NCBI GenBank assembly: GCA_011605865.1 | Contig: JAAOZI010000011.1 | Location: 1 to 33,790 of the forward strand | Reading direction: 5' to 3' | Origin: Archaeoglobales archaeon | Lineage (GTDB): Archaea > Halobacteriota > Archaeoglobi > Archaeoglobales > Archaeoglobaceae | DNA length: 33,790 nt | Shown: piece by piece, positions 1 to 33,790 of the stretch | Numbering within the stretch: the stretch's first letter is position 1 | Layout of the letters: the number at the start of each line of letters is the position of its first letter | Made by a program: the position numbers and the translations under genes | The notes under the pieces: model-generated | The model's input: only the letters and a program-made list of their open reading frames with translations | What the model was told of the DNA's origin: nothing | Database searches by the model: none

Positions 1-1
1 A

Positions 2-421
2 CAAGAGAAGTACTCCTTTAGCAAGTACAACGCTTGGCGGAGGAGAAAAGGTATTCTGAGGAGAATCGGGCATTTCCACAGAAAAGCCTGCAACATCATA
101 GAAGATTGGGCAAAGAAGGTCTCGCGCGAGATAGCAGAGCTTGCCAAGCATCAGTACGCGGTCGCCAGAGAAGATCTGGGCTATAGGAAGCTCTCCTTTT
201 GGATCGACTGGCAGTGCGAGAAGCTAGGAGTCCCAATAATCCCAGTAGAGCCTGAGCACACGTCGTCCATTTGTCCCAACTGCAGTTCTAGACTAAAGGG
301 GAACGGCTACAGACGGTTCAAGTGTCCTAGGTGTGGCTTGGAGGAAGATAGAGATAGGATAGCAGTCTTGAATATTGAGAAGAGGGCTTTAAGGTTGTTG
401 GGCCTTTCTGGGGACCTCTGA
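2..421 (+). CDS. tnpB: TnpB (IS200/IS605 OrfB) nuclease, 3' part
   Basis: C-terminal part of an IS200/IS605-family TnpB, an RNA-guided nuclease; the 5' end lies outside the window. The frame is open from base 2 to the TGA at 419-421, 139 codons. Visible are the RuvC glutamate in AREDL, the zinc ribbon CPNC ... CPRCG, and the final RuvC aspartate region [12 protein letters not shown]. The stretch between EDL and the helix before the zinc ribbon ([17 protein letters not shown]) looks about 20 residues shorter than in TnpB proteins I know, so an internal deletion is possible. A structured right end follows directly. The family call is secure; whether the protein is active is unknown. Confidence 0.85.
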
Positions 422-505
422 CCGCCCCGACTGCCCCGCAGATGACAGATGTATTCCCGAACAGATGCGGGGAACCCTCGCCCTTCAGGGCGGGGAGGAA
501 GTCAG
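422..505 (+). mobile_element. IS200/IS605 right end, putative omega RNA scaffold
   Basis: GC-rich, hairpin-rich tail directly after the tnpB stop. One hairpin pairs TTCCC near 453 with GGGGAA near 469-474. A stronger one pairs the C-rich arm at 477-483 with the G-rich arm at 488-497 around a TTCA loop. The end GGGGAGGAAGTCAG at 492-505 is typical of right ends in this family. In TnpB systems the tnpB 3' end plus this right end gives the guide (omega) RNA, with the guide read from flanking DNA, here from about 506. The element boundary is inferred from the motif; there is no empty site to compare. Confidence 0.65.
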
Positions 506-605
506 ATTCATCAGTTTCCCCATCCATCAATTTTTGGGCATTTTTTGCAGGCCATTGAATTGTGTTCTGCGTTAAAATAATAAGTTTGTCTCTATTAGAG
601 TAATC

Positions 606-1397
606 ATGCTACCCGAAAGGGATAAGCTTATAAAAAAATGTGCTGAAGATTTGGTTGGATCTAAATACGCCGTTGCCTTCACCGGAGCAGGAATATCGAC
701 TGAAAGTGGTATCCCTGACTTTAGAGGTCCTTCGGGAATTTGGACACGAGATCCGGAGGCAGAAAGGAGATCCTATGAAATCTTTGGCAAATTCTTGAGG
801 AACCCAAAGGAATACTGGGAAGAAGCACTAAAATCCCCTTTATACGAAATTCTGGAAAAAGCCAGACCAAATCCTGCACACTACGCTTTGGCAGAGCTCG
901 AGAACATGGGAATTCTCAAAACAATAATCACTCAGAACATCGACGGACTGCACAAAAAAGCTGGAAGCAAAAACGTTCTGGAGTTCCACGGGGGCGTAGA
1001 TAAGCTCAGGTGTATACTGCGGATGCAGATTTCCAAAAGAAGAATTTCTGAATGAGATTGCAGAGAAGAGGGTTCCAATTTGCAAGAATTGCAAGGGCCC
1101 ACTAAAAATGGACGTTGTTCACTTTACCGAACCGATACCGAGGGACGTTTATGAACTGAGCTTTGCTGAAGCCGAAAAATGCGATTTAATGCTTGTATGC
1201 GGGACGTCAGCAGTAGTATATCCAGCTGCAGAGCTTCCCAGGATTGCAAAGAGATGCGGCGCAAAGGTTGTTGAAGTGAACCTCGAAGAACCCCTTTAAC
1301 AAGAGAAGGAGTTTCCGATTATATTATAAAAGGAAAAGCGGGTGAAATATTGCCGAAAATCGTTGAAGAGGTGAAAAATTTACGAAGGAAACAATAA
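606..1397 (+). pseudogene. Sirtuin NAD-dependent protein deacylase, two frameshifts
   Basis: Sir2-family gene read in three segments. The first frame (606 to about 1013) carries GAGISTESGIPDFRGPSGIW and the catalytic TQNIDGLH ... EFHGG. Near 1011-1016 it leaves frame just before the zinc site; the next frame continues with VYCGCRFPKEEFL, CKNCKGPLKMDVVHF and CGTSAVVYPAAELP. Near 1285-1293 a second shift is needed to read TREGVSDYIIKGKAGEILP to the TAA at 1395-1397. Losses of a GT in TGTGTATA and of an A in GAAGAAACCC would explain both. Restored, it is about 264 residues, normal for the family. A TATA-like element lies at 571-580. The neighbourhood is full of IS debris, so real decay is likely, but sequencing error cannot be excluded. 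Confidence 0.85.
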
Positions 1398-1401
1398 TTA
1401 G

Positions 1402-1572
1402 ACTTTACGGGTAGCTTCGGAACTTCTCGGCTCCGCCTTATACTACGCTAAGGGGGATCTGGCAGAGCTATGGGTTGGTGAAACTAATGAGCAAGCAATG
1501 AAGTTTTACGAGTTTAAAGGCTTTAGATTAGCGGGAAAGTATGGAAATGGGTTGGGATGGTCAAAAAGCTAA
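1402..1572 (+). pseudogene. GNAT acetyltransferase, C-terminal fragment
   Basis: Open frame of 56 codons right after a TAG at 1399-1401 and ending with TAA at 1570-1572. It reads like the C-terminal half of a GNAT N-acetyltransferase: SELLGSALYYAKGDLAELWV, then GETNEQAMKFYEFKGFRLAG, with the typical LWVxxxNxxAxxFYxxxGF pattern. The N-terminal half, including most of the acetyl-CoA site, is missing. It begins four bases after the sirtuin stop, which suggests a deletion joined the two genes. No start codon or ribosome site is evident. The original substrate cannot be told. Confidence 0.75.
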
Positions 1573-1935
1573 GTGGGCTACCCTGCCTTTAAAGGGGAGC
1601 CTCCGGCGTTAAGGGGGTTCTACGCCCCCTTCATCCCGGTTAGGGGAGAGAATGGAAGAAGATGATGGACAACGAGTTGCGGCAAAAAGGAAGTTTAACT
1701 ATAGGGCTAGCAATGATTCTATCCGCACTTCCTATATATACGATTGTAGTGCCCGCACTGCTAAGATTGGTAGGAGAACTATTCTTGCCGTGCCAGTTCT
1801 TTTTGTGTGTGCTCTGTTTGGTTTTGCAGTCCTGGGGACGAGGAGTTCTTCCAGAGGACTATGCGCTTTGAGGTTGTATCTAAATAGCGTATTGAATTCG
1901 TGAGCTTTGAATTCTCTCCAGCTGATATCCACGCA
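1573..1935 (-). mobile_element. Degenerate IS200/IS605-like element (right end and decayed orf)
   Basis: No intact gene is visible from 1573 to 1985. On the minus strand, 1573-1631 resembles the IS right end at 33628-33683: both share CTTAACG, CGGA, GCT and CCTTTAAAG blocks in the same order. It includes a clean hairpin, GGGGG at 1613-1617 paired with CCCCC at 1625-1629. Upstream on the same strand, 1640-1935, short frames with stops and frame changes remain (for example GTTIVYIGSADRIIASP), which may be a decayed transposase but match nothing I can name. A gene-free A/T-rich stretch with the next promoter follows. Confidence 0.5.
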
Positions 1936-1985
1936 AAAAATTGTTCCGGTAGAAAAAGATTTTTTAAAAATTAGAAATGCTTCTT

Positions 1986-2333
1986 ATGGCACTATACAGA
2001 TCTCTTGGACTAACTGCGAAAGCAGCGGCAATGGTATTGGCTGAGATAGTTTCTATGATCACGAGAAGACAAAGGGATGACGAAATGTTAAAGACTCTTT
2101 GTGAGAAATTTTCGGGCATCGAACTTGTTTTTGCATCCTATATTCTTGGCAGAATCGTGGGCATGAGCTACGCGATAAAAGATACAAACTCTGCAATAAC
2201 CATAATGGCTGATTTTAAGAGATATATTCAGATTCTGGAAGAAAAAGGCAAGGAAGAACTTCAGAGGGTTGTTGAAAAGGAGATTTTGGATGAGACGATT
2301 AAGGAAATAGAAAAAATCCGGGATGTGATCTAG
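1986..2333 (+). CDS. Hypothetical protein, 115 aa, helical
   Basis: I do not recognise this family. The start at 1977 is unlikely because the T/A box TTTTTAAAAA (1961-1970) would then lie only about 11 bases upstream; the ATG at 1986 (MALYRSLGLTAKAAA) or one further down suits a leaderless transcript better. The protein looks all-helical: a mildly hydrophobic N-terminal half (AAAMVLAEIVSMI, GIELVFASYILGRIVGMSYA), then a charged, possibly coiled-coil tail (QILEEKGKEELQRVV). No cysteines are arranged as a metal site and no catalytic motif is visible. It is followed by another unknown gene on the same strand, probably with its own promoter. Confidence 0.6.
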   Translation: MALYRSLGLTAKAAAMVLAEIVSMITRRQRDDEMLKTLCEKFSGIELVFASYILGRIVGMSYAIKDTNSAITIMADFKRYIQILEEKGKEELQRVVEKEILDETIKEIEKIRDVI

Positions 2334-2367
2334 GAAAACCTTTTTTAGATCTGGAAAGAGTATCGGT

Positions 2368-2637
2368 ATGCTTACGGAATATGCCGCAAAGGTTTTCTCA
2401 TCCTTTGAAAGGCTTAGCAAGATACTCGAAAGAGAGGGAGACGATTTGGTAATTTATGATGAACCCCTCAGGATTGTAATAAAAAAGGACAGGATTGAGT
2501 TTTATGTGGATGATGAATTTCATGGATTTGTAGACAAAAAAATGGAAAAACTGAGTGAGGAGGTTAAATTCGAGGCAGAAATGTGGTTAAGGGCATTGGC
2601 AAACCTGCAGTTCAAAAGGTTCAGTCTGAGGAAATAA
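2368..2637 (+). CDS. Hypothetical protein, 89 aa
   Basis: Not recognised. The sequence has a helical N-terminus (EYAAKVFSSFERLSKILERE), a beta-rich middle (DDLVIYDEPLRIVIKKDR, IEFYVDDEFHGFVD) and a helical basic tail (RALANLQFKRFSLRK). This suggests a small alpha/beta fold with no metal or catalytic motif. A T-rich box at 2340-2346 lies about 24 bases before the ATG, so the mRNA may be leaderless. The stop precedes the radical SAM start at 2640 by two bases, and the GAGG serving that gene lies inside this one, so the two are probably co-transcribed. Confidence 0.65.
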   Translation: MLTEYAAKVFSSFERLSKILEREGDDLVIYDEPLRIVIKKDRIEFYVDDEFHGFVDKKMEKLSEEVKFEAEMWLRALANLQFKRFSLRK

Positions 2638-2639
2638 AT

Positions 2640-3539
2640 ATGGAGCTACCTCCATTTCGCCCCCCGAGCGAAGCTTTTAGCTACCTAATAAGGGTTGTTA
2701 GAGGCTGCAACTGGAATAAATGCGCATTCTGTTCAATGTATAAGGGTTTATGCTTTGAACAAAGAAAAAAAGAGGAAATTTTGAAAGATATAGATCAAAT
2801 TCCGATCTTTTTCCCGAGATCGAAGAGCGCTTTTTTGGGCGACTCGAATCCGTTAATCCATAGAGATATTTTGGAAATTTTGAAGTACCTTAAGTCTAAA
2901 AGGCCGGAACTTGAAAGAATAACAGCGTATGCAAGGATAAAAACAATTGCGAACACACCAAAGGAGAAACTGGAGGCTCTCAGGGAAGCTGGGCTAACCA
3001 GACTTCATATGGGTTTGGAAAGTGGAGATGACGAAGTCCTCGAAATGGTCAGAAAAGGGATAAAGGCGGAAGATGCTATAAAAGCCGGAAGAAAGGCGAG
3101 GGAGTATTTTGAAATAACTTACTACGTAATCACGGGCCTTGGAGGTTCTGAGAGATCTGAAAAACATGCAAAGAATACGGCGAAAGTCATAAACGAGGCG
3201 AAACCGACTTTTGTAAGGATAAGAAATCTGACGATAACAAATCCGGAAATGGGCAGACTGGTAAAGCCTCTAAGTGCTGAAGAACAGCTTGAAGAGCTTA
3301 AAATACTTTTATCCGAAATAAGATCGGAAACGTATTTCACTTGCGATCATGTATCGAACTACATTTTTGCAAATGGGAGACCAATATTTACTGGGGTTCA
3401 TGGTAAAATTCCTGAAGAAAAGGATGAAATGCTGGAGATGATCGAAAGCACACTCGAAACTCTGATTGCGCTTAAAAAATCCGGGGCAAGGATTTTGACT
3501 AGTAACGAGATGTTCAGGCTGGGCCTAATTACTCTCTAA
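2640..3539 (+). CDS. Radical SAM protein, CX4CX2C type (COG1032-like)
   Basis: Radical SAM enzyme of 299 residues. The 4Fe-4S motif is C23-x4-C28-x2-C31 ([10 protein letters not shown]), not the usual CX3CX2C; this belongs to the group beginning PPSEAxSxLxRVxRGC-W--C-FC, also seen here. [10 protein letters not shown] and the later strand YYVITGLGG fit the SAM-binding barrel. The ATG at 2640 was chosen because the family N-terminus starts there and GAGG precedes it by about nine bases; a longer frame from 2583 adds nothing family-like. The substrate is unknown. It converges on the AMMECR1 gene and shares four bases with it. Confidence 0.85.
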
Positions 3540-4135
3540 ACACAACTTTTTATATCAACTTCAATGACGTCCCCTCCTGGTTCCACTTCTTTGAATATTT
3601 GTCCTTCGAATCTGTAAACTTCGGCCCCTGTCAGCCAGCAGTCCGGAGGAAGGCCGGCCTTCATGCAGGTCTGACTTAAAAACTCCTCCGAATCGAACCC
3701 GAACTCTACAGCAACCTGTGGGAGCAGAAGTCCTGAAAATAGCCCTTTTTTTACCAAAAGTCCGTGTTTCCCGATTTCAACAAACTTCGGAAGGTCCTGA
3801 GGCTTTGCATTTATCTTTTCGGGTTCGGTTAAAATTGTAATCTCTACAATTATCTCGTTCATCTCCCTTAGCCTTACCGGTTCGAAGCGCGGGTCGTCAA
3901 CTGCAGCGGAGATTGCAGACTCTATTATTGCCTCATCCAGCCTCTTTATTGGGTACGGGAACCCTATGCAACCTCTTAGCTCTCCGTGTTTGATTAAAGT
4001 TGTAAAAACTCCCCTTTTTTGTGAAAAAACCCCCTCCAGTCTTTCTTTTATAATTTTTCTGTTTGCCAGATATTCCTCGATTGCTTTTCTGGCGAGTTTT
4101 ACTGCCTTTCTACCTTCCTCCAGTGTTAGTCTCAT
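3536..4135 (-). CDS. AMMECR1 domain protein (AmmeMemoRadiSam protein A)
   Basis: Protein of 199 residues in the AMMECR1 family (TIGR00296), conserved in archaea and eukaryotes. The hallmark LRGCIGF is present, followed by [13 protein letters not shown] and the strand VEITILTEP. The length is normal. Its biochemical role is not settled; in many genomes it sits with a MEMO protein and a radical SAM protein. Here a radical SAM gene lies convergently at its 3' end, but of a different type from the COG1180-like one usually linked, and no MEMO gene is in the window. It is transcribed divergently from the ROK kinase and shares a palindromic TATA-like element with it. Confidence 0.9.
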
Positions 4136-4149
4136 AAAGGTACAAAGGG

Positions 4150-4163
4150 TTTAATTAATTAAA
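4150..4163. promoter_or_regulatory. Palindromic TATA element between divergent genes
   Basis: TTTAATTAATTAAA is a perfect 14-base palindrome. Its centre (4156.5) is exactly 21.5 bases from the A of both start codons, 4135 on the minus strand and 4178 on the plus strand. Read either way it gives TTTAATTA, close to the archaeal TATA box, centred 24.5 bases from the start codon. Neither gene has a clear ribosome site, so both mRNAs are probably leaderless. Promoter function is inferred from position and sequence. Confidence 0.7.
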
Positions 4164-4177
4164 GACTTACTCGTTTT

Positions 4178-4924
4178 ATGATTTTGGGCATCGACATAGG
4201 CGGCACGAATACAGATGTAGTGGCAATGAAAGGAGACAATTTCGAGGTGATAGGGACCTTCAAAACCAAGGAATTTGATTTAAGGAAATTGAAGGTAGAA
4301 TACGAAGCAGTGGGGATAGGAATTGCGGTCTGGTTCAAAAGGGGCATAATTGTTGGCGCTCCCAATTTGGAGAAAATCCCCTTCATAGAGACGGAAAAGC
4401 CCAGAGTCCTTGAGAATGATGCTAAGTGTTTTGCTTATTATTCTGCAAAAATAACTGGAAAGAAGAACGTCCTTTCAATAACGGTTGGTACGGGTATAGG
4501 GACAGGAATTGTGATCGGCGGAAGTCTGTACAAGGGCGATGGCCTGGCAGGGGAGTTGGGCCACGTATTTGTTGGTGGGAGGAGAAGGTGCAAATGTGGC
4601 GGTTTTGGACATCTCGAATGCCATTTTAGTGGCTGGGCAATATCGGACATCAGAGAGAAAATAGAGAATGGAACAGTTTACAATACTAGGGGATTCAAAA
4701 TCTTCTGCAGATCAGTTGCAACTGCTGTAATGCTGCTGAATCCCGAAGTGGTAACATTTGGAGGGCGAATAGGTGGAAGACTTGATGAATCTGTTCTATG
4801 CTCTGAGATTTCGAAGTTCATCCCAGACGCCTTTATACCGGAGTTCAAGGTAGTAAAAGACGATTTCGCGGTTGCAAAGGGTGCGGCGATGCTTGCAAGA
4901 GATACACTCCAAAATAAATTTTAA
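4178..4924 (+). CDS. ROK-family sugar kinase
   Basis: ROK-family kinase, 248 residues, probably an ATP-dependent hexose or N-acylhexosamine kinase. It has the N-terminal phosphate loop DIGGTNT (6-12), catalytic Asp in LENDAK (D81), the TVGTGIGTGIV loop, GELGH (E126, H129) and a zinc site. The usual CxCGxxGCxE appears as CKCGGFGHLEC: Cys138 and Cys140 are kept, His145 stands where the third cysteine normally is, and Cys148 is close by. It is short for the family. The leaderless start follows the palindromic TATA element. An ABC exporter begins just after the stop and may be co-transcribed. The sugar specificity cannot be read. Confidence 0.85.
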   Translation: MILGIDIGGTNTDVVAMKGDNFEVIGTFKTKEFDLRKLKVEYEAVGIGIAVWFKRGIIVGAPNLEKIPFIETEKPRVLENDAKCFAYYSAKITGKKNVLSITVGTGIGTGIVIGGSLYKGDGLAGELGHVFVGGRRRCKCGGFGHLECHFSGWAISDIREKIENGTVYNTRGFKIFCRSVATAVMLLNPEVVTFGGRIGGRLDESVLCSEISKFIPDAFIPEFKVVKDDFAVAKGAAMLARDTLQNKF

Positions 4925-4939
4925 GTGAGGGTTCGACTT

Positions 4940-5860
4940 TTGTTTGTGCATGCAGTGGTATGCGAAGACGTCTGGATGATATATAAATCTTTAAAGAGTG
5001 AGAAAATCGCTTTGAAAGGAATCAATCTCAAAATACCGAAGGGGAAAATATTTGGTCTTCTCGGTCCGAATGGAGCTGGAAAAACTACTTTGATCTCTAT
5101 TATGGCAACCATTTTAAAGCAAACCAGAGGAAGGGTTGAGGTTCTCGGATTTGACTCTGTTAGGGATGCGAAGGAGATAAGGAAGAGAATAAACATAGCT
5201 AGTGGAAATCCGAATCTAATTTGGAGCTTGACCGTTTACGAAAATCTCCGTTACTACGCGATGCTATATGGGGTAAGAGATCGAAGGGTCGTTGAGAATT
5301 TGATAGATGAATTTGAACTTCGGGAGTTCAGAGATGTCGAATTTAACAGACTTTCGACTGGCAATAAACAGAAGCTATTATTGGCTAGAGCCTTTGTGAA
5401 TGATCCGGAATTGGTATTTCTGGATGAGCCGACAAAAGGACTCGATCCACCTGTAGCAAAGAGACTGAGGGAAAAGATAGCTGACATGCAGAGGGATTTG
5501 GGCATAAGCGTAGTTCTAACGACTCACTATATGAGCGAAGCCGAAATGCTTTGTGAGAGGATTGCCTTCATAAACAGGGGTGAAATAGTGGCGAATGGTA
5601 GTAAAGAGGAATTGAAGAGGATGTTGAAGATGAAGGATAAGATAACAATCGAGATAGATGCAGAAATTTCGATGCAGTTGCCATCGCTGGAAGGAGTATA
5701 CATGGTTGAAAGAGATGGAAAAAGCCTCTCCTTTTATGTGGACAGTGCTGAAAGGAGATTATGGGATGTTGCAAGCGAGGTTGCGAAGCTTGGAAGGATA
5801 AAGAATATAGTCGTAAGGGAAGTTGACCTGGAGGACGTTTTTAATGAGCTTGTCAAATGA
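4940..5860 (+). CDS. ABC-2 type transporter, ATP-binding subunit
   Basis: ATPase subunit of an ABC-2 exporter, about 300 residues. Walker A is GPNGAGKTT, the signature is LSTGNKQKL, Walker B is LVFLDEP followed by TKGLD, and the switch histidine is in TTHYM. The C-terminal extension of about 80 residues is usual for drug, lipid or polysaccharide exporters. There is no in-frame ATG near the 5' end. TTG at 4940 lies eight bases after GTGAGGG and is my preferred start; GTG at 4925, 4946 or 4955 are alternatives. The permease gene overlaps its 3' end by 17 bases. The substrate is unknown. Confidence 0.9.
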   Translation: MFVHAVVCEDVWMIYKSLKSEKIALKGINLKIPKGKIFGLLGPNGAGKTTLISIMATILKQTRGRVEVLGFDSVRDAKEIRKRINIASGNPNLIWSLTVYENLRYYAMLYGVRDRRVVENLIDEFELREFRDVEFNRLSTGNKQKLLLARAFVNDPELVFLDEPTKGLDPPVAKRLREKIADMQRDLGISVVLTTHYMSEAEMLCERIAFINRGEIVANGSKEELKRMLKMKDKITIEIDAEISMQLPSLEGVYMVERDGKSLSFYVDSAERRLWDVASEVAKLGRIKNIVVREVDLEDVFNELVK

Positions 5861-6635
5861 AGTTTGCAAAACGCTCGCATTCACCTATAGAAATTTTATA
5901 ATAACGAAAAGAAATTTCTTTACTATATTTGAAACTCTCTTCTGGCCAGTTCTGGGCCTAATCTCGGTAGGCCTTATGGGCATGTATTTAAACCTAGAAC
6001 AAGGCTATTTCGCGTTTATCCTCATAGGAGCGGTAACCCTGAGCGTACTCCAGGTTTCTCAGCTTGATGTCGCTTATGTTCTCCTTTTCGACATCTGGAG
6101 CAAGAGTCTGAGATACACGTTTGTCTCGCCAATAAGCAGTTGGAATATGATCCTGGGATCTTGGCTTTTCGGGATTACGAGGGGAATCGTGGCCTTTGCA
6201 ATCCTATTTTTTTCAAGCATGATCTTTTTTGGACTCAACTTGCTCATTCCTCCACCATTTCTCATCCTCTTTTTATTTGGTGTATTTCTTTCGGCCATGA
6301 TAATAGGGCTAATAACATGCTCTTTACTTCTAATCTTTGGATACAGAGCTGAGATATTTGCATGGACACTTTCTGCTATATTCATGCTCGTTTGTGGGAT
6401 ATACTATCCGGTTTCCTTACTTCCGGAAGTTGTGAGGTTTATCTCCTATTTAATACCCCTGACGCACTTTTTGGAATACTACAGAAGCTTTTACGGTTTT
6501 GAAACCTCCTTTGAAAATCCCTTGCTTTTGGGTTATGTACTAGCTCTACTTCAAGTTCTTTTTCTTTTCTTCTTATATTTTTGGGCATTCGATAGAGCGA
6601 GGAGTAGGGGAACGATAACTCAGTTTTCGGAATAG
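5844..6635 (+). CDS. ABC-2 type transporter, permease subunit
   Basis: Integral membrane protein of 263 residues with about six hydrophobic segments, including FWPVLGLISVGLMGMYL, FILIGAVTLSVL, LILFLFGVFLSAMIIGLITC, LSAIFMLVCGIYYPVSLLP and a C-terminal LALLQVLFLFFLYFW. The layout and the PVSLLP loop before the last helices fit ABC-2 permeases. The ATG at 5844 has GGAGG about ten bases upstream, inside the ATPase gene; a frame from 5823 is open but lacks such a site. It partners the preceding ATPase. The exported substrate is unknown. Confidence 0.9.
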   Translation: MSLSNEVCKTLAFTYRNFIITKRNFFTIFETLFWPVLGLISVGLMGMYLNLEQGYFAFILIGAVTLSVLQVSQLDVAYVLLFDIWSKSLRYTFVSPISSWNMILGSWLFGITRGIVAFAILFFSSMIFFGLNLLIPPPFLILFLFGVFLSAMIIGLITCSLLLIFGYRAEIFAWTLSAIFMLVCGIYYPVSLLPEVVRFISYLIPLTHFLEYYRSFYGFETSFENPLLLGYVLALLQVLFLFFLYFWAFDRARSRGTITQFSE

Positions 6636-6669
6636 CAAAATTCATATAGGTATTTCTCGAATGTCGTTC

Positions 6670-7335
6670 ATGAATTATCGAATTCTTTCAAAACCGAGCT
6701 ACAGTCTTTTGGAGCTTGAGCTTTCGGAGGGTGAAGAAGTCCTTGCCGAACCCGGGGCGATGGTATACATGAAAAACGTTGAGTTATCGCCAACGATGAG
6801 GGGGGGATTGTTGGGCGGCCTAAAAAGGGCGATGTTGGGTGGAGAATCATTTCTCGTCAACAGGTACATTTCGAAAGGCAAGGGACTTTTGGGTCTTGCG
6901 CCTCCATATCAGGGAGATATAACTGCGATAAAGCTTTCGGGCAGAATTTATGCACAGAGCGGAGCTTTTCTTGCATCTTCTCCCACTATAAACATAGACA
7001 TTAAATGGGGAGGGGCAAAAACCTTCTTTGCAGGTGAGGGCTTATTCTTACTGAGGCTTGAAGGATCCGGAGATCTCTTCCTTTCAGCCTTTGGGGGGAT
7101 AGAGATGCTAGATGTCGACGGAAAACTTGCTGTAGATACAGGACACATTGTTGCCTTTGAGGATTCCTTGGACTTCAGAGTTAGACCAGTTGGAGGGCTT
7201 AAAGCTACATTGTTGAGCGGAGAAGGATTGATTGCCGAATTCAGCGGAAAGGGAAGAGTTTGGATTCAGAGTAGATCTATTTCTGAGTATATAGGTTGGA
7301 TTTCCTCCTTATTGCCTTCCAGAGCTAGGCAATAA
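6670..7335 (+). CDS. AIM24/TIGR00266 family protein
   Basis: Protein of 221 residues from the AIM24 (TIGR00266) family, a beta-rich fold found in all domains and of uncertain function. Typical features are the opening YRILSKPSYSLLELEL, the EPGAMVYM motif, a glycine-rich stretch (RGGLLGGLKRAMLGGESF) and late strands such as DTGHIVAFE. Two ATGs are possible, 6661 and 6670; TTCATATA near 6641-6648 is about 25 bases before 6670, so 6670 is preferred as a leaderless start. It follows the ABC exporter on the same strand and overlaps the convergent phosphatidyltransferase gene by 27 bases. Confidence 0.88.
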   Translation: MNYRILSKPSYSLLELELSEGEEVLAEPGAMVYMKNVELSPTMRGGLLGGLKRAMLGGESFLVNRYISKGKGLLGLAPPYQGDITAIKLSGRIYAQSGAFLASSPTINIDIKWGGAKTFFAGEGLFLLRLEGSGDLFLSAFGGIEMLDVDGKLAVDTGHIVAFEDSLDFRVRPVGGLKATLLSGEGLIAEFSGKGRVWIQSRSISEYIGWISSLLPSRARQ

Positions 7336-7884
7336 CCTCGTTTTTTTGAATGTGTATACTATTCTATGGAATGCAGTCAAATGACTTAGGAGTGCGATTG
7401 CTATTAATCCCTCGTAGATGTAGCCTAAGATCATCGCCAAAAATAGAATTATCATCCTTTCCCCTCTTTCAGCAATTCCGACATCGCATCTTTCGATTAT
7501 TTTTTCCGCTCTGGCTCTGGTGTAGCTAACCATAAGTGCGCCGCTCATCGCAATAGCTACTATCAGCCAATCTATCCCGTGAATTCCAAGTGCAAGAAAG
7601 ATCATTATATCGACGTATCTGTCGGATACAGAATCTAGGAAACCTCCAAAATCCGTAACCATGTTGCGGGATCTTGCAACTATTCCATCAAGAAAGTCGA
7701 AAATTCCGCTCAGAAGAACAAAAATGGCTCCCAAAGCTATTTTATTATTTATGATTAGGAAAAAAGCAAGAATACCTAAAACTAGGCTCATTAGAGTTAT
7801 TTGGTTTGGTTTTAGAAATCTGCCAATGAAATTGCCAACGGGTTTCAGGGCTTCAGTTAGCGATGGCTTTAGCTTGCTAAGCAT
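7309..7884 (-). CDS. CDP-alcohol phosphatidyltransferase, archaeal phospholipid synthesis
   Basis: Membrane enzyme of 191 residues that transfers a CDP-activated lipid to an alcohol. The signature DG-x2-AR-x8-G-x3-D-x3-D is complete in DFLDGIVARSRNMVTDFGG followed by FLDSVSD. Several hydrophobic helices follow. Single-domain members of this size in archaea include archaetidylinositol-phosphate synthase; that role is likely here but not proven, since archaetidylserine or archaetidylglycerol synthases share the motif. A TTTAAAAAAG box at 7904-7916 is about 26 bases before the ATG, indicating a leaderless mRNA. CDP-archaeol synthase, which makes its expected substrate, is at 19063-19608. Confidence 0.88.
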   Translation of the reverse strand: MLSKLKPSLTEALKPVGNFIGRFLKPNQITLMSLVLGILAFFLIINNKIALGAIFVLLSGIFDFLDGIVARSRNMVTDFGGFLDSVSDRYVDIMIFLALGIHGIDWLIVAIAMSGALMVSYTRARAEKIIERCDVGIAERGERMIILFLAMILGYIYEGLIAIALLSHLTAFHRIVYTFKKTRLLPSSGRQ

Positions 7885-7903
7885 GAAGTTATATCTGTTT
7901 GAG

Positions 7904-7916
7904 CTTTTTTAAATTT
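7904..7916 (-). promoter_or_regulatory. TATA box of phosphatidyltransferase gene
   Basis: A/T-rich element reading TTTAAAAAAG on the minus strand, centred about 26 bases before the ATG at 7884. The spacing predicts transcription starting at or next to the start codon. Based on sequence and position only. Confidence 0.5.
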
Positions 7917-7947
7917 TCTAAAATCGAATAAAATGAATAAAAAATTT

Positions 7948-9192
7948 TTAAATATTTGGATTCTCTATTATTGTAGCCCCTCCCTGCCCTCCGCCGCCGC
8001 ACAGCGTAGCGCAGCCGTATTTTGCATTCTCTATATTCAGAATTCTTGCAAGAGTTCCAGTTATTCTTATCCCGCTTGCTGCTAGTGGATGACCGATTGC
8101 AATAGCCCCTCCTCTGGTGTTCACCTTTTCCGGATCTATTTTCAGCATCTTTATCGCGAACAATGTTACAACCGCAAAAGCTTCATTGATTTCCCAGAAA
8201 TCTATATTCTTCACTTCCAGTTTGGCATGTTTTAATGCTTTCTGCGTTGCGGGGACGGGGCCTTCACCCATAACGCTTGGATCCACTCCGGCCCAGCCAA
8301 TTGATACTATTTTTGCCATCGGTTCGAGACCGTACTCTTTCATTTTTTTCTTGCTCATCAGCATTATGGCACTTGCACCGGCATTTAGTGGGGAGGAGTT
8401 TCCTGCAGTTATAACTCCACCCGGCTTGAATGCAGGAGGCAGCCTTTCAACGGCTTCGAGTGTAGTGTCAGGTCTTATGGATTGATCCACATCGATTACT
8501 TTTCTGCTTCCATCTGAAAGTTCGACTTCAATGGGCAAAATTTCTCCCTTCCTTTTTGTCGGATATCCCTTCCCGCTCAGGAAGTAGTTCTTTTTCAAAG
8601 CTTCAGCTGCGAGTTTGTGGCTTCTAACACCCCATTCGTCGAGATCCCTTTTTGTCCAACCAAGTTTGTCCTTCCATTTCTCAAAAAGTTTTTCTGCAGT
8701 CAATCCCATGCTCATAGCAGTCATCAGATCGTATTTTTGAATCAGATCGGCTCTCTGCATTAAAGTTGGAGAGATTCCCATGTGTGGATTCAGATCCGGT
8801 TGCATTGGTAGATGGGTCATGTGTTCGATGCCGCATGCGATTGCTACGTCGCTGTAACCGAGCATGATCTCCATTGCACATTGGTGCATTGCAGACATTC
8901 CAGATATGCATACCCTTTCAGTTCCCTGTGCTGGGACTTCTATGGGCAACTCCGCTAGCAGATTTATTATCCTACCGCCGTATAACCAGTTTTCTCCCAT
9001 TTGCATCGTACACCCGGTTATTACATCGCCGATATCTTTTGGATCTATGTTAGTTCTGTTTATCATCTCTCTTACGAGCATGGCTGCAACTGCCGGCATG
9101 TCTATCTTGTTGTACACGTCTCTTTCAGGCTCTTTAGGGCGGGAACGGGAGAATGCGGAACGCAGAAAGTCCACTATATAAACTTCTTCCAT
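7948..9192 (-). CDS. Thiolase (acetyl-CoA C-acyltransferase)
   Basis: Thiolase of 414 residues; splits 3-ketoacyl-CoA with CoA or condenses two acetyl-CoA. All catalytic elements are present: nucleophile Cys95 in RVCISGMSA, NEAFA, His368 in GGAIAIGHPLAASG, and Cys398 in CGGGGQGG. The length fits the degradative class. It starts 18 bases after the acyl-CoA dehydrogenase stop and probably shares its mRNA, so a beta-oxidation role is likely. Chain-length preference cannot be read; acetoacetyl-CoA is possible given the nearby hydroxyacyl-CoA dehydrogenase. Confidence 0.92.
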   Translation of the reverse strand: MEEVYIVDFLRSAFSRSRPKEPERDVYNKIDMPAVAAMLVREMINRTNIDPKDIGDVITGCTMQMGENWLYGGRIINLLAELPIEVPAQGTERVCISGMSAMHQCAMEIMLGYSDVAIACGIEHMTHLPMQPDLNPHMGISPTLMQRADLIQKYDLMTAMSMGLTAEKLFEKWKDKLGWTKRDLDEWGVRSHKLAAEALKKNYFLSGKGYPTKRKGEILPIEVELSDGSRKVIDVDQSIRPDTTLEAVERLPPAFKPGGVITAGNSSPLNAGASAIMLMSKKKMKEYGLEPMAKIVSIGWAGVDPSVMGEGPVPATQKALKHAKLEVKNIDFWEINEAFAVVTLFAIKMLKIDPEKVNTRGGAIAIGHPLAASGIRITGTLARILNIENAKYGCATLCGGGGQGGATIIENPNI

Positions 9193-9210
9193 AAATACTC
9201 ACCAAAAAAA

Positions 9211-10404
9211 TTACATGAGGGGATGCTTTCTTATCGATGCCAGCCTAGATGGAATCTTGCCCATTAGCGATCTAGCTATTATCTCTATCTCTATTTCCCT
9301 TGTTCCCTCGTAGATTTCCAGAATTCTTACATCTCTGTACATTCTTGCAATGGCCTGTTCATTCAGGTAGCCATAACCACCGTAGATTTGCAGAGCCTCA
9401 TTCACTATTTCTTGTGCAGCGTGAGCGCAGTAGTATTTTGCCATAGCAGTTAAACCAGGATCTGGCATACCCATCTTATCCTGGAAGTAGGCAGCCTGAT
9501 ATGCCAGAAGCCTTGCAGCTTCGAGTTTTGTCCTCATTTTTGCAAGCTTGTCCTGAGTCACCTGGAAATCGATGAGCTTTTGTTCAAAAACTTCCCTGTT
9601 CTTTGCATAGTTAAATGCTAGTTCAAACGCTCCCTGAGCAATTCCCACAGCTTGGAAAGCAACGGGGATTCTCGTTACATTAAAGAACATCATGGTTTGA
9701 TAGAATCCCTGTCCCTCCTGCCCAATTAGATTCTCTTTCGGGACTCTAACATTTTTGAACACAACTTCAGCTGTATCGCTAGCTCTAATGCCAAGCTTAT
9801 TTTTGAGCTTTTTTGCTTCGAGTCCTGGAGTTCCCTTTTCAACGATGAAAACACTCATTCCGTGATGTCTTTTCGGTGGATTCGGATCGGTTCTGGCCAG
9901 AACCAGATAGTAATCGGCAATAGTTCCGTTTGTTATGAACATCTTGGTTCCATTTATGACGTATTCATCTCCAACTTTGTCAGCCCTTGTTTTGATTCCG
10001 GCAACATCGCTACCGGCCTGCGGTTCAGTATAACAGGCACAGCAGATTGCTTTTCCCTTTGCGAGGGGTGGAAGGTATTTTTTCTTCTGTTCTTCATTTC
10101 CAAACATTAGTATTTGTTCTGATCCAAAAGTTGAGCTCAGAATTTGCCCAAGTCCGCCGTCGACTCTCCAGAATTCTTCAACCACTAAGCAGGAATCTAG
10201 AATTCCAGCTCCCTGGCCACCGTATTCTTCTGGAAAACTCATTCCAATAAAGCCCAATTCTGCAGCTTTTTTCCACAACTCAAATGGAAACTTCTCCTCT
10301 CTGTCGCATTCCTCAGCGTATTTCGGGAATTCTTTTTCTGCAAACTCTCTTGCAGCTTCTTTTATCGCCTTTTGTTCATCTGTCAGGATAAATTCCGATA
10401 ACAT
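9211..10404 (-). CDS. Acyl-CoA dehydrogenase
   Basis: FAD enzyme of 397 residues that oxidises acyl-CoA to trans-2-enoyl-CoA. Family motifs include CYTEPQAGSD (FAD/substrate loop), FITNG, and the C-terminal YGGYGYLNE. The catalytic glutamate is in IYEGT near residue 366, placed as in short/medium-chain enzymes. ATG 10404 is preferred over TTG 10410: GGTGAT lies five bases upstream, and a TATA-like element at 10436-10444 allows a short leader. The thiolase follows in the same operon. The electron acceptor (ETF) is not in the window. Confidence 0.92.
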   Translation of the reverse strand: MLSEFILTDEQKAIKEAAREFAEKEFPKYAEECDREEKFPFELWKKAAELGFIGMSFPEEYGGQGAGILDSCLVVEEFWRVDGGLGQILSSTFGSEQILMFGNEEQKKKYLPPLAKGKAICCACYTEPQAGSDVAGIKTRADKVGDEYVINGTKMFITNGTIADYYLVLARTDPNPPKRHHGMSVFIVEKGTPGLEAKKLKNKLGIRASDTAEVVFKNVRVPKENLIGQEGQGFYQTMMFFNVTRIPVAFQAVGIAQGAFELAFNYAKNREVFEQKLIDFQVTQDKLAKMRTKLEAARLLAYQAAYFQDKMGMPDPGLTAMAKYYCAHAAQEIVNEALQIYGGYGYLNEQAIARMYRDVRILEIYEGTREIEIEIIARSLMGKIPSRLASIRKHPLM

Positions 10405-10435
10405 CCGCAATCACCGAACCCAAGTTTTTTCATTA

Positions 10436-10444
10436 GTATTTAAG
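10436..10444 (-). promoter_or_regulatory. TATA box of acyl-CoA dehydrogenase/thiolase operon
   Basis: CTTAAATAC on the minus strand, centred about 36 bases before the ATG at 10404. This predicts a leader of roughly ten bases, enough to hold the GGTGAT ribosome site at 10410-10415. The rest of the 10405-10516 gap is very A/T-rich, with T-runs that may end the upstream transcript. Confidence 0.5.
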
Positions 10445-10516
10445 TTTTGCTGAGTTTTAAATAATTTTTTAACATAAAAAAAATTTTGGACTATTTAAAC
10501 CTAACGATGGAACAAA

Positions 10517-11413
10517 TTATTTTTTAATTCCGTAAAAATCGTACCATCCCCCTCTGCTGCCGAATTTAAACCTTTTGTCCCCGAGGTATCCGGAGAAGAC
10601 CAATTTTTTAAGTGTTATTGGCGGAGCATAGTGTTTTTCCTTTGTTTCATTGTACAAGTATTCTGCGATATGCAGAACTGTATCGAGACCTATTAGGTCC
10701 ATGAGTTCAAACGGACCCATGGGAAATCCAAAGGCTAGCTTGCACATTTCGTCTATTTCTTTTATTCCGGCTATACCATTCTCGTAAAGTCTTATCGCTT
10801 CAACCAGCCATGAGTTTATAAACCTGGTTGTGAAAAATCCAGGAGCATCGTTTGCGGGAATCGGAACTTTTCCAAATTTCTTAGAAAGCTCAACAGTTAT
10901 CTCGAAAGTTTCGTCGGAAGTTAGGGCCCCCCTTACGACTTCTATGAGCCTCATAACTGGAGCTGGATTGAACCAGTGCATTCCTATGAATTTATCTTTT
11001 CTTTCAACAGAAGTTGCGATACTGGAAACAAGTATTCCGGAAGTATTCGTTGCAAAGATTGCCTCCTTTTTGCAGATCTTGTCAAGCTGTGCAAAGATTT
11101 TTCTCTTTAGCTCCAGATTTTCGGGAACAGCTTCTATCAGGAAATCTACGTTTCTAAGGCTTTCATAGCTTGTAGAGGTCTTAATTCTTTCCATGCATTT
11201 CTCCATTTCTTCTTTTGTCATCTTTCCTTTCTCAACAAGTCTTTGCAATCCATAGGGACCGCTTTTAATATTTTCTAGCGCTTTTTTTAGAATTTCGTCG
11301 TTTATATCGACAAGGATAACTTCATACCCGCTCCTTGCTGCCACCTGTGCTATTCCGTGTCCCATCACACCAGCACCAACAACGCCTATAACTTTTACAT
11401 CCTCAAGCTTCAT
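10517..11413 (-). CDS. 3-hydroxyacyl-CoA (3-hydroxybutyryl-CoA) dehydrogenase
   Basis: NAD-dependent dehydrogenase of 298 residues. The Rossmann loop is GVVGAGVMGHGIAQ (10-23), with acidic VDIND at 36-40. Expected catalytic residues Ser125 (NTSGILVSS), His146 (MHWFNPAPVM) and Glu158 are present. The fourth usual residue, Asn in the PGFxxNR motif, is Thr196 here (PGFFTTR). The single-domain size suits 3-hydroxybutyryl-CoA dehydrogenase. It follows the aIF5B stop by 33 bases but has its own TATA-like element about 23 bases before its ATG, so it is probably transcribed separately and leaderless. Confidence 0.9.
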   Translation of the reverse strand: MKLEDVKVIGVVGAGVMGHGIAQVAARSGYEVILVDINDEILKKALENIKSGPYGLQRLVEKGKMTKEEMEKCMERIKTSTSYESLRNVDFLIEAVPENLELKRKIFAQLDKICKKEAIFATNTSGILVSSIATSVERKDKFIGMHWFNPAPVMRLIEVVRGALTSDETFEITVELSKKFGKVPIPANDAPGFFTTRFINSWLVEAIRLYENGIAGIKEIDEMCKLAFGFPMGPFELMDLIGLDTVLHIAEYLYNETKEKHYAPPITLKKLVFSGYLGDKRFKFGSRGGWYDFYGIKK

Positions 11414-11429
11414 GCAAAAAACTTGAATT

Positions 11430-11441
11430 TTAAATTAAAAA
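11430..11441 (-). promoter_or_regulatory. TATA box of hydroxyacyl-CoA dehydrogenase gene
   Basis: TTTTAATTTAAA-like element on the minus strand in the 33-base gap after the aIF5B stop, centred about 23 bases before the ATG at 11413. Implies a leaderless transcript independent of the translation operon. Inferred from position. Confidence 0.5.
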
Positions 11442-11446
11442 ATTTT

Positions 11447-13210
11447 CTATTTTGCCCAAAGAGGGTTATCTCTTCTTTTTATTTCTAAATATTCGAAAAA
11501 TGCTTTTTTGGTTTCTTCATCAAAGGAGGATATCAACTCCTTTTCTATTATTTTAGCATGCCTTTCCGGTATTTCAACGTATAGAATCTCATCCCCTTCG
11601 AGCTGTCTGCCTATGGTTACTTCATCTATCGCGATAGCCAGTTCCTCCCCCATTCCGGCTACGGCTATATTTTTCCCCTCTTTTTGCATGCTTTTTACCT
11701 CTCCAACTTTGCTACCGTCGGGTTTTATTAGAATCGAACCCCTTTTTAATTCACCTGCCAGAACCTTCACACCGATGATCGCTGGCTTGCTCCTTCTGAA
11801 GATGAACTCCTTTAATAGTTTTATCTTCCCCGGCTTTATCAATGCCTCTATCTTCTGTTTCTCTTTTCTGAGCCTCAATTCTTCTCTCCACTTCAAAAAG
11901 GACTCGATTATTGTGTAAATTATGTTGCCCTCGAAAATTTTCACCTCGTATTTCTGCGCCTCCTCAATTGCTTCCGGCAGTATTTTCACGTTAAAAGCCA
12001 GAATTGCCTTGTTTAAGTCCTCTTTGTTTGTTGAAACTTCAACGACGTCTCTTTTGTCAACTTCTCCAACTTCAGCTTTTTTTATCGGAATTTGATGGGT
12101 TTTTAATTCATTTATCATGGCTTCGAGCGATCCGATCGCATCGGTTTTCAGAATTATCCCTTCTCCTTCTGTTTTTATGGCTATCTCTTCGTATTCTTTT
12201 CTCACTCTCTCACCGAATCTTTCGATGTCCTCTTTACTCTCGACTACTTCGAATTCGCTGCCAGCGATGGCCTTCTCGAGATTTGGAGCTACTATCTTGA
12301 TTCCCGCAGCTGCCGTTACCTTTTCAACTCGCTGGAACTTACTCTCCACCCTCATTTCTTTAGCCGGAGGCGGTTTTAGTATTGCTTTTACGGTTGTTAC
12401 TATAACGTCGTCTTTTCCCCCTATTGCGATTCTGTCACCAACTTTTAAAGTTCCATCGTAGATTATCGCGTCGCATGTAACTCCGACACCTCTCTCTTCT
12501 TTTATTTCCAGAACTGTTCCCTTTGCTTTTCCCTCTACTTGGAGTTTCAAACTGCTTGTTAAGTATCTTTGAGCAAGTCCAAGTAGAACCATCAGAAGTT
12601 CCGGAATCCCCTCACCGGTTAGCCCCGATACCGGAATTATTGCGACTGTTTTTGTAAAATCCCTTATTCTGTCGAATCTCTCGCAATTGAAACCAAATTT
12701 GTAGAAGTCTGCAATGAGTTCATAAATTCTCGTTTCAAGGTTTTTCTTTGCAAATTCTTCCTGCAATGCGTAGTTTTTCAGAAAGGATCCTTCCCTACTT
12801 TGCCATCCGGGGATTTTGTCGATCTTGTTCGCGGCTATTACGAATGGGGTTTTAAAGGTCCTTAATATTGACAGTGCCTCCTCGGTTTGCGGCATTATTC
12901 CTTCCATGATGTCTACGACTAGAATTGCAAGATCAGCTAAAGCTCCACCCCTTTTTCTCAAGTTTGTGAAAGCTTTGTGACCGGGAGTGTCAATAAAGAG
13001 AAGACCGGGAATTTTTATATTGGGTCGCCAAATCTCCTTACAAATCTCTTCAATCATCTTTATTGGGATCTCAGTTGCACCGATGTGCTGTGTAATCCCC
13101 CCTGCCTCTTTCGCTGCTACTTTTGTCTTCCGTATTTTATCCAATATGGTTGTCTTTCCGTGGTCTACATGACCAAGTACAGCTACAATTGGTGTCCTTA
13201 TTTCGCTCAT
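11447..13210 (-). CDS. infB: Translation initiation factor aIF5B (IF2-like GTPase)
   Basis: Archaeal IF5B of 587 residues, which promotes ribosomal subunit joining. GTPase motifs are GHVDHGKTT (G1), DTPGH (G3) and NKID (G4), followed by the domain II beta-barrel ([19 protein letters not shown]) and the long C-terminal half with the second barrel. No intein interrupts the P-loop region. A start at 13225 is possible but ATG 13210 ([18 protein letters not shown]) forms an ATGA overlap with the ndk stop, typical here. It is the last gene of the L7Ae-S28e-L24e-Ndk-aIF5B operon, an order widely kept in Euryarchaeota. Confidence 0.96.
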
Positions 13211-13659
13211 TTCTCGTATACCCAAGCATCGAGATCTCTTTCGTAGTTTAGGATCTCATCATCTTTGAAAAATAGCCTTATCTCTCTATCAGCCGATGTG
13301 ATTGAGTCGGATGCATGGACAACATTTCTTCCAAGATCTAGACCAAAATCCCCTCTTATAGTTCCCGGTTCAGCCTCAGCCGGATTTGTAGCTCCAACTA
13401 GTTTTCTAACGACTTTTACAGCATTTTTCCCTTCTACAACCATTGCAACTACGGGACCGCTGGTGATGTAAGATATAAGCGAGCTGAAAAATGGCTTGTT
13501 TTTGTGCTCTTCATAGTGTTTCTCTGCCATTTCCATTGGAATTTTAAGCATTTTGATTGCAACTATTTTCAGCCCTTTTCTCTCTAATCTTGAAATTATT
13601 TCTCCTACAAGTCCTCTCTGGACACCGTCGGGTTTAACCATCACAAAAGTTCTCTCCAC
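13207..13659 (-). CDS. ndk: Nucleoside diphosphate kinase
   Basis: Ndk of 150 residues, transferring the terminal phosphate of NTPs to NDPs through a phosphohistidine. The active-site His115 lies in NVVHASDS, and the N-terminal [18 protein letters not shown] is classic. Full length. It starts six bases after the L24e stop and overlaps the aIF5B start by four. Its place inside a ribosomal-protein operon is standard in archaea. Confidence 0.97.
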
Positions 13660-13665
13660 AGAATC

Positions 13666-13845
13666 TTACCTCCTTTTCTCGTAGTATTTTGTCCATTTAA
13701 GCTTTCTCGGGCTTCTTCCCAATCTGTAGTTCTTTTCGCACTTTCCGCTACAGAAATACAGAATTTTTCCGTCTTTCCTAACCAAGCTCTTACCAGTTCC
13801 TGGCTCTATTTCATAACCGCAGAATGAGCATATTTTGAATTCCAT
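13666..13845 (-). CDS. rpl24e: 50S ribosomal protein L24e
   Basis: Small zinc-ribbon ribosomal protein of 59 residues. It reads [19 protein letters not shown] at the start, with a second pair [10 protein letters not shown] and a basic tail [16 protein letters not shown]. The two CxxC/CxxxC pairs bind zinc as in the family. The gene begins one base after the S28e stop and ends six bases before ndk; its final AGGAGG codons provide the ndk ribosome site. Confidence 0.96.
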
Positions 13846-13846
13846 A

Positions 13847-14056
13847 TCACTTCACCGTCAATTTCCTTGCCTCTCGCGAAGTCTCCTTGATCATCAATAC
13901 ATCTCCAACCTTAACAGGACCAAAAACGTTTCTTGTAATTATTCTGCCCATGTTTTCTCCAGCGAGTATTTTAACCTTGACCTGTGTAACTTCGCCATGC
14001 ATTCCGGTCCTTCCTATTATCTCAACAACCTCTGCCGGCTGGATGTCTTCCTCCAT
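13847..14056 (-). CDS. rps28e: 30S ribosomal protein S28e
   Basis: Ribosomal protein S28e of 69 residues, a small OB-fold protein. Recognisable by [38 protein letters not shown] and the final ETSREARKL. Full length and co-directional with L7Ae (six bases upstream) and L24e (one base downstream). Confidence 0.96.
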
Positions 14057-14062
14057 AATTCA

Positions 14063-14422
14063 TCACTTTCTAATTCCCCTTAACTTCTCCAAAACGGTTG
14101 CGAGCTCTTTTTTGGCATTTCCTTCATCTATTATCGCGGCTGAAGCACAGCTTACGTCTATTTTTACGGCTTTGCCTATCTCTGTCTTGCTTTTTATGTA
14201 TATATAGGGGATGTTTTTCTCCTCACAGAGCAAAGGTAAATGTGCGACCACTTCGGGCGGATCGACATCCATCGCTATATACACCAGTTTTGCCAGTCCG
14301 CGTTCTACTGCTTTGGTAGTCTCGTTTGTTCCTTTTTTTACTTTTCCAGATTCTCTTGCCTTTTCAAGTAGTGCAAGAGCTTCATTCTGCAAGTCTTGGG
14401 GAACCTCAAATCTCACGTACAT
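14063..14422 (-). CDS. rpl7ae: 50S ribosomal protein L7Ae, K-turn binding
   Basis: L7Ae of 119 residues, a ribosomal protein that also binds K-turns and K-loops in box C/D, H/ACA and RNase P RNAs. Typical are [20 protein letters not shown], the [18 protein letters not shown] core and SCASAAI. A GTG at 14431 is in frame, but ATG 14422 ([15 protein letters not shown]) matches the known archaeal N-terminus and has GGAGGTG six bases upstream. It leads the ribosomal/ndk/aIF5B operon. A CTGA...TGATGA motif just before the ribosome site may let the protein control its own translation. Confidence 0.97.
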
Positions 14423-14428
14423 GTCTTT

Positions 14429-14457
14429 CACCTCCTTGCATCATCATTCATCAGCCC
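14429..14457 (-). promoter_or_regulatory. rpl7ae leader with K-loop-like motif and ribosome site
   Basis: On the minus strand the leader holds CTGA (14454-14451), a four-base spacer, then TGATGA (14446-14441), five bases, and GGAGGTG (14435-14429) six bases before the ATG. CTGA-N4-TGATGA is the D'/C' arrangement of an archaeal K-loop, the RNA motif bound by L7Ae. Feedback control of L7Ae through its own leader is known in some archaea; applying it here is an inference from the motif. Confidence 0.5.
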
Positions 14458-14474
14458 ACCAGCCTATTTCTCAG

Positions 14475-14485
14475 GCTTTTTTAAG
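14475..14485 (-). promoter_or_regulatory. TATA box of rpl7ae operon
   Basis: CTTAAAAAAG on the minus strand. Transcription about 25-27 bases downstream would start near 14453-14457, just at the K-loop-like motif. A small inverted repeat AGCCT ... AGGCT lies between box and start and would not be in the RNA. Confidence 0.55.
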
Positions 14486-14510
14486 TTTTTGATCGCGGAA
14501 GTGTATCATT

Positions 14511-14963
14511 TCAAATCAATCCGAGGAAGTCTAACCCGATTATTGGTATAAGAACTATGAGCCCAGCAATCAGTATTCCGATAAAAATAGCAACCGAAGA
14601 TTTTAGAATGTTCAACCGGAGTAGGAAGGACAGCAGGCATCCAGTCCAGGCGCCTGTACCGGGAAGCGGGATTGCAACAAACAGCGCTAGTCCGAAATAA
14701 CCAAATTTTTCGACGATTTTCCTTCTCGTTTCAACTCTCTTTGAGATTATATCGTAAAATTTCCAGATTGTTTTGAATTTTTTTGCGATGATTAGGAGCC
14801 TTTCTAATAAGATTAGTAGGAATAGGACTGGTAAAAAGTTGCCAAAAACTGATAGCATGTAAGCTTCGGCGGGTCTAAATCCAAGGTATATGGCAACCGG
14901 TAGACCTGCGCGAAGTTCAAGGATAGGCATCGCGGATATCAGGATCACGTAGAGAAATTCCAT
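14511..14963 (-). CDS. Small membrane protein, COG2426 (putative multidrug export)
   Basis: Membrane protein of 150 residues in the 'small multidrug export' family (COG2426, PF06695). It has about four to five hydrophobic segments, the first-half motif ILELRAGLPVAIYLG and the second-half IPLPGTGAWTG, the two conserved re-entrant-like signatures of the family. The transport function is only a family label. The ATG at 14963 gives a 47-base overlap with the end of the ketopantoate-reductase-like gene; a later ATG (14930) would shorten it but cut the first helix. Confidence 0.85.
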   Translation of the reverse strand: MEFLYVILISAMPILELRAGLPVAIYLGFRPAEAYMLSVFGNFLPVLFLLILLERLLIIAKKFKTIWKFYDIISKRVETRRKIVEKFGYFGLALFVAIPLPGTGAWTGCLLSFLLRLNILKSSVAIFIGILIAGLIVLIPIIGLDFLGLI

Positions 14964-15810
14964 ATTCCAACCCCCTCACGAGTTTCCAAATCATCTTATT
15001 ATATTCGCAGCTTAATCCGAATTCATTGCATTTCCTAACTATCTCTCCGTTTATATAATCAATCTCCGTCCTCTTTCCTTTTAGCACATCTTGCAGCATC
15101 GAGGATTTGTTTTTTGCAGTCATTTTAGCAACTTTTTTTACTTCGGATATCGCATCGAATTTGTAACCAAGCTTCTCCATTAGAGCTTGCCCCTCTCGTG
15201 CAATTTTTTCTGCAATTTCCCAAATATCCATGTTTTCAATAATATGGCCATTCCTAACTCTACAAATAGCAGTCAGCGGATTTATTACTGAGTTCACAAC
15301 CGCCTTGGCCCAGATAAAAAAATCGATGTTCTCAACGATTTCCACATTCATCCCAGCTTCCTCCAGAACTTTTGCAATTTTCCTTGACTCTTCACTTTTT
15401 GGAAGATAAACGAAACCTTTACCCGCGTACATAACTTTACCGTAATCAATTAAATTTGCCCCATAGCTTGTTACACCGCGGATCACTTTTTTGACGTATC
15501 TTCTGAGAATTTCCTCAACCCCTATTCCGTTCTGGAGAGTGCAAACTATTCCCGGATTAACTTCGCATAGCATTTTTCCAGCACTCTCGGTGTCGTATGC
15601 CTTTACAGTAAAGAAGGTTATCTCCGCATCCACCGGTTTTTCTACAACTCTGACGTTTAGTTCAGCATCCAATAGGCCTGTAATGACCAGTTTCTCTTTC
15701 AGTTTCTGCAGCTGTTTACCCCGTGCTACGAAAATAACTTCCTTTCCTGAAAGTTGTATCAGACCACCAATTAGAGAACCCAGAGCACCCGCACCCATTA
15801 TTTGGATCAT
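14917..15810 (-). CDS. Ketopantoate reductase-like (ApbA/PanE) dehydrogenase
   Basis: NADP-binding reductase of 297 residues in the PanE/ApbA family, which reduces 2-dehydropantoate to pantoate for CoA synthesis. The Rossmann motif IMGAGALGSLIGGLI opens the protein, VKAYDTESA and LQNGIGVEEIL follow, and the C-terminal domain has KAVVNSVINPLTAICRVRNG, with the family lysine and asparagines. ATG 15810 is chosen because the dinucleotide fold begins there; the open frame extends to 15828. It is divergent from trpS with 32 bases between. Pantoate formation is likely but paralogues with other 2-oxoacid substrates exist. Confidence 0.85.
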   Translation of the reverse strand: MIQIMGAGALGSLIGGLIQLSGKEVIFVARGKQLQKLKEKLVITGLLDAELNVRVVEKPVDAEITFFTVKAYDTESAGKMLCEVNPGIVCTLQNGIGVEEILRRYVKKVIRGVTSYGANLIDYGKVMYAGKGFVYLPKSEESRKIAKVLEEAGMNVEIVENIDFFIWAKAVVNSVINPLTAICRVRNGHIIENMDIWEIAEKIAREGQALMEKLGYKFDAISEVKKVAKMTAKNKSSMLQDVLKGKRTEIDYINGEIVRKCNEFGLSCEYNKMIWKLVRGLEYGISLRDPDIRDAYP

Positions 15811-15842
15811 TGACTTCAGTTTACACAAAGAATATTAATCTA

Positions 15843-17123
15843 ATGAGAACTTGGGCCGTGATCACACCCTGGGAAGTTGAGGGAGTAGTTGACTATCGCA
15901 AACTGCTTGAGGAATTTGGGATATCTCCCTTTGCTGGATTAATTCGATCGATTCCGTATCCCCATAGATTAATGCGCAGGGGCGTGATTTTCGGTCACAG
16001 AGACTATGAGAGGATATTAGAGGCCATAGAAAAGCGAAGGGAGTTTTCTGTTATGTCTGGTTTTATGCCTTCTGGTGAAATACATTTTGGGCATAAGATG
16101 ACAATGGAGGAAATAATCTGGCATCAGAAAATGGGGGCAAAAGCATTCGTTGCAATTGCTGACATGGAAGCGCATTTAGTTAGGGGAATAAGCTGGGAGA
16201 AAACGAAGGAAATAGGTATGATTTACGTTAAGAGCATAATAGCTCTCGGTTTAGATAATAAAAATTCTCTGATCTATTTCCAGTCTAAGAATGAAAAAGT
16301 GAAGAATTTAGCGATGGAACTGTCATCAGAAGTTAATTTTAGTGAGATGAGGGCAATATATGGATTATCTGGGGAATCACAGATTTCAAAAGTATTAGTT
16401 TCTCTGATTCAGTCAGCAGACATTCTGCAACCCCAGCTTAAAGAATTCGGTGGTCCAAAACCGGTTGTAGTTCCAGTTGGTGCAGACCAGGATCCCCATC
16501 TTAGACTTACAAGGGATATTGCTTCGAGGATAAGCATTTTTTCTTTTGAGAAGATCGGCAACGGTTTGAGAGTTAGAAGCAAAAAAGAGGGAATGCTTGA
16601 AAAACTTGAGGGATTAGGTTTCGATTTCAGGAGACATTCGGGTCATTTGGATATATTTGGTGATTCTGAAAAAATAGAGGAGGAAGTTAGGAAGCTTGAA
16701 GTTGAGCTGGGCGGTTATGCCTTCATCCCTCCAAGCTCGATCTATCACAAATTTACCACTGGTCTTACAGGAGGGAAAATGAGCTCGAGCAAGCCTGAAA
16801 GCTACATTTCACTCCTCGAAAAACCAGAAAATGCGGTTAAAAAAATCAGAAATGCTTTAACCGGGGGAAGAGCAACCGCAGAAGAGCAAAAAAGGCTTGG
16901 AGGGGAGCCAGAAAAATGCGTAATCTTTGAGTTTTACACGTATCATTTAATCGAAGACGATAAAGAACTCGAAGGAATAAGGGAAGATTGCATTTGTGGC
17001 AGAATTCTTTGTGGACAATGTAAAAAATTTGCTGAGGATTTACTTTTGAACTTCTTAAAGCAGCATAGAGAAAAAATGGATGAAGCTGAAAGCGTTCTTG
17101 GGGATTATACGATAATCAGCTGA
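15843..17123 (+). CDS. trpS: Tryptophanyl-tRNA synthetase
   Basis: Class I synthetase of 426 residues charging tRNA-Trp, of archaeal/eukaryotic type. The HIGH motif is HFGH (81-84, within PSGEIHFGHKMT) and KMSKS is KMSSS (about 312-316). The pocket residues lie in GADQDPHLRLTRD. A Cys pair near the C-terminus (CICGRILCGQC) may bind zinc. The start at 15843 (MRTWAVITPWEVEG) has no ribosome site and sits close to an A/T-rich box, so it may be leaderless; a frame from 15810 is unlikely because it would overlap the divergent gene. Its 3' end overlaps the PIN gene by eight bases. Confidence 0.96.
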   Translation: MRTWAVITPWEVEGVVDYRKLLEEFGISPFAGLIRSIPYPHRLMRRGVIFGHRDYERILEAIEKRREFSVMSGFMPSGEIHFGHKMTMEEIIWHQKMGAKAFVAIADMEAHLVRGISWEKTKEIGMIYVKSIIALGLDNKNSLIYFQSKNEKVKNLAMELSSEVNFSEMRAIYGLSGESQISKVLVSLIQSADILQPQLKEFGGPKPVVVPVGADQDPHLRLTRDIASRISIFSFEKIGNGLRVRSKKEGMLEKLEGLGFDFRRHSGHLDIFGDSEKIEEEVRKLEVELGGYAFIPPSSIYHKFTTGLTGGKMSSSKPESYISLLEKPENAVKKIRNALTGGRATAEEQKRLGGEPEKCVIFEFYTYHLIEDDKELEGIREDCICGRILCGQCKKFAEDLLLNFLKQHREKMDEAESVLGDYTIIS

Positions 17124-17478
17124 AAAGGATCTTGCCCAGCTTTACACATCCCGTAGGAATTCCAAGTTTTTCGGCTTTCCTCCTTAACTCTTTATCGTTT
17201 GTAACAAGACATAGGCCAAATTTTTTTGCTACCTCTATTATTCCTCGGTCTCCCTCACCACTTTCAACGGTCTGAGACTCTTTGGCTATTTTCAGGGCAA
17301 TTCTGGCAGCTATTTTGTCTTCTCCACTCAATTTTTTCTCAAGTTCTTCAAGTTCCCTCAAAACAGTGGAAGGAACTAGAATCTCAAACTGGGTGAGGTC
17401 AATCTTGTTCTTAACAGCATATATCAGCGCATTGGTATCGAAGATCAGACGATTATACCTGAACCTATCAGTCTCCAT
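17116..17478 (-). CDS. PIN-domain ribonuclease-like protein (UPF0129/VapC-like)
   Basis: PIN-domain protein of 120 residues. The acidic active-site residues are present: D in IFDTNAL, E in LRELEEL, D in GDRGI and D in TNDKELR. Proteins of this kind placed directly after aIF2 gamma are widespread in Euryarchaeota (UPF0129), which argues for a housekeeping RNA-processing role over a toxin; no antitoxin gene is next to it. The ATG at 17478 lies inside the end of the aIF2 gamma gene, a 34-base overlap, and no later start precedes the first catalytic Asp. Confidence 0.88.
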
Positions 17479-18665
17479 CTCCCTCCAACTCTTCTGCTAA
17501 TTGCAACTCTCCATTTGGATTCGGCGCAAACAGGGCGTCGAAGTGAAACTTCTACGATTCCATCTCTTACGGATTTAACTTCTCCGAGCGTAATTGCTGT
17601 TCCTACAGCAAGCATGAGCGGTTCGTTGGTTTTTATCTTTTCAACGCTTACGCTTTCCTCCAGACCTACCACATTTTTGAAGAGGTTTGTCTCCATTGTG
17701 AACTCACTTAGAACTGGTGGTAGCTCGTTAGGATGGCCTAATACATTTCCCACCAAGTTATCCGCCTTTGTAAGGAAAGGGTCGAGTTTAGTGGCCACTC
17801 CTATTAAACCACCTGGTCTGGCTTCTTCTATAAACCTGCCAGAAGCCATTATACTCTCGACCTTCGTCGTTATTGGCATCCACTCCCTCTCTCCTTTTAT
17901 TCCCGGTCTTATCTCGATTTCGTCACCAACTCTGAGCTTACCTCTCATTAGGCTACCTCCAACAACTCCTCCCATAAGGTTTTTGGGGTTTGTTTTTGGT
18001 TTGTTGACATCAAAGCTTCTTGCAATCTGCATGAGTGGTGGCGATTGGAGATCCCTTGGGGGTGTTTTGATAGTTTTTTCGATTGAATATATTAGTGCAT
18101 CTATATTTACTTTCTGTTGGGCAGAGATCGGAATTATAGGTGCACTTTCGGCGACCGTCCCCTTTACAAATTCCTTTATTTCTCTATAGCTTTCTAGAAT
18201 TCTCTCCTTTGGAACTGTGTCTATCTTATTTTGTACTATCACTATCTGTTTCACTCCTATTATCTCTAATGCAGAAAGGTGTTCCCTCGTTTGAGGTCGC
18301 GGGCATTTTTCGTTTGCAGCTATAACCAGTATTGCTCCATCCATAAGAGCTGCACCGCTTAGCATGGTGGCCATCAGCATTTCATGTCCAGGACTGTCGA
18401 CGAAACTAACAGTTCTTAGAATTTCTGTCTCTACTCCGTGAATTGGGCAAATGGTTTCGGTTGTGTAAGCCTGATAGCCCTCGCATTGTGGGCACCTGCG
18501 GAAGGTGGCATCAGCATAACCAAGCTTTATCGAGATACCCCTTTTTATCTCCTCACTATGTCTATCAGTCCATACACCACTTAATGCAGCAACTAGGGTT
18601 GTTTTACCATGATCAACGTGACCGACCGTTCCTATGTTTACCTCGGGGAGAGGAATTTCCTTCAT
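17445..18665 (-). CDS. eif2g: Translation initiation factor aIF2 subunit gamma
   Basis: GTPase subunit of aIF2, 406 residues, which brings Met-tRNAi to the ribosome. GTPase motifs are [14 protein letters not shown] and NKID. The zinc knuckle between switch regions reads C58-x2-C61 ... C73-x2-H76 (CPIHG), with histidine where the fourth cysteine is usual. The rest ([24 protein letters not shown], barrel domains) is typical and full length. It is followed by the overlapping PIN gene. The subunits alpha and beta are not in the window. Confidence 0.97.
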
Positions 18666-18703
18666 AGCTAAAGGTTTGGGCGGAAAAGTTTAAAATTTTT
18701 TTC

Positions 18704-19069
18704 TCAATCTTTTGCCTTTACCAGCAGCCAAGAGTTTTCACCACCTTTTTCAAATTTTAGAAGTACATAAGTTCCTTTCAGCTTGTTTCCATTTAGCCTA
18801 AATTTTATTTCCTTCTCGGTTCTTTTCAACAATTCATATTCCCCCTTGTCCCAGATCTTAACGATTCCTTTTCCGTAACCTTCCTCTATGACACCCTCGA
18901 AGTCCATGTATTCTAGATCGTGATCTTCAACCTGAATTGCGAGTCTTTTTTCACCCTCATTAGGTAGACCCTTCGGTATTGCCCAGCTTTTTGCGACTCC
19001 ATCCATTTCTAGACGGAGATCGAAGTGATGCTTTCTTGCAAAATGTTCCTGAACGCAGAACCTCACCAT
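18704..19069 (-). CDS. Stand-alone DNA 3'-phosphoesterase (LigD PE domain)
   Basis: About 121 residues matching the phosphoesterase domain of bacterial LigD, which trims 3'-phosphates and ribonucleotides at DNA ends. Opening motif FCVQEHFARKHHFDLRLE carries the metal-binding histidines and Asp, followed by KSWAIPKGLP, AIQVEDHDLEYMDFEG and GYGKGIVKIWDKGEY. No ligase or polymerase domain is attached, as in other archaeal stand-alone forms. ATG 19069 overlaps the CarS stop and is only two bases from GGAGGTG; GTG 19066 has better spacing and is an equal candidate. A longer open frame to 19177 runs through carS and is not family-like. Confidence 0.88.
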   Translation of the reverse strand: MVRFCVQEHFARKHHFDLRLEMDGVAKSWAIPKGLPNEGEKRLAIQVEDHDLEYMDFEGVIEEGYGKGIVKIWDKGEYELLKRTEKEIKFRLNGNKLKGTYVLLKFEKGGENSWLLVKAKD

Positions 19070-19608
19070 GGCACCTCCTTCAGCTTTAACTTGAAAGCCA
19101 GAAAGTTCACAAGAACGTGTAGCACAGGAGTAATAAGAACTCCAATGAGTATATCTAAGCTTGTGAAGAGAAACCAAAATGCGTTTGTTAATGAGGCAAA
19201 AGCTAAAGAAAAGAGGAGAAAAGTAAGTTGATCTACTACAGGAAAGCTTCTTCCCCTCTCAAAGTTTAGCCTCCTCTTTATAAAGCTCCCAAAAAGATCG
19301 CCAAACATTGCACCGCACGACAAAGCGATCACCAAGATTATGAAATCTAGGTAGCCCAGCGCGGAAAAATATCGAAATTCGATAGCATTTTCAATCAGTC
19401 TTTGAACGTTTGCAACAAGAATTCCTCCCAAAATGCCTCCGAAAAAACCTGAAAAAGTTTTCCCGTCCCCAAAAATTCTTTTTCCGTCTATGAAATTTTT
19501 TCCGAAATCCATGGGCTTTATGCCTCCCAAGATTACTGCAAAATTATTGGGGGTGTAGGCTGGAAGTAGTAGCCAGATGACTTTCAGAACTTCAAAGATC
19601 ACATGCAT
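19063..19608 (-). CDS. carS: CDP-archaeol synthase
   Basis: Integral membrane enzyme of 181 residues (former DUF46) that makes CDP-archaeol from CTP and the digeranylgeranyl-glycerol phosphate lipid. Signature segments are LLPAYTPNNFAVILGG, the loop FGKNFIDGKRIFGDGKT, and GAMFGDLFGSFIKRR followed by GRSFPVVDQLTF, with hydrophobic helices between. Its product feeds enzymes such as the phosphatidyltransferase at 7309-7884. The start overlaps the preceding short gene by 17 bases and the end overlaps the phosphoesterase, so the three are probably one transcript. Confidence 0.94.
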   Translation of the reverse strand: MHVIFEVLKVIWLLLPAYTPNNFAVILGGIKPMDFGKNFIDGKRIFGDGKTFSGFFGGILGGILVANVQRLIENAIEFRYFSALGYLDFIILVIALSCGAMFGDLFGSFIKRRLNFERGRSFPVVDQLTFLLFSLAFASLTNAFWFLFTSLDILIGVLITPVLHVLVNFLAFKLKLKEVPW

Positions 19609-19807
19609 TCCTCCAATCGCAGTCTTTACAACCGGAAGCCTCGGCCTTCAGAGCGGGGAGGTCAGAAAAATCATCGGCACTTTCAACGACCTCAAATTTG
19701 CTAATATTTTTGTGAACTATTTTAATGATCTCTATAAATTCCTCATCATATCCTCTACCCTTGAAGAAATGGAGACAGATTAAGTTATGCCCTTTTAGCA
19801 TTTGCAT
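19592..19807 (-). CDS. Short DUF1284-like protein with altered C-terminus
   Basis: 71 residues. The first 50 look like DUF1284: MLKGHNLICLHFFKGRGYD followed by EEFIEIIKIV and SADDF. In that family, as I remember it, a DDICxxCP cysteine motif and about 40 more residues follow; here the DNA changes to one resembling an IS right end (19635-19665), encoding SDLPALKAEAS, and the protein stops soon after GCKDCDWRNACDL. The gene therefore looks truncated or remodelled. ATG 19807 or 19801 are possible; the TATA-like box at 19829-19838 favours 19807, leaderless. Function unknown; the remaining cysteines might still bind metal. Confidence 0.55.
   Translation of the reverse strand: MQMLKGHNLICLHFFKGRGYDEEFIEIIKIVHKNISKFEVVESADDFSDLPALKAEASGCKDCDWRNACDL
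19635..19665 (+). repeat. IS200/IS605 right-end-like sequence
   Basis: On the plus strand this matches the IS right end at 472-505: 24 of the first 27 bases are identical, then after a three-base gap both have TCAG, giving 28 of 31. The differences fall in the hairpin arms. No transposase remnant lies next to it; the minus strand is coding for the DUF1284-like protein. Probably a fossil right end or a miniature derivative. Confidence 0.6.
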
Positions 19808-19828
19808 GAAAAAAGCTTTTTTGGTACT

Positions 19829-19868
19829 AAAAATTTTTCTTGATCATTTTCGCAACATTTTTTAATTT
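19829..19868. promoter_or_regulatory. Divergent TATA boxes for DUF1284-like/carS and por operons
   Basis: The 78-base gap holds two separate A/T boxes. On the minus strand AAATTTTTAG (about 19829-19838) is 26 bases before the ATG at 19807. On the plus strand TTTTTTAATTT (19858-19868) is 23 bases before the porG ATG at 19886. Both imply leaderless or near-leaderless transcripts. A short AAAAAGCTTTTTT palindrome at 19811-19822 lies by the minus-strand start. Confidence 0.5.
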
Positions 19869-19885
19869 GCTCAAAAACTCATCAT

Positions 19886-20443
19886 ATGCTAATTGAAGTT
19901 AGGTTTCATGGCAGAGGCGGTCAAGGGGTTGTAACTGCTGCGGACTTTCTTGCCATCGCTGGATTCAAAGAAGGCTATTACACTCTTTCTTTTCCAACTT
20001 TTGGGGCAGAAAAAAGAGGCTCTCCGGTTGCATCTTTTTTGAGAATTTCCGATGAACCGATAGTTGTCAGGGACGAGATATACAATCCGGATTACGTGGT
20101 TGTCCTCGATCCAAGTATTTTTGAAGCGGTTAATGTAACTTCTGGATTAAAGGAGAGCGGAATGCTAATTGCGAACTATCCCAAAAGCTCTGAAGATTTG
20201 AAAGCCTTTCTGAAGACGAATTCGAAAGTTTTGACCATAAATGCTACGAAAATAGCGATGAAGATCCTTGGCAGACCGACAACCAACACAACTATGGTAG
20301 GGGCTTTTGCTGGAGCAACGGGGCTTTTTAAGCTTGAAACTCTAAAAGAAACCGCTGAGGAGTTTTTTGAAGGCCCATTAAAAGAGAGAAACGTGCTAGC
20401 GATTGAGGAGGCGTATAGATATATGAAGGAGGTGTGCAGATGA
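19886..20443 (+). CDS. porG: 2-oxoacid (pyruvate):ferredoxin oxidoreductase, gamma subunit
   Basis: Gamma subunit of 185 residues of the four-subunit oxidoreductase that interconverts 2-oxoacid plus CoA with acyl-CoA, CO2 and reduced ferredoxin. The opening EVRFHGRGGQGVVTAAD and SFPTFGAEKRGSPV are family hallmarks, as is NTTMVGAFAGATG near the C-terminus. It is first in the gamma-delta-alpha-beta operon, the usual archaeal order, and is probably leaderless. The next gene overlaps by four bases. Confidence 0.94.
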   Translation: MLIEVRFHGRGGQGVVTAADFLAIAGFKEGYYTLSFPTFGAEKRGSPVASFLRISDEPIVVRDEIYNPDYVVVLDPSIFEAVNVTSGLKESGMLIANYPKSSEDLKAFLKTNSKVLTINATKIAMKILGRPTTNTTMVGAFAGATGLFKLETLKETAEEFFEGPLKERNVLAIEEAYRYMKEVCR

Positions 20444-20733
20444 AAATAAGACTAAACATTGGTGCAATTTCTGAACCTCTTCAGTCTGAACAATTCAAAA
20501 CAGGTGACTGGGGTACAGAATGGTCTTTTGTTGACAGGGAAAAGTGTACAGCATGCAGAGTTTGTGAGCAGTTTTGCCCCGATGGCTGCATAGAAGTTAA
20601 GGAAATCGAGGGAAAAGAAGTTGCAGTTGTCGATCACAATTATTGCAAGGGTTGTGGGGTTTGTGCATCGGTCTGCAGGTATGGTGCAATAAAAATGGAG
20701 CTCAAAGAACTGTTCAAAGTTGATGTGTGCTGA
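20440..20733 (+). CDS. porD: 2-oxoacid (pyruvate):ferredoxin oxidoreductase, delta subunit
   Basis: Ferredoxin-like delta subunit, 97 residues, carrying two 4Fe-4S clusters: CTACRVCEQFCP and CKGCGVCASVCR, each CX2CX2CX3C. The N-terminal DWGTEWSFVDREKC is typical of PorD. ATG 20440 lies in an ATGA overlap with porG, with GGAGGTG upstream; the in-frame GTG at 20434 falls inside that site and is unlikely. It passes electrons between the TPP subunit and soluble ferredoxin. Confidence 0.95.
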   Translation: MKIRLNIGAISEPLQSEQFKTGDWGTEWSFVDREKCTACRVCEQFCPDGCIEVKEIEGKEVAVVDHNYCKGCGVCASVCRYGAIKMELKELFKVDVC

Positions 20734-20742
20734 GGTGAGGAG

Positions 20743-21909
20743 ATGAAGAAGGTTGTAAGGGGATTCTATTCCGTTGCATACGCCGTAAAGCTTTGTAAAC
20801 CAAACATTATATGCGCATATCCAATAACCCCGCAAACAGAAATTGTTGAGAATTTAGCGCTGATGTATGCGAACGGGGAACTCGAGAACTGTAAGTATAT
20901 AACTGCCGAATCCGAATTTGCTGCCGCGAGCATATTAGTGGGGGCATCTGCTGCTGGAGCGAGAACTTTCACGGCAACTTGTAGCCAGGGTCTAATTTTA
21001 ATGAGTGAAGTTCTTTTCAATGCCGCCGGAATGAGACTCCCCATCGTTATTGTTAACACGAACAGAGCTCTTTCTGCTCCTTTAAGCATCTGGAATGATT
21101 TGCAGGATAGCATGGCCTTAAGAGATGCGGGGATAATTCAGGTTTACGTTGAAAATAACCAGGAAGCCCATGACATGGTACCGCAGGCTTACAAAATTGC
21201 CGAGGATAAGAGAGTCAGATTACCCTTCATGATTTGCATGGACGGCTACAAGCTTACGCATGCCTACGAACCTGTCGATTTATTGGATCAAAACGTTGTT
21301 GACAGCTTTCTACCCCCCTATTCTCCTGAGGTTTATCTAACAACCAAAAAACCCGTTGCTTTTGGTTGCTATGCTCCACCGCATATATACATGGAATTCA
21401 GAGTTGCTATGCAGAGAGCTATGGAAAGGGCGAAGGAAATTATGGAGAAAGTATTTGCAGATTGGGCAGAAGTCTCCGGCAGAAATTGGGGAGGACACCT
21501 GGAAGTAGTTTATCCAGATTCGAAGAACTTTGTCATAGCAATGGGCTCTATTGTTGGGCTACTGAGAAAAGTTGTGGAAGAACTTAGAAATGAAGGTATA
21601 AGTGTTGGTTTGGTTAAGCTTAGAACATTTAGACCTTTCCCAGTCCAGGAGCTTAGAAAGTCTCTTGAGAATGCTGAGAAAATAATAGTAATAGACCGTT
21701 CTGTGAGTTTTGGATATGAAGGGAATCTCTCTATAGAGCTGAAATCAGCTCTTTATGGCATGAGTCCGGAAGTTATCTCTTTTATCCTAGGTCTTGGTGG
21801 GAGAGATGTCCCTAAAGACTTCCTTAAGGAACTTGTGAAGAATGCAATTCTTGGAAAAGAAAAAAGCGGATTTAAGGGATTCAAGGAATTCGAGGAGGTG
21901 ATTCCATGA
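20743..21909 (+). CDS. porA: 2-oxoacid (pyruvate):ferredoxin oxidoreductase, alpha subunit
   Basis: Alpha subunit of 388 residues. Key features: YPITPQTEIVENLA (substrate/TPP-side loop), AESEFAAASILVGASAAGAR, NRALSAPLSIWNDLQDSMAL followed by RDAG, and DRSVSFGYEGNL near the C-terminus, which resembles the pyruvate enzymes (PorA) more than the 2-ketoisovalerate or indolepyruvate types. GGTGAGGAG precedes the ATG. It overlaps porB by four bases. The substrate is best called pyruvate, with other 2-oxoacids possible because Archaeoglobales carry paralogues. Confidence 0.93.
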   Translation: MKKVVRGFYSVAYAVKLCKPNIICAYPITPQTEIVENLALMYANGELENCKYITAESEFAAASILVGASAAGARTFTATCSQGLILMSEVLFNAAGMRLPIVIVNTNRALSAPLSIWNDLQDSMALRDAGIIQVYVENNQEAHDMVPQAYKIAEDKRVRLPFMICMDGYKLTHAYEPVDLLDQNVVDSFLPPYSPEVYLTTKKPVAFGCYAPPHIYMEFRVAMQRAMERAKEIMEKVFADWAEVSGRNWGGHLEVVYPDSKNFVIAMGSIVGLLRKVVEELRNEGISVGLVKLRTFRPFPVQELRKSLENAEKIIVIDRSVSFGYEGNLSIELKSALYGMSPEVISFILGLGGRDVPKDFLKELVKNAILGKEKSGFKGFKEFEEVIP

Positions 21910-22784
21910 GGTTTTTTGGGCGCGGGCACGGAGCTTGCCCTGGTTGCGGTTTGGCAATTGCAGTTAGAAACATTTTGGAAGCATTGGAGGGGAAGTGTTT
22001 CGTTGTAAATCCAACTGGATGCCTTGAGATAATAAGCTCTCAGTATGGTAGAAATGCCTGGGGCGTGCCTTATATTCATCCTCTTTTCGACAACGCTGCT
22101 GCGGTTGCCTGTGGGATATCAGAAGCTTTGAAAGTCTTGGGAAGGGAAGATGAAGGTGAGGTCGTTGTTTTAGCAGGAGACGGTGCTACCGCAGACATCG
22201 GTCTAACTCTTCATGGAATGTTCGATAGAAACCATGATGTTATCTACATTTGCCTTGACAACGAAGCTTATCAGAACACTGGTCACCAGCAGAGTGCTTT
22301 GACACCTTTAGGTGAGGCTACAACTACAACTCCTGCCGGAAAGCTGATGCTGGGTAAGATTGGTAGAAAGAAAGACATGGTGGCAATCGCACTAGCTCAT
22401 GGTTCCCCTTATGTTGCAACTTCAAGCGCTGTTTTGCCTGCCGACATACGCAGAAAGGTTAAAAAGGCTGCGAAAATTGAAGGAGCCAAGTATATCCAGA
22501 TTCATTGTCCCTGCGTCACCGGTTGGGGGATAGATGGCAAAGACGTTGTTAAGGTGGGTAACCTTGCAATTGAAACCGCACTGTATCCTATAGTAGAATT
22601 TGAAAATGGGAAACTTTTAACCGTTAGGAAAGTTAAGGAAAGGAAACCTGTCGAGGAATATCTGAAGATACAGCGCAGGTTTAGACACCTCTTCACAAGC
22701 CCGGAGGGTAGAAAGGTTATAGAAGAAATTCAGAAGATAGCTGATGAAAATGCTCTCAGGTATGGCATAGATTTAAAGAAATAA
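21906..22784 (+). CDS. porB: 2-oxoacid (pyruvate):ferredoxin oxidoreductase, beta subunit
   Basis: TPP-binding beta subunit, 292 residues. The TPP motif is GDGATADIGLTLHGMFDRNH followed by a downstream DNEAYQNTGHQQS. Cysteines for the catalytic 4Fe-4S cluster are in HGACPGCG, NPTGCLEI and HCPCVTGW. TPLGEATTTTPAGK matches pyruvate-type enzymes. Last gene of the operon; the rpo7 operon follows after 46 bases with its own promoter. Confidence 0.94.
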   Translation: MRFFGRGHGACPGCGLAIAVRNILEALEGKCFVVNPTGCLEIISSQYGRNAWGVPYIHPLFDNAAAVACGISEALKVLGREDEGEVVVLAGDGATADIGLTLHGMFDRNHDVIYICLDNEAYQNTGHQQSALTPLGEATTTTPAGKLMLGKIGRKKDMVAIALAHGSPYVATSSAVLPADIRRKVKKAAKIEGAKYIQIHCPCVTGWGIDGKDVVKVGNLAIETALYPIVEFENGKLLTVRKVKERKPVEEYLKIQRRFRHLFTSPEGRKVIEEIQKIADENALRYGIDLKK

Positions 22785-22794
22785 TTTTTGACGA

Positions 22795-22806
22795 TAAATT
22801 TATATT
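22795..22806 (+). promoter_or_regulatory. TATA box of rpo7 operon
   Basis: AAATTTATATTG-like element in the 46-base gap after porB, centred about 30 bases before the rpo7 ATG at 22831. A short leader with a weak purine-rich site (GGAA) is predicted. Confidence 0.5.
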
Positions 22807-22830
22807 GCGGAAGAAGAAAAGGAATTCATT

Positions 22831-23400
22831 ATGTATGCTAGAATAAAACTTCGAGACACCGTTAGAGTTCCGCCCTCAAAAATAGGCGACGATCTTGAGA
22901 AAACAATTGAATCATTGCTTTGGGAACAGTTCGAAGGACGATTAGATAAGGAATACGGTATTATCATAGGTATTGAGAGTATTGAAGAAATTGGTGATGG
23001 TAGGATAATCGAAGGTGATGGGGCGATTTACTTTGATGTTACCTTTAACGCAATATGTTTTAAACCTTATTTACAGGAAGTGGTGGAAGGAGAAGTTGTG
23101 GAGGTTGTCGAGTTTGGTTGTTTTGTTTCCATTGGCCCTATGGATGCCCTTCTCCATATAAGTCAAATCACAGATGATTATATGGTATTTGATGAAAAAA
23201 ACAAGAGGCTTGTTGGGAAGGAGACAAAGAAAACGATTGCGGAAGGAGATTTCGTCAGAGCGAGAATTGTTTCTTTAAGCTTGAAGGAAAGAGAACCTGA
23301 AAAGAGTCGAATCGGTCTTACCATGCGCCAACCTTGGCTTGGAGCTTTGAAGTGGATCGAGGAAGATATAAAGAAAATAAAAGGTGAGGGAATTGGCTGA
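22831..23400 (+). CDS. rpo7: RNA polymerase subunit Rpo7 (RpoE')
   Basis: Stalk subunit Rpo7 of 189 residues, partner of Rpo4. The N-terminal RNP-like tip domain begins YARIKLRDTVRVPPSKIGDD; the C-terminal S1 domain reads GEVVEVVEFGCFVSIGPMDA with LHISQI. Full length. It leads the operon rpo7-spt4-dephospho-CoA kinase-S24e-S27ae-Kae1, a grouping conserved in Euryarchaeota. Its stop overlaps the spt4 start. Confidence 0.96.
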   Translation: MYARIKLRDTVRVPPSKIGDDLEKTIESLLWEQFEGRLDKEYGIIIGIESIEEIGDGRIIEGDGAIYFDVTFNAICFKPYLQEVVEGEVVEVVEFGCFVSIGPMDALLHISQITDDYMVFDEKNKRLVGKETKKTIAEGDFVRARIVSLSLKEREPEKSRIGLTMRQPWLGALKWIEEDIKKIKGEGIG

Positions 23401-23581
23401 ACTTGCCTGCAGAAGTTGTAAGCTAATAACGAGCAATACAATAGTTTGTAAAGGTTGCGGTTCTTCAGATCTAACGAAAGACTGGTATGGCTACGTGATA
23501 ATTTTGGATCCGGAGAAAAGCGAAATAGCGAAAAACCTTGGTATAAAGAATCCAGGGAAATACGCTTTGAGGGTCGATTGA
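23393..23581 (+). CDS. spt4: Transcription elongation factor Spt4 (RpoE'')
   Basis: Zinc-ribbon elongation factor of 62 residues, the partner of Spt5. Cysteines are C-x2-C in LACRSCKLI and C-x2-C in VCKGCGSSDL, followed by DWYGYVIILDPEKSEIAKNL, a typical Spt4 tail. The start is best placed at TTG 23393, since GGTGAGGG ends two bases before it and MAELACRSC matches the family; GTG 23384 lies inside that ribosome site. It overlaps the rpo7 stop by eight bases and the next gene by one. Confidence 0.94.
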   Translation: MAELACRSCKLITSNTIVCKGCGSSDLTKDWYGYVIILDPEKSEIAKNLGIKNPGKYALRVD

Positions 23582-24123
23582 TGATAAAACTTCCAGAATC
23601 GCTTAGATGCGAGCTTTCGAGACCCCATGGAAAGATTTACAGGGATGGAGAGAGGATTTTCGATAGAATAGAGGAGGTAAAAAAATGCTCGAAACTCGCT
23701 TGTGTTGGAGATCTGGTGAGTAGATGTGCTTTTTTAGCAAACCTTGAGCCGGACATAGTAGTAATAGACGGCAAAACATTAAGAGAAAAGGAGATTGATT
23801 TTAAGCTACCTGAAAGCTATGAAAGAATTTATGCCAGAAATCCTGCAGGTTTTATAACCTCAGATCTGGTGAGGGCTTTGAGAAAAGCAGTAGAAATGGC
23901 ACTGAGTAATAGAAAGATCGCTGTTATCGTTGACGGTGAAGAGGATCTGGCAGTTATTCCATTATCTCTTCTCATGCCCGAAAGCTCGCTTATATGCTAT
24001 GGACAACCCGGAGAGGGTGTTGTTGCATTGGTGGTTGATGAAGAGCGCAAGATGATGGTGCTAAAACTTCTTAAGCAGATGCTCGTGCTTGAAGAGGACG
24101 AAGAGATAAGAAGGCTGAGGTGA
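23581..24123 (+). CDS. GTP-dependent dephospho-CoA kinase
   Basis: 180-residue protein of the DUF359 family, shown in archaea to phosphorylate dephospho-CoA with GTP, the last step of CoA synthesis. Motifs: CVGDLVSRCAFLANLEPDI with VVIDGKT, ARNPAGFITSDL, then VDGEEDLAVIPLSLLMPESS and CYGQPGEGVVALVV. ATG 23581 shares one base with the spt4 stop (TGATG); the open frame reaches further 5' but through spt4. Its place between spt4 and S24e is the usual one. Confidence 0.92.
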   Translation: MIKLPESLRCELSRPHGKIYRDGERIFDRIEEVKKCSKLACVGDLVSRCAFLANLEPDIVVIDGKTLREKEIDFKLPESYERIYARNPAGFITSDLVRALRKAVEMALSNRKIAVIVDGEEDLAVIPLSLLMPESSLICYGQPGEGVVALVVDEERKMMVLKLLKQMLVLEEDEEIRRLR

Positions 24124-24127
24124 TGGG

Positions 24128-24438
24128 ATGGAAATAAAGATTGAGGCGGAAAGATACAATCCCCTGCTTCGGAGGAGAGAGGTCCATTTCAGGGTAAAAT
24201 TTGAAAACAAAACTCCAACAAGAGGAGAAGTAAGGGAAAAGCTGGCCGGACTGATGAACGCTGAGCTCGACAGAATAGTTGTGCAGTACATAAAGACCGA
24301 GTTTGGGAAAAGGGAAGCGAAGTGTTATGCAAAAATTTACGACAGCGCGGAAGATTTGAAAAAGATCGAAGATGAATACGTGCTTGTCAGGAACTTCCCA
24401 GAACTTAAGAAGAAAGAAGAGAAAGCTCAGGCGAGTTG

Positions 24439-24439
<1 letters not shown>
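24128..24439 (+). CDS. rps24e: 30S ribosomal protein S24e
   Basis: Ribosomal protein S24e of 103 residues. Recognised by [38 protein letters not shown] and the charged C-terminus [10 protein letters not shown]. Four bases follow the previous stop, with GATGGG upstream of the ATG. Its TGA overlaps the S27ae ATG by one base. Confidence 0.96.
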
Positions 24440-25790
<1,351 letters not shown>

Positions 25791-25794
<4 letters not shown>

Positions 25795-27287
25795 TTTAAC
25801 TTTGAAAAGAACTCCTCTTCGCTAATCCCGCGAATTCTTTTAAAATGCTCATCCGGCTTTATGCCTGCTATTATTTTAGCCATCTCTTTTTTCATTTCCA
25901 GATTGCTTCTTCTGGCTATCATTATTTTCTGTGCTTGTGGGGATCCCGCACCGTGCATCGATTCGGGCAGCTCAGCTCCGATTGAAAGATTCTCCACGAG
26001 CCTTATCATCCGTATTCTGTGTTCTGTTGGCACGTCAGCAACTCCTTTCAGGTATTTATCGATCAATTTTCTAGTTTCTGGATTTCTATAGTCTTTTTCG
26101 GAAGGCAGGGTTATCACGATTCCGCCCGTCACGTCTTGGGCCAGTCTTGACCATTCGTATGGAAATCTAGTTATGTTCAATTTTGTAACATTCGCAAGCA
26201 GCGGATTCGGCATATATGCTCCTGATGGAGTTTTGTAACCCTCATAGGAGCAGGCAAGAGAACAGCACCAGCAAGTTTCGGCAAGATGTATCATTTCTGT
26301 TATTTTGTCTATAACGTGTGGCGCTTTTGCAATTCCTTGCATTTCCGCAACATTTGCGGTAGCTCCAATCAAAACATCTGCGACTCCAACTTTACAACCC
26401 CCATAGTTCTGTCTGTGGAAAGTTGCGAAGACTTCTACGAGCTGAGAGGCGAAATCGTATTCACCGCACATGAAAACCCTTTCCCAAGGAACAAAAACGT
26501 CTTCGAAGATTATCAGAGCTTCACCGCCTACGGTCGCGTATTTAGCGTTTCCGCAGTCCACATCACCGTCGAGTCTTCTCAGGTCGTTTGTTTGTCTTCC
26601 GAAAATCATTGTTACGCCTTCGGCGTCTACCGGAACCGCAAAAGCTACAGCATATTCCTTTTCATCGGCTTCTAGGGCTCTAGTTGGCATGACTATTATT
26701 TCGTGAGAGTTTACAGCCCCAGTTATATGCGCTTTAGCCCCCCTAACTATTATACCATCCTCTCTCTTTTCGACAATTCTTACGTATAGATCTTTATCGA
26801 CTTGTTGGCTAGGTCTTTTACTTCTGTCACCCTTTACGTCCGTCATGGCTCCGGCAGGCATTAAATCTTCTTTTTGCACATATTTTATGTATTCCTTAAC
26901 CCTTTCATGATATTCAGTACCATATTTTTTATCTATATCATAGCTGGTTATATAAAGTGCATTTATGGCATCACATCCGACGCACCGCTGGAAGCAGCTT
27001 CCGGTTTTTTGACCCAAAAGTCTGAGCATCCTTACTTTTTTAACTAGATCTTCAGTGCTTTGATGAATGTGTGTGAAACGATTTATTTTTTCCCCTGTAA
27101 GATGGGAAGTTGCTGTTATAATATCTTCGTATCTAGGATCAAAGGCAAGTTCATAAGTCATTGCGGCAGCATTTACGTGTGGAGCGAGAACTGGATCGTC
27201 CGCTACGCTTTCTATTTTTCTTCCCATAAAGTATATTCTCGGCTTAAGTTTTCTTAAACTCTCTATGTACTGTTTTCCGTTCATCAT
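25791..27287 (-). CDS. abfD: 4-hydroxybutyryl-CoA dehydratase
   Basis: FAD and 4Fe-4S enzyme of 498 residues that turns 4-hydroxybutyryl-CoA into crotonyl-CoA. Compared with the Clostridium aminobutyricum enzyme (ligands Cys99, Cys103, His292, Cys299), the residues here are Cys98, Cys102, His291 and Cys298, an offset of one; Glu256, Tyr295 and Lys299 also fit the catalytic set. FHRQNYGGCKVG and CFQRCVGCDA hold the ligands. The full ligand set argues against a relative without dehydratase activity. ATG 27287 has GGTGG seven bases upstream. It is transcribed with a small cysteine-rich protein. Confidence 0.95.
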
Positions 27288-27320
27288 AATAGAACCACCG
27301 TGGGAAATTAGTTTTCAAGT

Positions 27321-27330
27321 ATTTATATCT
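27321..27330 (-). promoter_or_regulatory. TATA box of 4-hydroxybutyryl-CoA dehydratase operon
   Basis: AGATATAAAT on the minus strand, centred about 38 bases before the ATG, predicting a leader of about 12 bases that carries the GGTGG ribosome site at 27295-27299. A good match to the archaeal TATA consensus. Confidence 0.55.
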
Positions 27331-27394
27331 TGCGCATTTTTTCACAACTTATCAAAAAACTTTTCGTATGCTACGAAACAAAGATGGAGTGAGA

Positions 27395-27408
27395 AGTTTT
27401 AAATTTTT
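27395..27408 (+). promoter_or_regulatory. TATA box of COG1180-like radical SAM gene
   Basis: AGTTTTAAATTTTT. The ATG at 27409 directly abuts it and cannot be the start of a normal transcript; the next in-frame ATG, 27424, lies about 24 bases from the box centre, as expected for a leaderless mRNA. Confidence 0.5.
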
Positions 27409-27423
27409 ATGAACACAAAAATT

Positions 27424-28359
27424 ATGGAATGTATCTTCTGCGGAAAAAGCGCTCCCTCGAAATTTCTTCAGGTATGTGTTGAATGTGCAAAATCTGAAAG
27501 AGCTTTTGAAGTAGCTGAAAAGCTTCATCCAAAGAAAGGTGGCTTTGTTAAAACTTGCAAGCTCTGTGCAAATGAATGTAAGGGCATTGCTTTATGTGGG
27601 AAGCCTATTTATGGGAATTTGATCTATTACGAAGACCCATTGCCGACAAATTGTTGCAACTCTTGGTTTTGTAAGGGGAGCAGAATGTTTGGAACAAATC
27701 TGGCTGTATTTTATTATGGCTGTAATTTTGATTGCCTCTTTTGTCAAAATTGGAGCCATAAGAAGGTTAATAGGAACTTTGTAACTCTTGAAGAACTTTT
27801 GAGGGCTGTTGAAGCAGAGAGGGTGAAATGTATATGCCACTTTGGAGGTTCTCCCGAACCGCAGTTGCCTTTCGCTTTAAGATTTAGCAGAGAAGCTTTA
27901 AAAAGAAGGAGAGATTTGATGATCTGTTGGGAGTGGAACGGAGCGGGAAATACTTCTCTGGCTATAAAGGCCGCGGAGTTAAGTTCAATATCCGGTGGAA
28001 CTGTTAAATTCGATTTAAAAGCTTGGAGTGAACCTTTACATGTTTTATTAACTGGAAGGGGAAGTGAAAGAGTTAGAAAGAACTTTGAAAAAATTGGGGA
28101 AAAGTTTCCAGAAGTTCTTTCTGCCACTACTTTGCTGGTTCCATATTATGTTGATGAGAAAGAGGTTGAAGGAATTGCAGGTTTTATAGCCTCTGTGAGT
28201 GAAGATATACCTTACAGCCTCTTAGTTTTTCATCCCGATTACCTTTTAAGAGATTTGCCCATAACACCCAGAGATCAAGTGTTGAAGTGTTACAAAGCTG
28301 CAAAGAAATGGTTGAGGAATGTTAACCTTGGTAATTTGCATCTTTTAGGTTTTTTATGA
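27424..28359 (+). CDS. Radical SAM protein, COG1180-like, with Cys-rich N-terminus
   Basis: 311-residue radical SAM protein related to pyruvate formate-lyase activating enzymes and AmrS. The cluster motif is CX3CX2C: Cys100, Cys104, Cys107 (YYGCNFDCLFCQNW). Before it lie a CxxC...CxxC zinc-finger-like segment (Cys3, 6, 18, 21) and a second Cys cluster (45, 48, 52, 58) that could hold an extra Fe-S or zinc site. FGGSPEPQLPFAL and WEWNGAGN fit the barrel. The start at 27424 was chosen from the TATA position. The substrate is unknown; it is the radical SAM type usually linked with AMMECR1, but here it is 23 kb away. It overlaps hemD convergently by 38 bases. Confidence 0.87.
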   Translation: MECIFCGKSAPSKFLQVCVECAKSERAFEVAEKLHPKKGGFVKTCKLCANECKGIALCGKPIYGNLIYYEDPLPTNCCNSWFCKGSRMFGTNLAVFYYGCNFDCLFCQNWSHKKVNRNFVTLEELLRAVEAERVKCICHFGGSPEPQLPFALRFSREALKRRRDLMICWEWNGAGNTSLAIKAAELSSISGGTVKFDLKAWSEPLHVLLTGRGSERVRKNFEKIGEKFPEVLSATTLLVPYYVDEKEVEGIAGFIASVSEDIPYSLLVFHPDYLLRDLPITPRDQVLKCYKAAKKWLRNVNLGNLHLLGFL

Positions 28360-29023
28360 GTTTCAGTATACCTTCAAAAGAATACTCATCTGGTATTAAA
28401 GGATTTAAGCCTCTTTCTTTTAAAAATTCTGCAGTAGGTTTTCCAATGGCAATTATTATCTTCTCTTTTAGCTCTTTTATACAGTTGTCGTCGCATTTCT
28501 CAAGAAAACTTTCCGCAATGGTTTTGCTTGAAAAAACTATTACATCGTAGTAACCTCGAGAGACTTTCTCTATTTCCTTTCTCTGTTCTTCTCCATAGAT
28601 TTTTAAAATTTCATATGCATGAACCTCTTTATAATCTGCAAAACTAGCGATCTTTCTCAGTTCATCACCACCTTTATCGCTTCTAATCGCAACGACTTTC
28701 TTACCTCTCATAATATCTGCAAATTCCTTTACAAGTGTCTCAGAGTCAAACTTGCTTGGAATCATCACATCGTAACCAGCATTAGCCAGAACTTCTGCGG
28801 TTTTTTTCCCTATAGCAATTATCCTATTTAGTTTTATTCCATTCTCTACGATAATTTTGGCTGAATTTTGACTGGTAACAATTGCTATATCATGATCGGG
28901 AACTTCGAAATTTTTTCTCTCTATTTTCACAAAAGCGCAACCATATGCCTCAATGCCCTTCTTTCTAAAAGCTTCGACTGTTTCGTCAATTAATTCTTTA
29001 GGACGGAGTATCAATACTTTCAT
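28322..29023 (-). CDS. hemD: Uroporphyrinogen-III synthase
   Basis: HemD of 233 residues, which cyclises hydroxymethylbilane to uroporphyrinogen III, the branch point to haem, sirohaem and cobalamin. Fold markers are VLILRPKELIDETVEAFRKK, AIVTSQNSAKIIV, the central KVVAIRSDKGGDELRK, and YDVIVFSSKTIAESFLEK with IIAIGKPTAEFL. The family has low conservation and no fixed catalytic residue. No other haem genes are adjacent. The gene starts inside the end of the nitrilase gene (26-base overlap), so the two are probably co-transcribed. Confidence 0.9.
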   Translation of the reverse strand: MKVLILRPKELIDETVEAFRKKGIEAYGCAFVKIERKNFEVPDHDIAIVTSQNSAKIIVENGIKLNRIIAIGKKTAEVLANAGYDVMIPSKFDSETLVKEFADIMRGKKVVAIRSDKGGDELRKIASFADYKEVHAYEILKIYGEEQRKEIEKVSRGYYDVIVFSSKTIAESFLEKCDDNCIKELKEKIIIAIGKPTAEFLKERGLNPLIPDEYSFEGILKLIKNLKDANYQG

Positions 29024-29774
29024 AGTAGTCTTTTAGAAACGGGTATTTTTCTCTCACATGCTGAACTTCGGTTAAATCGACATCGCTCATAAGGATTTCT
29101 TGATAAGCTCCACCTTCGACTAGAACTTTTCCTTCTGGATCTATGATCATTGAGCTTCCGCCATAATCCAAGTCACCTTCAACGCAATTAACTCCAGCCA
29201 CAAAAACCTGGTTCTCTATAGCCCTCGCTCTAAGTAATGTTTTCCAGTGCTCTATTCTCTCTTTTGGAAATTCTGCTGGAACAGCAATAATCTCTGCCCC
29301 TTTTTTCACGAGTTTTCTTGCCAGTTCTGGAAATCTTATTTCGTAGCATATAAGTATTCCTATTTTACCAACTGGTGTTTCAAAGACTTCAAAACCCTTT
29401 CCAGGGGAAAAAATTTCCTTTTCTTTTGTTAGAGGGAACAACAGATTTTTTCTGTAAATCCCTACTATCTCCCCTTTGTGTATCAAAACTGCGGAATTGT
29501 ACAGTTTATCACTCTTTTCAGCGACACCTGCTATGATCATTATTTCTTTATCTTTTGATAGCTTGAGAACTAGGTCCAACTCTTCCTCCAGTACTTTTAC
29601 TGAGCGGAGGTTACTCTCGTAAAATCCGGTTGTGAACAGTTCTGGTAAGATTACGAGATTTGCCTTTACCTGCAAAGCTCTTTTTATTAAGCTAAGTCCT
29701 TTCATTAAATTTACGTCTCTATCGGCAGACATCCTCTGTTGGGCGAGTGCAATTCTTACAATAGGATATTTCAT
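28998..29774 (-). CDS. Carbon-nitrogen hydrolase (nitrilase superfamily)
   Basis: 258-residue amidase-like enzyme. The catalytic triad is complete: Glu45 (LPELFTTGF), Lys109 (YRKNLLFP) and Cys143 (GILICYEIRFPE). The length and the absence of added domains fit omega-amidase or Nit-like members that hydrolyse small amides; the exact substrate cannot be read. Two adjacent ATGs (29777, 29774) are possible. It probably shares an mRNA with hemD downstream. Confidence 0.9.
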   Translation of the reverse strand: MKYPIVRIALAQQRMSADRDVNLMKGLSLIKRALQVKANLVILPELFTTGFYESNLRSVKVLEEELDLVLKLSKDKEIMIIAGVAEKSDKLYNSAVLIHKGEIVGIYRKNLLFPLTKEKEIFSPGKGFEVFETPVGKIGILICYEIRFPELARKLVKKGAEIIAVPAEFPKERIEHWKTLLRARAIENQVFVAGVNCVEGDLDYGGSSMIIDPEGKVLVEGGAYQEILMSDVDLTEVQHVREKYPFLKDYYESIDTPS

Positions 29775-29854
29775 CATTCATTTCAGTAGAATGAAGGATT
29801 TATAAAATATGCTATTCATGTCCAAAATTTTCCATGAAAAATCAATAATTCGGT

Positions 29855-30124
29855 TTAAAGATAGTTGATGATGTTTCCTTCCTTTGTTAATACAAGCCTG
29901 CCATCCTTTCTCTCTAAACAAAAACCCTGGATTAGTATTTGAATATGGTAATCGAACTCAGCTCTGGATAGGCCGAGTTTCCTTATTATTTCATCTTCAG
30001 AGAGTCCGGAGGCTAGAAGTTTCAAGATTTCCCTTCTTTTTGGATTGTTAACTGCTCGATGGTATCTTTCATGATATTCTCTACTTGAATCAATGCTATG
30101 GGAGAATTCTTCCCATTTCGACAT
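29855..30124 (-). CDS. Winged-helix DNA-binding protein (ArsR-like)
   Basis: 89-residue putative transcription regulator. The helix-turn-helix is NPKRREILKLLASGLSEDEI followed by IRKLGLSRAEFDYHIQIL, with a wing GFCLERKDGRLVLTKEG. No metal-binding cysteines or ligand domain are seen. A TTTAAACC-type box at 30143-30152 lies about 24 bases before the ATG at 30124, so the mRNA is probably leaderless. It is alone in its transcription unit, 78 bases before the nitrilase gene; its targets are unknown. Confidence 0.85.
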   Translation of the reverse strand: MSKWEEFSHSIDSSREYHERYHRAVNNPKRREILKLLASGLSEDEIIRKLGLSRAEFDYHIQILIQGFCLERKDGRLVLTKEGNIINYL

Positions 30125-30201
30125 CAATTAATTCCTTTTGTAGGGTTTAAAAGAGTTTCAATCCGTTCGCCTTTAGGTTGGGGAGAGATTTTGGAAGTTT
30201 T

Positions 30202-30462
30202 TTAACTAATTTGTTTGTATAAGTCCTCGCAGACTTTTGCTATTGTCTCGTTTGCTTTTTTGAGGACATCTAGAGGGTTGGAATCTTTAACTCTTAAATA
30301 TAGTTCTGGTTCTCCGACAAGTGGATGTGGGATATTGTATCTAACAAGAACCGTTCTGTCATCTTTTGAAAGGTAATGTTGGAGCAGATTAAGATACGTG
30401 TGGTCCTCCCCTTTTACAATCAACTTCACATAGTCCTTTCCAATCTCTATAATTTTTATCAT
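30202..30462 (-). CDS. rpo11: RNA polymerase subunit Rpo11 (RpoL)
   Basis: Rpo11 of 86 residues, partner of Rpo3 in the polymerase assembly platform. Clear marks are KGEDHTYLNLLQHYL and YNIPHPLVGEPELYLRVK. A GTG at 30468 is in frame, but ATG 30462 has GGTGAG five bases upstream and shares one base with the csl4 stop (TAATG). Last gene of the RecJ-like/methyltransferase/Csl4/Rpo11 operon. Confidence 0.95.
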   Translation of the reverse strand: MIKIIEIGKDYVKLIVKGEDHTYLNLLQHYLSKDDRTVLVRYNIPHPLVGEPELYLRVKDSNPLDVLKKANETIAKVCEDLYKQIS

Positions 30463-30990
30463 TACCACTCACCCTTACCATACGAGTTGGATATCTTTCT
30501 ACTTTCTTCCTTTCCGCATTTCGGACATTTAAGTTTTCCTTCGTACAGAATGAGCTCGCTTCTGCATGAATTACAGAAAGCCTTTATAACCCCCATTTCT
30601 GGTTCATCTATTGACAGCTTCGGTGAGGGATCAAGAACCCTCGCCTTTATTATGTCGAAGTATCCTATTGCACCCCCTATGCTATCGAACCTTACCCACG
30701 TTCGATATATGGAGAAATCCGAGATTCGTGTATTTCAGATCTCGGTCCTCCCCTTTTTTTCTTGCAATTTCTACCATAGCGAAATTTCCTCTAACGTCGA
30801 TGACTCTTCCAACAATCACATCATTCCTCTTTATCTCTGGAATCTTTTTTAACTCTCTAATGCTGGCAGTCTTTCCCTTTATCTCCAAGATCCCGAGAAC
30901 CTGTGCGAAGAGCTCCTTGTTTTCCTCATAGACTCCTTTACCAGCTCTAAATTCTTCTAGAGTCCCTATCTTATCCCCTGGCAGAACCAT
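30462..30990 (-). CDS. csl4: Exosome subunit Csl4, interrupted by a frameshift
   Basis: Cap subunit of the archaeal exosome. The first part (from ATG 30990) reads MVLPGDKIGTLEEFRAGKGV and an S1 domain with VIVGRVIDVRGNFAMVEIAR and LGFLHISNV, then hits TAG at 30682-30684. The next frame continues without loss as RFDSIGGAIGYFDIIKARVL and a zinc ribbon CNSCRSELILYEG ... CPKCG, ending RKISNSYGKGEW at the TAA shared with rpo11. One extra G in the GGG run at 30695-30697 explains it. Restored length is about 176 residues, normal for Csl4. The start could be 31017; 30990 matches the family better. Sequencing error, mutation or recoding are all possible. Confidence 0.85.
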
Positions 30991-31579
30991 CTTTTCTTTC
31001 AATTCTGAACACCTCAACTGCTATTTCTTTGAATGGTTTCTCGTGAAACGAATAAGTTTTTCGCAATGGGATTATGAACTTCCAGATGTGGGTAATAGTA
31101 AATCCCCTTTCTTCGGCTAATTTTTTAACAAATTTTTCACTTCCTGCTGAGTGGATGGAGTATATTTTCTCCCCTATTTCGAGTGCTTTTTCAAGAAAGG
31201 GTCTATCCGCATGTCTTTTTCTTATTCCAAAGGGGGGATTCATCATTACCGTGCATCTCTTTTTGAGGTTAAAATTCGAAACGTCACAGGCGATGAAGTC
31301 CACTTCTACCCCAACTTTTTTTGCATTCATCCTAGCTATCCTTAGCGCTTCAGTGTCTATGTCCACACCGATAGCATAAGCACCTAAAATTGCTGAGGCA
31401 ATGGCTAGAATTCCGGTTCCACAGCCAAGGTCTACGACGATCTCTAAATCTCCGAAGAGTTTTGCAGTCGTTGTTAAAAAACTGGCAAGATTGGATGGCG
31501 TCACATATTGTTCTAGCTCTATTTTTGGATCTCTAAATCCTTCTAGTTTTTCGAGGATCATTTCAACTTCCTTTTTCAT
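30971..31579 (-). CDS. METTL5-like RNA N6-adenine methyltransferase
   Basis: 202-residue SAM-dependent methyltransferase of the COG2263 group. SAM site VVDLGCGTGILAIASAI (residues 48-64), acidic GVDIDTEAL, and catalytic NPPFG (114-118) for N6-adenine methylation. Eukaryotic METTL5, the closest relative, modifies small-subunit rRNA; the archaeal target is inferred by analogy. The start overlaps the RecJ-like stop (ATGA) and the end overlaps csl4 by about 20 bases. Confidence 0.88.
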   Translation of the reverse strand: MKKEVEMILEKLEGFRDPKIELEQYVTPSNLASFLTTTAKLFGDLEIVVDLGCGTGILAIASAILGAYAIGVDIDTEALRIARMNAKKVGVEVDFIACDVSNFNLKKRCTVMMNPPFGIRKRHADRPFLEKALEIGEKIYSIHSAGSEKFVKKLAEERGFTITHIWKFIIPLRKTYSFHEKPFKEIAVEVFRIERKDGSARG

Positions 31580-33597
31580 AGTTCGCTGATTTTTGCTGCA
31601 AGCTTGGAAAGAACATCCTTCTTTTTCCCTTGTACAAATTTTATTGATCCTACTACAAGATGCCCACCACCGTCAACGCAGGCGTTTACTTCCTTTCTCA
31701 ACTCGTTGACGATTTTGGGGATATCCAGATTTACACCCTCGCTTCTTATGACTGCAAAATCTGGACCAAATCCTATGGTTACGATTCTTGGATAATTCTG
31801 TTTTAGCCTGTCGTGAATTTCTCCTGTTAGTTTTCCTGGAGGAGGAAACTCGAATTTTCTGGAATAGTTCTCCACATCAAAGGCCGCTAAAGCTACTCCA
31901 TTTGGCAGCAGTTGTATTTTCACGTTTTCCATTCCAACTTTTACTTGTTCCTCTATGGCTTTCTTTGCGTAACCTGAAAGGAGGTCTACTAGTTTCTTCT
32001 GTCTGTCTTTTCTCCCAAAACCGAGTATCTCGTGAACTATTGTGCTAGCAGACTTGAAACGAAGGTAAAAGCCTTCATACTCGATTGCTAAAGCTACATC
32101 TTTAAGTTCATCTTTGCTCATTTCGCATAGCGCGATGTATTCTTCTGCGTTCGATCTATCACCGACGACAGAAATCGCTGCTAAGTTCTTTAAATCAACA
32201 TCGCACAACATCCTCGCGATTTCAACGCATAGAATCCCTGAGGTTATGTTGCTGTCTCCTCCGACCCTGTAAGGGTTTATGTGGTAAAGGAGATATTTAT
32301 CTACCTCTTTGTCTGGGAAATGGTGGTCTATCGTTATAACGTCAGCCCCGAAAAGTAAAAAATGCTGAACCGCTGGTAGATCTTCTTTTCCGGAGCCATT
32401 ATCCACTAGTACAACTAAGGGTATTTTGTCTCCGTATCTTTCAGCATCTTCTAGACTTTCGTCTAGATCCCTTACAAGATCTTCAAGCTCGTAAAATGGG
32501 GCTCTTGATACTTTTCTCTTTACCAGATAGTATTTTGCTTCTTTGTCTCTGTGAATTCTTTCAACAAGGTTTTGGAGAGCTATTTCAAGCGCAACCCCTC
32601 CACAAGTTCCATCCGCATCCCAATGGTGCCTTATTATAATTGGCCTTGATTTGTATACAGCCTTTTTTAGTTCCCTTGCAACCGCTATCATTTCATCCTT
32701 GAGCTTTTCCAAGATCTCGTTTTTTACAAGGAAACCCTTGAATTCTGGTTCGCAGGCTTTTTCAATCTCATTTTCTATTCTTTTTCGTATCTCATATGCA
32801 TCCTGACCAAGAAGCTTTTCTACTTCAAGTGCATCTATACTATTTCTTCTTATGGTTCCTATTACCTCCACAACGTCTTCGCTTCTGACATCGACATCGT
32901 CAAAAACGGTGCAATTAACGCTTCCGGTCCCATCTGTCAGTGTGAGAATTTTTGCTATTGCCGTCTCTTTGATATGAGTTACTAATCCGCGTATCTTTAC
33001 GGTCTTTCCAATTAGCTTTGGAATAGAGGAGATCGGTGTCACTTCGATATCTTTGGAGATTTCCACTATGTTGTATCCGTCAATTTCTGCTGTTGAGAGA
33101 TCTATTTCCCCATTCACACCGATGTTAGTAATTTTTACAACCACTTCGTCACCTTCTCTAAGGCCGGGGTGCTTCCTCAGAAGACCTCTAAGTCTCTTGT
33201 TGAGATTCACGAAAGCTCCTATGTCTGTAATTGAGCTCACGGTTCCTAGATATAGCTTTCCAATTCTTATTTCTTCTATTCCGCAGCTATTTTTCAGCTT
33301 GAAAACATAAGGTTTTTTCCTACACTCCGGACAGAGCTCTTGATCGGTCTCTCTGCCACATATTTGGCATCTTTTTACTTTTCCAGATCCACTGCAGTTT
33401 CTGCAAATTTCTATAATTTTTATCTTTCCCTTTCCACTGCAAACACCACAAATGCCTTTCATAAAAAGTCGGATCTGGTCCTCTGTTAAGTTTACAATTT
33501 TTGGATCAAAGCTCTTGGCCTTTCCGGTTCCATTGCAAATTTCGCACGTTTTTTCGACTTCTATGATCCCTTTTCCGTTGCATTTCTGGCAGAGCAT
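31576..33597 (-). CDS. RecJ-like DHH phosphoesterase with DnaJ-type zinc finger, S1 and OB domains
   Basis: 673-residue multidomain nuclease-like protein. Residues 3-72 hold four CXXCXGXG repeats (CQKCNGKG, CEICNGTG, CGVCSGKG, CRNCSGSG) as in DnaJ, then a CxxC...CxxC pair (77-92). An S1-like domain (about 113-170) and an OB fold (about 196-262) follow. The DHH domain has HHWDADG (324-330), DNGSG (399-403), IDHH (423-426) and GDRSN (480-), and the C-terminal DHHA1 domain ends in GGGH (643-646). All metal-binding residues are present, so phosphoesterase activity on RNA or DNA is likely. It heads the operon with METTL5-like, Csl4 and Rpo11; a TTATTAACC box at 33614-33622 lies just upstream. Confidence 0.92.
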   Translation of the reverse strand: MLCQKCNGKGIIEVEKTCEICNGTGKAKSFDPKIVNLTEDQIRLFMKGICGVCSGKGKIKIIEICRNCSGSGKVKRCQICGRETDQELCPECRKKPYVFKLKNSCGIEEIRIGKLYLGTVSSITDIGAFVNLNKRLRGLLRKHPGLREGDEVVVKITNIGVNGEIDLSTAEIDGYNIVEISKDIEVTPISSIPKLIGKTVKIRGLVTHIKETAIAKILTLTDGTGSVNCTVFDDVDVRSEDVVEVIGTIRRNSIDALEVEKLLGQDAYEIRKRIENEIEKACEPEFKGFLVKNEILEKLKDEMIAVARELKKAVYKSRPIIIRHHWDADGTCGGVALEIALQNLVERIHRDKEAKYYLVKRKVSRAPFYELEDLVRDLDESLEDAERYGDKIPLVVLVDNGSGKEDLPAVQHFLLFGADVITIDHHFPDKEVDKYLLYHINPYRVGGDSNITSGILCVEIARMLCDVDLKNLAAISVVGDRSNAEEYIALCEMSKDELKDVALAIEYEGFYLRFKSASTIVHEILGFGRKDRQKKLVDLLSGYAKKAIEEQVKVGMENVKIQLLPNGVALAAFDVENYSRKFEFPPPGKLTGEIHDRLKQNYPRIVTIGFGPDFAVIRSEGVNLDIPKIVNELRKEVNACVDGGGHLVVGSIKFVQGKKKDVLSKLAAKISEL

Positions 33598-33627
33598 GAA
33601 AAATGTAGGCTTAGGTTAATAACTCTT

Positions 33628-33683
33628 GTGAGCCATCTTTAAAGGCGAAGCTTCCGACGTTAAGAGGACTTTGCGCTTCCTTT
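33628..33683 (-). mobile_element. IS200/IS605 right end (minus orientation)
   Basis: On the minus strand, after the tnpB fragment stop, the sequence shares ordered blocks with 1573-1631 (CTTAACG, CGGA, GCT, CCTTTAAAG, CAC) and ends near 33628. The promoter of the RecJ-like gene begins within about six bases of it. No empty site is available, so the boundary is approximate. Confidence 0.5.
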
Positions 33684-33693
33684 CTCTTCCATT

Positions 33694-33789
33694 CAAAAGC
33701 CGAGCTCCTCCATCCTATGCCTCGGGCTTATGTTGATGATGCCTTTAACTGGGCAACATGCTGCATTTGCAATTTTTAAACGCTCTATC
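33694..33789 (-). CDS. Transposase TnpB (IS605 OrfB), C-terminal fragment
   Basis: Runs off the window edge. 31 residues are visible: DRALKIANAACCPVKGIINI, then SPRHRMEELGF and TGA at 33696-33694. DRxLxIANA resembles the last RuvC aspartate segment of TnpB, and the protein ends close to a right-end-like structure. The remainder lies beyond 33790, so it cannot be said whether the element is intact. Confidence 0.5.
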
Positions 33790-33790
33790 C

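Follow-up and report, generated by a model that had tools for sequence, protein, structure and literature searches.

A decaying DUF1284 gene in an Archaeoglobales genome very probably carries a dead 36-bp terminal-only IS200/IS605-type element

The DUF1284-like gene that lies ahead of carS in an Archaeoglobales archaeon (assembly GCA_011605865.1) is very probably a gene in decay, which carries within its reading frame a dead terminal-only IS200/IS605-type element of 36 bp. The locus is represented by one incomplete, MAG-like assembly (1.27 Mb in 45 contigs, 84% complete), from which the window, i.e. the whole stretch of 33,790 nucleotides that was analysed, was taken; the other copies of the element in this source genome were read locus by locus. 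The features concerned are as follows.

19592..19807, minus strand: DUF1284-like gene remnant, 71 aa in translation, lacking about 60 internal residues through an in-frame deletion
19666..19807, minus strand: conserved N-terminal part of the DUF1284 gene, MQMLKGHNLICLHFF...ESADDF
19630..19665, plus strand: 36-bp terminal-only IS200/IS605-type element, made up of a left boundary, a single hairpin (broken) and GGTCAG as right boundary
19625..19629, plus strand: TTTAC target (CL-like), directly adjoining the left boundary and included in the gene's Cys-Lys codons (TGT AAA)
19592..19629, minus strand: conserved C-terminal end of the DUF1284 gene, CKDCDWRNACDL and stop
19063..19608, minus strand: carS (CDP-archaeol synthase), overlapping the end of the DUF1284 gene
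472..505, plus strand: intact right end of a tnpB element that is cut by the contig start

The DNA match between the locus and the IS element is far beyond chance. As observed in the earlier note, positions 19635-19665 align with the right end at 472-505 in 28 of 31 bases with one 3-base gap; this pair scored 22, against a maximum of 16 in 150 Markov-shuffled windows. Alignment with the consensus of the mini-elements described below (three mismatches and one 3-base gap over 41 aligned bases) gave a local score of 31 against a shuffle maximum of 15, again in 150 windows, and the reversed pattern, used as a control over the whole genome, yielded 0 matches. The earlier note had taken the locus for a right end. 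This holds for the right boundary, GGTCAG, which is common to the full elements, but the left boundary is present as well: leftward from the hairpin follow AACCGGAAGCC and then TTTAC, and the junction of TTTAC with AACCGGAAGCC corresponds to that of TTTAC with AACCGAAAGCC in other copies, in each case after a TTAC-like target. The locus thus reads AACCGGAAGCCTCGGCCTTCAGAGCGGGGAGGTCAG between TTTAC and AAAAATC, both boundaries being placed around a single hairpin, and since left boundary, hairpin and GGTCAG are all found there, the element spans 36 bp (19630-19665), one AGG or 3 bp less than the 39-bp form. A fossil consisting of a right end only was therefore rejected; the fossil is a complete minimal element with two ends.

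Read on the minus strand, the element supplies 12 codons of the DUF1284 gene, encoding SDLPALKAEASG, the peptide that had been described for the locus, and a nearly identical 12-residue peptide was indeed read from the antisense strand of the copy at 472-505. A protein aligner places DLPALKA against the LDxLALxL stretch of orthologues, as would be expected if SDLPALKA were the remnant of a native ELDxLALxLL and its likeness to the IS accidental. Such convergence has next to no likelihood and was dismissed, given a DNA match far above chance and two boundaries at the correct places. Furthermore, among the 109 orthologues examined, none had the same DNA or peptide without an IS, the finding by which the earlier note would have had the match judged convergent.

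The right end of the element was found, with at most 3 mismatches, at 37 places in the source genome. Among 56 relatives it occurs mainly in the source genome (31), in one congener, G006 (15), and in two members of another genus of Archaeoglobaceae. The left ends of the family in the source genome consist of TTTAC or TTTAT followed by AACYGAAAGCC. A candidate full IS of 1.7-2.1 kb spans a Y1 transposase (TnpA) gene; the genome has four matches to PF01797, and one open frame of 145 aa gives an E value of 1.8e-39. MITEs of 168-212 bp, in which the left and the right hairpin are separate, are located at C36:123335, C32:5364 and C20:8687, and about eight further single-hairpin elements of 39-40 bp have the same plan as the locus (C14:3427, C19:8672, C10:4407, C10:11849, C36:61451, C36:126205, C21:723 and near C13:19044). 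The single-hairpin copies elsewhere, 36-40 bp in length, have targets resembling TTTAC, TTAC or TTTAT. The genome thereby holds a graded series that leads from IS over MITE to single-hairpin stump. Two mini-elements are also present in congener G006 (L074, L076), where one (C137) sits at the extreme end of a variable gene. An in-frame position inside a recognisable conserved gene was not seen for the other mini-elements as far as they were checked, and recurrent in-frame insertion into genes, of the kind known from Rickettsia, was rejected on this ground.

Elements of 168-212 bp that have lost tnpA and tnpB and kept both ends (L014:1356-1524, L028:1314-1524 and, on the minus strand, L070) also retain the stretch rich in palindromes that precedes the right end. 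In TnpB elements this is the usual place of the guide-RNA scaffold, and these short elements may be served in trans by TnpB. Many contigs of the source genome begin or end close to copies of the family (C13, C15, C16, C18, C20, C32 and C38 start near one), and the IS copy number is therefore likely to be underestimated.

The stem of the copy at the locus carries substitutions in both arms (CTCGC to CTCGG and CAGGG to CAGAG). Folded as DNA, the locus forms no stem (centroid 0) and folds no better than shuffled sequences; the mini-element consensus folds into the subterminal palindrome at -7.4 kcal/mol. Judged from these substitutions, TnpA should no longer be able to act on the copy, which lacks a foldable palindrome and is classed as a degenerate remnant rather than as an active element; with its stem broken, mobility is not to be expected of it, nor is an RNA hairpin. 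The suggestion that a small hairpin RNA is made from the plus strand of the element, antisense to the operon, was accordingly abandoned as extremely improbable: intact copies do form a stable hairpin, but in the copy at the locus substitutions abolish the DNA hairpin and the RNA fold falls from -19.2 to -9.1 kcal/mol, and a search of Rfam at the locus gave no match to a known RNA family. An artefact of assembly or sequencing is also very improbable. Several contig ends in the genome fall in IS copies, and two frameshifts interrupt a Sir2 gene close to the contig start, but the copy at the locus has private variants (three substitutions and a 3-base deletion) that other copies do not share, and the sequences on either side of it come from a single gene and keep the correct order and frame.

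The DUF1284 gene is assigned from its N-terminus, its C-terminus and its synteny, and the locus is a remnant of a DUF1284 member, not a full member. The product of 71 aa, which is short for the family as had been claimed, consists of the family N-terminus as far as DDF, the 12 residues encoded by the element, and CKDCDWRNACDL*. Those last 12 residues are the true C-terminus of the family, congeners of 118-119 residues ending in ACKNCEWRGACDV, ACKNCEWQGACNV and ACRNCEWRVVCNV. The earlier view that the gene ends about 40 residues early, truncated at its 3' end, is excluded by this match: without the element 59 residues are left, so about 60 have been lost from the middle. An IS fossil does lie inside the gene ahead of carS, but its right end has not truncated it; the gene was hit by an internal deletion. 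Of the family motifs, RGHHLICL(H/N/Q)F near the N-terminus is recognisable as KGHNLICLHF, with two changes at near-invariant sites, and the CxxC(D/E)WxxxC motif that is found at the C-terminus of the orthologues examined is present as CKDCDWRNAC. The motif DD(I/V)CxxC(P), in contrast, is interrupted, reading DDFSDLPA, and the deletion follows. Against the Pfam model of DUF1284 (PF06935) the remnant scores 12.5 bits, below the cut-off of 25; intact proteins of congeners reach 64.3 and 74.7 bits. At near-invariant N-terminal sites the window copy has three changes, including RGHH to KGHN, the most among 30 sequences, although the excess is modest (3 vs at most 2 in the others). Lacking the cysteines of DDxCxxC...C and most of the middle domain, the product, if made, is probably non-functional.

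The gene keeps the genomic position that it has in congeners. In the window, as in Archaeoglobaceae archaeon SKYB47, a fully syntenic congener with an intact DUF1284 gene (L033/L087), the order is KorA-KorD-KorC, a divergent DUF1284 gene with carS downstream, then LigD_N-like and eIF2-gamma-like genes. Identity to this congener is 54% for the DUF1284 N-terminus, 67% for CarS and 88% for KorC; the first value is on its own a weak sign of decay, because a faster evolution than that of the neighbouring genes is possible for intact DUF1284 genes too. Measured from motif to stop, 109 of 110 DUF1284 loci have at least 115 residues and the window copy 68, and all 110 keep the C-terminal CxxC motif. 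The gene is intact in IS-rich congener G006 (L037), which harbours the same IS family, and likewise in congeners free of the IS. A second, intact DUF1284 copy was not found in the source assembly (84% complete). Taken together, the lost motif, the Pfam score below cut-off, the missing second copy, the N-terminal changes and the low identity point to gene decay. DUF1284 was mentioned in no paper of the literature searched.

When the flanks are joined without the 36 bp they read GAT GAT TTT/TGT AAA GAC TGC, i.e. DDF-CKDC, from which it follows that the TTTAC target lies in the Cys-Lys codons; read on the plus strand, TGT AAA becomes TTTACA, which the element uses as its target. The sequences DDVCKACP and ACK(N/D/S)C are frequent among orthologues, which often have Cys-Lys on both sides of the lost segment. 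A history in four steps would account for the locus. An element of the family would have inserted 3' of TTTAC in the Cys-Lys codons (TGT AAA), where the target and both boundaries are still visible. Either before or after insertion, the body of the element would have been lost by deletion between its two near-identical hairpins, as the anatomy of left boundary, one hairpin and right boundary suggests and as is known from Haloquadratum. About 180 bp, the segment now missing, would have been lost between two Cys-Lys/TTTAC sites, probably by deletion between short repeats and again before or after the insertion; the lost second repeat (DDF-CK as TGT AAA) is deduced from the flank and from orthologues, and congeners often use TGC there. 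Finally, the stem of the element would have decayed. Both the order of events and the empty site are reconstructed, from a single assembly of the species and from congeners that are too distant for an empty-site comparison.

The deletion could also have arisen from two terminal-only elements, or one such element and a MITE, inserted in the same orientation at both Cys-Lys sites and recombined into one chimeric element. Both boundaries abut gene sequence that lies about 60 codons apart in orthologues, copies of the family are many in the genome, and in Haloquadratum elements are frequent at the ends of deletions (PMC3119063). Nevertheless, two insertions in a gene of 120 codons would be required, whereas a short-repeat deletion is simpler and gives the same product, and recombination between two elements is considered rather unlikely.

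Since the Cys-Lys repeats share their codon phase and the element measures a multiple of three bases, the frame stays open without selection. A gene can thus be shortened in frame by the choice of target, TTTAC corresponding to Cys-Lys codons on the opposite strand, together with repeat-mediated deletion, and the open frame at the locus is no proof of function. One feature speaks against a complete loss of the gene: its end overlaps the start of carS, as it does in five congeners. The longest carS frame begins at ATG 19608; the start homologous to that of congeners is GTG 19602 (ATG in most congeners), with GGAGG seven bases before it, inside DUF1284 codons, and translational coupling to carS may have preserved the open DUF1284 frame. 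It is quite improbable that the 71-residue product is functional, the 12 element-coded residues having been recruited as a linker in a new short cysteine protein ahead of carS. The frame is indeed open through both changes, and the start, the CxxCxWxxxC end and the carS overlap are kept; against this stand a length of 36 bp and a codon phase of the repeats that hold the frame without selection, the loss of the middle domain and of the motif that is best conserved, the changed near-invariant N-terminal residues, and the restriction to a single genome. Domestication of the element as protein sequence, in which its 12 codons would stand in for the lost DUF1284 middle and the cell would make and use the product, or need its translation for the coupling of carS, appears just as improbable. 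The preferred reading remains a decaying gene, and annotators may list such a 71-aa remnant as a gene.

Both kinds of event have close precedents in archaea, and the locus is hence regarded as a clear case of gene decay and not as a new system. In Haloquadratum the core of IS605-type elements was lost between near-identical palindromes, leaving terminal-only elements of 52 bp, and direct repeats of 4-19 bp have also given rise to deletions there (PMC3119063). The locus resembles the terminal-only PATEs and IS605-type elements of Haloquadratum walsbyi (ISHwa23, HqIRS46; PMC3119063) in the single palindrome with fused left and right outer sequences, the loss of the core between near-identical subterminal palindromes, the lack of target duplication, the archaeal host and the presence of several copies. 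It differs in that the elements of the source genome are 36-40 bp long and belong to another archaeal lineage, and in that the copy at the locus lies in frame in a conserved gene, borders a deletion and has a broken stem. IS608 inserts 3' of TTAC, which it retains at the left, and is cleaved at TCAA on the right (PMC5934647); a TTAC-type target at the left, a subterminal hairpin and a TCA(A/G) right site are shared with such IS200/IS605 ends, but here the right end is TCAG, the target TTTAC or TTTAT, and the locus copy one hairpin without genes. For the history of the locus, the Haloquadratum and IS608 cases would serve as precedents rather than as tests. Like the palindromic elements of Rickettsia, which are in-frame intragenic MITEs (reviewed in PMC10969869), the locus has a short palindromic element that is read as host protein; unlike them (about 150 bp, recurrent in many genes), it is IS605-derived, a single copy in one decaying gene, with no sign of retained function. 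REP/RAYT elements (PMC2817692) share the single short hairpin tied to Y1 transposases, but REPs are extragenic and paired with RAYT genes, whereas the ends at the locus agree with those of a classical TnpA/TnpB IS. The known range of terminal-only IS605 elements is hereby extended to an Archaeoglobaceae genome, with lengths down to 36-40 bp.

Elsewhere in the window, the Sir2-family gene (PF02146; 606-1400, plus strand) appears to be broken by frameshifts at two places, around 1018 and 1295; this would reflect either the decay of a second gene or errors in the assembly close to the contig start. Downstream of it, at 1430-1572 on the plus strand, lies a fragment without a start that, judged by eye, resembles the C-terminal end of a GNAT-type acetyltransferase (AKGDLAELWVGETNEQAMKFYEFKGFRLAGKYGNG).
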